A stretch of DNA of 50,288 bases from a virus. Below the pieces are notes generated by a model. The model saw only the letters and a program-made list of their open reading frames with translations, was not told where the DNA came from and made no database searches. Numbering within the stretch: the stretch's first letter is position 1; each line of letters starts with the position of its first letter. Location of the stretch: positions 1-50,288 of IMG/VR virus record IMGVR_UViG_3300025135_000008. One strand, 5' to 3'. The position numbers were made by a program, and so were the translations under genes. Positions 1 to 50,288 of the stretch are shown in pieces.

Positions 1-2
1 AG

Positions 3-128
3 CAGGAAATCCAGCAGCTAATTAACCGCGCTATTCGCGAGCATGAGCTGCGTGTGGCGTTTTGGTCCGGGCTGCTTGGTGCTGCGTTAATGGCTGGCAC
101 TTGGCACGCAATTTGGCTTTGCCGTTAG
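3..128 (+). CDS. C-terminal part of small single-span membrane protein
   Basis: An open frame enters from the left edge and ends at TAG (126-128). Its 41 visible residues begin QEIQQLINRAIREHELRV, a charged helix. A hydrophobic stretch of about 20 residues (AFWSGLLGAALMAGTWHAIW) then looks like one membrane-spanning helix, followed by a very short tail. No credible start codon lies inside the window. The true start is probably only a few codons upstream, so nearly the whole protein may be visible. It converges on the minus-strand VRR-NUC gene and overlaps its end by 42 bases. A holin-like or superinfection-related role is possible, but nothing in the sequence proves it. Confidence 0.55.
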   Translation, partial: QEIQQLINRAIREHELRVAFWSGLLGAALMAGTWHAIWLCR

Positions 129-458
129 CAATTGCTCTGCATCTTGAACACTTCTAGCAACACCAGCAATACCGCCAGCGGCTTGCACAACATCGAGCCA
201 TTGCTGTTGCTCTGGTCGAATGCGACCGGTTGCGCTTTTTACTTCAATGCTGGCAAATACAGCAACTTGCTGACCAACCATGTCAGGCGTGACAGTGACC
301 GTGCGCCAACCAATTAAATCAGCGCTGCCCTTGCAAAGGCCGAAGCTTACCGGCCTGCCGTGTTGATCCTTAAGCGTGCCGGTATTGTTTCGCATCAGCC
401 GCACTGAACCGCGACTACACGCAAGGCGTATTCTTTGCTGAATTTCTTGCTCGCTCAT
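87..458 (-). CDS. VRR-NUC domain nuclease
   Basis: The 123-residue product has the VRR-NUC pattern (a small PD-(D/E)XK nuclease fold): RNNTG near residue 23, GSADLIG at 44-50, EVKS at 72-75, then the Q-rich helix EQQQWL and AGGIAGVARS near 94-103. Likely catalytic residues are D47, E72 and K74. The family cleaves branched or flapped DNA and is common in phages beside an SF2 helicase, as here. The start at 458 lies 14 bases after the helicase stop. An upstream in-frame ATG at 536 would overlap the helicase and adds a basic, non-family extension. It is probably co-transcribed with the helicase and acts in replication or recombination intermediate processing. Confidence 0.85.
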   Translation of the reverse strand: MSEQEIQQRIRLACSRGSVRLMRNNTGTLKDQHGRPVSFGLCKGSADLIGWRTVTVTPDMVGQQVAVFASIEVKSATGRIRPEQQQWLDVVQAAGGIAGVARSVQDAEQLLTAKPNCVPSASH

Positions 459-472
459 CCAGCAAGGATAAC

Positions 473-1861
473 CTAAAACCCATAAGCCTCCGCGAGCCGC
501 TCTTTGTTGCGAGCGCGTAGAACGTTTTGCGCCCATGCATGTGGTTGCTTGTAGCCACGCTTTCGGCCAAGATCCACAAGCTGGTTAAATGTTCGCGCTT
601 GCTGTTGCTCACTCTTACGCACTTCGCTCATCTCACGCGGAGAGATCTCCTCCAATTGACCATCAACAACACGCAGCTCGCGTTTATCTACTGCAAACTC
701 ATGACCGCATTCGTCACACGCACGCACGCGAGATTGCAATGCAGCAAAACACTTGGGGCATACCTTAATACTGGGTGCCTTGTCACGCTGTTGCTTTTTC
801 TTGCCATCAAGCGACCACTCACGCTTTTCTAGATAGTGGCCAAGGCGCAATGTATTGCCAACATGATCAAGAATAACTGCAGCACTCTTGCCAGGTGATG
901 GGCGCAAGCAACGACCAACCATCTGCAGGTGTAAGCCTACTGATTGCGTAGGCCGCAGCAATATGCAGCCGCCAACGCTGGGAACATCAACACCTTCGCC
1001 AATCAACGCACAACTGGTTAGCACTTTGATGTCGCCAGTACCAAGCGCAGACAACAAATCACGACGACGAGCTGAGTCCATTGTTCCGTCAATACTTGCA
1101 GCCGCAATGCCATAAGAATTAAACATATCTGCTACTGCCTCGGCGTGCGCAACACTACAGCAAAACGCAATTGCAGTCTGGCCATCGAGGTGTTGGTTGT
1201 AATGCGTCAGGCAATCGCCCAATACATCACCACCGCGCATACGTGCTTCAGCGTCAGCAGCATCAAAATCACCCATCCGCTTACGCAAGCCGGTTACATC
1301 AAACCCAGGTGGCGCCAACACTTTGGCAGGTGACAGGAAGCCGTTGTCAGTCAACCATTGCGCAGACGGGCCTTCTACGATTTCTTGGTAATTCTCCCCG
1401 AGACCCCGACCATCTGCGCGGATTGGCGTTGCAGTAACACCAAGAACAGAGGCACTGCCAAACCAATCAAGCACTTTACGCCAAGTTCCAGCAGTTGTGT
1501 GATGCGCTTCGTCAATCACGATAAGGTTAAAGAAATCACGCGGCAGTTTATCTAACCGTCGCGCTAATGTTTGCACGCTGGCAACTTGAACTGGCTTTGT
1601 AAAGTCCATCGAACGGCCAGCAGCGATCAACCCATGCTCAATTGGCATGGCGCGGCTTGCCTGCTCCAGCAGCTCAGCGCGATGCACCAGGATGCACACG
1701 CGGCGGCCCTTGGCAGCAGCCTGCTCAGCGATGTGGCTAAAGACAACAGTCTTGCCGCCACCGGTCGGCAGCACGGCCAACGTGGCCTTCCTGCCAGCGC
1801 GGAAGCTGTTGCGGATGCCTTCCACCAGCTCCTGCTGGTAAGGTCGAAGGGTAACGGTCAT
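473..1861 (-). CDS. SF2 DEAD/DEAH-box helicase (type III res / RadD-like)
   Basis: The 462-residue protein shows the SF2 motifs in order. Walker A PTGGGKT is at about 32-38, DEAH at 117-120, TAT motif III at 143-145, a GEGVDVPSV segment in the second RecA-like domain, and motif VI QMVGRCLRPSPGK. A four-cysteine zinc knuckle (CPKC...CDEC) follows in the C-terminal part. The fold is that of phage helicases annotated as type III restriction res-subunit or RadD-like. It probably unwinds or remodels DNA in phage replication or recombination with the downstream VRR-NUC. No methylase or specificity gene is nearby, so a restriction role is unlikely. It is transcribed divergently from the RHH/primase genes. 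Confidence 0.9.
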   Translation of the reverse strand: MTVTLRPYQQELVEGIRNSFRAGRKATLAVLPTGGGKTVVFSHIAEQAAAKGRRVCILVHRAELLEQASRAMPIEHGLIAAGRSMDFTKPVQVASVQTLARRLDKLPRDFFNLIVIDEAHHTTAGTWRKVLDWFGSASVLGVTATPIRADGRGLGENYQEIVEGPSAQWLTDNGFLSPAKVLAPPGFDVTGLRKRMGDFDAADAEARMRGGDVLGDCLTHYNQHLDGQTAIAFCCSVAHAEAVADMFNSYGIAAASIDGTMDSARRRDLLSALGTGDIKVLTSCALIGEGVDVPSVGGCILLRPTQSVGLHLQMVGRCLRPSPGKSAAVILDHVGNTLRLGHYLEKREWSLDGKKKQQRDKAPSIKVCPKCFAALQSRVRACDECGHEFAVDKRELRVVDGQLEEISPREMSEVRKSEQQQARTFNQLVDLGRKRGYKQPHAWAQNVLRARNKERLAEAYGF

Positions 1862-1896
1862 AACGGATAAAGGCTCTGGGTGCCTGTGTTGCCAAT

Positions 1897-1915
1897 CCTA
1901 GCGGAACACGCTAGG
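1897..1915. promoter_or_regulatory. Perfect 7-bp inverted repeat, candidate operator
   Basis: CCTAGCG-GAACA-CGCTAGG is a perfect inverted repeat with a five-base loop. It lies between the helicase start (1861, minus) and the GTG start of a small RHH protein gene (1942, plus), where divergent promoters are expected. There is no T-run, so it is not a typical terminator. An operator for the adjacent RHH protein is the simplest reading. This is inferred from position and symmetry only. Confidence 0.45.
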
Positions 1916-1941
1916 GTCCGCAAGCCACTCGCGCCACGACA

Positions 1942-2118
1942 GTGCGCCTTGCCCATCCGCTATCGGTCCAGTTCAGCACTGAACAGATCGACTGGCTTGA
2001 TTCTCGTCGCGCACCGGGCTTATCACGCAGCGCAGCCATACGAGCTGTTGTTCAGCAAATGATGGACCTTAACACACGCGGCATTCTTCCACCTACCCAT
2101 ACCTTTAACAACAAGTGA
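1942..2118 (+). CDS. Small ribbon-helix-helix (CopG/Arc-like) regulator
   Basis: This 58-residue frame starts at GTG and reads VRLAHPLSVQFSTEQIDWLD and onward. A short beta strand (HPLSVQF) is followed by helix 1 (STEQIDWLDSRR) and helix 2 (SRSAAIRAVVQQMMD), the layout of RHH DNA-binding proteins, which bind DNA as dimers through the strand. Its TGA (2116-2118) overlaps the GTG start of the primase (2115) by four bases, so the two are probably translationally coupled. An inverted repeat lies just upstream at 1897-1915. There is no strong Shine-Dalgarno before the GTG, so the exact start is uncertain. It probably autoregulates the early promoter region; the target is not shown by the sequence. 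Confidence 0.7.
   Translation: MRLAHPLSVQFSTEQIDWLDSRRAPGLSRSAAIRAVVQQMMDLNTRGILPPTHTFNNK
1971..1984. repeat. Palindrome GTTCAGCACTGAAC
   Basis: A 6-bp inverted repeat (GTTCAG/CTGAAC) with a two-base centre lies inside the start of the RHH gene. Another GTTCAG half-site occurs at 2050-2055. It could be a second operator half-site pair for a regulator acting on this control region. It also encodes residues QFSTE, so coincidence is possible. Confidence 0.25.
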
Positions 2119-4625
2119 ATCGAATCCAAGACCTTACACGCGGCAGGTGGCCTGACCTGCTGCAATCACTTGCTGGCTTGTCAGCAGAACAACTAACTAA
2201 CAAGCATCAGCCATGCCCACTATGCGGCGGCAAGGATCGCTATAGATTTGATGATCACGAAGGCACAGGATCTTGGTATTGCAATAAGTGCGGCGGGAAG
2301 GATCACAATGGCGGCGGCGGATCTGGAATGGAGATGTTGATGCGCCGCAATGATTGGACATTCAAGGAAGCAGCAGAAAAGATTAATCAACGGCTTACGC
2401 CCATTCCACCACCAGAATTAAGCGGTTGGGACAAGGCTTGGCATTACACAGATACCTTCTATGTACTTAGGCGGGATTTGGCAAATGGTGAAAAGAAAAT
2501 TCGACCTTACCGGTTCAACGGTCAGAAATGGGAGTTCAAACATGTTGAGCGCAACCGCCCCATCCTCAACCAAGACGACATAGCAAAGAAACCCGGTGTT
2601 CCCGTCATCGTCGTTGAAGGGGAGAAATGCGCCGACGCTCTCCAGTTGCTGCTGCCTTCTCATTTGGTGACTGCCTGGCCGGGTGGGGCGAACTCGATCA
2701 ACTTAGTTGACTGGTCGCCGCTGGCCAATCGCAAGGTGATCCTGTGGCCCGACAACGATGACGCAGGAAGAATATGCATGGCAAAGCTTGCCGTAATACT
2801 ACTAAAAACCGGGGTAGAGCGTGTACGAATTATCAATCCACCAGCGGATAAGCCGGAAAAGTGGGATGTAGCAGATTCTGGCTTCAGTAGCGCTGATGCC
2901 ATTGCGTTTATTAAGGACCACCTGAGCGAACCAATTGAACTACCGGAGGAGCCAGAACAGCAAACCATCGAGGTCGAGACAGGGCCAAGGCTTGATAACA
3001 CCGCGCAGTTTGTCTGCCTTGGCTTCAATGACAGCAGCTACTACTACCAGCCATCCAGCACCGGCCAAGTTGTTGCGCTAAGCCGGTCAGCGCATACGGG
3101 CACCAACCTATGTGCATTGGCGCCCCTGTCCTACTGGGAGACCTTGTATCCATCCAAGATGGGTGTGAATTGGTCAGCAGCCGCATCCTCGCTATTTGAA
3201 CAGTCCGCCAAGGTGGGCGTGTACGACCCATCAAGGCTGCGCGGGCGAGGTGCGTGGTGGGACAACGACCGCTCAGTGCTCCACCTAGGCGACCGCATCA
3301 TCGTGGACGGCAGCGCCCAGCCAAGCAGTGATCGGCTAAGTAATAGCAAATACATCTATCAACGGTTAGCAGAGATTACATCACCCGAGATAAATAATCC
3401 GCTAACGGTTGAAGAATCAACCAAGATTTGCAGGCTTGCGGAGCGTTTCCTATGGGAGGTGCCAGCGTCCGGTTTGCTACTGGCAGGCTGGGTAACGCTT
3501 GCGCCGATCTGCGGTGTACTCGACTGGAGGCCGCACGCATGGCTTACCGCTGGTGCCGGGTCAGGCAAGAGCACAGTCATGGAGTGTTTTATCACACCAC
3601 TGCTGGGTGAGTTGGGGTTGATTGTTGTTGGCAACACAACAGAAGCTGGCATCCGCCAAGCACTTAAAGCTGATGCAAGGCCGGTTGTGTTTGACGAAGC
3701 AGAATCCAACGAAAGGTATGACCAACAGCGAATGCAGTCGATCCTGTCACTGGCAAGGATTGCATCGTTTGAATCCAGAGCAAACTTGCTTAAAGGCACG
3801 CCTGACGGAACAATTCAATCGTTTACAATTCGCTCCATGTTTTTTATGTCATCCATCGTAACTGCACTGAAACAGGGTGCAGATAAGACGCGATTTGCGC
3901 AACTGACATTACTGAATCCAAGGGAGGTGATCGCAGACACTGACAAGAGAGACAAGCAGTGGCATGAGCTGAAGCGAGACCTAGAGCAGAGCATTGACGA
4001 CAACGTTGGGCGGCGCCTGCAGGCGAGGACCATCAGCCTGATACCAGTAATACGCAAATCAATTGAAGTATTTTGCGAAGTAGCGGCCAAGGAGTTCGAT
4101 TCCCAGCGCCAAGGCGACCAATACGGCACATTGCTGGCGGGCGCGTGGTCCCTCATTTCAAATGAGCCCGCCACCCCAGGGCAAGCGCGAAAACTAATTC
4201 AAGACAATAATTGGGATTCGTACAGCCAGGCGACCGACAAGCCGGATGAGGTTGGCTGCCTCGAACGAATAATGCAACATCAAATACGTGTTGAAGGCGA
4301 ACGAACAGTCAGCCGTTCAATCGGTGAGTTAGTCGAAATTGCAATCTACCACAAAACCGATATAGACGTTCCTCCAGGGGAGGCGGATTCGACCCTTGGA
4401 AGGCACGGAATCAAGATCGCCAGGGAGGAGAAAGTGGTGATCATTTCCAACTCCGCTCAAGCCATTGCACATATTCTTCGTGATACTGCTTGGGCTAATT
4501 GTTGGCCGACTGTGCTCTTACGCCTGCCTTGTGCCAGTCGGGCGGGTGTCACATACTTTAAGGGCGCAGGTAGTACATCTAGGGGTGTAAAGGTCCCTTT
4601 TCTTACGCTCTTACAGGGGGTGTAA
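2115..4625 (+). CDS. P4-alpha-like primase-helicase (Zn finger, TOPRIM, AAA+ ATPase)
   Basis: The 836-residue protein carries a primase zinc finger (C34, C37, C56, C59), a TOPRIM domain with EGEK at about 168-171 and DNDDAG at 213-218, and a helicase domain with Walker A AGAGSGKST at 479-487 and Walker B VVFDEAES around D527. The C-terminus (TSRGVKVPF) resembles the end of P4-type replication proteins. Such proteins melt the origin, unwind and prime; in phage P4 the same protein binds iterons at the origin. The start is GTG, overlapping the RHH gene stop. The final codon and stop lie inside the first of several GTGTAAGA repeats. It is the only replication initiator seen, and no DNA polymerase gene is present. 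Confidence 0.92.
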   Translation: MNRIQDLTRGRWPDLLQSLAGLSAEQLTNKHQPCPLCGGKDRYRFDDHEGTGSWYCNKCGGKDHNGGGGSGMEMLMRRNDWTFKEAAEKINQRLTPIPPPELSGWDKAWHYTDTFYVLRRDLANGEKKIRPYRFNGQKWEFKHVERNRPILNQDDIAKKPGVPVIVVEGEKCADALQLLLPSHLVTAWPGGANSINLVDWSPLANRKVILWPDNDDAGRICMAKLAVILLKTGVERVRIINPPADKPEKWDVADSGFSSADAIAFIKDHLSEPIELPEEPEQQTIEVETGPRLDNTAQFVCLGFNDSSYYYQPSSTGQVVALSRSAHTGTNLCALAPLSYWETLYPSKMGVNWSAAASSLFEQSAKVGVYDPSRLRGRGAWWDNDRSVLHLGDRIIVDGSAQPSSDRLSNSKYIYQRLAEITSPEINNPLTVEESTKICRLAERFLWEVPASGLLLAGWVTLAPICGVLDWRPHAWLTAGAGSGKSTVMECFITPLLGELGLIVVGNTTEAGIRQALKADARPVVFDEAESNERYDQQRMQSILSLARIASFESRANLLKGTPDGTIQSFTIRSMFFMSSIVTALKQGADKTRFAQLTLLNPREVIADTDKRDKQWHELKRDLEQSIDDNVGRRLQARTISLIPVIRKSIEVFCEVAAKEFDSQRQGDQYGTLLAGAWSLISNEPATPGQARKLIQDNNWDSYSQATDKPDEVGCLERIMQHQIRVEGERTVSRSIGELVEIAIYHKTDIDVPPGEADSTLGRHGIKIAREEKVVIISNSAQAIAHILRDTAWANCWPTVLLRLPCASRAGVTYFKGAGSTSRGVKVPFLTLLQGV

Positions 4626-4920
4626 GACGGTTTCCGAAAAACGGCCCTTGGTATGACTGCGATCTTACGATATTACGCTTCTTACGCTTACAGCGCAGGT
4701 ATAGCCCCCCCACACACACACACACAGTATAGTAGTACAAAAAGTAGTACATATTCTCTCTTTCTTGTATGTATGTCTTTAAGTGTAAGAAGTGTAAGAA
4801 AATAGGGACTCCCCTTGCGCCGCAGTCGATTTCGGTCTTACACTAGGTGTAAGAAGGTGTAAGAAATCTCGGCAAATCCCTGTAATCCCTTGGTATGACT
4901 GGTAATTTGCTGTAAGAAAA
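4565..4920 (+). repeat. Iteron-like GTGTAAGA repeat cluster, candidate replication origin
   Basis: This covers the only stretch above 300 bases without a gene (4626-4982). GTGTAAGA occurs at 4620-4627, 4783-4790, 4792-4799, 4847-4854 and 4857-4864, with an inverted copy TCTTACAC at 4836-4843 and a variant CTGTAAGA at 4910. CTTACG/TTACG runs occur near 4601 and 4665-4686. A 15-bp direct repeat, CCCTTGGTATGACTG, lies at 4645-4659 and 4887-4901. A CA dinucleotide run (4711-4726) and three GTAGTACA copies (4570, 4732, 4744) sit between. Position beside a P4-alpha-like primase suggests an origin or copy-control region bound by that protein. Confidence 0.6.
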
Positions 4921-4982
4921 CCCGTAACACCCACTTTTCCACTGGCTGGGTCCGCCAGCCTGTTTTCAGCCTCCCCGAAGCC

Positions 4983-5720
4983 ATGCGAAACATCAACTTC
5001 AACGCCCAGTCGATCCTTGGTCGAATCAACGCCATCGAGAGCACTCAGATCCGGTATGCGGGCACCCAGTCGATGAAGCGGCTTGGCTTTCAACTGCGCA
5101 ACGAGTTGTCCAAGGCGATGGCCAAAGATTTCAACAACCCGGTGCCGTTCACGCTCAACTCGCCCCTGTCTCTCGCCAATGGCTTGAGCGTGGTCATCAG
5201 TATCAACGCCGACCTTGGCGGGAAGGGCCAAGAGGCAGCGACGTACCTGTACCCGGTGAGCACGCAGGACAGCCGTGGCCGTAAGCCTGCGTATGCGACT
5301 CGGTTCCAGCGTGGCTTGTGGGAGCTGGGTGTGATACCACGCAACAACTACGTGCTGTCGTGGCTGCCTGGCGCGAGCGTGCCGCGCAACAGCTACGGGA
5401 ACACCTCAACGGGGTTTTTACAGGCAGTGCTGCAGGGGCTGAAGAACGAGGGAGGGCGCCTGAAGGACCCCAAGAGCGTCTACGGGGGCAATACGCGCTA
5501 TTTCAGCCAGCCTGACAACCGAAGGGCCGTCAAGGGGCCTTCTAGGCTCTCTCCGGGCATCTACCGCGTGAAGGGCAACCAGCTCGACCGGCTTTTCGGG
5601 TACGTGGACAGACAGCCGACGGTGCCGACCAAGTTTGACTTCGAGGGAATTGTCCGCAACAAATCAGCGGATTTGCTGCCGGGAATTTTGCGCCAAGAGC
5701 TTGACCGCGCTATGCGTTAG
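4983..5720 (+). CDS. Putative minor tail / tail-completion-like protein
   Basis: The 245-residue protein has an N-terminal helix rich in QLRNELSKAM, then FNNPVPFTLNSPL, a strand-rich middle with AATYLYPV, and a C-terminal part with FQRGLWELGVIPRNNYVLSW and NSYGNTSTG. This order (a PTxFTxNS-type motif, a YLxPQ-type motif, a KRFExAL-type helix and a YGN motif) is recalled from phage proteins annotated as minor tail or hypothetical structural proteins. No enzyme motif is seen. If that reading is right it is out of place, because all other virion genes lie on the minus strand beyond 19900. The start ATG at 4983 follows the repeat-rich gap; the ligase-like gene follows 32 bases after its stop. Confidence 0.5.
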   Translation: MRNINFNAQSILGRINAIESTQIRYAGTQSMKRLGFQLRNELSKAMAKDFNNPVPFTLNSPLSLANGLSVVISINADLGGKGQEAATYLYPVSTQDSRGRKPAYATRFQRGLWELGVIPRNNYVLSWLPGASVPRNSYGNTSTGFLQAVLQGLKNEGGRLKDPKSVYGGNTRYFSQPDNRRAVKGPSRLSPGIYRVKGNQLDRLFGYVDRQPTVPTKFDFEGIVRNKSADLLPGILRQELDRAMR

Positions 5721-5752
5721 CTGTAGTATTCCAAGCAGTTACCGCTTACCCG

Positions 5753-6448
5753 ATGCCAACCGTTACCGCGAAAGCCCTTGCTATCACTGCCGATGCTGCG
5801 TACAGGGCTGGGCGACCTGTGATGACCGATGCAGAGTTTGATGCCTTGGGCGTGGTGGTTCCATGCGCTGGGCGAGTGCTGTTGAGCTTGGACAAGCGAC
5901 CGATGGACGAGTGGCGGTGCCGTGAGATGGGGCCGTACACGGTGACGGGGAAGGTGGACGGTTGCGCGATTGCGCTTGCGTATGTGGGTGGCCGCCTGCA
6001 GGGTGCATGGACGCGAACAGGACGCTGCGCAATGCACGTGGCAACGCTTGTTGCCTCAGTGCCGCCCAGGATCGCCTCTAAGGCCCCTGTAACCCTCCGT
6101 GGGGAGCTGTATGGCCTAGATGGCCGCCAGAGCACCCCAGCAGCCTCTCTGAGGCGCAAGGCACCCAGCGGCGACGGTTTGGCCTTTGTGGGCTACGAGG
6201 TGCTGGGCAGCGCGGATGACCACAGCAAGCAACTGTGGTGGCTGGAGGGGCAGGGTGTTGACGTGCTGCGGTGGTGGCATTGCGCGAGTGCAGCGCAGGT
6301 GGTGAAGCTGCACCAGCGATGGCGAAACGGCGAGCTGTGGGCCGGGGTGCCAACAGATGGGATTGTTGTTCGGGTAGACGACGGCAATGCGTGTATGCAA
6401 ATGGGGCATGATGGCCGGGTGCCGCGTTACGCCATGGCGATGAAGTGA
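5753..6448 (+). CDS. Minimal NAD+-dependent DNA ligase adenylation domain
   Basis: The 231-residue protein matches the nucleotidyltransferase core of LigA-type ligases: YRAGRPVMTDAEFDAL at the N-terminus (like the Ia-region YxxxxPxxSDxEYD), KVDG with the adenylated lysine at about K67, TRTGR where LigA has TRGDG, LRGELYG (motif III), TDGIVVRV (motif IV) and PRYAMAMK (motif V). It lacks the OB fold, zinc finger, helix-hairpin-helix and BRCT domains of full LigA (about 670 residues). It may seal nicks with help from another protein, or only form an enzyme-AMP. Its stop overlaps the next gene as TGATG. Confidence 0.75.
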   Translation: MPTVTAKALAITADAAYRAGRPVMTDAEFDALGVVVPCAGRVLLSLDKRPMDEWRCREMGPYTVTGKVDGCAIALAYVGGRLQGAWTRTGRCAMHVATLVASVPPRIASKAPVTLRGELYGLDGRQSTPAASLRRKAPSGDGLAFVGYEVLGSADDHSKQLWWLEGQGVDVLRWWHCASAAQVVKLHQRWRNGELWAGVPTDGIVVRVDDGNACMQMGHDGRVPRYAMAMK

Positions 6449-6636
6449 TGCATACTTTTTACCGCAACAAACAGGATTGGTACATTTTCCAACCCTGGAA
6501 GGCCAACGAGGTGCACGTGATGCGCGGCCACGGGAGGATAGGCGAAGCGCCAGGCTATAACCTAAGTGTCAAAGAAGCGGACAAATTTGCCGCTCAACTC
6601 AAACAAGAGGGTTACAGAAAATGCTCATCGCTATAG
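6448..6636 (+). CDS. Small hypothetical protein (62 aa)
   Basis: The ATG at 6448 overlaps the ligase stop (TGATG), the usual coupling arrangement in this operon. The product begins MHTFYRNKQDWYIFQPWK and is aromatic-rich at the N-terminus, with a possible C-terminal helix (VKEADKFAAQLKQEG). No family is recognised and no metal-binding or catalytic motif is visible. The setting in the replication operon suggests an accessory early function only. Confidence 0.55.
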   Translation: MHTFYRNKQDWYIFQPWKANEVHVMRGHGRIGEAPGYNLSVKEADKFAAQLKQEGYRKCSSL

Positions 6637-6669
6637 CAATTGCAAGCTTTTGCGCGACCGGTTGGTTAA

Positions 6670-6909
6670 ATGAACTGGACAACGATTTTGGCAAACGCAG
6701 GTATACCGGAGTCGCCGGGGAGGTCCGAGGCGCTTGCTGCGATGAAAGTACAAAGGGCGTACCATGTGCTGGTACGCGACCGCAAGACTGGACGCACCAG
6801 CTTGGAGGAGGTTAGGGCAAAGAGCTATCACGAAGCGTTAAAAACAGCGCGACAAGTTTACTCTAAACAAACAATTTTACGTTTACATGAAGCTTGCACT
6901 AATTCTTGA
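6670..6909 (+). CDS. Small hypothetical protein (79 aa)
   Basis: The product begins MNWTTILANAGIPESPGR and continues with a basic helical region (VRAKSYHEALKTARQVYSK). It is not recognised as a named family. Its end overlaps the exonuclease start by 23 bases, in keeping with the packed operon. An alternative frame at 6621-6815 was rejected for weaker protein character. A shorter start at the internal ATG (MKVQRAYHVL) cannot be excluded. Confidence 0.5.
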   Translation: MNWTTILANAGIPESPGRSEALAAMKVQRAYHVLVRDRKTGRTSLEEVRAKSYHEALKTARQVYSKQTILRLHEACTNS

Positions 6910-7567
6910 CACTGAAACAACTGGCTTAACAGTTGAGACAGCAAAACTAATCGAAATCGGTGCGGTGTTATTTGACATTGAACATCGCGCACCAATTGCT
7001 CAGCTATCAACATTGCTGCCGTGTGCCAGCAACCCGGTAGAGCATATCAATAGGATTTCATCAGGACTGACCAATGCAACACCGTTGGCGGTACGCAAAT
7101 CTGCTGCTGATCTGCTGAGGCAGATGGCTGAAAGCGCAGATGTGTACTTGGCGCACAATGTGGCATTCGACAGGCAGTGGCTGGGAGCATTGCCTGATCG
7201 CCCATGGATTTGCACGATGGACGATTGCAGGTGGCCGAGGGCGCCAAGGGGCAAGGCACGGTTGTCGGTGACAGCGTTGGCGCTGGCGTATGAGGTGCCG
7301 GTGTGGGCAGCGCATAGGGCAATGACTGACTGCATCTACTTGGCACAGGTAATGGAGCGCGAGCCAGCATTGAGCGATGTGCTGGAGCAGGCGCAACAGC
7401 CACGGACGTGGTGGGTGGCGTCATTGAGTTACGAAAAGCGACAACTGGCAAAGGATGCAGGATTTGTGTGGGACCAGCAGGTGCCTAAGGCGTGGGCGCG
7501 AAAGATGACGATTGGCGAAGCGCAGGCGCTGCCGTTCGAGGTGCGGCCAGTTGCCTCTGCTTTGTGA
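6887..7567 (+). CDS. DnaQ-like 3'-5' exonuclease (DEDDh)
   Basis: The 226-residue protein has ExoI motif LDTETTGL (D8, E10), ExoII motif HNVAFDRQWL (D95) and an ExoIII region HRAMTD (H143, D148), so the DEDDh set is complete. The family removes nucleotides from 3' ends, as in the polymerase III epsilon subunit or RNase T. The C-terminal about 50 residues (SLSYEKRQLAKDAGFVWD...KAW) resemble the short DUF5710-like extension seen in other exonucleases and primases. It could proofread for the host polymerase or trim recombination ends. The gene lies between a small gene and the RecE-type nuclease. Confidence 0.88.
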   Translation: MKLALILDTETTGLTVETAKLIEIGAVLFDIEHRAPIAQLSTLLPCASNPVEHINRISSGLTNATPLAVRKSAADLLRQMAESADVYLAHNVAFDRQWLGALPDRPWICTMDDCRWPRAPRGKARLSVTALALAYEVPVWAAHRAMTDCIYLAQVMEREPALSDVLEQAQQPRTWWVASLSYEKRQLAKDAGFVWDQQVPKAWARKMTIGEAQALPFEVRPVASAL

Positions 7568-7616
7568 TACACTATTACAGCGACCAAAACCAAGGCCGCG
7601 CACTTTGCTTTTACAA

Positions 7617-8453
7617 ATGAATTACCACGAACACCCAGCGCTTTCGGCTAGCAAACTGAAAACGCTTGTGCTTGGCACGCCGCGTGATTATTGGGCGCGG
7701 TATCTGGATCCTGACCGCCAAGCGTTTAAACCCAGTGATGCAATGCGTCAAGGCAGCCTGGTAGACGCCATGTTGACGCAAACAGCAGAGATGCCATTGC
7801 TGTATGTAGTGGCACCTGATTGTGACCGACGCACTAAGGCTGGCAAAGAGATATGGGCCGAGGCCCAAGATCGCGCCGCCGAAACTGGTGGCGAGGTTAT
7901 CAGCCGCGAATGGTACGAGAATGGCCAGCGCATTGCTGACATGCTTTCTCAGGATGAAATCACAAGAGAGTTACTTGACGGCAGCGGTCAGAATCCACAC
8001 TTCTGGAATGACGCTGAGTTTGGTACGTCTTGCAGGTACATGCCTGACTGCGAAAATCCAAGCAATGGATTACTCGTAGACCTAAAGAAATCACGCAGTC
8101 CTGAGCCGCGTGCATTTCAGCGTCAAGCGTATGCGTTGGGCTATGACATCCAAATGGCTCATTACAGCGAAGGGTATCGCGACCGGTATGGCGAGTATCC
8201 AGAGCGTTGCGTGCTGCTGGCTTACCAGTGGGATTGGCCGCATAACTACAGCGTGAACGTGCTTACAGCGGACATGTTGGAGGAAGGGCGGCGCCGAAGG
8301 GAAGAGGGCATGGCGGTGCTGCGTGAATGCTACGAGCGCGACACATGGCCAAGCTGGGGTGTAGTTGACATGGATGCACCGCGTTGGCTGAATGTTGACG
8401 ATCCCGCGAACAAGACTGATGCTGACAACCTTGAATTGGAGGGGTTGGAATGA
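7617..8453 (+). CDS. RecE-type PD-(D/E)XK exonuclease (exodeoxyribonuclease VIII-like)
   Basis: The ATG at 7617 gives MNYHEHPALSASKLKTL, the N-terminus typical of phage RecE-like DUF3799 proteins; an upstream in-frame start at 7512 only adds low-complexity residues. Of 278 residues, the nuclease core contains GLLVDLKKS (D155, K157) and the helix FQRQAYALGYDIQMAHY (residues about 164-180) with Q and Y positions common to RecB/RecE nucleases. The family resects double-stranded ends 5' to 3' for single-strand annealing. It overlaps the next gene by four bases (ATGA) and is followed by an SSB, making a recombination module without a recognisable RecT or Erf. Confidence 0.82.
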   Translation: MNYHEHPALSASKLKTLVLGTPRDYWARYLDPDRQAFKPSDAMRQGSLVDAMLTQTAEMPLLYVVAPDCDRRTKAGKEIWAEAQDRAAETGGEVISREWYENGQRIADMLSQDEITRELLDGSGQNPHFWNDAEFGTSCRYMPDCENPSNGLLVDLKKSRSPEPRAFQRQAYALGYDIQMAHYSEGYRDRYGEYPERCVLLAYQWDWPHNYSVNVLTADMLEEGRRRREEGMAVLRECYERDTWPSWGVVDMDAPRWLNVDDPANKTDADNLELEGLE

Positions 8454-9001
8454 CTATTACGTTTGATGACCTTTACCCTGGCCGGTTTCTTAAGGCTGGC
8501 AACATTGCAAACGGCAAGGCAACTTACACAATCAAGGCTGTTGTGCGTGAGCAAATTGAAGGCGAAAAGGGAATGGAAGATAAGGTCGTAATGAGCTTTG
8601 AGGAAACAGCAATGCAGCTAGTCTTGCCAAAAGTTAATGCTGTTGCAGTCAGGGCAATGTTTGGTAGCAATGTACAGGAATGGATTGGCAAGCGATTGAC
8701 GTTGTATGCAACAACAGAGATCATGCCATTTCCTAAGCGACGCAATGATCCATGCATCAGGGTATTTGGCAGCCCTGATATCAGTGAGGAGGTTGTATGC
8801 GAGTGGACGCCGCCCAAACGGCGTAAGCTTGTGCAAACGCTGCAGCCAACTGGCTATTACCAAGTTGCGTTGCGTGCGATCAAGCAATCAACACCGGACC
8901 AGGCGGCGAAACTGCAAGATCGTGTGCTACAATTGCATAGCTCCGGGGACCTAACGGAGCAAGAACACAAACTACTGCTTGAGCAAATCCATGAGCTTTA
9001 A
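8450..9001 (+). CDS. Conserved phage recombination-associated protein (OB-like)
   Basis: The 183-residue protein begins MTITFDDLYPGRFLKAGNI and includes VVMSFEETAMQLVLPKVNA and EWIGKRLTLYATTEIM. This FxDLYPSRFLKA ... VLxFxExxKxLVLNKTN ... WIGKRxxLY pattern is recalled from a widespread uncharacterised phage family found beside recombination nucleases and SSB. The strand-rich pattern suggests an OB-like fold, and the C-terminal 40 residues are helical and acidic-basic. Binding to single-stranded DNA is plausible but not shown. It overlaps both neighbours, four bases with the RecE-type gene and eleven with the SSB. Confidence 0.6.
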   Translation: MTITFDDLYPGRFLKAGNIANGKATYTIKAVVREQIEGEKGMEDKVVMSFEETAMQLVLPKVNAVAVRAMFGSNVQEWIGKRLTLYATTEIMPFPKRRNDPCIRVFGSPDISEEVVCEWTPPKRRKLVQTLQPTGYYQVALRAIKQSTPDQAAKLQDRVLQLHSSGDLTEQEHKLLLEQIHEL

Positions 9002-9362
9002 GGTTAGCGGCGCGTTGTTTCAGCAGCCAATTGAAAAGGTAAAGCAACGCTTGAAAGAGCGTTTTGATCCAGACAAAAATTACCCGCAATACGACGGTGT
9101 GCTTAATGTACCTGCCGATCAAGCATTTGAGCTGGCTAAGTATTTGATGGAAGGCAAGCCAGTTGGTGATCGCCAAGAGATCCCGGTTCAAATCAGTGGA
9201 TGGAAGCGTCAATCACAAGGCGGGCAGCCCTATCTCAGCCTTCAGTTTGGACCGCATTACAAGTATGAAGCGGTTGCCGCTGATGCAACAGTTGCAAGCG
9301 CTAAATCATTGGCTACTGCAACCAGTGGTACTGTGATCGACGAAGACGACATTCCGTTCTGA
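8991..9362 (+). CDS. Single-stranded DNA-binding protein with acidic tail
   Basis: The 123-residue protein begins MSFKVSGALFQQPIEKVKQR. It contains a strand-rich core (EIPVQISGWKRQSQGGQPYL) and ends in DEDDIPF, the acidic tip with terminal Phe that bacterial SSBs use to recruit partners. The N-terminal half does not look like canonical SSB, so this is a divergent phage type. It would coat single strands made by the helicases and the RecE-type nuclease. The ATG at 8991 is preferred to TTG at 8979. It overlaps the end of the previous gene by 11 bases. Confidence 0.7.
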   Translation: MSFKVSGALFQQPIEKVKQRLKERFDPDKNYPQYDGVLNVPADQAFELAKYLMEGKPVGDRQEIPVQISGWKRQSQGGQPYLSLQFGPHYKYEAVAADATVASAKSLATATSGTVIDEDDIPF

Positions 9363-9366
9363 AGCC

Positions 9367-9528
9367 ATGAGAATCCACGGCAAAAAAGCTTACTATCAAA
9401 TCTTGCTTGATGTTGACAAAGCACAGGCCGTAGAGGATCAGGCCGCTGCAAACAATCAGCGGCCAACAAATCTAATGCGTCAATGGATTTACCAACAACT
9501 TAACAATGACACACCAAATCAAGACTAA
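9367..9528 (+). CDS. Small RHH-like DNA-binding protein (53 aa)
   Basis: The ATG at 9367 follows the SSB stop by four bases. The product starts MRIHGKKAYYQILLDVDKAQ. A strand (YYQILLDV), a helix (KAQAVEDQAAANN) and a second helix (PTNLMRQWIYQQL) match the ribbon-helix-helix layout. RHH proteins bind DNA as dimers and often act as repressors or nicking accessories. The C-terminal helix is the best RHH resemblance. Its end overlaps the next gene by 23 bases. No operator could be assigned. Confidence 0.6.
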   Translation: MRIHGKKAYYQILLDVDKAQAVEDQAAANNQRPTNLMRQWIYQQLNNDTPNQD

Positions 9529-9751
9529 CCGAAGCGTTTACCACGTTAAAAGCTTGAGTACCGAAAACAGTTACTGGAAGTACCGCGAAGGATTTAATGT
9601 TGGCGTTCGCGGATGGGGCGAAGGTGAATCTGCAAAGGTTCTAAAAAGGGTTAACGGCTTGCCGTTTCCGCATTACAAGGTGCTCTGCCCCGATGGCTCT
9701 GTGCGTCAAATTGCGCAACTGGAGCTGATTACATTGCGGCATAAAGCCTGA
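9506..9751 (+). CDS. Hypothetical protein (81 aa)
   Basis: The product begins MTHQIKTNRSVYHVKSLSTE. It is strand-rich and basic, with KVLKRVNGLPFPHYKVLCPD and VRQIAQLELITL near the end. This suggests a small beta-barrel or SH3-like fold, but no family is recognised. It overlaps the RHH-like gene and precedes a zinc-ribbon gene by six bases. Its conserved look and coupling support a real gene. Confidence 0.55.
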   Translation: MTHQIKTNRSVYHVKSLSTENSYWKYREGFNVGVRGWGEGESAKVLKRVNGLPFPHYKVLCPDGSVRQIAQLELITLRHKA

Positions 9752-9757
9752 TCGCCA

Positions 9758-10207
9758 ATGCTTGCTTGTTGCCCCGAGTGCAGCGCAAATGCTGGCGTGG
9801 TAATGAGGACTCGCGTGCTGCGTAACGATACCCGGCGCCGCCGTTACGAATGCCGCTCATGCGGCCATCGGTGGACGGTAGTAGACGGTGAAGTGCCAGC
9901 ACGCCTTCATCCACAGCGCGACCGTAGCAAGCCTGTCAGCCGCAAGGGATTTGACGTTGAGGCTGTGGAAGCAATTCTGACTTCACGCGAAAGCGACGGA
10001 GCGATTGCCGAGGCTTACGGTTGCACGCGCCAGGCAATCAACCAGCTACGGACCGGGAGAACGCATGCGGAGGTGCTGCCAGAGCTGCCGCGACGTGGTG
10101 CAGTTTTGTGCTACAGTTGCAAGCACTGGAGCAAGGACCGGTGTGGGTTTGACCTACCCGAGGCCGGAAGTCCAGAATCTACCGATTGTAATTATTATGA
10201 CCGATGA
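9758..10207 (+). CDS. Zinc-ribbon and helix-turn-helix protein
   Basis: The 149-residue protein opens with a zinc ribbon (CPEC near residue 5 and CRSCGHRW near 32-39), similar to the NrdR or transposase-type ribbon. A helix-turn-helix-like stretch follows (DGAIAEAYGCTRQAINQLRTG, about 80-100). A C-terminal second cysteine module (CYSCKHWSKDRCGF ... DCNYYDR) ends it. The layout suggests a DNA-binding regulator or a homing-type accessory. The terminal CxxCxxW...C...C module recurs in two other small proteins of this window. Its end overlaps the next gene by 11 bases. Confidence 0.65.
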   Translation: MLACCPECSANAGVVMRTRVLRNDTRRRRYECRSCGHRWTVVDGEVPARLHPQRDRSKPVSRKGFDVEAVEAILTSRESDGAIAEAYGCTRQAINQLRTGRTHAEVLPELPRRGAVLCYSCKHWSKDRCGFDLPEAGSPESTDCNYYDR

Positions 10208-10385
10208 CGAAATCTTTTGGACGCTAGACGTAGCGTCACGCTTTGGCGGTTCGTTTTTCGCTGAACTTGCAAAGGCGGCACGGTTTGCTGACCCTAGGAA
10301 CAAGAAACGGGTGCTAGAGGCATTCCCAGAGATTGCCGCAAACTACGGACCCGGCACTAACTTTTACCGCATGTATTCCTTTTAA
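10197..10385 (+). CDS. Small hypothetical protein (62 aa)
   Basis: The ATG at 10197 gives MTDDEIFWTLDVASRFGGSF and ends PGTNFYRMYSF. It overlaps the end of the zinc-ribbon gene, as usual in this operon. An upstream extension to 10005 in the same frame is a shadow of that gene. The sequence is helical with no cysteines or catalytic motif, and no family is recognised. Confidence 0.55.
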   Translation: MTDDEIFWTLDVASRFGGSFFAELAKAARFADPRNKKRVLEAFPEIAANYGPGTNFYRMYSF

Positions 10386-10389
10386 CGCT

Positions 10390-10527
10390 ATGCAACCCAA
10401 ACGCTTTTATTTTCAAGTTAACAATTGCTTTGATTTTGTCTGGGCAGTGAGCCGTGTCGAGGCACAGCACAAGCTAATGTACTCCAAGTACGCACCCCTT
10501 TACCGGTACATCCAATGGCTAGCTTGA
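10390..10527 (+). CDS. Small hypothetical protein (45 aa)
   Basis: This short frame begins MQPKRFYFQVNNCFDFVWAV five bases after the previous stop and ends RYIQWLA, overlapping the disrupted gene that follows by 13 bases. The tight spacing on both sides and the protein-like composition support a real gene. No function can be assigned. Confidence 0.5.
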   Translation: MQPKRFYFQVNNCFDFVWAVSRVEAQHKLMYSKYAPLYRYIQWLA

Positions 10528-10640
10528 ATTACAACGTTCCCAAAGAAGACCAAAGCTGCGGCAACTGCTATTACGCGGAAATGGATGCGCTCGCCATGGG
10601 GGACGGTCCTTTGACCTGCCACCATTCTTTCGCCAGGGAG

Positions 10641-10660
10641 CCTCGCCCTTCAGGGCGGGG
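10641..10660. repeat. IS605 left-end hairpin
   Basis: CCTCGCCC-TTCA-GGGCGGGG forms an eight-pair stem with one T-G wobble and a four-base loop, 25 bases inside the proposed left boundary. Single-strand end hairpins of this kind are recognised by TnpA. The tnpA stop codon lies within it. Confidence 0.8.
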
Positions 10661-11069
10661 AGGAATGGCCTTCAGGACGATCCTGCTCAGCGATGTAGCG
10701 CCTGAGCGTTTCGATGGTGGCGCCGCCAGCACTTGAAGCGAAGTAGCTCGGACTCCAAAGGTGCTCGCCGTGCGGACGCAAAGGGAACTCCTTTCGCAGC
10801 ATCCGACTGGACACTCCCTTGAGCGCGTTGACCAGGGCCGACACCGCGATGGCGGGCGGGTACTCGACCAGGAGGTGAACGTGGTCCGCCTCGCCGTTGA
10901 ACTCCAGCAGCTGGAAGCCCATCTTCTCGGCAACACCTAAGCAGACCGCCTCCATCCGCTCAAGGTGCTCAGCCGTCAGTACCGCTCGCCTGTACTTAAC
11001 GACGAAGACCAAGTGGACAACCAGTCTGGAAACACTGTGCCTGCCTCGTCTGAGCGGTTGCTGTGCCAT
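10650..11069 (-). CDS. tnpA: IS200/IS605 Y1 transposase TnpA
   Basis: The 139-residue protein has the HUH motif HVH at about residues 63-65 (ADHVHLLVEY) and the nucleophile tyrosine at about Y125 (TLRRYIAEQ). Length and motif order are typical of IS200/IS605 Y1 transposases, which excise and insert single-stranded DNA at replication forks. All catalytic residues are present, so the element is probably still mobile. It starts at ATG 11069, 29 bases from the divergent tnpB start, leaving only a very short shared promoter region. Confidence 0.93.
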   Translation of the reverse strand: MAQQPLRRGRHSVSRLVVHLVFVVKYRRAVLTAEHLERMEAVCLGVAEKMGFQLLEFNGEADHVHLLVEYPPAIAVSALVNALKGVSSRMLRKEFPLRPHGEHLWSPSYFASSAGGATIETLRRYIAEQDRPEGHSSPP

Positions 11070-11098
11070 TACAGACCAATAGTGGTATGGTGATTGGT

Positions 11099-12301
11099 AT
11101 GCAACTACGGTACCGCTACCGCTGCTACCCCAGCCCCGCCCAACAGCAGGCCCTGTCCCGCTCGTTCGGCTGTGCTCGGGTTGTCTGGAATGACGCCCTA
11201 GCCCTGAGCAACAAGCTCTATGGCGAAGGGCAGAAGTATCTAGGCGGTTCGGCGTTGATGGCCCTGGTCATCACCAACGCCAAGCGGACACCGGAACGGC
11301 AGTGGCTGGCCGACGCATCCCATTCGATGCTGCAGCAGTCAGTGCGCGACCTGGACCGCGCCTTCCGCAACTGGTGGGGTTCACTTACCGGCAAGCACAA
11401 AGGCAAAGCCAGGGCACCGCGTTTCAAGAAGCGGAGCAACGACCAGAGCATCCGCATCTGTGGCAAGGAGTTCCGCGTCACAGATAAAGGCGTCCGCTTC
11501 CCCAAGGTGGGCGATCTGCGTCTGGTGTGGTCCCGCCCGCTGCCAGCGGTGCCTTCCTCCTGCACCCTGATCAAGGATGCGGCAGGGCGGTACTTCGCCA
11601 GCTTCGTTGTGGAGGTGGACCGACCCCAGTTGGAGGCCAACGGCAACACCGTGGGCATCGACCTGGGCCTGACAACCTTCGCCACGCTCAGCACTGGCGA
11701 GAAGGTAGATGCGCCCAAGCCCCTGCGTGCTGCCCTCAAGCGGTTACGCAAGCTGCAGCGCAACCTCTCCCGCAAGACCAAAGGGAGCAACCGCCGCAAC
11801 CGTGCGCGGATTCAAGTGGCGCGGCTTCACGCCCGCATCGCTGACACCCGCAAGGACTTCCTCGGCAAGCTCAGCACTCGCATCATCCGTGAGAACCAAA
11901 CGGTGGTGCTTGAGGATCTGAAGGTCTCGGGGATGATCCGCAACCGGAAGCTGGCCCGCTCTATCGCGGATGCAGGCTGGCGGCAGTTCCGCCTGCTGCT
12001 TGAATCCAAGGCCCTGATGTATGGCCGCACGGTCAACATCATCAGCACCTGGGAGCCAACCTCTCAGCGGTGCTCAGCCTGCGGAGAGCTGGGCGGCAAG
12101 AAGCCGCTGAACATCAGGGCGTGGACCTGTCTGCACTGCGGTGCTGAACACGATAGGGACATCAACGCCGCCAACAACATCGCCGCCGCTGGACAGGTGG
12201 AGGCGCAAAACGGACGTGGAGCCAGGCATAAGACGGGTTCGCCCGCTGCAGGCTGTGAAGCGTCAACCCAACAGGGGAGCAAGCAGCTATGCCTGCTCTG
12301 A
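11099..12301 (+). CDS. tnpB: TnpB RNA-guided nuclease of IS605 element
   Basis: The 400-residue protein begins MQLRYRYRCYPSPAQQQALS, the usual TnpB N-terminus. The RuvC triad is complete: D188 in GIDLGLTTFATL, E272 in VVLEDLKVSGM and D354 in HDRDINAANN. A zinc finger with four cysteines (CSACGELGG ... CLHCG) precedes the last aspartate. TnpB proteins cut DNA guided by an omega RNA made from the right end of the element, which helps retain it. The ATG at 11099 is chosen over in-frame ATGs at 11063 and 11087. The gene ends 10 bases before the right-end hairpin, as expected for a 3' omega RNA overlap. Confidence 0.93.
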   Translation: MQLRYRYRCYPSPAQQQALSRSFGCARVVWNDALALSNKLYGEGQKYLGGSALMALVITNAKRTPERQWLADASHSMLQQSVRDLDRAFRNWWGSLTGKHKGKARAPRFKKRSNDQSIRICGKEFRVTDKGVRFPKVGDLRLVWSRPLPAVPSSCTLIKDAAGRYFASFVVEVDRPQLEANGNTVGIDLGLTTFATLSTGEKVDAPKPLRAALKRLRKLQRNLSRKTKGSNRRNRARIQVARLHARIADTRKDFLGKLSTRIIRENQTVVLEDLKVSGMIRNRKLARSIADAGWRQFRLLLESKALMYGRTVNIISTWEPTSQRCSACGELGGKKPLNIRAWTCLHCGAEHDRDINAANNIAAAGQVEAQNGRGARHKTGSPAAGCEASTQQGSKQLCLL

Positions 12302-12356
12302 CTGGGAATCTCCGGCCTTCAGGCCGGGGAGGATGTCAATCTTGCTCTCCATCGTT
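12180..12356 (+). ncRNA. Candidate omega RNA scaffold and guide
   Basis: In characterised IS200/IS605 elements the tnpB 3' end and right end are transcribed as an omega RNA whose last about 16-20 bases come from flanking DNA. By analogy the scaffold would end at 12339 after the right-end hairpin, and the guide would be 12340-12356 (TCTTGCTCTCCATCGTT). The 5' limit given is arbitrary. Evidence is positional only. Confidence 0.4.
12311..12328. repeat. IS605 right-end hairpin
   Basis: TCCGGCC-TTCA-GGCCGGG forms a seven-pair stem (one T-G wobble) with the same TTCA loop and following GGAGGA as the left-end hairpin. It lies 11 bases before the proposed end of the element at 12339. Confidence 0.8.
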
Positions 12357-12456
12357 GGTTGATGGCGATTCAGCGCGATGGCCGGTTGTGCTTCCGCATT
12401 ATTGGTGTGGAGAATGGGGGCCAATGATGTAGGATTTACTCGTCGCATTTGATTTT

Positions 12457-12768
12457 ATGTCTGTTTTTGAAAAAGTCACCATTGACGAAGTACGCACGCG
12501 GACCATGCGTCGCACTAAAACGTCTCCGCTGCGTGAGCAAATTCTTGCCATGAAGCTGGGTGATGCCATCTTCGTGCCTTTTTACAACCCTGAAACCGGC
12601 GAAGGCTTCAAGCAGCCAACCATCAACCAAGTGGCTGGCAATCTTGGCCGCGACAGCGCTGAATTGCGGTATTGCGTCCGCAAGGACATGACACGTAACG
12701 GAGCGTTTGTTGTGTGCATGACCCGCGAAGGGGAAGGCAAAAAGCGCGGCCCCAAGCCCCGCAAATAG
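12457..12768 (+). CDS. Hypothetical basic protein (103 aa)
   Basis: The product begins MSVFEKVTIDEVRTRTMRRT, includes MKLGDAIFVPFYNPETGEGF, and ends in a basic tail GKKRGPKPRK that contains an AT-hook-like RGPKPRK. The middle shows a helix, PTINQVAGNLGRDSAELRY, that could be helix-turn-helix-like. A DNA-binding role is plausible but no family is recognised with confidence. It is the first intact early gene after the insertion element and precedes the next gene by six bases. Confidence 0.6.
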   Translation: MSVFEKVTIDEVRTRTMRRTKTSPLREQILAMKLGDAIFVPFYNPETGEGFKQPTINQVAGNLGRDSAELRYCVRKDMTRNGAFVVCMTREGEGKKRGPKPRK

Positions 12769-12774
12769 TAAATT

Positions 12775-13179
12775 ATGCAAATTACATTTCAGTCGCACAC
12801 GCTTGAACGGCAAATCGGTCTGTCAGATTTGCCAAAGCTGACCCGTGACCAGTTGCGTTATTTGCACGCGGAACTGGTCATGGCTGTTCAGTCAATGGAT
12901 GAAAAGATGACAGAGCAGCAAGCACAAGAGGTGCCAGCCGATAAGGACTGGTTGCATCGTGTGCGCAAAAAACGACGCATATGCGTTGCGTTTGCTAGCC
13001 AGGTAAAGCAGGCAATGTCTGACAGCGCGGTAGAAAAAATCTACCGTTTGCGGTTAGATGAAATGCTGTCGCAAGAACTTGGCGAGGTGCTGTGGAGTGA
13101 ATTCAAGCGTGAGGCCCTTGATTTTGCGTTGGAGCGAGTTGAAGCTTCAGATCATCCACAAGCAGTTCTAGGCGCATGA
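12775..13179 (+). CDS. Hypothetical helical protein (134 aa)
   Basis: The product begins MQITFQSHTLERQIGLSDLP and is mostly helical and charged, with a basic patch WLHRVRKKRRICVAFASQVK in the middle. No catalytic or metal motif is visible and no family is recognised. The plus-strand reading is supported by spacing to the previous gene. Its last 77 bases lie opposite a minus-strand coiled-coil frame. Confidence 0.6.
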   Translation: MQITFQSHTLERQIGLSDLPKLTRDQLRYLHAELVMAVQSMDEKMTEQQAQEVPADKDWLHRVRKKRRICVAFASQVKQAMSDSAVEKIYRLRLDEMLSQELGEVLWSEFKREALDFALERVEASDHPQAVLGA

Positions 13180-13330
13180 TTTCATGCGTTGCATTGCTGA
13201 GGAGCTGGCAATAGGTTTCGCAAGTGCGATAGAGCATACCTTCGCGTTCTGTCATGCTGCGAGCTGTGGTTTCAGCCTCCAGCTCGCGAGTCAGGTTTTG
13301 TTTTACTTTTATCCATTCCATCAGAATCAT
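13103..13330 (-). CDS. Possible antisense coiled-coil small protein
   Basis: This minus-strand frame of 75 residues fills the 148-base gap between the previous gene and thyX and overlaps both ends. The product, MILMEWIKVKQNLTRELEAE and onward, is a plausible coiled coil with MRLELLVDDLKLQL near the C-terminus, and its codons look protein-like. It is alone on this strand between plus-strand genes and has no clear Shine-Dalgarno. The opposite plus-strand reading is weaker. Treat as tentative. Confidence 0.4.
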   Translation of the reverse strand: MILMEWIKVKQNLTRELEAETTARSMTEREGMLYRTCETYCQLLSNATHEIMRLELLVDDLKLQLAPTQNQGPHA

Positions 13331-13961
13331 GATTACAAAGCTTATTCATGTTACTCCAGACGCTGAGCGTTTGATTGTCAAGATGGCCAGGGTGTCAGCC
13401 CCTGACAATCAAGACAACTGGGAGACCGGCCCCAAGCTGTTGCGTTACCTGATCAAGCACAAGCACTGGAGCCCGCTAGAGATGGCAAGCATGTGCGTTG
13501 AGATTGAAACAGAGCGTGACATTGCGGCGCAAATTTTGCGTCACCGGTCATTTAGCTTCCAAGAGTATTCAACGCGCTATGCCAAAACGTTTCCGGCGGA
13601 GATGCCAGCAGTGAGACGACAGGATGCGGCAAATAGGCAAAACAGTATTGATGATTTTCCCGCATCAGCGAAGGCCGCTTGGGATGTTGCAATTGGCAAG
13701 CAGCTAACCGAAGCGTATGCCTTGTATCAGAAAATGCTAGATAGCGGTGTCGCGAAAGAATGCGCTCGTCGTGTGCTGCCATTGTGCACACCAACAACGC
13801 TTTTTATGCACGGAACGCTTAGGAGCTGGGTGCATTACATCGAGTTGCGGTCCAGTGAGGGAACGCAGCTTGAGCACAGACAGATTGCGCTAGAATGCAA
13901 AAATCTATTTTCTAAACAATTTCCAATTATTGCCGCTGCTGCGGGTTTTACTTATGATTGA
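13329..13961 (+). CDS. thyX: Flavin-dependent thymidylate synthase ThyX
   Basis: The 210-residue protein carries the ThyX signature RHR-x7-S as RHRSFSFQEYS at residues 71-81, with the upstream KHKHWSPLE segment and a C-terminal LRSSEGTQLEHRQIA that matches the conserved substrate-binding helix. ThyX makes dTMP from dUMP using FAD, NADPH and methylenetetrahydrofolate. The start at 13329 (MITKLIHVTPDAERLIV) fits the family; the upstream extension does not. With dNMP kinase and dCTP deaminase nearby it completes a phage thymidine supply route. Its stop overlaps the next small gene by eight bases. Confidence 0.93.
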   Translation: MITKLIHVTPDAERLIVKMARVSAPDNQDNWETGPKLLRYLIKHKHWSPLEMASMCVEIETERDIAAQILRHRSFSFQEYSTRYAKTFPAEMPAVRRQDAANRQNSIDDFPASAKAAWDVAIGKQLTEAYALYQKMLDSGVAKECARRVLPLCTPTTLFMHGTLRSWVHYIELRSSEGTQLEHRQIALECKNLFSKQFPIIAAAAGFTYD

Positions 13962-14163
13962 TTTACTGTGGCTTGAAATTTTGGCAGCTCGATGGTTGAT
14001 TCGTTCGCCACGCATTGGCATGATTGCAATTCGTCAACGTGACCAGCCGGTGACCTGGGTGTTGCTTGACCCAGAGGATCAGCTAAACCGTCAGAAAGAA
14101 GAGCCAGAGCCTCCAAGCATGTTGCTTGAGCGGTTGTTCCACGAACCAGATGCCTTGCGTTGA
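13954..14163 (+). CDS. Small hypothetical protein (69 aa)
   Basis: The ATG at 13954 overlaps the thyX stop. The product begins MIDLLWLEILAARWLIRSPR, a partly hydrophobic helix that may associate with the membrane. A charged tail, NRQKEEPEPPSMLLERLF, follows. No family is recognised. Confidence 0.5.
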   Translation: MIDLLWLEILAARWLIRSPRIGMIAIRQRDQPVTWVLLDPEDQLNRQKEEPEPPSMLLERLFHEPDALR

Positions 14164-14345
14164 AGTCTTATTCCAATGGCGCAGGCGTATGCGCTGGTCA
14201 ATATGGAGTAAATGAAATCATTTACGAAGTTCAAACTTATTACCAACCATGGTTTTTTAATGGCTCTGTAGTTCTATGGGGTAATTCTTGGCCTAGCCGA
14301 GAAGCCGCTGAAAAGCAGGCTATCGAAATTATGTCTCACAACTAA
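14160..14345 (+). CDS. Small hypothetical protein (61 aa)
   Basis: The frame begins at TTG 14160, overlapping the previous TGA (TTGA), and reads MKSYSNGAGVCAGQYGVNEI. Its core (IIYEVQTYYQPWFFNGSVVL) is strand-like and aromatic, and a helix follows (SREAAEKQAIEIM). The start codon choice is uncertain. It ends two bases before the dNMP kinase start. Confidence 0.5.
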   Translation: MKSYSNGAGVCAGQYGVNEIIYEVQTYYQPWFFNGSVVLWGNSWPSREAAEKQAIEIMSHN

Positions 14346-14347
14346 TT

Positions 14348-14887
14348 ATGCATAAATTAATTGGCCTTTATTCTCCAGCTCCACAATCAGGAAAAAGCAC
14401 CGTTGCTGGTGTGCTTGCTTCTAACGGCTATCAAACGGTGCCATTTGCGTTGACATTGAAAGAAATGCTGGTGCCAATGCTTTGCGCGTTGGGTTACCGC
14501 CAAGACGAAGCGTGGAGGCTTGTAACCGTTGAAAAGGAGTACAAGCTGCCTGAGGTCGGCGTGACCGTTCGACACATGATGCAGACCCTGGGGACTGAGT
14601 ATGGCCGCCAATGCATCCACCCAGCGGTATGGCTGACCTGTTGGCGCAAGCGTGCGCAATTGCATGAGATGGTGGTAGCCGACGACTGCAGGTTTAAAAA
14701 CGAAGCTGACCTGATTCGCCAGCTTGGCGGCGAAATCTGGTGCGTGATTAGGCCAGACGCTTGCCTAGAAACAAAGCACGCAAGCGAGGGCGGCTTGGAT
14801 AAATACGAATTTGACAGGTACATCATTAACGATGGACCGCTGAGCCAATTAACGGGTAGAGTACAGGCAGCATTGCAAATTGAGTAA
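14348..14887 (+). CDS. Deoxynucleoside monophosphate kinase
   Basis: The 179-residue protein has a P-loop GLYSPAPQSGKST at residues 6-18 and the family segment VVADDCRFKNEADLIRQLGG in the second half, as in T4 gp1-type dNMP kinases. These enzymes phosphorylate dTMP, dGMP or modified dNMPs to diphosphates. Substrate choice cannot be read from the sequence. Together with ThyX it would feed dTTP synthesis. It overlaps the next frame by eight bases. Confidence 0.85.
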   Translation: MHKLIGLYSPAPQSGKSTVAGVLASNGYQTVPFALTLKEMLVPMLCALGYRQDEAWRLVTVEKEYKLPEVGVTVRHMMQTLGTEYGRQCIHPAVWLTCWRKRAQLHEMVVADDCRFKNEADLIRQLGGEIWCVIRPDACLETKHASEGGLDKYEFDRYIINDGPLSQLTGRVQAALQIE

Positions 14888-15191
14888 GTTGAGCTTGCGG
14901 TATCACGCTGGTCGAATGGTACTCTATGAAGTACCAAACGGCTGGCGTGTGCGCATTAAAACGCGAACAGGCAAGCTGGACTTACCGCTTGGCGGAGCGA
15001 CGCTTGAGCTTTGCGTAATCGAGGCGGAGCAATTGTACGCAGACGCCAGGGGAATTACAAACACAAAGCCAATGTGTCAGCAATGTACGCATTGGCAATT
15101 TGTAAAAGCAGAATGCGGGATTGGGTTTCCAGAGGGGCGATCAAGCGGCGGAAAATTTGCCAAGTTGTGCTCAGCGTACTGGCCTGACTAA
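14880..15191 (+). CDS. Small cysteine-module protein (about 103 aa)
   Basis: From TTG at 14880 the product begins MSKLSLRYHAGRMVLYEVPN; an ATG further in (MVLYEVPNGW) is an alternative start. The C-terminal half holds CQQCTHW, then CGIGFPEG and CSAYW, a four-cysteine module with a tryptophan. This resembles the end of the zinc-ribbon protein at 9758-10207. The module probably binds zinc. It is the last plus-strand gene and its TAA overlaps the minus-strand HNH gene end by four bases. Confidence 0.6.
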   Translation: MSKLSLRYHAGRMVLYEVPNGWRVRIKTRTGKLDLPLGGATLELCVIEAEQLYADARGITNTKPMCQQCTHWQFVKAECGIGFPEGRSSGGKFAKLCSAYWPD

Positions 15192-15823
15192 TCTGGCGGT
15201 TCGATGCCAGTCCAAACTTCAATTAAGTCTTCGCGATCTTGCGTCCAAAACGCTTGATTTCTAAGCCATTCGTAGACCGATTGACTGGATTTTGATCCAT
15301 TGCAACTGCGGCAGCATGCGACTAAATTTTGCTTGATTGTAAGGCCACCTTTTACGCGGGGCACTACATGATCAAGCGTGTCAGCGGGATCGCCGCAGTA
15401 TGCGCAATGGTGGTCCCATGCTTCAAAAATTTGCTTGCGAAAACGATGCTTGGTTACTTTTTTAGGAACCAGTTCTGCGCCATGAATTGAATGGTTGATG
15501 TACCCGCCCTCCAGTTCGTGACATTGGATTGAAAAGTCAACAATTTCTTCGGTAAGCTCTTCGATTCTTGAGGCAACATTATCAACAAGCTCGTCAGGGT
15601 CTTGGTTGCCGTCAGAACTTGTCAAGAACATAATTTTTGCAATGTTAAGCCACCGTTTTTTAACAACAAAGCAGGGTTCTTTGTTTTTTGAAAACATCAA
15701 ACCAATAGGGCAGTCACCAGGATTGCAAATCCATGCGCCTTCTTCTGAGCGATGTAGCTTGCTTGTTGGAAGCGTGGCTCTGCAGCTTTTGTGCCGTCTG
15801 CATTGCCGAAGTTGATCGTCCAA
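15188..15823 (-). CDS. HNH endonuclease
   Basis: The 211-residue protein carries a C-terminal HNH_5-type core: CAYCG at 140-144, DH at 151-152, N166, then CCRSCNGSK at about 170-178, with two zinc CxxC pairs. The N-terminal half is cysteine-rich (CRATLPTSKL ... CNPGDCP near 33-38) and may be a second zinc or DNA-binding part. HNH proteins in phages act as homing nucleases or packaging cofactors; this one is far from the terminase, so a free-standing homing role is more likely. It is the first minus-strand gene past the early/late convergence. Confidence 0.82.
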   Translation of the reverse strand: MDDQLRQCRRHKSCRATLPTSKLHRSEEGAWICNPGDCPIGLMFSKNKEPCFVVKKRWLNIAKIMFLTSSDGNQDPDELVDNVASRIEELTEEIVDFSIQCHELEGGYINHSIHGAELVPKKVTKHRFRKQIFEAWDHHCAYCGDPADTLDHVVPRVKGGLTIKQNLVACCRSCNGSKSSQSVYEWLRNQAFWTQDREDLIEVWTGIEPPD

Positions 15824-15856
15824 CGTGGACAGGCGGCTTGCGACATTGTAGCGATC

Positions 15857-16372
15857 TTAACCCTTGGAGGCTTTAACCCCTTGGTCATTGTTATAGCGAC
15901 CAGTTACTTGATATGTCTTATTTGGAATAGAGGCCATTTCCATAAAAACAAATTGCCCAATTTTTAGGCCGGGGTAAAGCGGCAAATTATGGTATCGACG
16001 GCTGTTGTGCAATTCCAATGTCAGCGAGCTTCCGGTCCAACCTGGGTCCGCAAAGCCAGCTAAAAGATTTTCGTAACCCTCGCGTGCGCGACTGCTTTTA
16101 AGTACAAATTGGGCGCAAATGTTGTCTGGAATGCTAAACATTTCCTTGGTTTGCGCAAGGACAAATTCAGACGGCGCCAACCAGTAAGGAGCTTCTTTTG
16201 TGCAATGCGCAATTGATTGAATTTGCAGTTCTGGCGTATGCTCAGTTTCAACCATAATTTGATCACCTAACAGCAAATCAAGCGAAGCCGGGTTAAGCAA
16301 GTTTTCGTTATATGGCGTTACCATGTTTGCGGTAAGGCACAAATGACGAATTTGATGATCAGCTAAAATCAA
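15857..16372 (-). CDS. dcd: dCTP deaminase (Dcd/dUTPase family)
   Basis: The 171-residue protein begins MILADHQIRH with a TTG start, matching the family N-terminus. The core SSRAREGYENLLAGFADPGW (about 93-112) and LTLELHN (E120 as the likely catalytic Glu) are the Dcd trimer active-site segments. The C-terminus NNDQGVKASKG fits the family tail. The enzyme deaminates dCTP to dUTP; some members also cleave dUTP to dUMP. No separate dUTPase gene is seen, so a bifunctional enzyme would best connect to ThyX. It lies on the opposite strand from thyX. Confidence 0.88.
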   Translation of the reverse strand: MILADHQIRHLCLTANMVTPYNENLLNPASLDLLLGDQIMVETEHTPELQIQSIAHCTKEAPYWLAPSEFVLAQTKEMFSIPDNICAQFVLKSSRAREGYENLLAGFADPGWTGSSLTLELHNSRRYHNLPLYPGLKIGQFVFMEMASIPNKTYQVTGRYNNDQGVKASKG

Positions 16373-16430
16373 AATTTAGGCGAAACGCGCTCGCATATTG
16401 TACCGCCTATTTGCCGGAATTGCGCAGTTC

Positions 16431-17519
16431 TTAATAATCCCAGCGGACGCGAGGGCGGCCAGCGCGAATGCCAAGATGCACGAAGCCCTTTGGCGCACCG
16501 TAGCCAACGCTAAAAGGCCATTCACGGTCGCACCAGTCTTGCACCTCTTTGATACTGGTGTCTTTGATGTAAAAATCAACAGCACCTACGCTGGGTGCGT
16601 TGTACAGGTGCTCGCTACCGCTTGCGCCGCCCACTGAGCGATTGATCGATGCGGGCCTGTAACCGCTTGTAATAACTACGGGCTTGTGACCAAAGCGAAC
16701 TCGCGCACGCTCAAGGAACGCAGCCAATTCAGCAGCAGTGTTGACTTGATACTGATGATGAAAGCGACGAGCTTCTTGATTTAGCGCAAACTCACCAATG
16801 GTAATGTGGGGCGTAATGCGCGAAGTAAATGGCGCGTTAGGGTTCAGTTTGGCGACATCTTGCTGCACCGTTGGCAGCCCCTTGGCCCACAAATTGCCTT
16901 CAGCCTCTCTGCGCCTACGAAGGCCCTCTTCAAAGCTGCTGCCGGGATTGCGGTACAGCATCATCGCTTCCGGCACACGGCGCCAGTCTTTATCGCGCAG
17001 CCGTGCGGTGATCGTCTCGAAGCCTTTGGCACCGTAGAAGCCAGCGCCAAGGTTATAGGCGAACGACACCAGCGCCGACCGTTGGTTGTCGCTCATCTCA
17101 CGCCAATGCGGCACATCCTGCGCCAGCTTGACGGCGATGCGATCTACCTCCTGGCGTAGCATCATATCCGCTTCAACCCGGTTGATTTTGTTACCTTGCT
17201 TAACGGGCCTGCCATCGGCATAGCGAGTGTTGCCCCAGCCAATCGTCCACACGCCAGCAGGGCATTTGTAAGCGTCAAGATGACAGCCTTCAAATTGCTG
17301 AATCAGCTTGATTGCTTCGCCCAGGTCCTGCTGCTTACCGTCTTGGCTCCAAGTTTGAAACCATGGCCGGTCACGACGCATTGCAGCGGTATAGCCATTG
17401 GCAGCAAGGTCATATTCCAGCAATTGGATGCTGGCAGCTTGATGCGGAAGACCCTTGTAATAGCGAAACAAGGCTTCAAGGGTAATTGGTGCGGTGTTAG
17501 TCACGACGCCACGGCGCAT
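16431..17519 (-). CDS. Two-domain endolysin (GH24 lysozyme plus M15-like peptidase)
   Basis: The 362-residue protein has a GH24 lysozyme domain from about residue 66, with E77, C86 and T92 in the E-x8-(D/C)-x5-T arrangement and WTIGWGNT after it. The C-terminal domain (about 245-362) resembles D-Ala-D-Ala carboxypeptidase type M15_3: SGYRPASINRS, then SEH (H304), VDF (D315) and FVHLG (H348) as zinc ligands. Both glycan and peptide bonds of peptidoglycan could be cut. The N-terminal 60 residues resemble neither domain; no signal peptide is clear. Its start lies within the end of a preceding 80-residue gene, in the lysis cassette. Confidence 0.87.
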   Translation of the reverse strand: MRRGVVTNTAPITLEALFRYYKGLPHQAASIQLLEYDLAANGYTAAMRRDRPWFQTWSQDGKQQDLGEAIKLIQQFEGCHLDAYKCPAGVWTIGWGNTRYADGRPVKQGNKINRVEADMMLRQEVDRIAVKLAQDVPHWREMSDNQRSALVSFAYNLGAGFYGAKGFETITARLRDKDWRRVPEAMMLYRNPGSSFEEGLRRRREAEGNLWAKGLPTVQQDVAKLNPNAPFTSRITPHITIGEFALNQEARRFHHQYQVNTAAELAAFLERARVRFGHKPVVITSGYRPASINRSVGGASGSEHLYNAPSVGAVDFYIKDTSIKEVQDWCDREWPFSVGYGAPKGFVHLGIRAGRPRVRWDY

Positions 17520-17739
17520 GGATGGATATTGGACCGCCTAGCAGCTGGCTGTCTCCGGTTTGTAGCTCTGTGTCGATGGCGTGCTCAACCACCACTGGCG
17601 GCGGCGCATCAGGCGGCTGCGCTGCGTGCCAGTCAGCTTCAGCACGGTCCAGCTTGGCCGGTAGCGTTAGTTCAAACCACCACTGACGGATGGCTTGCTC
17701 TAGGCGACGTTGCCAACCTGGCTTGCCGAAGCTGATCAG
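17497..17739 (-). CDS. Small lysis-cassette protein, apparent CTG start
   Basis: An 80-residue frame reads ISFGKPGWQRRLEQAIRQWW after the first residue, is proline-rich in the middle (PPDAPPPVVVEHA) and ends SIHAPWRRD. No ATG, GTG or TTG opens it before codon 49. The only position fitting the coupled layout is CTG at 17737-17739, whose CTGA overlaps the TGA of the preceding gene exactly as ATGA overlaps do elsewhere. Its end overlaps the endolysin start by 23 bases. The coding character and position between a membrane protein and endolysin argue that it is real. Function is unknown; a sequencing error at the start is the main alternative. Confidence 0.55.
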   Translation of the reverse strand: MISFGKPGWQRRLEQAIRQWWFELTLPAKLDRAEADWHAAQPPDAPPPVVVEHAIDTELQTGDSQLLGGPISIHAPWRRD

Positions 17740-17876
17740 CGCTTTTTTGTTTTAATCGCATTCAAGGCGTGCAGGACAATTTGAATAATGCTGTTGTCTC
17801 TCAGTGGTGACATGCCGATCAGCTCGGAAGCTGCTGCAATGATGATCCAAAAAGCAGGGTGGTGAAGGAAGTCCAT
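17736..17876 (-). CDS. 46-residue membrane-associated lysis-cassette protein
   Basis: The product starts MDFLHHPAFWIIIAAASELI and ends NAIKTKKR. A short hydrophobic helix (FWIIIAAASELIGM) is followed by a second amphipathic helix and a basic tail. The ATG overlaps the stop of the upstream gene (TGATG) and its own TGA overlaps the next start. It sits two genes upstream of the endolysin and could be a holin or holin partner. The sequence is too short for a firm family call. Confidence 0.65.
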   Translation of the reverse strand: MDFLHHPAFWIIIAAASELIGMSPLRDNSIIQIVLHALNAIKTKKR

Positions 17877-18127
17877 CAGCGAGGTAGTGGGCGTGCCTCC
17901 AGTTTAGTCACACGTTGCTCAACGCCATTAAGCCTTGCGTAGGTTTCTTTGCGGTCGTCTTTGATGTCGGCGTGCATGACCTCTAGCTGAACGGCAATGT
18001 GTTCTACGGCAGAAGTAAGGCGGATGACAGCATCGCGAGCTTCATCGCTGCGGCGACTAAAGCCCATGGCTCCCATCGCGGCAACTGAAATGCTGGCGCC
18101 AGCAACGGCTGCTAAAACTTCAACCAT
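17876..18127 (-). CDS. Putative holin-like protein (TM plus coiled coil)
   Basis: The 83-residue protein begins with a hydrophobic helix (VLAAVAGASISVAAMGAMGF) followed by a long charged helix with heptad-like spacing (ADIKDDRKETYARLNGVEQR). One membrane span followed by a coiled coil is seen in several phage holin or spanin-related proteins. Gene order (this gene, two small genes, endolysin) supports a lysis role. The sequence alone cannot tell a holin from an XhlA-like or spanin-like protein. It overlaps the following gene by one base. Confidence 0.6.
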   Translation of the reverse strand: MVEVLAAVAGASISVAAMGAMGFSRRSDEARDAVIRLTSAVEHIAVQLEVMHADIKDDRKETYARLNGVEQRVTKLEARPLPR

Positions 18128-18151
18128 GATGCAACAAGCTGCCTTAGTAGT

Positions 18152-18286
18152 TTAGCGGCCCTGCCCTCTACGAAGCTTGCGTGTGCCGCGTGGTTTGCTG
18201 CGTTTGCTGTTGCCTTGACGGGTAAGTTTTGGTTTAGCGGGCTGATGCTGAATAGCGCCAGTGCCAGTTTTGCTGCGAACGGCCAT
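18152..18286 (-). CDS. 44-residue highly basic protein
   Basis: The product starts MAVRSKTGTGAIQHQPAKPK and is rich in Arg and Lys to the end (LRRGQGR). Such small basic proteins are recalled from Synechococcus phage genomes, where their function is unknown. It probably binds nucleic acid. It is too short for the usual cut-offs, but start, stop and spacing fit the row of small minus-strand genes. Confidence 0.6.
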   Translation of the reverse strand: MAVRSKTGTGAIQHQPAKPKLTRQGNSKRSKPRGTRKLRRGQGR

Positions 18287-18335
18287 TTTACCGCTTAATT
18301 TACCGTTGTATTGTAACAGGTTTTAGAGGTGGTCT

Positions 18336-18560
18336 CTAGTGGGTGGAGTTGTTGTCCAGCTCGGCGGCGATGGCGAGGAGTTGAGAGCGAGACGCAATGA
18401 TTCCGCCTATCTGATGGCTTTGTTTTGGGTCGTGATGCAACTGCGTAGCAGCAGCCCGCAGGGCGGCGGCGAGGGAGTCGCCATAGTCAACAAACACACC
18501 GGGCTCTTCACTGTTGAAGGCTTCCCAGACGGCAAGCGCGGCGGGGGAGAGGTCAGTCAT
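18336..18560 (-). CDS. Small MTD-type protein (74 aa)
   Basis: The product begins MTDLSPAALAVWEAFNSEEP and continues as two helices (SLAAALRAAATQLHH; SRSQLLAIAAELDNN). The MTDLSPAA opening with an AALRAAA helix is recalled as typical of many short genes in Synechococcus/Cyanobium and their phages. A GGAGG Shine-Dalgarno lies about nine bases before the ATG. It overlaps the end of the next gene of the same set by eight bases. Function unknown. Confidence 0.7.
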   Translation of the reverse strand: MTDLSPAALAVWEAFNSEEPGVFVDYGDSLAAALRAAATQLHHDPKQSHQIGGIIASRSQLLAIAAELDNNSTH

Positions 18561-18855
18561 CAGGCAGGGCCTCCAGGGCGCGGCGGATGATGCCGTCAGG
18601 GTCGATGTAGTCGTTGCACCGCTCCAGCGCCTGCTCCTTCAAGCTCGGCGGCTTGGGGCGGCGGGCGGTGCGAAGAGCGTGAGCCCACCGTGGGTTCTGG
18701 TTTTCAATTAACCAGCTCACACACGCCTCCAGCTCCATGTCGGCGCCTGCTTGGTAAGCCTGAATCAACATGACATCGTAGTTCTCGCCTTCGTCAAAGT
18801 GCTGGTCTTCCCAGTGCTTAAGCAGCTCCGGTGGTGGGGTGATGGGGTCAGTCAT
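18553..18855 (-). CDS. Small MTD-type protein (100 aa)
   Basis: The start at 18855 gives MTDPITPPPELLKHWEDQHF, placed after an AGGAGG site and overlapping the previous gene stop as ATGA; an in-frame ATG at 18882 has no such support. Helices AYQAGADMELEACVSWLIEN and LKEQALERCNDYI follow. This MTDPITPPPEL opening defines the repeated family in this row. No catalytic motif is seen. The protein is helical and acidic. Confidence 0.72.
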   Translation of the reverse strand: MTDPITPPPELLKHWEDQHFDEGENYDVMLIQAYQAGADMELEACVSWLIENQNPRWAHALRTARRPKPPSLKEQALERCNDYIDPDGIIRRALEALPDD

Positions 18856-19295
18856 TGCCCGGCCTCCTGCTCTCGCAACCATGCCGCTACGACGTAAATC
18901 ACAGCACGGGCTTCAGGCATCCATTCATCTACTGGTACGTTTGGATCGCTGTCAGTTACGCCATGCAGCGTTATTGCCACACGTTGCACCAGCTCTAACG
19001 GCGGAGTAATGAGGTCAGTCATGGCACGGGTGTTGGCTTCTGGCGGGTCCATTGCCTCCAAGCAATGCTGCTGGGGCTCGTTGTCGTCCCTGACCAGCTC
19101 GTACTCCAAGTGTCCGACTTGCAGGGTTAGCCGGTGGTGTCGATATTGCAGGTCGGAGAGCTGCATCAACTGCACCTCGCAGTGTTTCTCCAGCGTCTCA
19201 ACCCTGGCACGGAGTTCAAGGATGCAAGCGCGGGTGCCAGATGCAAACGCCCCAGCGTCTGCCCACTGTTCAAGAGTGGCTTTCTCGTCAGTCAT
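18852..19295 (-). CDS. Fusion of two MTD-type proteins (147 aa)
   Basis: The frame starts at 19295 (MTDEKATLEQWADAGAFASG) and carries a coiled-coil stretch ARVETLEKHCEVQLMQLSDL. After about 90 residues a second family start appears in frame: AMTDLITPPLELVQRVAI, with a C-terminal VIYVVAAWLREQEAG typical of the set. So one reading frame holds two units that are separate genes elsewhere in the row. A one-base change at an ancestral ATGA overlap would explain the fusion. The internal ATG (19022) could still start a separate product, but no good Shine-Dalgarno precedes it. Confidence 0.7.
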   Translation of the reverse strand: MTDEKATLEQWADAGAFASGTRACILELRARVETLEKHCEVQLMQLSDLQYRHHRLTLQVGHLEYELVRDDNEPQQHCLEAMDPPEANTRAMTDLITPPLELVQRVAITLHGVTDSDPNVPVDEWMPEARAVIYVVAAWLREQEAGQ

Positions 19296-19482
19296 GGACG
19301 GTGGCCTCATAGCCTTCAGCCATTAGCGATGCTGACAGTGCCATGGCTAGTTGTTTGGTGTAGCGCTTTGTGCCGCCAGCGACCATATCAGTCACGGTCC
19401 AGCGCTTTTGATTTGTCCAGATGACAATCTTGTCGCCATCTTTCTCAAAGAAAACGGCACGGGGGTTGGTTGATTCGGTCAT
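19288..19482 (-). CDS. Small MTE-type protein (64 aa)
   Basis: The product begins MTESTNPRAVFFEKDGDKIV and is strand-rich at first (IVIWTNQKRWTV), then helical (KQLAMALSASLMAEGYEA). A GGAGGA site lies eight bases before the ATG. It overlaps the following gene by eight bases. The fold suggests a small mixed alpha-beta protein. No family is assigned. Confidence 0.68.
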   Translation of the reverse strand: MTESTNPRAVFFEKDGDKIVIWTNQKRWTVTDMVAGGTKRYTKQLAMALSASLMAEGYEATVHD

Positions 19483-19486
19483 GGGA

Positions 19487-19687
19487 TTAGTCCTCCTGAC
19501 TTGTGGGGTTGACCTCTTCGCGCAGCCACAGCGAACAGCCGTGCTGGCCTTTGGTATCGAGCCACGCCGCTACCTCACGGATGGCATCACGGGCAGCGTC
19601 TTGATGCAGCCACTGGTCTGGGCAGATGCTGCGATCAATCGCGCAGCTCACCCGCTCCAGCAATGGCCTAGGGTAATCTTCAGTCAT
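19487..19687 (-). CDS. Small MTE-type protein (66 aa)
   Basis: The ATG at 19687 (MTEDYPRPLLERVSCAIDRS) has a GGAGG site about seven bases upstream. The longer frame from 19795 is rejected because its extra residues are cysteine- and arginine-rich without family likeness. The C-terminal AIREVAAWLDTKG and CSLWLREEV recall the AAWLREQ ending of the fused gene, so this is probably a family member. It is the first gene of the row after a 215-base gap. Confidence 0.68.
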   Translation of the reverse strand: MTEDYPRPLLERVSCAIDRSICPDQWLHQDAARDAIREVAAWLDTKGQHGCSLWLREEVNPTSQED

Positions 19688-19844
19688 CGGTGCGCCTCCT
19701 GTGGCGTAGCGGTCACGGGCCAGGCAGGTCGCACTGCGCTGGTCCACCACAATGGTACAGCAGCCGCGCCAGCTCAGGCAATACCTGCTAGCCAACTCCT
19801 AATCTGCGCCAAATTGGGAGTTGAACCTTTAATAAGCGGTGGAC

Positions 19845-19864
19845 TACTTAAAAGTTTTTAAGTA
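19845..19864. promoter_or_regulatory. Near-perfect 20-bp palindrome
   Basis: TACTTAAAAGTTTTTAAGTA is two nine-base arms around a GT centre. It lies in the 215-base gap (19688-19902) between the fibre-associated genes and the MTD row. The AT-rich stem is too weak for a terminator, so an operator or promoter element is likelier. The rest of the gap shows no gene, only a loose CAACTCC/GGAGTTG pair at about 19794-19822. Confidence 0.35.
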
Positions 19865-19902
19865 ACCCGCCCAGCCCAGTTGCCGCAGTCGAAGTGAGTA
19901 GG

Positions 19903-20103
19903 TTACTGGGCTTCTAGCGTTCTGATTTCATCGCGCCATTCTTGCCGTTGTATAATCATTTGGGGCTTTTCTTTGTCGTAGTCTTTCAGCGCGACGTAAT
20001 CAGTGTCAGACAGGAGTTGCTTGAGTTCGGCAATGCGTTGCTCGCGTTTCTGTTGTGCTTTTTCTTGAGCAAGTTGCTGAGCGGTTTTGATAGTTTTAAA
20101 CAT
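19903..20103 (-). CDS. Tail-fibre-associated small protein
   Basis: The 66-residue product begins MFKTIKTAQQLAQEKAQQKR and ends QRQEWRDEIRTLEAQ. The DTDYVALKDYD segment followed by RQEWRDEIR resembles the C-terminal part of phage tail fibre assembly or chaperone proteins (DTDWTQLxD ... WxxYRQALRDL). It is the last gene of the fibre module, next to a 104-residue protein. Assembly-chaperone function is inferred. Confidence 0.55.
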   Translation of the reverse strand: MFKTIKTAQQLAQEKAQQKREQRIAELKQLLSDTDYVALKDYDKEKPQMIIQRQEWRDEIRTLEAQ

Positions 20104-20105
20104 AA

Positions 20106-20420
20106 TCAGGGCTCCTCCTCGTGGGATTCTGGTTTCCAGGTGATGGGACAGGGGACATCCCCAGACTCTATTTCAAAGGTGTAGTCTGACCAGTCGGTGG
20201 ATTGATTGGGCTCCGCCAGGGCTGAGTCGTAGTGATACTGGATGGTGGCCTGCTCGCGGGTGACAAAACCGACAAAAGGAGAGTCGTCATCGGGCTCGGC
20301 TTGCCCGCCTTCGGGGATAACCGATAGGTCGATGGGAGTGCCGTCGATGGTCAGCACCAAGCCGTCAATCGAGACGCTAGTGGTGTGGTCTGATGCGATG
20401 GGCGAAAGAATGAGTTTCAT
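20106..20420 (-). CDS. Fibre-module hypothetical protein (104 aa)
   Basis: The product begins MKLILSPIASDHTTSVSIDG. The opening MKLILSPxxSD...xVxGxxLTxxG and an acidic middle are recalled from a family found beside tail fibre genes in many prophages. Its ATG follows the fibre gene stop by three bases. No enzymatic motif is visible. A role in fibre attachment or assembly is a guess from position. Confidence 0.6.
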   Translation of the reverse strand: MKLILSPIASDHTTSVSIDGLVLTIDGTPIDLSVIPEGGQAEPDDDSPFVGFVTREQATIQYHYDSALAEPNQSTDWSDYTFEIESGDVPCPITWKPESHEEEP

Positions 20421-20423
20421 GGG

Positions 20424-23096
20424 TTAGTACCAACGGCCAATAATAAACAGAAAAAAAGCAGTATTTGTCGAGTTGCTACGGTTTATTTGAACGTTCATTC
20501 CCGTTGTCGTGTGAGTGCTTAGTGTTATGTTTGTTGCGGTTAGTGGGACTGAACTATCAAGTGTGCCTTGAGCACTGTACAACATGCTGCCGCCCGCAGT
20601 TGAAGTAACCGCTGCGTCTACAAATGTGACAGGATGAGTTATTGCTGTTGTATTAACGCCTGACGCAGTTCTGGTTTCAACGCCATACATAAAAGCGTGT
20701 TGAGTACCATCAGCATACTTCACAAACCGCCCGTTTGCGTTTGTTCCTTGCTCTATAATACCAGGCTCAAGGTGCAGCGTGCCAGACGCATAGTTTGTTA
20801 TAGGTCCAACAGCATTACGTCTAGTCAGTACATGAGCGTCGTTCCAGAGCCAATAGTGACCATCCCAGGTGGTATCAACAGTATAAAAATCAATGGTTGG
20901 ATCATTTATTGATAATCCAGAGTAAATAAACCCAGATGGGTCAGGAGTACCGTCGTAAGCATCAAGATCCGTTAATTCTACTTTCGTAAAAGCTAAGGGT
21001 TCGTCAGTACGAAGTCCGGTAAAACGACCGTGCCCAAATCTAATAGGCGATCCAAGAGCAGAAGAGGTATTTTGCAATCCGATGTATTCAACCCCGTCCA
21101 TACGGAATTGAACTAACCTCATGCGAAGGTTAGAGTCATTTCTTTGGATCTGGTAATTTGCTCTACGGCTGTCATTACTAGCAACAGCATAGTCTAAAAC
21201 AAGCCTAGTCGAACTAGTATTTGTTGTTATGGTAGCAAAACTCCGGTTAAGAACAAGTTCTCCCCTAAATAGGGTATTGGGTGCTCTAGCCTTACACAGA
21301 AGAAGAATGTCGTTTTGTTCAATCTCTAGAGGGAGGACAATTTCTCCAGCGTAATAAGTACCCTGATCTGTCGTAGTGGGACCCCTTAGTCCGCCATCGC
21401 CTGTAAGAATGCCTTCAACTGTCGTATTTCCAATTTCATCAACAATAATTTGTTGAGTGCCATTAGTTGAGATGCCTACGCTGTTTGCGGCAGGTAGATA
21501 AATGCCATTTGTCGGTGCGGTGCTGCCAGTTGGGATCAGGCTGGCGGCAGTGCTGGTGCCAGTGGTGACGACGTTTTGGCTGCCAAAGTTCGGGCTGATC
21601 TTGGTGCCAGCGATCGCAGCGCTGGCGTTGATATCTGCATCGACGATCACGCCCGATGCGATCGAGGTGGCGATGCTTGCACCACTGGTCAAATCACTGC
21701 TGACCGTACCAGTCACATCTCCGGTGACTTCGAATGTACGGCTGCTGTCGAGCTTCGTTGCAGTTGCAGCATTGCCGGCAGTGTCTTGATTGCCTGCAGT
21801 ATTAACGCCAGGCAGGTTGATATTGGCAGTGCCGTCAAATGACACGCCGCCTATTGTGCGTGCAGTCTCAAGAGCTGTTGCAGTGCTGGCGTTACCCGTC
21901 AATGCGGCGGTAATGGTGCCAGCCGTGAAGTTCCCCGAGCCATCACGCGCCACAATGGCGCTAGCGGCGTTGGTGGCAGTGGCGGTGGTAGCACTGTTGC
22001 TGACTTTACCGCCAGTGGCGATGGTCGCAAGCTTGGTGTCAACAATGCCCGCGCTGGCATTGATGTCGGCGTTGACAATGGTGCCGTCTTTAATCATGGT
22101 GCTGGTAACAGTGCCAGTTTGCGCTGTTGTGATAACAGTGCTATCAACATCAACAGTTACAGCGCCATCGGCATTTGTAATGTCAATGCCAGTGCCACCA
22201 GTCAGCGTTGATTTGGCAAGTGTGCCATCAGTTTTACCAATTAGCAGCTCACCATTGGCGTAGGTGGTTTGTCCAGTGCCGCCCTGTGCAGTAGCAACTG
22301 TAGTAAATCCTGTGCCGATGGCTCCACCGGTTAAGGTGCCGACGCTTGTAAGACTACTGCTGGTGACACCACTACCTAGGCTGCTACCCGTCAGCACATC
22401 AGCGTTGTTGATTTTATAGCTTTTACCTGTTGCAAGGTCTACGTTTTCGCTGCTAGTCCAACTATCAGTTGCATCCACCCAGTTAATTGTCTTATCAGTA
22501 GTGCCTTTTAGCGTGATGCCACCACCATCGGCAGTAGTGTCTGTTGGGCTGGTAACTTTGCCAAGCTCAATGTTTTTATCTTCAACCGTCAGCGTCTGCG
22601 TATTGATAATTGTCTCAGTACCATTAACCGTCAGGTCGCCTTGCACCGTCAAGTTGGCGTCAAATATTGCATTACCAGTTACATCTAGCGTACCGGGAAT
22701 GTCAATATTACTAGCCCATTCAACGCCATCGCCATCAGCATTGGTTTGCAGCAATTGGCGTGCGGTGCCAGCCAGCAGCTTTGAAACTGGCAAGTCATCA
22801 GGCAGTGTGGACACCCAGGCACTGCCATCCCATACCTTGAGCTGCTCAGGGCTAACGCCAATATCTAGCCAAAATTCAGATTTGCTATTGCCCGAGGTGC
22901 CGCCAGACGCGGGCGTGGAATTAGGAGCAGTCGCACCAATATGGACAGGGCCAATTTTAACCAATGCGCCAGCTTCATCCTTAAAAAACAATCCAGGACT
23001 GCCGCTTTCGTAATTAACAGCAAGCTGACCAACAGCCATAATGGCCGGATCAGGTCTTTTGTTGGCGGTGCCAGTACGCAGGTGCTTAAGTGCCAT
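20424..23096 (-). CDS. Long tail fibre protein (890 aa)
   Basis: The protein begins MALKHLRTGTANKRPDPAIM and is rich in Gly, Thr, Ser and Ala with repeated short motifs such as VTGNAIFDANLTVQGDLTVN and GTANINLPGVN, typical of trimeric tail fibres. The N-terminal 100 residues resemble virion-attachment parts of cyanophage fibres. The C-terminal about 250 residues (from the ILTGDGGLRGP region) are less repetitive and likely form the receptor-binding head. It follows a 150-residue fibre-associated gene by a 45-base gap. Host specificity probably depends on it. Confidence 0.8.
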   Translation of the reverse strand: MALKHLRTGTANKRPDPAIMAVGQLAVNYESGSPGLFFKDEAGALVKIGPVHIGATAPNSTPASGGTSGNSKSEFWLDIGVSPEQLKVWDGSAWVSTLPDDLPVSKLLAGTARQLLQTNADGDGVEWASNIDIPGTLDVTGNAIFDANLTVQGDLTVNGTETIINTQTLTVEDKNIELGKVTSPTDTTADGGGITLKGTTDKTINWVDATDSWTSSENVDLATGKSYKINNADVLTGSSLGSGVTSSSLTSVGTLTGGAIGTGFTTVATAQGGTGQTTYANGELLIGKTDGTLAKSTLTGGTGIDITNADGAVTVDVDSTVITTAQTGTVTSTMIKDGTIVNADINASAGIVDTKLATIATGGKVSNSATTATATNAASAIVARDGSGNFTAGTITAALTGNASTATALETARTIGGVSFDGTANINLPGVNTAGNQDTAGNAATATKLDSSRTFEVTGDVTGTVSSDLTSGASIATSIASGVIVDADINASAAIAGTKISPNFGSQNVVTTGTSTAASLIPTGSTAPTNGIYLPAANSVGISTNGTQQIIVDEIGNTTVEGILTGDGGLRGPTTTDQGTYYAGEIVLPLEIEQNDILLLCKARAPNTLFRGELVLNRSFATITTNTSSTRLVLDYAVASNDSRRANYQIQRNDSNLRMRLVQFRMDGVEYIGLQNTSSALGSPIRFGHGRFTGLRTDEPLAFTKVELTDLDAYDGTPDPSGFIYSGLSINDPTIDFYTVDTTWDGHYWLWNDAHVLTRRNAVGPITNYASGTLHLEPGIIEQGTNANGRFVKYADGTQHAFMYGVETRTASGVNTTAITHPVTFVDAAVTSTAGGSMLYSAQGTLDSSVPLTATNITLSTHTTTGMNVQINRSNSTNTAFFLFIIGRWY

Positions 23097-23141
23097 TCCT
23101 TAACACCCTCAAAAAGGGCCGGAGTTATGCAACCAGTCTAC

Positions 23142-23594
23142 TCAAAATGTGCCATCGTCCCAATCACCTGTCGCCGTACCAGTAACGGTCAGGTCAACAA
23201 CTGAAAAGCTACCAGTGCCATCGCGCAATACAAGCGTATTTGCAGTGTCAATGGCAGTAGCAGCGTCAAGCTTAATTTTATCTGCACTGCTCATAAAACC
23301 TGCAGCGCCACTGGTGGCAACTGCATGAAGCGACCCACCCGCTTGATTGCCGTGCGCGTGAACGTGATCAGAGCGAGAAGCGCCGCCATCGGTGCCTGCG
23401 AATGCAGTGCCAACAGACAATGGCAGGTTGTTGCTAAGGGCAACAATTTGTGCCCCAGGCGCTTCAAGGGAGATCAGTTGCGTGATGCTGCCATCAAGGA
23501 GAATAATTTCGCCAAGCTGGTCTTCTACCAAGTCGATAGAAACAACCTGATCAGGGCTGTCAATAATTTCAACCTGGGAGACGACGCTAGGCAT
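23142..23594 (-). CDS. Fibre-related protein (150 aa)
   Basis: The product begins MPSVVSQVEIIDSPDQVVSI. It has a hydrophobic strand-rich N-terminal part, then a fibre-like C-terminus (SRSDHVHAHGNQAGGSLHAV ... SSADKIKLD), including a His-rich turn and the SSADKxKLD motif common in phage tail fibres. The end, DLTVTGTATG, matches repeats of the long fibre next to it. It is probably a fibre shaft segment or adaptor. It overlaps the previous gene by one base. Confidence 0.65.
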   Translation of the reverse strand: MPSVVSQVEIIDSPDQVVSIDLVEDQLGEIILLDGSITQLISLEAPGAQIVALSNNLPLSVGTAFAGTDGGASRSDHVHAHGNQAGGSLHAVATSGAAGFMSSADKIKLDAATAIDTANTLVLRDGTGSFSVVDLTVTGTATGDWDDGTF

Positions 23595-23974
23595 TAGTCA
23601 TTCCTGCTAGTGGTTTCACGAACCTCAAGCGGTCCTTCGCAATAATAAAAGCGATCACCACTTGGGTAGGTAATTGATACGTCCCAGCGATGAGTTGTGG
23701 CAATTGGCAGGGCAAGCGTAGTGGCAGGATCAAGCGTAAGATCAAAGAAGCCGGGAATAGGCGAACCATTGTCTTCGGTAAGCACTGGCGTAAAAGTTGC
23801 AATTTCTACGCCATCAATATCTTTGATGTCTGCATCAATGACAGTTCCTACAGGCGTGAGGTCAATGGGATCGTCATCAATTTTAACTTGAAACCGCTTG
23901 CGGAATGTACTATTCCGCAACACAACAAACGCTCGCGTTGCTGGGTAGATGACGAGTGGTGGTAGTGCGGTCAT
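23594..23974 (-). CDS. Baseplate-type Ig-like adaptor protein (126 aa)
   Basis: The product begins MTALPPLVIYPATRAFVVLR and is a sandwich of strands with ATFTPVLTEDNGSPIPGFF and RWDVSITYPSGDRFYYCEG. Short beta-sandwich proteins of this pattern occur as upper-baseplate or fibre adaptors. It overlaps both neighbours by one and four bases. Function is inferred from fold type and position between fibre genes. Confidence 0.55.
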   Translation of the reverse strand: MTALPPLVIYPATRAFVVLRNSTFRKRFQVKIDDDPIDLTPVGTVIDADIKDIDGVEIATFTPVLTEDNGSPIPGFFDLTLDPATTLALPIATTHRWDVSITYPSGDRFYYCEGPLEVRETTSRND

Positions 23975-24324
23975 GACTCCTCACCTTCTTTGACCTTGCT
24001 TTCCCATGGTAGCGAGCGCGTTTCGATCAAAGGCTCGTTCAGCTCTGCAATCAGTTCTTCCTTCATGGTGTCTAGGGCGCTGCCGAGGGCCGCTTCTACA
24101 AAACCAATAAAAATATCTTGCGAAACGTCGTCGAAACCAACAAAACTCATTGCATCAGGAGGTGCAAAGTTAATTACACCATCTTTGTAGGCAATTTGAT
24201 TATCAATTGAGCAATGCAGTCGATACTTGACAGAATGGATGACGTTTACCATCCCTTCGTAAGACGGCAAAGCCATTAAGCCGTAAAAACGCCAGAAAAA
24301 AGTTGCACTCATTGGGTTTTCCAT
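23971..24324 (-). CDS. Fibre-module conserved protein (117 aa)
   Basis: The product begins MENPMSATFFWRFYGLMALP; a second ATG at residue 5 is also possible. VNVIHSVKYRLHCSIDNQIA and INFAPPD follow, ending in a helix ALDTMKEELIAELNE. The VKYRLHC strand followed by a polar loop is recalled from small cyanophage proteins near tail genes. No catalytic motif is seen. It overlaps the following gene by four bases. Confidence 0.55.
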   Translation of the reverse strand: MENPMSATFFWRFYGLMALPSYEGMVNVIHSVKYRLHCSIDNQIAYKDGVINFAPPDAMSFVGFDDVSQDIFIGFVEAALGSALDTMKEELIAELNEPLIETRSLPWESKVKEGEES

Positions 24325-24325
24325 T

Positions 24326-27300
24326 TTAGGTTAAATTTCGGGCACTAGCGCCGCCGAACACATAGGCGCCATCAGTATTGTCTGCACTTAGCAAAATAGC
24401 AGGCAGTCCGCCCACATCCTCTAAAGCAAGCAGCAGGGAATAAAAAGTACCAGCCTTAGCTGATTCACTTCCAATGTCAATTGTTGAACCACGAGTAAAA
24501 GTAATTGGCACGACTGTCGCCAGCGTGTTGTTCGTGATGCCAAAATGGCTCAATGCTGTGCCCCCAGAGGGAATTGGAATGGTGCTAAAACCATCCGCAA
24601 TGTTTCCATTAGATACATGAACTCTGGTTCCATCTGATCCATACAATTGGCCAAAGTCCCATTGTTTACCATTAAAGTCCCAAGCTACTGAATTTCGGCG
24701 ACTGGTTATGCTAACAGTTCCCCGTAAAGCCATACGCAAAAGCTCAATAGGAGCTGCAGCGGAATATCCATGGTCAAACGCAAACTTCTGCGCTCCAGTG
24801 CCGCTGCCAATTCTAAGATCTAAATTTACTAAGCACATATTCCCAAGCAATCCTCCGTCGCCGCCCATAAATACAAACCTGTTTACAGTGTTGCTTGAAC
24901 TTGAGGGAGTGTATCGAGTTAATAGCTGGAGAAAATTGTCGTCAGCGTTGTAAAATCTTATATTTATTTGAGATCCATTGCGGCAGGTCGCATTATGCAA
25001 TTGGGCACCATTGCCAATGTTTACCCATGAAACAATACAATCTCTGGTCCCGACAGCAAAACCACCATCAAGGCTTAACGTTGTCCACGCTCCACTGTTA
25101 TTCATATCAATTTCAACTTCTATATCTCCAAAAATACCGCCAGCGGAGTATATTACTGTACGAGCTGCAGAATACTGAGGAAGACGCGAAGTGACATTGG
25201 CGGTTGTTCCTCGACGTAATTTAATCTTGGGATTAGTAGCACCACGAGCGCCCAGTACAACCCATGGAGCAGTTCCGTTTGACAGCATCAGGGGGCCGGT
25301 TTCTATTCCTGTTAGTTGATCATGCACTGATACGACAATTTCTGCGCCGACAGGTACAAAAATAGTGCTCGCCTCCTCCAATGCAGCCGTCACCGTTGGA
25401 AAGATCCTGCCCCTTAGCCCTGGCGCACCTTCCCCAATAAATGTATGACCTGCAGTTGGGTATCCAAATGGAACTGAATTGTCGCCTGTAATAGGCGTAC
25501 CGCTAGCAACGTGAAGTACGACAATGGTTGCCCCAGCTTGCGCACCACTTAGCAAATTTCGTTGCTGACGCCAGCGATTCAACCCTGGCAAGGTAATTGC
25601 CTTGTCACCACTAGCATTTAACTGGGCATTATTTAATGCAGCGTTAGTGTCATTGTCAATATCGCCAACGGTAGCTAGTCGAACTGGACCCAGCGCAATT
25701 GTGCTAGCGGCGCTCACCTCAGGGAATTGCACTGAAGTGTTGACTGTCAAATTATCAACTGTAATTTCAGTGGCAGTCAGACCATTGGGGAAATCAGTAA
25801 GCTGAAAATCATCAAGCGTGCTATTGCCAACCGACTCAACAGTTAGCGTTGCTCCTGTTTCAATATCCTCTAGCCCTTTGGGCGAAACATTGAACCCATC
25901 CTCATTGCTACCCTGCGGCACCACCCGTCCGCCGATATTGTTGGTGAAGTAGTAAGTGAACTTATTTTGCGGCGACAGATCTTTCTGCGCGGCAGGAATC
26001 GACTTTGAGTAGTTCAGGAATCCTGCCCACTCCCAAGCATGACCAAACAAACGCAGGATGCTTGGACGCCTAAATTCAAGCGCCCAGTTGCCCAGTCCAT
26101 TGGCGGCACCGCCTGCAGGTGCTGTTGGGAAATCAGCAGCACTGGCCGGGTCGCGGTTTCGTGCAGCAGCAGTCTGGGGCAAAAGAGCAGTATGAGCTGC
26201 TGCAGTGGTAAAGCCCAATGCTACCAAGAACGCATGAGCGCCTAGATAGTCCGTGGCGCTGCGGTATTGGTCGCGAACAGTTCCAGTATTAGTCCAAACA
26301 GTAGTAAAATTGATTCCGCAAGTTGCAGTGTCTGCATTTGCGTCGGTATCAGTATCAAGCGTCAGGATAGGACTTTCATTCCTAAGCAAGTCTTCCGCGT
26401 CATACGCTGATGGCATATGCACAAACGTCTCGCCCCAGGTCAGCGGACTAGGAGACGCTGCTGCTGTTGTTTGATCACGCAAGCTCTGGAAGTGCTTGCC
26501 TGCAAATTTCACCACAGTGCCAGCACGATAAAACGTGTTGTTGGCATAGGAAACACTTGGAGCGCCACGACGTACTGTGATTTCTGCTGTTTTGGCCACC
26601 CCTGGCCCACCTTGCGGTCCAGTACCAGTGCCAGTAACCAGCAGCACTTCCTCGCCGCCTGCTGCCAGTGTGCGCGTAATTGCACCACCGACCCGCGCTG
26701 GATCAGTTTGAAGAGTAAAGTTACGTTCAGGCAGCCTTGCGCTTGATGTGTTGTTGAGTTGAATTGATAGCCGCCGTTCATTTGGCGAACGGGTATCAAC
26801 TAGCCGTCGAATATAAACACGCTTGCCGATGGCAAGATTGACGCCAGTATCTGGGTTTACACCTACAGGATCATTGGTTCCTGATTGCGACAGTGCCGCA
26901 GTAATCGCCACGCGATCTGGTGTGTTTTTGCTCCAAGCTGACGAGGTAAGATCTGTCCGCCAGTCATCACCAGTAGGATTCTCCACCCATACTTTGGTGC
27001 CGCCTGCCAGCGTGTAACCATCACGTAGCAGTAGCGCCGGTACGGTGTCGCTGGTTTCATCAATGGCTAGTGGTGTTGATAGCGTAATAGTGGTCGAAGA
27101 TATTGCGCTGATCGTGCCAAGAAATACTCGGCGGATATTGCCAACCTTTTCTCCTAAGTTCAACGGCACGCGAATGCGGCCTACTGTCCAGTTGCGGTCC
27201 TGTGGGAAAGCAACGGTCTTGTAGCCCGTGCTAAGTGCTGCACAGCCACCAAATGACGAGTTGCTATTGGTGACGGTGATCTCACCACCGTTGTCAGTGA

Positions 27301-28564
27301 AGTGGTGAATGCCCTGGCCAATAGCAAAGACGCTGACTTCCTGAATAAAGGCATCGTTGATTGCACTAATATGCCTGCTCAGGCGAGCAGGATTCATCCT
27401 AATGTTATCTGGAGAAGTTGAAATGTATTGCGCATAGTTTGTAGATGTCCAGTTGCCGCCGCTATAGCGCTGCCATGCTGTCATATCCTTTTGCAGGCTG
27501 ACACCAGTAAAGTTGGCGCAAACCATGCTCTTTAAGCCGCTTACCTTGGCGCCATCCATGAAGGCGCCACCAATGCCATAGTCTGAGCGAATCGAGCAGT
27601 TAAAGATGTACGGACTAGCGCTAGCTGTGGTGTCCCATGCCGGCTCTGGATTTTGCGTTGTATCAATCGGTCCGACGATTTCAAACTCAGTCTTGCGGGT
27701 AACAGTCAGCGCGCTGCCAAGATCAGCGCCAGTGCCAACAGCGCTAAATACCTTGGCGTAGAACGGATCTAGCTCCGCTTTGCTGCCGAATTGAAATGCA
27801 TCGAGTAGGTGGTGACTAGCATTCAGTCCCACCTTATCCATCACCGTAAAGCCAAAGAAATATCCCGTACCGGTGATCTTTAGCATCCCTCGACGGTTGC
27901 TGTAATCAGCAGCCTCATCTGCGGCTGCTGGCACCCATGTCGGCCTGATTGTTGTTTTGCGGAGATCAGGTCCGCACAAGCTGCAACCACGCGGCAGCAG
28001 CACACCGCCGACGCTAGCCGGGTTGAATGCGATCAACTCGGCAGGAGTTGGATCCTTGCTGGTTCCCCAGCTCGCCAAACTGGTGCTGGAGCTACCAGGG
28101 TCGTTGTACAGCGTATGAACACCTGTTGACAGCACAATCGACACACAGTCAACGTGCGCACGGGGGTCGGTATAGGTGTACCAGTTCTTGCTGGTAATAA
28201 TCGCCGCTTCAATGACAGCGCGATTGATCGTCTTAAATGGCCTGTACGGCGTAAATCCACATTCCAAGCGCTGCAGCTCAAGGCGCTTCAGCTTGCTGGC
28301 AATGATCTCCTCGTCTGTTGCGCCTGCTTCAAAGCTGTTGTATGACCCGCCTACAAATTTATCGCTGCCGGTATATGGGTTGACGTACAGCGTGAATGGT
28401 GCCGACAGCGGATCAGCTTGAGCAATGGCACCAGCGGAAACCGCAGCATTACCAGCTACTTGACGCATCAGGTCGTTTAGCGCCGCAATTTGCTGCTGAA
28501 ATTCAGCGACTGATGCAGCTACGTCAAGTGCGCCGCCTTCTCCGGCGAGCTTCAAGCTGGTCAT
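24326..28564 (-). CDS. Large tail fibre / beta-helix virion protein (1412 aa)
   Basis: After an N-terminal helix (VAEFQQQIAALNDLMRQVAG) come LYVNPYTGSDKFVGGSYN and PFKTINRAVIEAA, matching the opening of large cyanophage virion proteins that form right-handed beta-helices. The middle has many short strands with GGAFMDGAKVSGL-type turns. The last 500 residues contain RGATNPKIKLRRGTT and a glycine-rich head. It is probably a trimeric spike or side fibre and the main adhesin candidate, alongside the 890-residue fibre. No cleavage motif or polysaccharide-lyase active site can be read with confidence. Confidence 0.75.
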   Translation of the reverse strand: MTSLKLAGEGGALDVAASVAEFQQQIAALNDLMRQVAGNAAVSAGAIAQADPLSAPFTLYVNPYTGSDKFVGGSYNSFEAGATDEEIIASKLKRLELQRLECGFTPYRPFKTINRAVIEAAIITSKNWYTYTDPRAHVDCVSIVLSTGVHTLYNDPGSSSTSLASWGTSKDPTPAELIAFNPASVGGVLLPRGCSLCGPDLRKTTIRPTWVPAAADEAADYSNRRGMLKITGTGYFFGFTVMDKVGLNASHHLLDAFQFGSKAELDPFYAKVFSAVGTGADLGSALTVTRKTEFEIVGPIDTTQNPEPAWDTTASASPYIFNCSIRSDYGIGGAFMDGAKVSGLKSMVCANFTGVSLQKDMTAWQRYSGGNWTSTNYAQYISTSPDNIRMNPARLSRHISAINDAFIQEVSVFAIGQGIHHFTDNGGEITVTNSNSSFGGCAALSTGYKTVAFPQDRNWTVGRIRVPLNLGEKVGNIRRVFLGTISAISSTTITLSTPLAIDETSDTVPALLLRDGYTLAGGTKVWVENPTGDDWRTDLTSSAWSKNTPDRVAITAALSQSGTNDPVGVNPDTGVNLAIGKRVYIRRLVDTRSPNERRLSIQLNNTSSARLPERNFTLQTDPARVGGAITRTLAAGGEEVLLVTGTGTGPQGGPGVAKTAEITVRRGAPSVSYANNTFYRAGTVVKFAGKHFQSLRDQTTAAASPSPLTWGETFVHMPSAYDAEDLLRNESPILTLDTDTDANADTATCGINFTTVWTNTGTVRDQYRSATDYLGAHAFLVALGFTTAAAHTALLPQTAAARNRDPASAADFPTAPAGGAANGLGNWALEFRRPSILRLFGHAWEWAGFLNYSKSIPAAQKDLSPQNKFTYYFTNNIGGRVVPQGSNEDGFNVSPKGLEDIETGATLTVESVGNSTLDDFQLTDFPNGLTATEITVDNLTVNTSVQFPEVSAASTIALGPVRLATVGDIDNDTNAALNNAQLNASGDKAITLPGLNRWRQQRNLLSGAQAGATIVVLHVASGTPITGDNSVPFGYPTAGHTFIGEGAPGLRGRIFPTVTAALEEASTIFVPVGAEIVVSVHDQLTGIETGPLMLSNGTAPWVVLGARGATNPKIKLRRGTTANVTSRLPQYSAARTVIYSAGGIFGDIEVEIDMNNSGAWTTLSLDGGFAVGTRDCIVSWVNIGNGAQLHNATCRNGSQINIRFYNADDNFLQLLTRYTPSSSSNTVNRFVFMGGDGGLLGNMCLVNLDLRIGSGTGAQKFAFDHGYSAAAPIELLRMALRGTVSITSRRNSVAWDFNGKQWDFGQLYGSDGTRVHVSNGNIADGFSTIPIPSGGTALSHFGITNNTLATVVPITFTRGSTIDIGSESAKAGTFYSLLLALEDVGGLPAILLSADNTDGAYVFGGASARNLT

Positions 28565-28591
28565 TCAACAAGTCCCCTCATCTCAATCAGT

Positions 28592-29644
28592 TTACTCATC
28601 TTTGCCGGAAACGACCCGGATTTGGCCAGTGGCAATAAACTCAGCGCGAAGTCGAATAAGCTCACCGGCAGCGGTAGTGACCTGGGTACGGAAAAACAAG
28701 ATGTCTGTTTGATAGTAAAGCTTTTCTTGCCGCGCTGCACCACTAAGCGCCTGAGTGCCATCACCCATCAGGAAACGAGCGCTGGCCTTGGCTCCACGGG
28801 CCGTCAACGTCAACAATTTCAGCATCGCGCTACTGGGCTGGTCTTCAATGCCAATGTCATTTGACACCTCAGCCGCAAAGCTGCCAGAGCCGCTAAGCAA
28901 CCCTTTGGCATACTCGCCAAACATGTCGCCAACGCTGGTTTGGTCGAGCTGGCCCGCATCCACCTCAAACACCCATTCATTGAGGTCGCACTGCCGCTTC
29001 CAGCCGCGTACCTCCGGGTCGCTGACGATTGCCTCAATCGCGTCCGGCAGGGGGCTTACAGGCTGCTCATCAAGCAACACGGTGATCTCACCGCTAAGCA
29101 CCTTGGCAGCAGTATCGGCCAAAAACTGACGGTAGCCGGTGTCGCTATTGGCAATTGCAATAATCAGTTTGCCAAAAGCTACATTAAACAATTTAATCAA
29201 GCCCTGCGTGCCGCCATTGATCGCGTCGATTTCATTGCTATAAAAACGCAGATTGTCCATCGCGTCACGGTGGACATACGCCTCAAAGACTTTGGTCAGG
29301 CCAACCTGCTGAGCGCGTTCGTAAAACGGTCGAATGCCGACGTTGGCCGGATTGCCATAGAACCCGTTACCGCCTGTGCGAGCTGTCACTGCCGGGCCAA
29401 CGGTGTACGGACCAGTGCCGTAAAAGCTGTAGCCACCGGGGCAGTCAGGTTGATTGCCACCAGCAGTGTCAAAAGGTACGCCACGTTCACAGAACACCAG
29501 CACCTTGTCGCCTGACCAGAAGGCAGGCTCTTCTACGTCTAAGCCGAGCTTGGCACCACCAGCAATGCGATTATCTCGAATAATTGTTGGAGACGGCCAA
29601 TCACGGCTTAACTCGACCGTGCCGCCTGTGCCAAGAATTGCCAT
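28592..29644 (-). CDS. Tail-associated structural protein (350 aa)
   Basis: The protein begins MAILGTGGTVELSRDWPSPT and mixes strands with a helical middle (NEIDAINGGTQGLIKLFNVA). The C-terminal half has EWVFEVDAGQLDQTSVGDMF and LYYQTDILFFRTQVTTAAG, with ARFLMGDGTQALSG. No family is recognised with confidence. It lies between the small tail-tube-like protein and the giant fibre and overlaps the former by one base, so it is most likely a tip or fibre-network part of the virion. Confidence 0.6.
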   Translation of the reverse strand: MAILGTGGTVELSRDWPSPTIIRDNRIAGGAKLGLDVEEPAFWSGDKVLVFCERGVPFDTAGGNQPDCPGGYSFYGTGPYTVGPAVTARTGGNGFYGNPANVGIRPFYERAQQVGLTKVFEAYVHRDAMDNLRFYSNEIDAINGGTQGLIKLFNVAFGKLIIAIANSDTGYRQFLADTAAKVLSGEITVLLDEQPVSPLPDAIEAIVSDPEVRGWKRQCDLNEWVFEVDAGQLDQTSVGDMFGEYAKGLLSGSGSFAAEVSNDIGIEDQPSSAMLKLLTLTARGAKASARFLMGDGTQALSGAARQEKLYYQTDILFFRTQVTTAAGELIRLRAEFIATGQIRVVSGKDE

Positions 29645-30042
29645 CAGAATCTACCTTCAGGTTTGCCGGACACAACAAAGGAGATGTTTACGACAGTGTT
29701 GTCGCCAACGCTATTGCTGATGCCCTGGCTAGAGATAAACACCTTGCCGGTCATCGTGCCTTGCGTAGTGCCACGTCGCAGCACCATGGTCAAATTATCG
29801 GGCTCGTCATTGTCATTCAGAATGCGATTCATCAATTCGGTAGTCGTGTTGTCGTCAGACTTGTACAACAACGTGGCGCTGCCGCTGGTCGTGCGCTTGC
29901 CGTAGGTGTAGGTGTCATCCAGCTCGCCAATGCCTGTCGTTTCAAGCGTTGCGCGTGCTTTATCAAAACTGACATCGCGCACTTTGGCGACTTTCTGGCC
30001 GTTCCAGCGCAGTTCGCCGTGGGTTGCATTGATGATCGTCAT
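29644..30042 (-). CDS. Tail-tube-like protein (132 aa)
   Basis: The product begins MTIINATHGELRWNGQKVAK and continues with KVRDVSFDKARATLETTGIG, TTSGSATLLYKSD and a C-terminal VVNISFVVSGKPEGRF. The strand pattern (a function-unspecific N-terminal hairpin, TxSGSATLxxxxD, final strand with sGxP) is like gpV-type tail tube domains. The main tail tube is already encoded at 40000-41163, so this may be a tip ring or a fibre-base ring. It follows the 133-residue protein by 12 bases. Confidence 0.5.
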   Translation of the reverse strand: MTIINATHGELRWNGQKVAKVRDVSFDKARATLETTGIGELDDTYTYGKRTTSGSATLLYKSDDNTTTELMNRILNDNDEPDNLTMVLRRGTTQGTMTGKVFISSQGISNSVGDNTVVNISFVVSGKPEGRF

Positions 30043-30054
30043 TGGCTTACTACG

Positions 30055-30456
30055 CTATGGAGAGATTCTAAGCTCAGCACGCAATTGCACGCTTACCGAT
30101 GCGCGGCGCCCAGGAACGCGCTCTACGGTTGGAGTGGACTGATTAAGGAAAAACCACTGGGTTTCTGTTTGACCCAAAATCCGCAGCAGACCTGGGTCTT
30201 GGATTCCATTGAAAATGACCAGCGGGAATACAACGCGCTCTAGTGGTCCCCTTGCAATCAAATAACATTCAACAATTTTTGCAGCATCTGTATTGCTAAT
30301 GTTTGTGAAGCCAAGTTCAAGCACCGCGTCACTGGGAAGGTTGCTCCATAGCCGGTAGCTACGAACGCCAGACTGCGCACGCGTTTCTGTAACGGGATAT
30401 TGCGGCGCTGTGAATTTACAAGCCGTTGGTTGAATTGACGGAAATTGAACGGTCAT
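30055..30456 (-). CDS. Tail protein downstream of J (133 aa)
   Basis: The product begins MTVQFPSIQPTACKFTAPQY and includes FTNISNTDAAKIVECYLIA and SVSVQLRAELRIS. It is strand-rich with one helix. The pattern is recalled from small phage tail proteins of unknown role. It overlaps the J-like gene by four bases, so it is probably a tail tip component made with it. Confidence 0.55.
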   Translation of the reverse strand: MTVQFPSIQPTACKFTAPQYPVTETRAQSGVRSYRLWSNLPSDAVLELGFTNISNTDAAKIVECYLIARGPLERVVFPLVIFNGIQDPGLLRILGQTETQWFFLNQSTPTVERVPGRRASVSVQLRAELRISP

Positions 30457-33400
30457 CGCTCGATTACCCAGGCATCGGCTCTATTCCAGTCTGCCACCAC
30501 CTCAAGCTGACTGCTTGAATTGACAGGCATATGCGCGGCTTCAATTTCAAACGCGCCGTCCTCTGAAGGCGTAATGCGATTCACCTGATACGTGCGCACC
30601 TGAGCGTTAGACGGTCTCAACGTAAAGATTATTCCGACTGGTGACGCTTGCTGGCCACGCACGATCAACGTGTTCTCGGTTGGCGCTTCCTTGCCGCCAT
30701 CCCAAGAAATAATGTCGTAGGAGCCATCAGCCAGTGGTTGAGTGCTGACCAAGGCGCCTGTAGCCGTCACTGCGCCATTTGTGAATTGGTCGTAGCTGGT
30801 CGTGTCAAGCGCCACGCGAATGTAGTCACCTGGCGACAGTGAGGTGCAGATACCCTCAAGGCCGTCGTAGGTGGTGCGGAATTTAACGCTGTGATCACGG
30901 TAACGACGCATCCGCAGCCGGAACTTGGCAATGTCAATTGCGTGTTGCTCGTTGGTGCAAAAATCACTTACGTCAATTGGCTCAATGGGTGATTGATCAG
31001 TGCTAAGCCCACCAGCTTCGCGGACTAGCACCTCGCGCTCTGAAGAAAACAGTCCAGGACCAAGTGGGTCAACGTCACTGCGCTCTTGCCGCCATTTCAC
31101 GCTCACTTGAATTGGCTGACGCTCGTCAGGTGGGACGGTTTCAAACTGAAATGAACCATTGGCGATGTTGCCCGCCGTAAACAGCGCTCGCGGCGCAACG
31201 GTTCCAAAAGTGATGAAAGGCGCAAGTTGATACCTGCCATTCACTTCCCGGAAGTCAAGCAGCATCGAAGCCGCTGTGTCTGCTGTCCACTGGCGTGGTG
31301 ATTCACTGCCAGGCAACACTGCGCCATCGTAAAAATAACGGCGATCTTGACACCATTGCGCAGCCTCGTGAAATGCTTCTAGATCAATAAGGTCATCGCT
31401 AATTCGACCTGGGCCGTATTTTGGATTTGTAAAGCGGTCAAGCACAATGTCCGGGAACAAATGCGATGGGCCTGCCGTTAAGTTGTTCAGCAATCGACGG
31501 ATGCGAACGCCACCAGTTACGTAAGCCGAAAACTGACTAAATTGCGACCATTCAACAGAAGAGCGTATGTTGACCCCAACCAATGCAATGCCTTTGTATT
31601 CTGGCGCTTTAGTATTTACAGCGATTTCGTTAACGTAAACAATTTCGTGTTCAGGGCCTTGCTGCGCAGATGATTGCGCATTGTCGTAAACAAAACTTTC
31701 CGCCAGCTTGCCCCATGCGTCTAAATAGTTATCTTCGTCAACCAAAGTAAAACCCATACCGCCGCTGCGCAGCGTGGAATTGATCGTGAATTGATCTTTG
31801 TTACGAAGAACTGTTTGACCGTTTGCGTACCATTTTACGGTTCCGCTTGTATTGCTGACAACACTTGAAAGTTTTGCATCAAGGATAACTAGGTCACCGG
31901 CTGCGACATTGTTCCGAATCTCCCAACCTGACAGGGGTTCAAAGCGAAACTCCCACTTACCGGTAGATGGCATTTCCAAGCGCACGTAAGAAAAGCTTGG
32001 CTGCTGCGTCATTCCGCGAGTGCCATAGCAAGGACTGAGCTGGCTAAATGCATCTTCAGTGCCTGCCTGCCTGTAGCTGATTCGGAAAAAGCTATAACGC
32101 TCTTCAGAAACCGTCACCTGACCAGATTGATATTGGTCAACGATTAGCGTTGCGCCACGCTTAATCCGATCACCTTCCCTAAACAGACAGGCTCTTCCAT
32201 CGGACTGCGCCAAAGACAGGCTATTGCGAAAATCGCACAAACCATTTATGCGCTGACCCAGGGTAGAGCGAATGCCGATTTCCACCACCTTGCATTCGCT
32301 TGATGTAGAAAAAGTTGCCAATGCCACTTTGAACAGATGCGCTCCGCCAGTTGCGTTCCGCCTCGTAACCGTATCGGTCCCTGGCTTTTGCAAATCAACC
32401 AGCGAAACTGTTCCAGCGGTGCCGCTACGCACAACCGTAAATTGAGCGTTTATGCTTTGACCCGACCCGGCAATGCCTTGGTCCGAATCGCTTAAAAAGA
32501 TCTGATTGTTAGGTGATCGCTCAGTGCAAACCGCAAGAGCTGATCCAATTTTGTAAACATCACCAACTACAATTGCATCGTCCCATGTCTTTTGACGGCT
32601 CGCGACCGAAGAGCCAACATCGCTGGCAGTTTCAACATATGCGCCAAGCTGTTCAAAATTAAAACCAACATCAGAACGCAAACGATTTGGGCTAGTCAGC
32701 GTCTGAGGAGCGCCAGAATCTTCAGCTACTTCCAGCAGGAACTCTGTAATTGTGCCAGCGCCAGAGGGGTTGAAGCTTACGTCAGTAACAACGCCATCTA
32801 CGTTCTTGACTTGAGTAACTGAGCCAATGCCAGACTTGGTGATAATAATGTCAAATGGCGCAAACAGTTCAGCGTCAATTGTGGTGTTTTTTAGCGTAAT
32901 CCAGTATTCGATTCTGTACTGACCATTGACAGCGTTGGTCAGCGAAGGCAGCGCAGAATCTACGTTAAAGGTTGACTCTGCAGTTGCCGTGCCGCTTGTT
33001 GTGTTAACTGAAGCGGTCGCAACGGTCAAGAAACTTAGCCAGTCAATGTTTAGCTTGTTACCGCTTGCATCGTAAATAGGCGTTTCATCGTTAAGCTCTT
33101 TCCCTGACACCCATGTGCCCGTTGTCGGCACGCCTGAAGAAAACTCAGTCGAATAATCGCTTGTCCTGTCAAGTACATAAGTGAAGGATTGGCCTACCGT
33201 AAATGCGCCCGTTGTGATTCCAGACCTAGAAGAAAAGTAAGCATTAAATTTTTGCCGTTGAACCGTTGCGATATTGTCTATGTTGCAAACAACAATAGCA
33301 TCGCCTTTCTTGCCTACTGGTTTTAGATTTGCGTTAACAACTGGCCTGACCGATGGGTTAAGTTTGAAGCCAAGGTTGTTGCCAATTAGCGAGTAAATGC

Positions 33401-34166
33401 CAAACGTCGTTGAATTTGATGGCTTGCTGGATGCAGAAAAATCAGCCGCATATGCATTGCCAACGCTGCGTAGCTGGAAAACATCAGCCGCTCCATCGTT
33501 TTGAGCATTGGCAAAATCATTGCCAGCACTTCGACCAGCAATGCGATCCGCAGAGCTGATGCGACCACCATCAGGCTTGTAATAAATTGTCAGCCGACTG
33601 GAAGATTGATTCGCCCCAACGCTCAACAGGTCATAAGCAGAAATGCTATTGCTACCAATCGCAAAGCCTAGGGACTGAACGCTGTCGATTTCGCCTTCGC
33701 TGAGCATAAAAATTGCTCTAAGCAATTGGCTGCCACCCAGGCTCCAAATTTGCGACCACAACAGCGGCGTGTTAACCCGAATGCCTCCATACAACCGCCC
33801 ATCAAGATTTTCGCGCCTTGCGTAAACAATTGGAATTGGCGCTCCCCTGGCTGCAACATCTTGCACAGCGTCAAAGCCAGATCGCGGTGCAAATGTCTGC
33901 AACGATGTTTGCCCTTGCCCTGTTCGCTGTCTTGCCTCCAGCAAGGCTGGCCTAGGCGTCCTAGGGCGTGGCGCTAGTGCTGCTGCAATAAGCGACAAGC
34001 CAACGCTAATGACCACGCTGACCAGAATTGACACAGGGTCGAGCCCGGCCACTACAGCAGGCTGCGGACCCTGCTGCGCACGTCGCCGCAACTCATCGCG
34101 CCACACTTCATATTGCTCGTCTGTTAGCTCAAGCAGCTCAGCGATGTAGCGATCAGATGGCAGCAA
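30453..34166 (-). CDS. Tail tip attachment protein, lambda J-like (1237 aa)
   Basis: Residues 44-64 (PVSILVSVVISVGLSLIAAAL) are a hydrophobic segment of the type seen at the start of many J-like tip proteins. The following ARGAPIPIVYARRENLDGRL and LLWSQIWSLGGSQLLRAIFM are the hub-domain signature. Then come fibronectin/Ig-like strand-rich parts, and a C-terminal region with RLRMRRYRDHSVKFRTTYDG and GDYIRVALDTTSYDQF, part of the tail hub. It probably forms the central fibre and contacts the receptor. Order after the NlpC/P60 gene matches lambda K-I-J, although no I-like gene is seen. It overlaps the previous gene by 14 bases. Confidence 0.88.
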   Translation of the reverse strand: MLPSDRYIAELLELTDEQYEVWRDELRRRAQQGPQPAVVAGLDPVSILVSVVISVGLSLIAAALAPRPRTPRPALLEARQRTGQGQTSLQTFAPRSGFDAVQDVAARGAPIPIVYARRENLDGRLYGGIRVNTPLLWSQIWSLGGSQLLRAIFMLSEGEIDSVQSLGFAIGSNSISAYDLLSVGANQSSSRLTIYYKPDGGRISSADRIAGRSAGNDFANAQNDGAADVFQLRSVGNAYAADFSASSKPSNSTTFGIYSLIGNNLGFKLNPSVRPVVNANLKPVGKKGDAIVVCNIDNIATVQRQKFNAYFSSRSGITTGAFTVGQSFTYVLDRTSDYSTEFSSGVPTTGTWVSGKELNDETPIYDASGNKLNIDWLSFLTVATASVNTTSGTATAESTFNVDSALPSLTNAVNGQYRIEYWITLKNTTIDAELFAPFDIIITKSGIGSVTQVKNVDGVVTDVSFNPSGAGTITEFLLEVAEDSGAPQTLTSPNRLRSDVGFNFEQLGAYVETASDVGSSVASRQKTWDDAIVVGDVYKIGSALAVCTERSPNNQIFLSDSDQGIAGSGQSINAQFTVVRSGTAGTVSLVDLQKPGTDTVTRRNATGGAHLFKVALATFSTSSECKVVEIGIRSTLGQRINGLCDFRNSLSLAQSDGRACLFREGDRIKRGATLIVDQYQSGQVTVSEERYSFFRISYRQAGTEDAFSQLSPCYGTRGMTQQPSFSYVRLEMPSTGKWEFRFEPLSGWEIRNNVAAGDLVILDAKLSSVVSNTSGTVKWYANGQTVLRNKDQFTINSTLRSGGMGFTLVDEDNYLDAWGKLAESFVYDNAQSSAQQGPEHEIVYVNEIAVNTKAPEYKGIALVGVNIRSSVEWSQFSQFSAYVTGGVRIRRLLNNLTAGPSHLFPDIVLDRFTNPKYGPGRISDDLIDLEAFHEAAQWCQDRRYFYDGAVLPGSESPRQWTADTAASMLLDFREVNGRYQLAPFITFGTVAPRALFTAGNIANGSFQFETVPPDERQPIQVSVKWRQERSDVDPLGPGLFSSEREVLVREAGGLSTDQSPIEPIDVSDFCTNEQHAIDIAKFRLRMRRYRDHSVKFRTTYDGLEGICTSLSPGDYIRVALDTTSYDQFTNGAVTATGALVSTQPLADGSYDIISWDGGKEAPTENTLIVRGQQASPVGIIFTLRPSNAQVRTYQVNRITPSEDGAFEIEAAHMPVNSSSQLEVVADWNRADAWVIER

Positions 34167-34539
34167 GACGTGGCCTCCAGAATTGAACAGGCATCATGGC
34201 TAGCGGAACCCACTGGACGCCACGACGGTGATGAACGCGCAACACCCCTTCATCTACCATAATACTGATTCCAAAGCCCGTGCCATTGTGATGCATACAC
34301 ATGGCATACGGTTCAGGGTCACATGGTTCCATCAATCGACGCCATTCGCGTTCCAAAGCTGACCATTCGCCATTGGCTGCCATTGCAAACCACTGTGGAT
34401 CCAAGGGCGGCGTAGGCAGGCCAGCCGCAACACGTATCTTATGCGCCACAACAAGGCAATCAGCGCCAACTCCATCGTCAGGGTCCGCACCAATCTCATG
34501 CGGCAGTTTTTGTTCAATCCAGCGGTGGTAATTGATCAT
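34153..34539 (-). CDS. NlpC/P60-like tail peptidase (lambda K-like)
   Basis: The 128-residue protein has GADCLVVAHKI with likely nucleophile C28, then MHHNGTGFGISIMVDEGVLR with histidines at 83-84 and 103-104. This is the reduced NlpC/P60 pattern of phage tail tip proteins, which cut peptidoglycan cross-links as the tail penetrates. The C-terminus (VQWVPLAMMPVQFWRP) fits the family end. It lies between the L-like and J-like genes, as in lambda. It overlaps the upstream gene by four bases. Confidence 0.82.
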   Translation of the reverse strand: MINYHRWIEQKLPHEIGADPDDGVGADCLVVAHKIRVAAGLPTPPLDPQWFAMAANGEWSALEREWRRLMEPCDPEPYAMCMHHNGTGFGISIMVDEGVLRVHHRRGVQWVPLAMMPVQFWRPRLAAI

Positions 34540-35003
34540 TGCAACGTAAGAGTGCCCGTGACAGGCAATGAGCCGACCAATTCTTGAGAAAGTACGCGCC
34601 CGCCACCATTGCGCACAGCATCCAGGGGTGAGGCAAGTTGCAAGCGGACCACAGGCTCGCTGCTGTCATGCTGCACTTGCTGTGTCGCCCAATACTCTGA
34701 TTGCAGCAAAGGACCAAGGCTTAAATCACTGCGATTGACCAGCACAGTCTTCACTTCCAGCAGCCAGTCCTCTTCGACTGCTTCGGTAAAAATGTTAAGC
34801 GTCAAAGCACTCATCGGGGCGCCTAACACGGCTTCGCTTCGGTCGCCGCCTGCGCTAGATGCATTTGTTGCAACTGCAACTGGCGCGTAAGGATAAAATC
34901 CACCTTCGTAATCAATTGACTGGCCGACATAAAAATTCTGAGCAAGCCAAGGCGTAAAAAGACCATTGCGTCGCTTAAACCGAAGAAAGTTACAGAGTTC
35001 CAT
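34536..35003 (-). CDS. Minor tail tip protein (lambda L / DUF1833-like, 155 aa)
   Basis: The product begins MELCNFLRFKRRNGLFTPWL and includes YEGGFYPYAPVAVATNASSA and VLVNRSDLSLGPLLQSEYW. It ends in LVGSLPVTGTLTLQ. The strand-rich layout of about 155 residues directly before the NlpC/P60 peptidase fits the lambda L or M position. The L-like fit rests more on synteny than motif. It shares a base with the tape-measure stop. Confidence 0.65.
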   Translation of the reverse strand: MELCNFLRFKRRNGLFTPWLAQNFYVGQSIDYEGGFYPYAPVAVATNASSAGGDRSEAVLGAPMSALTLNIFTEAVEEDWLLEVKTVLVNRSDLSLGPLLQSEYWATQQVQHDSSEPVVRLQLASPLDAVRNGGGRVLSQELVGSLPVTGTLTLQ

Positions 35004-38000
35004 TAGGCCAGACCCACGGCACGACGAGCACTTGGATTGTTACGCAAGCGTTTTTGCGCCAGTTCTGCACCACGCGATGCTGCAACTTGTCCAATCTTTT
35101 CAGCCTCTTGTCGCGTAACAAATTCCATGCCATTGATGACTACGGTTTCAAATCGAATCAAGCCATCGCCCGCCATGCTTGCGCTGCCAGTTTCACTTGC
35201 GTTCATCGCCTGGAATGGCACCGTCAAGGCAGAAGTGGCAGCCTGGAATGGCACGTTGCCGCCTTCTTGAGTGGCCGTCGGCTGTGCACCATTGGCAAAT
35301 GGCACGCGCAAAGCTTGGCGCGTAGCTGCTGCAGCAGCAAGCACTTCTGTAGGAACAATTTGCCCAGCTTGGGTCGGAACAAACAACTCAGGGCCGCGTT
35401 CACCAACCAGCGAGGCGCGGCCTACGGGCGGGCGGCCACCGTTGGCGAAGCCTGGCATTGCCGACAAACCTTGGACAATTGCGTTTCCTGCTGCTCCTCC
35501 GCCTGCGCCTCCCCCTGCGCCCGCAGCATCACCCCCTGGGAACAGCTTAACGATTTGATTTAGGAGTGCTAGCCTGATCCACTGCGCAATCATTTTGGCG
35601 GCCATGTCAGCAAAATAATCAGCAAGACTTGAGAAGAAGTTGCGAAGTGCTTCTTTGGCGCTCATGCTACCTGTGATCAAGCCCTTGAACGAGTCTGCAA
35701 ACGCATCACCAATAGCGCCTGCAGCGCTAATAAGTTGATTGACAGGATCAACAAGTTGATCTAAAACTTCTCGCGTTTCCTTGATCGCCTCTTTGACCCG
35801 CTCAAAGTTAGTAGGGTCCGGCGGATCATACAATTCTCTTGCGGCCTCTATAGCCGAAACGCTATCACCACGCAACTGCGCGAGTCGTTCTTCAATTTCT
35901 AAAATTCTTTCTTGAAGGTTGAGCTTTGTCTGCAAATCTTGCGTTAACTCTTGTTGCTGCTGCAGGCTGATCAACTCCCTAGTTAATCCTTGGCCTGAAA
36001 TTTCTACGGCTCTTTCAATCAGATATAGCTGTTCGGCTAGCTGGGGATTGATCCCGTTTTCCATAAATTCTTTAATGCGCCTTTGCTGCCGCACTTGATT
36101 CATGTAGCCAACATTCAAGTCGTCGATTGCCTTAGTTGCATTTTCAATGTTTTGCTTAAAAGCTTGGTTGAGTTCAAATTCAGTCTGAGCGCGTGTCTGC
36201 TCAAGACGCAAGCGAAGTGCTGCAATTTTTAATGCAGTTTCTTCTTGCGGAATCTCTTCAATTTGCGCAAGGCTAATTTGACTGCGGATTTGCAGTAGTT
36301 GTTCTTCACCGCGAAGTCGAATTTGCAGCAAGTTATTGCCTGCGTCTTGTGCATCTCTAATGCGATCCTGAATGCCGCTGAGCTGTTTTTGCAGCTCAAG
36401 CGCAATCATCAATTGCGGCACTTGGCTGGCGCGACCGGCTTTATCTGCGCCTGCTCCGGCGCCTGCAGGGTCGTCAGCGGATGGGAAACGCGCATCAGTC
36501 CTGCCAGGGCCAGTGCCGACCCTGCCAAGCTCCCGCCCAATTATTTTTTGACGTTCTTTCGTAAGATTTAAAGCGCTTTCCGCTGCTTTCAATTCCTCCT
36601 TGGCCGCTCCAAGTTGAATTATTTCACCGGCCCTGTCCCCGGACATAGAACCAGGCGCTGGAAGGGTAAATCTGCCACCAGCGACAGCAGCACTGGCTGC
36701 GCCAAGCTCGCCAACTTCTTTCCTTAAGTCCTCGACTCGTTTTTTGTTTTTAATTATTTCTTCGCCAACATCCTCCATCTGTTGAATTAAAATTGGCCTG
36801 CGTTCTTCGGGAGTGCTAGCTCCACGCATTGCATTGCGAAAATTAACTTCAAGATCATTCGAGTCTCGCTGTATTTCCTCTATTTCATCTCTGGCCGCTC
36901 GCACACGGGCCAAGTCACTGAGCACTTTTGCTACGCCAACAACAGCTACTGTCAATATCAACGGAGCTGCCCATGCCGTTGCAAGTGCAAGAGTCGCAAG
37001 CTTTAGTTTCGTAAGCGCTCCACTTAGCAAGCCCACCTTGGCAGTAGTACCTGTAATTACTACGCCTCCAGCGGTTTTTGCGGCCATCAAGCCAACAAAT
37101 GCTCCCTGTATTCCAGCAATGGCCGCTTTGGCTATATTCAAGCCAGCAAAAAACAAAGCAATTTTTGCCGTAGTTGGACCTATGGCAATTGTCAGATCAG
37201 CGAGCGACTTGGTTACGGTTGCAAGATTTTTGGCAAACTCAACAATTGCTTCTTCGTTTTCAGTAAAAATGCCAATTATTAACTCTTGGAACTCAGCCCC
37301 CAAGGGCTGCAGCTCGCGGCCTATGTTTTCGCGCAGTCGAGCCATTGTCGTAGCAAGGCGATCTCCCGCGGCTTGACTGCTTGACGCAACTTCTTCTGCC
37401 GTGCTGCCGAAACGCTTAATCAGCGCTTCAGTAAATTTCATGAAATCATTCAGGTCTACCTTGCCCTGAGCAAGCATCTTGTCCAGCTCAGGCGTTGTAG
37501 TCCCGATGGCCTGTGCAAACAAATTGAACGCACCAGGCAGTCGGTCGCCAATCTGCCGTCTCAATTCTTCAGCGCTTACCTTGCCCTTGCCAAAGACCTG
37601 AGAAGTAGCCAGCAACGCGCCCTGCAAGTCTTGCAGCGATCCGCCAGTACCCCTGATGCCAGCCGCAATGCCCAAGAACGCACGCTCGGCTGCGTCTACA
37701 TTGCCGCCAGCACCGATAACGCTGGCCGAAAGCTGAGTAAATTGCTTGGTTAAAATGTCTTGCGGAATCGAAAGGCGACGGCTTGTGTTTTCAATGATCT
37801 GCAGTGAGCGATCATATTCAGCAGTTGACCCAACTACGTTCCGCAACGCAATTCGCTGCTTGTCAATTTCAGCGGTAAATTCCGCCATCTCGCCAAGCGA
37901 TTTGCGGATGTTGCCAAGCTGTGCGCCAATAGCCGCACCAGCAAACGCGCCAGGCACCCCGCCAGCTATTGTGCCCGCAACGCCACCAATGGCGCCTTCA

Positions 38001-39238
38001 GGGCCGCCAAAGATGCCGCCACTGATAACAGCGCCAGCAGCCTGTGTCGCGCCCATTGCGCCCATTGGCTTGCGCTGACGGCTTTGGAAACGATCCAACC
38101 GACGTTCAACATTGGCAATCTCTTTTGTGACATCACGAAAGCTTTTGCTGGTTGGGTCAAGCTGATTCCTTAGCGTTTGCCATGCAGATCGCTGACGCTG
38201 CAAACTAGAAATACTGTTATTTGATGCGCCAGTAGCACGCCGAATATCGTCAGCTACTTGCGTGTAGCTGCGACCCATCATTTCAATCTCTCGCGTGACA
38301 TTGGACATGCCAATATCAGTAATGGTCTGGAATAGACCGCTAATGGGCCGCATAGGCCGCTCAATAGTTGGCGCCACCGCGCCACGTGCACGCCCGCGTT
38401 CAATAGAACGACGAATTGCAGCCTGTTCGCGAATTTTTTCGTTTTCTTGCCTTATCGCTTTAAGGTTTTCAATACGCAGCCTGATCTCATCCTTCTGGCT
38501 TCTTCCTGTATCGGCAGTTGCTTCTGCAAGTTCTTTTTGCAGCCGCGACAATTCTTTTGCGGTTTCACCGTAAGCGGTGCTTTCCCGGTCAAGGTTTTGG
38601 AAGTCTTGAGAAAGCTCTGCAATTTTTTGACGCAATGCTGCCAGCGTATTTGGCAGTTCTTGCTGTGGCGTCATTGCGCCAATTAACGGTGCGCCAACTG
38701 CCTGAGCACCGGCAATAACTCGCTGCCGTGACTGAGCGCGACCAAATGCAATTTCGCGAATAGTAATTTCGGTTAGTGCATCGCCGTATGCGCGTGCGCT
38801 AACGCTAAGTTGATTGAGTTGACGATTTAAAGCAGCAAGTTGAATCCTGAACGCTTCTGGCTTGCGAGCGGGGAACTGAGCCGCAATTTGCTTGTCAGTT
38901 TGCTGCGCAGCTCTTCCAACCCCTTCGTAATCTTTTTTTAGAGCCTTAAGCTGATCACTTAAAGCATTAACATCGCCAGCTAATTGCCTGTAAACGTTTC
39001 CGCCAATTGTTGCTTGCGACTGCAGACCCTTGAAGGCATCAATCTGCCCTTGGATCATTTGAATGCTTTGCTTACCTGAGTTAGCAAACTCAAGCACCTC
39101 ATTACGTGCGCTAGCAATCGCCTTATCGGTCGGCCCCAGGGCCTTTTGCAGGTTACGGAAGGACGAGCTGAGCTTGTCGAGGCCCTCCATGCCCTCGATG
39201 CCAAGCTTGACCAGCAGTTCTTCAATCTGCTTTGCCAC
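35003..39238 (-). CDS. Tape measure protein (1411 aa)
   Basis: The protein begins MAKQIEELLVKLGIEGMEGL and is helical for about 400 residues, with ADDIRRATGASNNSI and RSFRDVTKEIANVERRL-like segments. A typical tape-measure domain follows at about 410-650 (GSTAEYDRSLQIIENTSRRL, ERAFLGIAAGIRGTGGSLQD, GDRLPGAFNLFAQAIGT). Hydrophobic helices near 680-760 may cross the membrane during DNA entry. The C-terminus has FANGGRPPVGRASLVGERGP, a family ending. By the known rule of about 0.15 nm per residue, an uncut protein would set a tail near 200 nm. It overlaps the T frame by 17 bases. Confidence 0.93.
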   Translation of the reverse strand: MAKQIEELLVKLGIEGMEGLDKLSSSFRNLQKALGPTDKAIASARNEVLEFANSGKQSIQMIQGQIDAFKGLQSQATIGGNVYRQLAGDVNALSDQLKALKKDYEGVGRAAQQTDKQIAAQFPARKPEAFRIQLAALNRQLNQLSVSARAYGDALTEITIREIAFGRAQSRQRVIAGAQAVGAPLIGAMTPQQELPNTLAALRQKIAELSQDFQNLDRESTAYGETAKELSRLQKELAEATADTGRSQKDEIRLRIENLKAIRQENEKIREQAAIRRSIERGRARGAVAPTIERPMRPISGLFQTITDIGMSNVTREIEMMGRSYTQVADDIRRATGASNNSISSLQRQRSAWQTLRNQLDPTSKSFRDVTKEIANVERRLDRFQSRQRKPMGAMGATQAAGAVISGGIFGGPEGAIGGVAGTIAGGVPGAFAGAAIGAQLGNIRKSLGEMAEFTAEIDKQRIALRNVVGSTAEYDRSLQIIENTSRRLSIPQDILTKQFTQLSASVIGAGGNVDAAERAFLGIAAGIRGTGGSLQDLQGALLATSQVFGKGKVSAEELRRQIGDRLPGAFNLFAQAIGTTTPELDKMLAQGKVDLNDFMKFTEALIKRFGSTAEEVASSSQAAGDRLATTMARLRENIGRELQPLGAEFQELIIGIFTENEEAIVEFAKNLATVTKSLADLTIAIGPTTAKIALFFAGLNIAKAAIAGIQGAFVGLMAAKTAGGVVITGTTAKVGLLSGALTKLKLATLALATAWAAPLILTVAVVGVAKVLSDLARVRAARDEIEEIQRDSNDLEVNFRNAMRGASTPEERRPILIQQMEDVGEEIIKNKKRVEDLRKEVGELGAASAAVAGGRFTLPAPGSMSGDRAGEIIQLGAAKEELKAAESALNLTKERQKIIGRELGRVGTGPGRTDARFPSADDPAGAGAGADKAGRASQVPQLMIALELQKQLSGIQDRIRDAQDAGNNLLQIRLRGEEQLLQIRSQISLAQIEEIPQEETALKIAALRLRLEQTRAQTEFELNQAFKQNIENATKAIDDLNVGYMNQVRQQRRIKEFMENGINPQLAEQLYLIERAVEISGQGLTRELISLQQQQELTQDLQTKLNLQERILEIEERLAQLRGDSVSAIEAARELYDPPDPTNFERVKEAIKETREVLDQLVDPVNQLISAAGAIGDAFADSFKGLITGSMSAKEALRNFFSSLADYFADMAAKMIAQWIRLALLNQIVKLFPGGDAAGAGGGAGGGAAGNAIVQGLSAMPGFANGGRPPVGRASLVGERGPELFVPTQAGQIVPTEVLAAAAATRQALRVPFANGAQPTATQEGGNVPFQAATSALTVPFQAMNASETGSASMAGDGLIRFETVVINGMEFVTRQEAEKIGQVAASRGAELAQKRLRNNPSARRAVGLA

Positions 39239-39497
39239 TCTCGCCTCGCTGCTTGTTGATTTCGCTCAGCGCCGCCGCTTCCATCACTTGGATGTCCTCT
39301 AGCATGGCGCGTTTATCTTTCACATCATAAACGTCTAGCAGCCCCCCGGCACCCAGCAGCACCTCGTATTTCAAGCCGACATAGCCGCCCATTGTTACAG
39401 TCCATTGCGTTTGCATCCGCAAGAACATCAACACCGACTCCCAATTCTCTTCCCAGATGGCAAACTCATTGACTTCTGGCTTGGGCTGCTTTGGCAT
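39222..39497 (-). CDS. Tail assembly chaperone T part (DUF1799-like)
   Basis: The frame, reading MPKQPKPEVNEFAIWEENWE and then LMFLRMQTQWTVTMGGYVGL, matches DUF1799-type proteins, the phage equivalent of lambda T. It is probably made mainly as the C-terminal half of a G-T fusion by -1 frameshifting at 39584-39590, rather than from its own ATG. The region 39498-39583 is open in this frame. The resulting 228-residue GT protein would bind tape measure and tail tube during tail assembly, as in lambda. Confidence 0.78.
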   Translation of the reverse strand: MPKQPKPEVNEFAIWEENWESVLMFLRMQTQWTVTMGGYVGLKYEVLLGAGGLLDVYDVKDKRAMLEDIQVMEAAALSEINKQRGESGKAD

Positions 39498-39544
39498 TGT
39501 GATACCAAAAGCAGCCGCGTCATCAGCCGTTTTGTCCTCAACTT

Positions 39545-39590
39545 GCTGCGCTCCACCCGCCCAGTAGATCGCAGCGCCTTTTAGTTTCCC
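39545..39590 (-). promoter_or_regulatory. -1 programmed frameshift signal (G/GT)
   Basis: On the minus strand GGGAAAC (39590-39584) is read G GGA AAC in the G frame, directly before TAA. Eight bases later GCTGCG (39575-39570) pairs with CGCAGC (39550-39545), giving a six-base stem with a 19-base loop. A -1 slip continues in a frame open to the T protein. The same heptamer type (GGGAAAG) is used for lambda G/GT. Confidence 0.85.
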
Positions 39591-39907
39591 TCCCGTGCTC
39601 CATCAAACGTTTCGGTGTAAGCCTTCAACACACCGCGAATCCAATACGGATCGTCTGCAAATTCTTTCATCATTGCATTGGAAAAAGGCACGGCGTTGCC
39701 CTCTTCGTCTGTAATGCCATCCCAGCCTGCCAAAACTGACTGCAACAGCTCAAGCTCGCCTTTTTCTGCAAGCTTGGCAAATTCCTTTCGGCCCAAGCGC
39801 TTGAACTGAGCATCAAATACGCTGGCTTCAAACGTACCGCCGTCTGCTGGCTCCTCAACGGTGACGGGCCATTTGAACGTCTTAACCTTTTTACGAACAA
39901 ATGCCAT
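39581..39907 (-). CDS. Tail assembly chaperone G
   Basis: The 108-residue product begins MAFVRKKVKTFKWPVTVEEP at ATG 39907; an upstream in-frame start at 39949 is not preferred. The segment VLAGWDGITDEEGNAVPFSN and YWIRGVLKAYTETFDGAREG fits the tail assembly chaperone family. Its last codons, GGA AAC TAA, contain the slippery heptamer GGGAAAC. Most ribosomes should stop here to give G, and a minority should slip to give GT. It is downstream of a terminator after the tail tube gene. Confidence 0.85.
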   Translation of the reverse strand: MAFVRKKVKTFKWPVTVEEPADGGTFEASVFDAQFKRLGRKEFAKLAEKGELELLQSVLAGWDGITDEEGNAVPFSNAMMKEFADDPYWIRGVLKAYTETFDGAREGN

Positions 39908-39954
39908 AACTGAATGGTTGCGCTGGTAACTTTGTGCAGCATAACCCAAAAACG

Positions 39955-39980
39955 AAAAAACCGCCCACTGGGGGCGGCAG
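39955..39980 (-). terminator. Intrinsic terminator after tail tube gene
   Basis: On the minus strand CCGCCCCCAGTGGGCGG is followed by TTTTTTCGTTTTT. The six-pair GC stem with a T-run is a classic rho-independent terminator, 20 bases after the tail tube stop. It would reduce transcription into the G, T and tape-measure genes. Confidence 0.85.
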
Positions 39981-39999
39981 TGCGATGGCGAAATGCAAC

Positions 40000-41163
40000 T
40001 CAGGCAAAGACCAGCTTAAATTCGTCATTGCCGACAGTGCTTGGCACAGCAGTAAAAGGAACCGACAGCATGTGGATGCCGTCTTGATCTTCGTAGCTGG
40101 GGTCGCCAATGTCCACGCGGGTGGAATACAGCGATACCAAGTTGCCAGCGGCATTGCCATGGATAAACGACAGGTCGCCCAGCGTTCCGTCAGACAGGGC
40201 TGCCGTGAAGTAGTCCTTGTCAGCAATCGTTGGAGCTTCAATTACGCTAGTACCGGTGGTGGCACGATCAGTAATCAGTACCTGCTTGGCACAGGAAATC
40301 AACTCGCGATAAATAATTGAGTTGCCCACGTCCAGGCTTACCGATTGCATACAACCGGTGTAGCTCAGCAGGCTGAACGCACCAGTGTTGCCGTTTTTAA
40401 AGATCAGCGGGGTTGCCTGATCTGCATAAGTGACAGCAGGAGCGGCAGTGTCAGTTGGCGGATTGTAAATCCCGGTCATCGTAAAATCAATCGTGGGAAT
40501 TTCGCCCACATTCCCATTGAGCGTAAACGTGCCACGGCAACCCGTCAGCCGGTGCAGCACTCCATCAATGTTGTAGTGGATGGTGACAGAGCTGAAAGCA
40601 GCGCTGACCGGAGTGTAGATCGTTTGAAGGCCAATGCTGTAAGCACTGGTGGCGTCAAACGTGGTGCTACCAGCAAGCGGACGCAAGGTCGCAACCTTGG
40701 TAGAGCCGACATAGGCAGTAATCAAAGCGATGGCGCCGCTGCCCAGGCCACCAGTGATGCGAATGATCTGGCCTACATAAAAACCGTCAACGGCGCTAGC
40801 AGTCCCTTCCAAGGTAATGCTGTTGGCTCCACCAGCAGTTGCGGTGCCGGTCACGGCAGGGGTGATGCCAGTCTCTGCAAGCCCGCAAGCCTTCAGAACT
40901 GAGCTGTAGCGCGGAGCGGTGCCAGCGGTGCCAGAACCGGCCATCTCTACGCTGAAAGTGCATTCAACGCGAGTATTAGCAAGGAGTTGCTCTGAGGCGC
41001 CCAAATATGGACGAATCAAGTCGCGGCTAACAACATCACTCTGCAGCGGAGTGATGCTTAGATCGCGAACCAAAATTGCATCAGCAGCGCCAGGGCTCGG
41101 GTCAGTCCCGTACTGGGCTTCCGTCTCCGCCAAAATCAGGCGTTTGCGTGTCAGAAGTGGCAT
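40000..41163 (-). CDS. Major tail tube protein (387 aa)
   Basis: The protein begins MPLLTRKRLILAETEAQYGT and includes the tail-tube motif FSVEMAGSGTAGTAPRYSSV. A probable Ig-like insert at about 110-185 (GTATAGGANSITLEGTASAV) follows, then GCRGTFTLNGNVGEIPTIDF and a closing strand FTAVPSTVGNDEFKLVFA. Tail tubes of this size with an extra domain are known in siphophages. It precedes the terminator and the chaperone genes, the V position in lambda. It overlaps the small upstream gene by 62 bases. Confidence 0.85.
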   Translation of the reverse strand: MPLLTRKRLILAETEAQYGTDPSPGAADAILVRDLSITPLQSDVVSRDLIRPYLGASEQLLANTRVECTFSVEMAGSGTAGTAPRYSSVLKACGLAETGITPAVTGTATAGGANSITLEGTASAVDGFYVGQIIRITGGLGSGAIALITAYVGSTKVATLRPLAGSTTFDATSAYSIGLQTIYTPVSAAFSSVTIHYNIDGVLHRLTGCRGTFTLNGNVGEIPTIDFTMTGIYNPPTDTAAPAVTYADQATPLIFKNGNTGAFSLLSYTGCMQSVSLDVGNSIIYRELISCAKQVLITDRATTGTSVIEAPTIADKDYFTAALSDGTLGDLSFIHGNAAGNLVSLYSTRVDIGDPSYEDQDGIHMLSVPFTAVPSTVGNDEFKLVFA

Positions 41164-41344
41164 CGAAAGTTACCTCTTGGGTTTCAAATTGCCCCGCCAT
41201 TTCCGGGGGGAGGGTGCGCTGCACAAGGGTGCGAACGCCGGTTTCAGGATTGAGGATGTACGAGCCACCCTGTCCTTGGTACGCATCTACAACAATAGGC
41301 TCAGAGGCTTGATACTCTTGCGGCCTACGACGACGTGAAGTCAT
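41102..41344 (-). CDS. Small arginine-rich protein before tail tube (80 aa)
   Basis: The product begins MTSRRRRPQEYQASEPIVVD and ends TPDFGGDGSPVRD. It overlaps the tail terminator gene stop by four bases, giving coupled order. Most of its length lies in the gap between that gene and the tail tube, and its last 62 bases overlap the tube gene. Sequence is low in motifs, perhaps an unstructured adaptor. Unknown function. Confidence 0.55.
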   Translation of the reverse strand: MTSRRRRPQEYQASEPIVVDAYQGQGGSYILNPETGVRTLVQRTLPPEMAGQFETQEVTFDATSDTQTPDFGGDGSPVRD

Positions 41345-41766
41345 TGGGTTAGGTCTTCAACTTTCGTGCGGTAAAGCACGTCGTACTCACATGAGATTAC
41401 TCCAGCAGGCTGATCAGCCTCGACAAAATTGTAGGTCTCCTGCGCTGGCCGAATATCAATCGCAATTCCGCCCAGTGTTAGGTCAGCCATTAAGCGGCTG
41501 TGCATGTCAACAATTGTTGCGTCTGCCACTTGGTCAGGCGTTGCAGCGCGAACAATGACCACAACGCGAACCCTAAGCGTTGAATCCAGCTTCGGCAAGC
41601 TTGTGTTTTGCTGGTAAGTAACCGTTACAGGCTCCACCACAATGGCCGGTGTCTCGCTTCTGGCCATCGGCTCCACCCGGCTTCGATAGACGCGGTTACC
41701 AGCCCCTACAGTGCCCTGCAGGGCGGCGTAGATGGCGACAAGCACCTGTTCTCGTTTACTGGCCAT
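41341..41766 (-). CDS. Tail terminator-like protein (lambda U-like, 141 aa)
   Basis: The product begins MASKREQVLVAIYAALQGTV and has ETPAIVVEPVTVTYQQNTSL and LRVRVVVIVRAATPDQVADA. The helix followed by strands and a helix, and the closing CEYDVLYRTKVEDL, follow the gpU tail-terminator fold. This protein caps the tail tube when the right length is reached. The position directly before the tail tube supports the call. Confidence 0.7.
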   Translation of the reverse strand: MASKREQVLVAIYAALQGTVGAGNRVYRSRVEPMARSETPAIVVEPVTVTYQQNTSLPKLDSTLRVRVVVIVRAATPDQVADATIVDMHSRLMADLTLGGIAIDIRPAQETYNFVEADQPAGVISCEYDVLYRTKVEDLTQ

Positions 41767-41905
41767 TTATGCAGCCTGGAGGCCCAGGGTCGTGTCCACC
41801 GTTCAGTATCGCAACAGCTCGACGATAAAAGTAACAATTGGTCTTTCCAGCAAGTTCCAGCGCTTCTTTTATCTTGGCCCAGTTCTGACGAGTCTGAGAG
41901 TCCAC
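41756..41905 (-). CDS. 49-residue protein with GTG start
   Basis: A short frame opens at GTG 41905 and reads MDSQTRQNWAKIKEALELAG, then CYFYRRAVAILNGGHDPGPP, ending CINGQ. It starts two bases after the previous stop and overlaps the tail terminator start by 11 bases. It is helical with two cysteines. The tight fit and amphipathic helices support a real gene, possibly a head-tail accessory. No family is known to me. Confidence 0.6.
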   Translation of the reverse strand: MDSQTRQNWAKIKEALELAGKTNCYFYRRAVAILNGGHDPGPPGCINGQ

Positions 41906-41907
41906 TA

Positions 41908-42528
41908 CTACAGCACCTCGCTGGCAAGCAACCTGCCGCGCCTAAAACTGATGTTACCGCTGCCGGAATGATTTGCAATAAACAACGACACCTCGTCATT
42001 ATTTGCAACGCTGATCATCCAGCTTGTGACCAGCTTGGCCTCTTCAGTGCCAGTGCCAGTAAATGCTCGGCACTCGGTTTCGTCAATTGCGACGCCGTTG
42101 TAAGCGAGCTTGACGCCTAGCGTTTGGTTATTGCCCGTAACGGTTCGCGCATCAATACTGCCAAAAAATCGCAATAATTTAGTGACGCCGCTTGTGTTTT
42201 TAAGGCCAAAAGCGTTAACTGTGGCAAGCACCATGCCATTGGCGGTGTTGGCATCAAAAGTTGCGGTTAAACCAGTAGTGACGTACGCGCCTTGGCTGGC
42301 GATGTCAATAGTGCCAGTGTCCATCTTGCTGGCTTGGCCGCGCACCATCGGTGCGCTAGACCCGCTAAACGCATAAGACAATGCATTCCAGGCCGAAGCG
42401 CTGTTGCCCACCTTGCATCTAAGCGTGTCCGTTTCAATGCCAATCTCGCCAATCAGCAATACAGGATTGGCCGCTACCCAAGCCGCCGCTGTATCACGCC
42501 GTAACTGAATCCGAGCAATGCTGCTCAT
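41908..42528 (-). CDS. Fibre-like / Mtd-N-type protein in head-tail region (206 aa)
   Basis: The N-terminus, MSSIARIQLRRDTAAAWVAA followed by NPVLLIGEIGIETDTLRCKV, is the repeat found at the start of many phage fibre and tropism-determinant proteins (RRDTAxxWxxxNPVLxxGEIG). The remaining strand-rich part has DTGTIDIASQGAYVTTGLTA. It sits between head-tail joining and tail terminator genes, where fibres are unusual, so it may be a neck or head decoration fibre. It overlaps the upstream gene by four bases. Confidence 0.65.
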   Translation of the reverse strand: MSSIARIQLRRDTAAAWVAANPVLLIGEIGIETDTLRCKVGNSASAWNALSYAFSGSSAPMVRGQASKMDTGTIDIASQGAYVTTGLTATFDANTANGMVLATVNAFGLKNTSGVTKLLRFFGSIDARTVTGNNQTLGVKLAYNGVAIDETECRAFTGTGTEEAKLVTSWMISVANNDEVSLFIANHSGSGNISFRRGRLLASEVL

Positions 42529-42962
42529 GCCCCGCCACCATCAAGTACGTTCCCTTCAGCGTAATCGGTACTTGCGCCACCACCGTCAACGCCAGAGTCA
42601 AGCTGTGCGACATACGCCTCGCCTGGCTGGCCGTCTGCGCCATTTGCGTCAAACGGCGTTGCAGTTACTTGATACGTCGTTTCAAGAGAGCGCTGCAGCA
42701 TTATTTCAACAAAGCGACCGTCATCAATAAACTGCACATTCCGAACCGTATACCCCGCCCCATTCACCAACACTTGAGAGCCGTGCGATAAATCACCGAA
42801 ATCAGACGCCTTCGCGGTGACCTTGTAATCCGTGGTCAGCACCACCCCATCGGCCACGATCTCGCTTGGCATGTCAAAAATGCCAATGCCCGTAACGCCG
42901 CCTGCTATTACGGTAACGCCAAAGTCAGCGAGAAATACGTCAAGATTTTCAGCGAAAGCCAT
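42525..42962 (-). CDS. Head-tail joining protein (lambda FII-like, 145 aa)
   Basis: The product begins MAFAENLDVFLADFGVTVIA and includes GIFDMPSEIVADGVVLTTDY and SHGSQVLVNGAGYTVRNVQF. The FxxDFGxxxxxxGxxxxGIFD ... VxxxxxDxxxLxxGDxVxVxGxxYxVRxVxxDGxG pattern is that of FII-type head-tail connectors. A glycine-rich acidic tail (GGGASTDYAEGN) follows. It joins portal-side connector to tail. Confidence 0.78.
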   Translation of the reverse strand: MAFAENLDVFLADFGVTVIAGGVTGIGIFDMPSEIVADGVVLTTDYKVTAKASDFGDLSHGSQVLVNGAGYTVRNVQFIDDGRFVEIMLQRSLETTYQVTATPFDANGADGQPGEAYVAQLDSGVDGGGASTDYAEGNVLDGGGA

Positions 42963-42977
42963 AATTTATTATGCGTG

Positions 42978-43010
42978 AAACCCCGCCCAGCGTATTGCCA
43001 GGCGGGGCAG
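42978..43010 (-). terminator. GC-rich stem-loop, possible terminator
   Basis: CCCCGCC (42981-42987) pairs with GGCGGGG (43001-43007) after the decoration protein stop on the minus strand. The loop is 13 bases. Only TTT follows, so it is a weak terminator or a stabilising stem that lowers transcription past the capsid genes. Confidence 0.55.
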
Positions 43011-43025
43011 TGCAATTTAATGGAA

Positions 43026-43439
43026 TCAGCCGTACTTCTTAGCAGCTACAGCGTTGACGCTATAGGTATGGCTAGAAGTACCAGTGACGGCAGACACAGC
43101 TTTTACAAAACGCTTGGCAGCGCCCTTAGGGAACACCAAAAACTGCTTAGAAGCAGAAGTGCTCACTTCGGCAAATGTCACAGCGCCAGAGGCTTGCTCG
43201 ACGCCACCACGGCTAAACACAGTGGTAATGTCGCCGTAAGTGCCACCCGAAGTGTCAGACGATTGCAGCTTTACGGTCACAGTTGAAGTGCCGCCAGCGG
43301 CAACATCAAGAATGGCCACTACATCGCCTTCGTAATCTTTGAGATCAACAGCAGTGCCGTTAAGGGCAACTTCGCGAAGAGCAGTAGGCGCAAACGCCAA
43401 TTGAGACAGTTTTTCGAGACCGGTAGAAAGAATGGCCAT
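43026..43439 (-). CDS. Capsid decoration-like protein (137 aa)
   Basis: The product begins MAILSTGLEKLSQLAFAPTA and has DVVAILDVAAGGTSTVTVKL, YGDITTVFSRGGV and a C-terminal SSHTYSVNAVAAKKYG. It is almost all strands. Location a short distance after the capsid gene and the small 79-residue gene matches decoration proteins. The family is not confirmed by any motif. The gene is followed by a GC-rich stem-loop. Confidence 0.55.
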   Translation of the reverse strand: MAILSTGLEKLSQLAFAPTALREVALNGTAVDLKDYEGDVVAILDVAAGGTSTVTVKLQSSDTSGGTYGDITTVFSRGGVEQASGAVTFAEVSTSASKQFLVFPKGAAKRFVKAVSAVTGTSSHTYSVNAVAAKKYG

Positions 43440-43442
43440 GGC

Positions 43443-43682
43443 TTACTCCTTGGAGGTGCGGGTTTGACGGGTACGACGAACCTGCGAAACAGGCTCAGAA
43501 GTGGGCTTAGGTGCAAATTCAATCTTACAGGCTGGCTCAGGTTCAACCTCGACTGCAGTTGAAACCACAGCTTTGTTTGAACTGATCAGCAAGCGTGCAT
43601 CGTTTGCATCTATATCAAGAATGGAGCCTGCCGTGACAGGCTCTCCCTTGATCATTGCGCCTCGCGTAATTTCAACTTTCAT
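43443..43682 (-). CDS. Small capsid-region protein (79 aa)
   Basis: The product begins MKVEITRGAMIKGEPVTAGS and has ILDIDANDARLLISSNKAVV, then an acidic and proline-rich region, ending VRRTRQTRTSKE. The GEPVTxGSILDxDxxDARxLIxxxKAV pattern is common to small proteins next to capsid genes in tailed phages. Role unknown; perhaps head completion. It starts five bases after the capsid gene stop. Confidence 0.62.
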   Translation of the reverse strand: MKVEITRGAMIKGEPVTAGSILDIDANDARLLISSNKAVVSTAVEVEPEPACKIEFAPKPTSEPVSQVRRTRQTRTSKE

Positions 43683-43687
43683 GATTA

Positions 43688-45562
43688 TCAGGTGCCAAAG
43701 CAGAAGCTGGCGGGTTGCTTGACGGCAACGTCCAGATCTTGATGAGCAATTACGCGAACGGTGCCAGCGGTGGCGCCAGCATACGGATCAACCATCAGGT
43801 CGAGGCCGCTCCACATCCCCATGACCATCATGGAGAAATCACCAAACAAGGTGTCATTGGTCAGCAGTTGATTGGACACGATCACCGGGTAACCGTTGAC
43901 CTCATCATTCTCGTACACAAACTGAGCCGTGTTGACAGCCTTTTCGGTGCCCTTGAGAGCGCCACGGCTGGTGGCATTCATGATGTAACGCATGGAACCA
44001 GCGTCTGCGTTAGCGGCAGCCACGTCGGTCTCCATCGCAATCAACTCCGTGAAGGTGCCAGCGCTAGTCAGGCTTTCAGTGCCAATACCAGTGGTATTGA
44101 TCAAGCCCAAGGGCTGGTTGCTTGAGCCGGTGCCGTAAATAGCAGCACGGTCAATTTCCAACGCCAGAACCCGCGTCAGGTCGTTGCGGATCATGCCCTC
44201 AACATCAATGCTCGATTGGAGCAGCAGCCGACGGCTGTAGTCCACAAAAGCAGCGACAGTCTTGGGGGTCATGTTGACCTGATCAATCGCTTGCTGCGAT
44301 TCCTGAGGAGCAACGTTCTCACCCACCCAGTAGGCGGTAGCGGCCGAGGTCTGCCGAGGAATGCTGATATTGCCCTGCAGGCCAGACAGAATCGTCACGC
44401 CAGCTTGAGCAAAGGCCAGCCGATTGCGCAGCAGCTCGATGAAGCTACCGGACAGCAGATCGTCAGCCACAAGGTTGCCACCCGAGGTGGGGATATCCAC
44501 CAGCAAGTCGCGACGCAGCACTTCGTTAGGCACCACGATGCCATTAGAGGCACGCTCGTACTTGCTAGCGGCAGCCTTGCCAACTTCAATCTCAAACTCA
44601 GCAGCACGCCGCGCAGCTTGATCGGAAGGATTAGCCAGGTAGTTCAGCGCCTTGACAAAGCTAAAGCGCTTGATTTCTTTGCCAGAAAGGCCAACGTCGT
44701 TGCGAGTCACGTCTTCAGATCGGATAGGTTGTTCCACAGGTTTTTGACCGAGTTTTTCAAGTACGGCAGCGCGAGCTTCGTCGAGGCTGGTGTTGCCGTC
44801 GATCAGTTCACGGGCAAGGTCTTGCATCTGGTGCCGTTCGCCCAGTGCAGAGATGGCGGCGATACGGGTGCGTTCAGCCTCGGCGGCCTTGGACCGGATC
44901 ACCTCCAGATCAGGAGCTTTGTCCATTTGAGGTTCAGGGGTTGGTGATGCGGCGGGGGCCGCTTGTTCGCGCACCTCGTCGGTGCCTTCAGCGTTAATCT
45001 TAGTCTCTTCAGGTTGCATAATTTCAGTTGAAAGTAAAGAGCGACCCACGCCCACCGTGGGATCGGCGGGAATACTGACAACACTAATCTCAAAAGGTGA
45101 CCAGTTTGTTGCTACATAGTCCTCACCGCGCTCTTCCATATTGTTAATGGAATAACCGAAGCTAACGCCGCGAAGAATACCGTCGCGTACGTCTGCAAGC
45201 ACTTCTTGCGCAAACGGGTTACGCGAAAAACGTACTTTTGCGTATCCCCGGCGCTTTTTGCCATCAACCCATGCACGCTCGACTACCCCGACAACGCGGT
45301 CGGGATCATGGTTAAACAGCAAGGGCGCACCATCATTAAGGCGTCCCAGCTCAGCCGACTCTCCGTCGTGACTCAGAACCTCGCGGCCAAAGTAGCGCTC
45401 AACAGGGTACTCAGAGCTAAAAGGAAACTCAAAGCTCAACTCGTCCAACGCACGAAAAGCCGTTGCTTCGGTACGCTGCATCCGCTTTTCAGTTGGCGGA
45501 ATGACACGCTCCTCTACTTGATTTTCCGGCTCGGACACGGTTTGGGATTCTTCTGTAGTCAT
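43688..45562 (-). CDS. Prohead protease fused to HK97-type major capsid protein
   Basis: The 624-residue protein joins two functions. Residues about 30-170 are a U35-type prohead protease (LLFNHDPDRVVGVVERAWVD, GVSFGYSI, ISVVSIPADPTVGVGRS). A scaffold-like helical, charged linker follows, and from about 320 comes an HK97-fold capsid (AASKYERASNGIVVPNEVLR, AFAQAGVTILSGLQGNISIP, AIYGTGSSNQPLGLINTTGI, ending RVIAHQDLDVAVKQPASFCF). The protease presumably cuts itself and the linker away in the prohead. Such fusions are known in tailed phages. It overlaps the portal gene by four bases. Confidence 0.92.
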   Translation of the reverse strand: MTTEESQTVSEPENQVEERVIPPTEKRMQRTEATAFRALDELSFEFPFSSEYPVERYFGREVLSHDGESAELGRLNDGAPLLFNHDPDRVVGVVERAWVDGKKRRGYAKVRFSRNPFAQEVLADVRDGILRGVSFGYSINNMEERGEDYVATNWSPFEISVVSIPADPTVGVGRSLLSTEIMQPEETKINAEGTDEVREQAAPAASPTPEPQMDKAPDLEVIRSKAAEAERTRIAAISALGERHQMQDLARELIDGNTSLDEARAAVLEKLGQKPVEQPIRSEDVTRNDVGLSGKEIKRFSFVKALNYLANPSDQAARRAAEFEIEVGKAAASKYERASNGIVVPNEVLRRDLLVDIPTSGGNLVADDLLSGSFIELLRNRLAFAQAGVTILSGLQGNISIPRQTSAATAYWVGENVAPQESQQAIDQVNMTPKTVAAFVDYSRRLLLQSSIDVEGMIRNDLTRVLALEIDRAAIYGTGSSNQPLGLINTTGIGTESLTSAGTFTELIAMETDVAAANADAGSMRYIMNATSRGALKGTEKAVNTAQFVYENDEVNGYPVIVSNQLLTNDTLFGDFSMMVMGMWSGLDLMVDPYAGATAGTVRVIAHQDLDVAVKQPASFCFGT

Positions 45563-47124
45563 TTTGTCTTCCGTCGAGAACGTGATGGGCTCTGACCCTG
45601 CTCCGAGTCAGGTGCAATTGTCTCTGCAACAATAGCCTCGCCAGCCGCTGACAAACCACTAAAAATATCGAAGTCCAATACCACGCCAGCATCGCGGGCC
45701 AGTTGACGCTCGCGAGCGATCTCAGCCAGGTTCTCGTCAAAGTCGCCACCACCCGACTGAGCAATGATTTGCGCTTTCGTCAAATAACCAGCCTGCTCAG
45801 CTTCTCGATAAGCCTTGACCTCCTTAAGCGGATCAACCCAGCTCCAGCCCCTAGTAAGCCATTTGGGCGTTTCATACCGCTCAGGACGCAGTTCGTAATC
45901 AGGCAACGGCAGCTCATTGGCCAGCACTGCAAGCGACAGCCACTCGCGAAACACGCGCATGTGGAAATTATCAATCAAATAATTTTGCACAACACGCCAG
46001 TGCTCGCGGTCTTCCAGCAAGCTCAATCGCGAACTGCTGTAGTTTGTATCGCTAAAATCTCTGCTCAACGTTTCATACGAGCAGCCAAAGCCGCTGGCAA
46101 ACCTGCGCACCTTGTTGCGCACAAACATTTCAAATTGCTGGTCAGGTGAATCAATGTTTGGCACGGTGACGCTTTCGCCTGGCGCTAGGTACTTAAACGT
46201 TCCAGGCTCAAACTCGCTGATGCGCTGGTTGTTTTCAACATCGTCAGCGGTCAGCTCTCCTTCATTGTTTGTAACAAAACCCATCAGCGACGCACCAGCC
46301 CTAGCGCGAATCACCGCTGCCTCTTCGTATCCCTGCAACTGATGCGCATCTGCCATCACTGCATGGAACCAAGGCACGCCACGGTTTTGGTTTGGCCGAT
46401 CTGGCAAAAACAAGTGAATTATGTCAGCCGCTGGCGGGAAAATATGCTTCTCATTGCGTTGCGCAGTATTCTGAAACCAGTAGTCGCCTGGGTGTCGGGT
46501 AAACAACGCATATCGCACAGGCCGCCCCCATTCGTCTACCTCCACGCCATTGCGCCATTCATTGCCAGCAGCAAGCGTTCCGCCTTGATACTCCTCGTCC
46601 AGCAGGTCGCTTTCAACAATTTGCAGCGCCAAGGGCACTTTGGATGTGCCAAATGGCCTACGCACAATGCGAAAAATTGCTTCGCCGCTTTCTGGCATTG
46701 CGCCAACAGCTAGCCACTCAAAATCATGAAAGCTGTAGCGGCCAGCAACGTCACAATTCTCACGGCGACACCACAAATCCCACTTTTCTTCGATCATGCG
46801 GTTTAAGCGCTCTTCGCGCTTATTTCCCCGCACTTGCATTACCTGCGACTGAAGTTTGACGCCAGTACCAATTACGTTAATTTGCGTCGTTCGCTTAGCC
46901 TGACGCGCATATGGATTGTTGCGTACCAGCTCTCGCGACCGATCACGCAACTTGCGCAGGCTTGTCCTGATCTCAGCGTCGGCGCTGGTTTGAGTAGCCA
47001 GCCAATCCGCCGTAAGCCGACTGATTAACGCACCTTGATAGGCCCGCCGACGTGGCGCAGGCGCAGGAGCATCAGGGGCCTTGCCAAAGCCAAATGCATA
47101 AAGTAGACGGTCGCGCATTCCCAT
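45559..47124 (-). CDS. Lambda-type portal protein (521 aa)
   Basis: The protein begins MGMRDRLLYAFGFGKAPDAP and has the lambda portal family segments RSRELVRNNPYARQAKRTTQ, INVIGTGVKLQSQV, the D/E-rich clip region and YEEAAVIRARAGASLMGFVT. Then RFASGFGCSYETLSRDFSDT, EWLSLAVLANELPLPDY and WSWVDPLKEVKAYREAEQAG complete the family. Portals form the dodecameric DNA gate and terminase docking site. The order terminase, gpW-like, portal matches lambda A-W-B. Confidence 0.93.
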   Translation of the reverse strand: MGMRDRLLYAFGFGKAPDAPAPAPRRRAYQGALISRLTADWLATQTSADAEIRTSLRKLRDRSRELVRNNPYARQAKRTTQINVIGTGVKLQSQVMQVRGNKREERLNRMIEEKWDLWCRRENCDVAGRYSFHDFEWLAVGAMPESGEAIFRIVRRPFGTSKVPLALQIVESDLLDEEYQGGTLAAGNEWRNGVEVDEWGRPVRYALFTRHPGDYWFQNTAQRNEKHIFPPAADIIHLFLPDRPNQNRGVPWFHAVMADAHQLQGYEEAAVIRARAGASLMGFVTNNEGELTADDVENNQRISEFEPGTFKYLAPGESVTVPNIDSPDQQFEMFVRNKVRRFASGFGCSYETLSRDFSDTNYSSSRLSLLEDREHWRVVQNYLIDNFHMRVFREWLSLAVLANELPLPDYELRPERYETPKWLTRGWSWVDPLKEVKAYREAEQAGYLTKAQIIAQSGGGDFDENLAEIARERQLARDAGVVLDFDIFSGLSAAGEAIVAETIAPDSEQGQSPSRSRRKTK

Positions 47125-47126
47125 GA

Positions 47127-47699
47127 TCAGGCGTTAAATCGAACGAACATGTTGCGTGGATTACCAAGACCATTGGCAATCATTTCGGCCTGCTTTTCTC
47201 GCGCAACGTCAGCTTTTAGCTTTGCCTCAAGCTGCAGCAACTCGGCCATATCATAACGCTTAATTGACCGGTTACCAATTTTATATTCTTTTGTACTTCC
47301 GCCTGAGAGCAGCGTTCTGATTGCGCTTTGTACTGCGTCAAGGTCTTTTTGTGCTTGCGAACGACCGTCAAACGCATCCGCAACACCAGTAAACGAAAGC
47401 GATGGCTGGATTTCGATCTGCCCTGCGCCCAAGGTGATCAAAGTGCTGTCTGCAATCGACTCAGCAACCGCCTGCCAGAAATACTGACCAGCTTTGCTCA
47501 GATTGACAGTCCATTCAAAATCCCAGCCATTATTTGCTGCTAGGCCAACAACGCTGTCGCCAGATCCAATTTCATTGCCGCGTATGTAATAACGCAACAC
47601 GTAACCACTGCTGTTAACAGGCGCTCCAAATTGATCCACAGTTGGCAGATCTCGCCATCGCACCGTGTCGCCCTGCCTGGCTGTCGCGGGAATTTTCAC
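47127..47699 (-). CDS. gpW-like head-tail joining protein with Ig-like N-domain
   Basis: The C-terminal 75 residues (KDLDAVQSAIRTLLSGGSTK, YKIGNRSIKRYDMAELLQLE, then KADVAREKQ) follow the gpW fold, two helices with a beta hairpin, that closes the portal channel in lambda. The first about 105 residues (VRWRDLPTVDQFGAPVNSSG ... FEWTVNLSKAGQYFWQAVAE) look like a beta sandwich, absent from lambda gpW (68 aa). The fusion is between gpA and portal as W in lambda. The N-domain may decorate the connector. It starts 30 bases after the terminase stop. Confidence 0.75.
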   Translation of the reverse strand: MKIPATARQGDTVRWRDLPTVDQFGAPVNSSGYVLRYYIRGNEIGSGDSVVGLAANNGWDFEWTVNLSKAGQYFWQAVAESIADSTLITLGAGQIEIQPSLSFTGVADAFDGRSQAQKDLDAVQSAIRTLLSGGSTKEYKIGNRSIKRYDMAELLQLEAKLKADVAREKQAEMIANGLGNPRNMFVRFNA

Positions 47700-47729
47700 C
47701 GTTTTACCCGTAATAGCCCCAGTTTAACC

Positions 47730-49586
47730 TCACCATTGGCTAACGAAGCTTCGTTTTGCTCCAGTCTGGCGAGTTGCCTGCTGTCGCGGTGCTGCCTCTT
47801 TTTGCTCTGTCATCCGTTCCATCTGATCCCACAGCGACCGCTTGTCGTAAATTTGATACAAACGATGCAATGCAGAATACGCATACACCAATTCGTCAAT
47901 GGCTTCGTTGCGGGCTGATGGCTTTTTCACCCAGTGCCGCTCAGGGAAGCCGTTGCGGAAACGCATGATTTGCTTTTCTGCTGTTAATTCTTCAAAGTAA
48001 TCAGTTGTTGATGTAGGGAAAAAATGCAAATACCCGGCACCGGGGTCGTTGTGTTTTAACCTTCCGAACAACAGTGATTTCACTGTGTCACCTCCAACCG
48101 GAAACACCTGTGCGCCTTTTTTTACTGTCTTGCCTTGGCTGTTTACGTCCACCTTCGTCGCCTTCCCCAGCGGTGGCTTCCCCTTGGTTGACATGCCTTT
48201 GATTGCAATTACGCCCATTTTTTGGCGTTCTTTTGCATATTGATACACCACGTGCGCGTTGTAGCCCGAGTCAATAGCGCAACACAGCACTCGCCTCTCG
48301 CTGCCATCCTCAGCAATGAATGGTTTCTGCAAAATTTGATCTAGTTGCTTCCACACCTCTGGCAGCGTTGGGTCTCCATACAGTTTCACTCGATCAAGCA
48401 GCCAGCCCTCTTCCTCGCGTCCCCAGCCCCACACGCTCAGCGATAGACGGTCATCCTGTACGTCACAGCCAATCGTCAATGCAAGCGCCTCCACGGGCGG
48501 CACATGCTGCTTGTACGTCTCAGAGGCAGCACGCTCCTTCAACGCATCAGCGCCAACCTTGCTTGCGTACTCGTCTTCCCACGTTTCGCCCAACACCGTA
48601 TTTACAAACGTCTTAAGCTGCTCTGCATCGTTTTTTGCGTCTAAAAACTCTTCCACCAAATTCGACCAGCTTGCGTTTGGGCTGTACGAATACGCTGCCC
48701 AAATGTGAAAAGACACGTGCTTACCATTGCCTGGTGCAGTTGGACGCCATTCGCCGCGCTCAACCATCCACCGTTTTTTGCTATGCGGTATCCATGTGCC
48801 GCATGATTCGCACGCATAGCTTGCAGTATCAGGATCGCCATCGCGCCATTTTATGTTGGCCCATTTCAAATACTGCATATGGCCGCAGTCAGGGCATGGC
48901 ACAAAATATCGCTGTTGGTCACCCTGCTGATACATCCTTTCCACGCGACTAAAATCTTTAATCGTTGGCGTTGATCCAGCAACAATTTTTCGATTCCAGT
49001 AATACTCCGTTCTTCGGATGCCAAGCTTGATTTGGTCACCCTCCGTGCCAGCCGATGCCGGGTAACCGTCAATTTCGTCAAACAACACCACTCGCCTGCT
49101 AACACGCCGGAAGCCGCGAGGTGAGTTGGCGCCCACCAAACTCAGTGATCCGCCAGGGAACTGCTTTTGCAAAATGGTGTTGGCACCGTCTTTTGCCTTG
49201 GCGTCACTCACCACACCACGCAAACAGGGCGTGTCGCGCAACATTGGCGCAATTTCTTCCTTGCTATAGCCCTGCGCGTCTTCGATTGTGGGCTGCACAA
49301 TCATTACGGGAGCAGGATCTTGATGGATGTAATACGCAGCAACGTGATTAAGAATTTTGCTGTACCCAACGCGAGCTGATTTCATCACAGTTACCTGCTC
49401 AACCGCTGGATTTGTTATTGCATCCATAATTCCCTTTTGATAGGGCAAAGTGTGCCATCTTCCGCTTTCTGCACTGCTTTCTGCGCTTAAATAGGCGTAA
49501 GTATCTGCCCATTCGCTCAAGCTCAGCCTTTTTGGTGGTGTAAACGCCAATAACGCTGCTCTTTCTAGCCTGCAAATGTTGCTCAT
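47730..49586 (-). CDS. Terminase large subunit, GpA type (618 aa)
   Basis: The protein has an ATPase Walker A-like loop VTVMKSARVGYSKILN at about 66-80, QPTIEDAQGYSKEE and the Walker B VVLFDEIDGYPAS near 170. A zinc pair (CPDCGHMQYL, CESCG) follows. The nuclease half contains LTIGCDVQDDRLSLSVWGWG and CCAIDSGYNAHVVYQYAKE, with aspartates fitting the RuvC-like packaging nuclease, and the C-terminus KPSARNEAIDELVYAYSALH. It belongs to the lambda GpA family, which usually cuts cos sites. It overlaps the small subunit by four bases. Confidence 0.94.
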   Translation of the reverse strand: MSNICRLERAALLAFTPPKRLSLSEWADTYAYLSAESSAESGRWHTLPYQKGIMDAITNPAVEQVTVMKSARVGYSKILNHVAAYYIHQDPAPVMIVQPTIEDAQGYSKEEIAPMLRDTPCLRGVVSDAKAKDGANTILQKQFPGGSLSLVGANSPRGFRRVSRRVVLFDEIDGYPASAGTEGDQIKLGIRRTEYYWNRKIVAGSTPTIKDFSRVERMYQQGDQQRYFVPCPDCGHMQYLKWANIKWRDGDPDTASYACESCGTWIPHSKKRWMVERGEWRPTAPGNGKHVSFHIWAAYSYSPNASWSNLVEEFLDAKNDAEQLKTFVNTVLGETWEDEYASKVGADALKERAASETYKQHVPPVEALALTIGCDVQDDRLSLSVWGWGREEEGWLLDRVKLYGDPTLPEVWKQLDQILQKPFIAEDGSERRVLCCAIDSGYNAHVVYQYAKERQKMGVIAIKGMSTKGKPPLGKATKVDVNSQGKTVKKGAQVFPVGGDTVKSLLFGRLKHNDPGAGYLHFFPTSTTDYFEELTAEKQIMRFRNGFPERHWVKKPSARNEAIDELVYAYSALHRLYQIYDKRSLWDQMERMTEQKEAAPRQQATRQTGAKRSFVSQW

Positions 49587-50143
49587 TCGTCTTCTCCCGC
49601 CTCTTCAGGCGCAGCACTTGCTAAATCTTCCAAAGTTTCGCGTACAATATCGTCCAAAACATTGATTGCATCCATATCTAAATCTGGAATCCTTTGCTTT
49701 GCCTTTGTTGGTATTCCCAAGATCTTGGTTCGTGCCATCACCACAATTTCAACCCATCGCGCCTCAACCCCAGCAGCAGCCACCAACACCCCCTCCTTTT
49801 GCTTTCGTTCCAGCTCAAGCAACTCTGCTTTCAAATGCTCTGTCCTAGCGCGGCTTTCGTCGTACTCCGGTATCGCTTCATTCGTCGTGCCAAGTCGTGG
49901 GCTCATCCGATCTTCCCGACTGCGTAATACCGGTCGCTCGCCGCCGCCTGCAGGCTTGGGTCCAACACCAATTCGGGTTTGCGTGTTACGCGCCCATTCC
50001 TCGCGCATTGTCTCACTATTTACCTTCAGCGTTCCATCCACGCATTCTTTCACGCTCAGGCGACCGCTCTTGACAGCCGCGTAAACGGCTTCCCTCGTAA
50101 CGCCAAGCACCCTGGCGGCTTCAGCTCGACTAATCATTGGCAT
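49583..50143 (-). CDS. Terminase small subunit, Nu1-like (186 aa)
   Basis: The N-terminal helix-turn-helix SRAEAARVLGVTREAVYAAV followed by a basic linker matches Nu1, the DNA-recognising subunit. A coiled coil (RARTEHLKAELLELERKQKE) and a C-terminal helix pair (KQRIPDLDMDAINVLDDIVR) mediate assembly with GpA. The ATG at 50143 has a second ATG two codons in. It is the first gene of the late minus-strand operon. No strong Shine-Dalgarno is seen. Confidence 0.85.
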   Translation of the reverse strand: MPMISRAEAARVLGVTREAVYAAVKSGRLSVKECVDGTLKVNSETMREEWARNTQTRIGVGPKPAGGGERPVLRSREDRMSPRLGTTNEAIPEYDESRARTEHLKAELLELERKQKEGVLVAAAGVEARWVEIVVMARTKILGIPTKAKQRIPDLDMDAINVLDDIVRETLEDLASAAPEEAGEDE

Positions 50144-50288
50144 AAAGCGAGTTTAGCCTGAAATCCAGCACCTGTGATAAAGTATCCGGCTTTTTCGATT
50201 GCTCGCCGGGGTAGGGGACCTATTTGTATTTATAGAGAAACAACTTTTAAATGACGTGCCAAGCCGAACGGTGGGGCCCGAAAACCCT
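50144..50288 (-). promoter_or_regulatory. Upstream region of late operon, possible cos/promoter
   Basis: This 145-base region is gene-free. On the minus strand it holds a TATAAAT box at about 50230-50236, with no good -35, and a CCGGC/GCCGG stem (50188-50211). In lambda, cos lies upstream of Nu1, so a cos site would be expected here or just beyond the window end. Nothing confirms it. Confidence 0.3.

What the first reader, a model, noticed from the sequence alone, without database searches (positions are those of the whole stretch)
10515..12427. IS605 insertion whose removal exactly restores a gene
Deleting 10616-12339 joins TTTGAC to TCTTGC and gives an open 62-codon frame. Flanking TTTGAC and terminal TCAA agree with IS200/IS605 single-strand insertion rules. 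This gives exact element borders, a likely target motif (TTTGAC or TTGAC) and the empty-site sequence without any comparison.
Basis: partly seen in the sequence, partly recalled or inferred. Interest (0 to 1): 0.72.

Follow-up and report, generated by a model that had tools for sequence, protein, structure and literature searches.

The report
IS605 transposon splitting a cyanophage gene

Summary
The window is a virus contig related to freshwater Synechococcus phage S-LBS1. It holds a complete IS605-type element: intact Y1/HUH tnpA, divergent intact tnpB, subterminal hairpins. The right border, ...GATGTCAA|TCTTGC (12339|12340), is confirmed by two 92-94% identical copies in other viral contigs and by 31 viral stretches with the same right end. 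Two independent lines put it at 10622|10623. (1) The disrupted gene has about 80 relatives. All 67 complete distinct ones read CxxC...C-x3-[A/S/P]-P, and of the in-frame junctions tested only 10622|12340 gives that spacing (CHSCSP). (2) Under the IS608 guide/cleavage-site rule, guide GGAG pairs fully only with CCAC (10619-10622). The rule also fits 9 of 10 Micromonospora copies, including one compensatory change. The element is therefore 10623-12339 (1717 bp), the target CCAC, and the empty gene 66 codons. No exact empty-site record was found. Known mechanism; low novelty.

The parts
10515..10622 (+). 5' part (36 codons) of the interrupted small zinc-ribbon gene: MASLNYNVPKEDQSCGNCYYAEMDALAMGDGPLTCH
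   Evidence: tblastn of S-LBS1 A41 hits 10548-10628; family alignment A1; HMM scans
10619..10622 (+). inferred target / left cleavage site C_L = CCAC, kept in the left flank
   Evidence: only upstream tetranucleotide with 6/6 Watson-Crick score against guide GGAG; junction gives the conserved C-x3-[ASP]-P spacing
10623..12339 (+). whole IS605-type element, 1717 bp
   Evidence: left border from protein-family spacing plus guide pairing; right border from diverging identical copies
10637..10640 (+). left guide G_L = GGAG, directly 5' of the LE hairpin
   Evidence: position by analogy with IS608 (PMC5934647)
10641..10660 (+). LE subterminal hairpin CCTCGCCC-TTCA-GGGCGGGG (8 bp)
10650..11069 (-). 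tnpA, 139 aa Y1 HUH transposase (HVH motif, C-terminal Tyr in RRYIAEQ)
   Evidence: Pfam PF01797 1.3e-39; NCBIfam transpos_IS200 9e-41; PDB 2f4f 6.8e-23, ISHp608 TnpA 2a6m 2.2e-18
11063..12301 (+). tnpB, up to 412 aa, with residues aligning to the RuvC motifs and zinc ribbon of ISDra2-type TnpB (true start may be ATG 11087 or 11099)
   Evidence: Pfam; NCBIfam guided_TnpB 1e-100; PDB 8h1j/8bf8 E 7e-67 and 8e-67, with GIDLGL, LEDL, HDRD aligned
12306..12309 (+). right guide G_R = GAAT, identical to IS608
   Evidence: PMC5934647
12310..12329 (+). RE subterminal hairpin CTCCGGCC-TTCA-GGCCGGGG
12336..12339 (+). right cleavage site C_R = TCAA, last 4 bases of the element
12340..12432 (+). 3' part (30 codons plus stop) of the interrupted gene: SCSPSLVDGDSARWPVVLPHYWCGEWGPMM*
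   Evidence: tblastn of S-LBS1 A41 hits 12373-12417 in this frame
12340..12355 (+). predicted TnpB guide segment (flank next to RE), TCTTGCTCTCCATCGT
   Evidence: inference from ISDra2 reRNA anatomy (PMC8612924); not tested

Best explanation
A 1717-bp IS605-type element (10623-12339) inserted as a single-strand circle 3' of CCAC in a small phage zinc-ribbon gene. TnpA binds the LE and RE hairpins. LE guide GGAG pairs with target CCAC, and RE guide GAAT pairs with TCAA. Excision by TnpA would seal CCAC to TCTTGC and restore a 66-codon gene ...GPLTCH|SCSPSLVDGDSARWPVVLPHYWCGEWGPMM. TnpB, guided by RE plus the flank TCTTGCTCTCC..., could cut such an empty site so that repair copies the element back. 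Shown here: element identity, right border, left border by convergent inference, intact-looking tnpA and tnpB, and disruption of a conserved phage gene. Inferred from IS608/ISDra2 biochemistry: the transposition pathway, the TnpB role, and current activity.
For: Right border: copies L002 and L003 (92-94%) share ...GATGTCAA and diverge at the next base; 31 viral stretches, those two records included, carry the same RE end. Gene: S-LBS1 A41 matches both sides of the element in the frame given by 10622|12340; 67 of 68 distinct relatives carry C-x3-[ASP]-P (the other is truncated), which only junction 10622 restores among 10619/10622/10625/10628; HMM maximum at 10622 in two models. Nine of 10 Micromonospora LEs score 6/6, and L174 has both guide and target changed (GGAA with CCAT; the others that score 6/6 have GAAA or GAGA with TCAT); L167, L163, L054 and L084 also score 6/6 with TCAT. 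RE GAAT:TCAA equals IS608. Proteins.
Against: No empty-site relative at DNA level was found: an exact scan of viral contigs for junction 10625|12340 gave nothing, and the 10622|12340 junction was not itself scanned. The reconstructed protein is only 33% identical to S-LBS1 A41. Junctions 3-6 nt away (10619, 10625, 10628) are also in frame and score 50-53 bits; CCAT|TCTT (10625) fits the guide with one G.T wobble and resembles the TCAT of relatives. In L003 more than one upstream site fits the rule (CCCT and CCAT). Copy L002 lacks a recognisable matching left end. Activity is not shown.
Confidence: 0.88

Rival explanations
1. Left border is 10625|10626 with target CCAT (a TCAT variant) and a 1714-bp element; empty protein ...TCHH|SCSPSL...
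For: In frame; CCAT resembles the TCAT target of many related elements; guide score 5/6 with a G.T wobble; HMM 45.2 and 51.2 bits
Against: Breaks the C-x3-[ASP]-P spacing found in all 67 complete relatives; lower HMM score than 10622; guide pairing imperfect while the overlapping CCAC is perfect; spacing to the hairpin 15 nt against 16-20 in the related left ends
Confidence: 0.1
2. One reading: target TTTGAC/TTGAC, border 10615|10616, 1724-bp element, 62-codon empty gene.
For: The sequence TTTGAC is present and the deletion leaves an open frame; a TTGAT target is known for ISDra2 (PMC8612924), so a TTGAC-like target was reasonable a priori
Against: Product scores 12.9 and 15.9 bits, below the unexcised ORF; it loses the conserved third Cys and the WPVV..WCGEW tail; guide score 3/6
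Confidence: 0.01
3. The element is real but decayed or immobile: a relic rather than an active transposon. (This concerns activity and is compatible with the borders given above.)
For: Sister copy L002 has an altered left end and a weaker RE guide score, 4/6
Against: tnpA and tnpB are full length with catalytic motifs aligned; both hairpins and both guide/site pairs are intact; GC 60-65% against about 50% in the phage suggests an origin outside this phage
Confidence: 0.2

Closest known systems
IS608 (Helicobacter pylori; C_L TTAC/G_L AAAG, C_R TCAA/G_R GAAT)
   Same: tnpA plus tnpB, subterminal hairpins, identical RE guide and cleavage site (GAAT/TCAA), LE guide directly 5' of the hairpin obeying the same pairing pattern
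   Different: Different LE guide (GGAG) and target (CCAC); carried by a cyanophage; 18 nt from cleavage site to LE hairpin instead of 19
ISDra2 (Deinococcus radiodurans)
   Same: Y1 TnpA plus TnpB; TnpB aligns nearly full length with ISDra2 TnpB (8h1j, 8bf8)
   Different: ISDra2 uses the pentanucleotide TTGAT and has overlapping tnpA and tnpB; here the genes diverge and the target is a tetranucleotide
Copies in IMGVR_UViG_3300032293_001960 (L002) and 3300044547_002034 (L003)
   Same: 92-94% DNA identity and identical right end
   Different: Different insertion sites; L003 lacks a tnpA match; L002 has an altered LE
Synechococcus phage S-LBS1 gene A41 (for the interrupted gene)
   Same: Uninterrupted small protein CxxC...C-x3-[AS]-P...WP.V...WCGEW
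   Different: Only 33% identical; different neighbourhood

Membership tests
IS200/IS605 family, IS605 group | Y1 HUH transposase TnpA | tested here: met
   PF01797 1.3e-39; NF033573 9e-41; solved IS200/IS605 TnpAs including ISHp608
IS200/IS605 family, IS605 group | accessory tnpB | tested here: met
IS200/IS605 family, IS605 group | subterminal hairpins at both ends | tested here: met
   LE and RE hairpins 10641-10660 and 12310-12329, conserved at homologous ends; the fold energies alone are not exceptional against shuffles (z -0.49 and -1.63)
IS200/IS605 family, IS605 group | insertion 3' of a fixed tetra/pentanucleotide, no target-site duplication | tested here: inconclusive
   Target CCAC by guide pairing and gene reconstruction; no empty-site sequence or second CCAC insertion available
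IS200/IS605 family, IS605 group | guide/cleavage-site pairing at LE and RE | tested here: met
   GGAG:CCAC and GAAT:TCAA both 6/6
IS200/IS605 family, IS605 group | single-strand circle excision by TnpA | not testable with these tools
   needs biochemistry
TldR (nuclease-dead phage TnpB relative) | loss of RuvC catalytic residues | tested here: not met
   GIDLGL, VLEDL and HDRD align with the active nuclease

The most novel reading that the evidence does not exclude
Natural relatives of this element change insertion target by single-base drift of the four-base LE guide (GAAA:TCAT, GGAA:CCAT, GGAG:CCAC), so a lineage retargets itself while keeping the same RE pair GAAT:TCAA. TnpB, whose TAM need not follow, may then be unable to recut the new donor joint.
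Probability: 0.4. Interest if true: 0.4.

Novelty: new member of a known kind. Interest (0 to 1): 0.22.

Why it matters
It corrects the borders, target and empty-site sequence of a phage-borne IS605 element. It also shows a usable method: conserved spacing in a family of small phage zinc-ribbon proteins, combined with the IS608 guide rule, locates a single-strand transposon border that an open-frame argument misplaces. The guide/target covariation among relatives supports the IS608 rule outside Helicobacter and gives a testable prediction of natural retargeting.

Tried and rejected
Empty site by exact DNA pattern for junction 10625|12340 in viral contigs: none. Relatives of flanking gene 12457-12768: none. 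First Zn-protein query: none. Close element copies in 400 Cyanobiaceae-type genomes: none close, best 69%; LE pattern in 386 genomes of the phylum: none. Empty site of a Micromonospora copy in 151 genomes of its genus: only short chance-like matches. Left borders considered and dropped: 10615 (family HMM, guide), 10628 and 10631 (spacing, guide), 10625 (kept as main rival). I first took TCAT/CCAT as the target (note) and revised it after reading the IS608 pairing rule and testing the spacing. Rfam: no match at gathering score; the weak HgcC and sot0042 hits cover the IS ends and lie far below threshold. Pfam and PHROGs: no significant match for the restored protein.

Full report
What is there. 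The window is a 50,288-base virus record. Its terminase is closest to that of freshwater Synechococcus phage S-LBS1 (45.6% identity), and several other genes also match S-LBS1 (67% for the VRR-NUC homologue), so the host is probably a picocyanobacterium (inference). Between 10.6 and 12.34 kb lies an IS605-type element with tnpA on the minus strand (10650-11069) and tnpB on the plus strand (11063-12301). Both match Pfam, NCBIfam and solved structures strongly. TnpB keeps the residues that align with the RuvC motifs and zinc ribbon of active TnpB, so it is not a TldR-like dead version. The element has about 60-65% GC, the phage around it about 50%.

Right border. Viral loci L002 and L003 carry copies 92-94% identical at DNA level. 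All three share ...CTCCGGCCTTCAGGCCGGGGAGGATGTCAA and differ from the next base on. Thirty-one viral stretches, those two records included, contain the same end, nearly all followed by different DNA.

The gene. S-LBS1 has an intact 60-codon gene, A41. Aligned relatives share CxxC, a third Cys, a Pro, WP and WCGEW. A scan with the alignment returned 80 viral loci; of 68 distinct proteins, 67 have C-x3-[A/S/P]-P after the CxxC motif and the 68th is truncated before CxxC. With the right side fixed at 12340, every left border from 10585 to 10669 was scored against an HMM of seven relatives, and 10595-10659 against one of 68. The maximum is 10622 in both (49.0 and 55.9 bits). Of 10619, 10622, 10625 and 10628 only 10622 restores C-x3-[ASP]-P, as CHSCSP.

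The guide rule. In IS608 the cleavage sites (TTAC left, TCAA right) pair with tetranucleotides 5' of each hairpin (AAAG, GAAT); A+16 pairs with T-3 and A+17 with T-4 (PMC5934647). From these sequences I infer that guide base 1 pairs with -3, base 2 with -4 and base 4 with -1; the last pair is my reading of the two IS608 ends. In the window the RE has GAAT and TCAA, identical to IS608. The LE guide is GGAG (10637-10640); between 6 and 29 nt upstream of the hairpin only CCAC at 10619-10622 gives three Watson-Crick pairs. This argument does not use the protein family and picks the same base. As a check, ten Micromonospora left ends with divergent flanks carry TCAT (nine) or CCAT (one) 19 nt before the hairpin; nine of ten score 6/6, and the CCAT copy (L174) is the one whose guide is GGAA instead of GAAA or GAGA (one TCAT copy has GCAA and scores 4/6). 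L167, L163, L054 and L084 pair GAAA or GAGA with TCAT; L003 pairs GGAA with CCAT, though CCCT also fits there. With this border the window element begins CATTC and that of L003 CATTT.

Mechanism. The best reading is standard single-strand peel-and-paste transposition: TnpA cuts after CCAC and after TCAA, seals the donor, and the circle inserts 3' of another CCAC. TnpB with a guide from the right flank (TCTTGCTCTCC...) would cut an empty copy, by analogy with ISDra2 (PMC8612924). None of these activities was tested. As it stands, the interrupted gene would be read into the element as a 73-codon chimera (10515-10736) without the WCGEW tail.

Limits. No empty-site DNA was found; only one candidate junction was scanned for, and not the preferred one. 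The left border therefore rests on two convergent inferences rather than on direct comparison; I put it at about 0.88, with 10625 as the only serious rival. The finding is a new member of a well-known family; an IS200/IS605 tnpB in a cyanophage has been reported before (PMC7431792).

Noticed in passing
L002 record (IMGVR_UViG_3300032293_001960), 20689-22375 and 5518-5551: The same phage contig that carries the 92% copy also holds a second, diverged tnpA/RE pair and a solitary RE-like hairpin of 34 bp, so it has several IS605-derived segments.
   Followed up: partly
L111 around 9213 and L112 around 1911: Viral contigs with near-perfect palindromes of about 40 bp, TTGACATCCTCCCCGGCC-TTCA-GGCCGGGGAGGATGTCAA, that look like two right ends face to face.
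   Followed up: no
window 9758-10207 and 14880-15191: Two further small Cys-rich proteins that both match S-LBS1 A39, apparently sharing a C-terminal half.
   Followed up: no
window 15188-15823 (-): HNH-type protein with weak similarity to the HNH region of IscB/Cas9d (E about 1e-11 to 1e-12, well below family cut-offs).
   Followed up: no
L003 (IMGVR_UViG_3300044547_002034) about 4800-6271: Copy with tnpB and both hairpin ends but no match to tnpA, apparently dependent on TnpA in trans; it sits near the end of a gene whose frame is restored by joining CCAT to CGGCTC.
   Followed up: partly
window 13254-13961 and 15857-16372: ThyX (about 59% to Synechococcus phage ThyX) and a dCTP deaminase near the insertion.
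   Followed up: no
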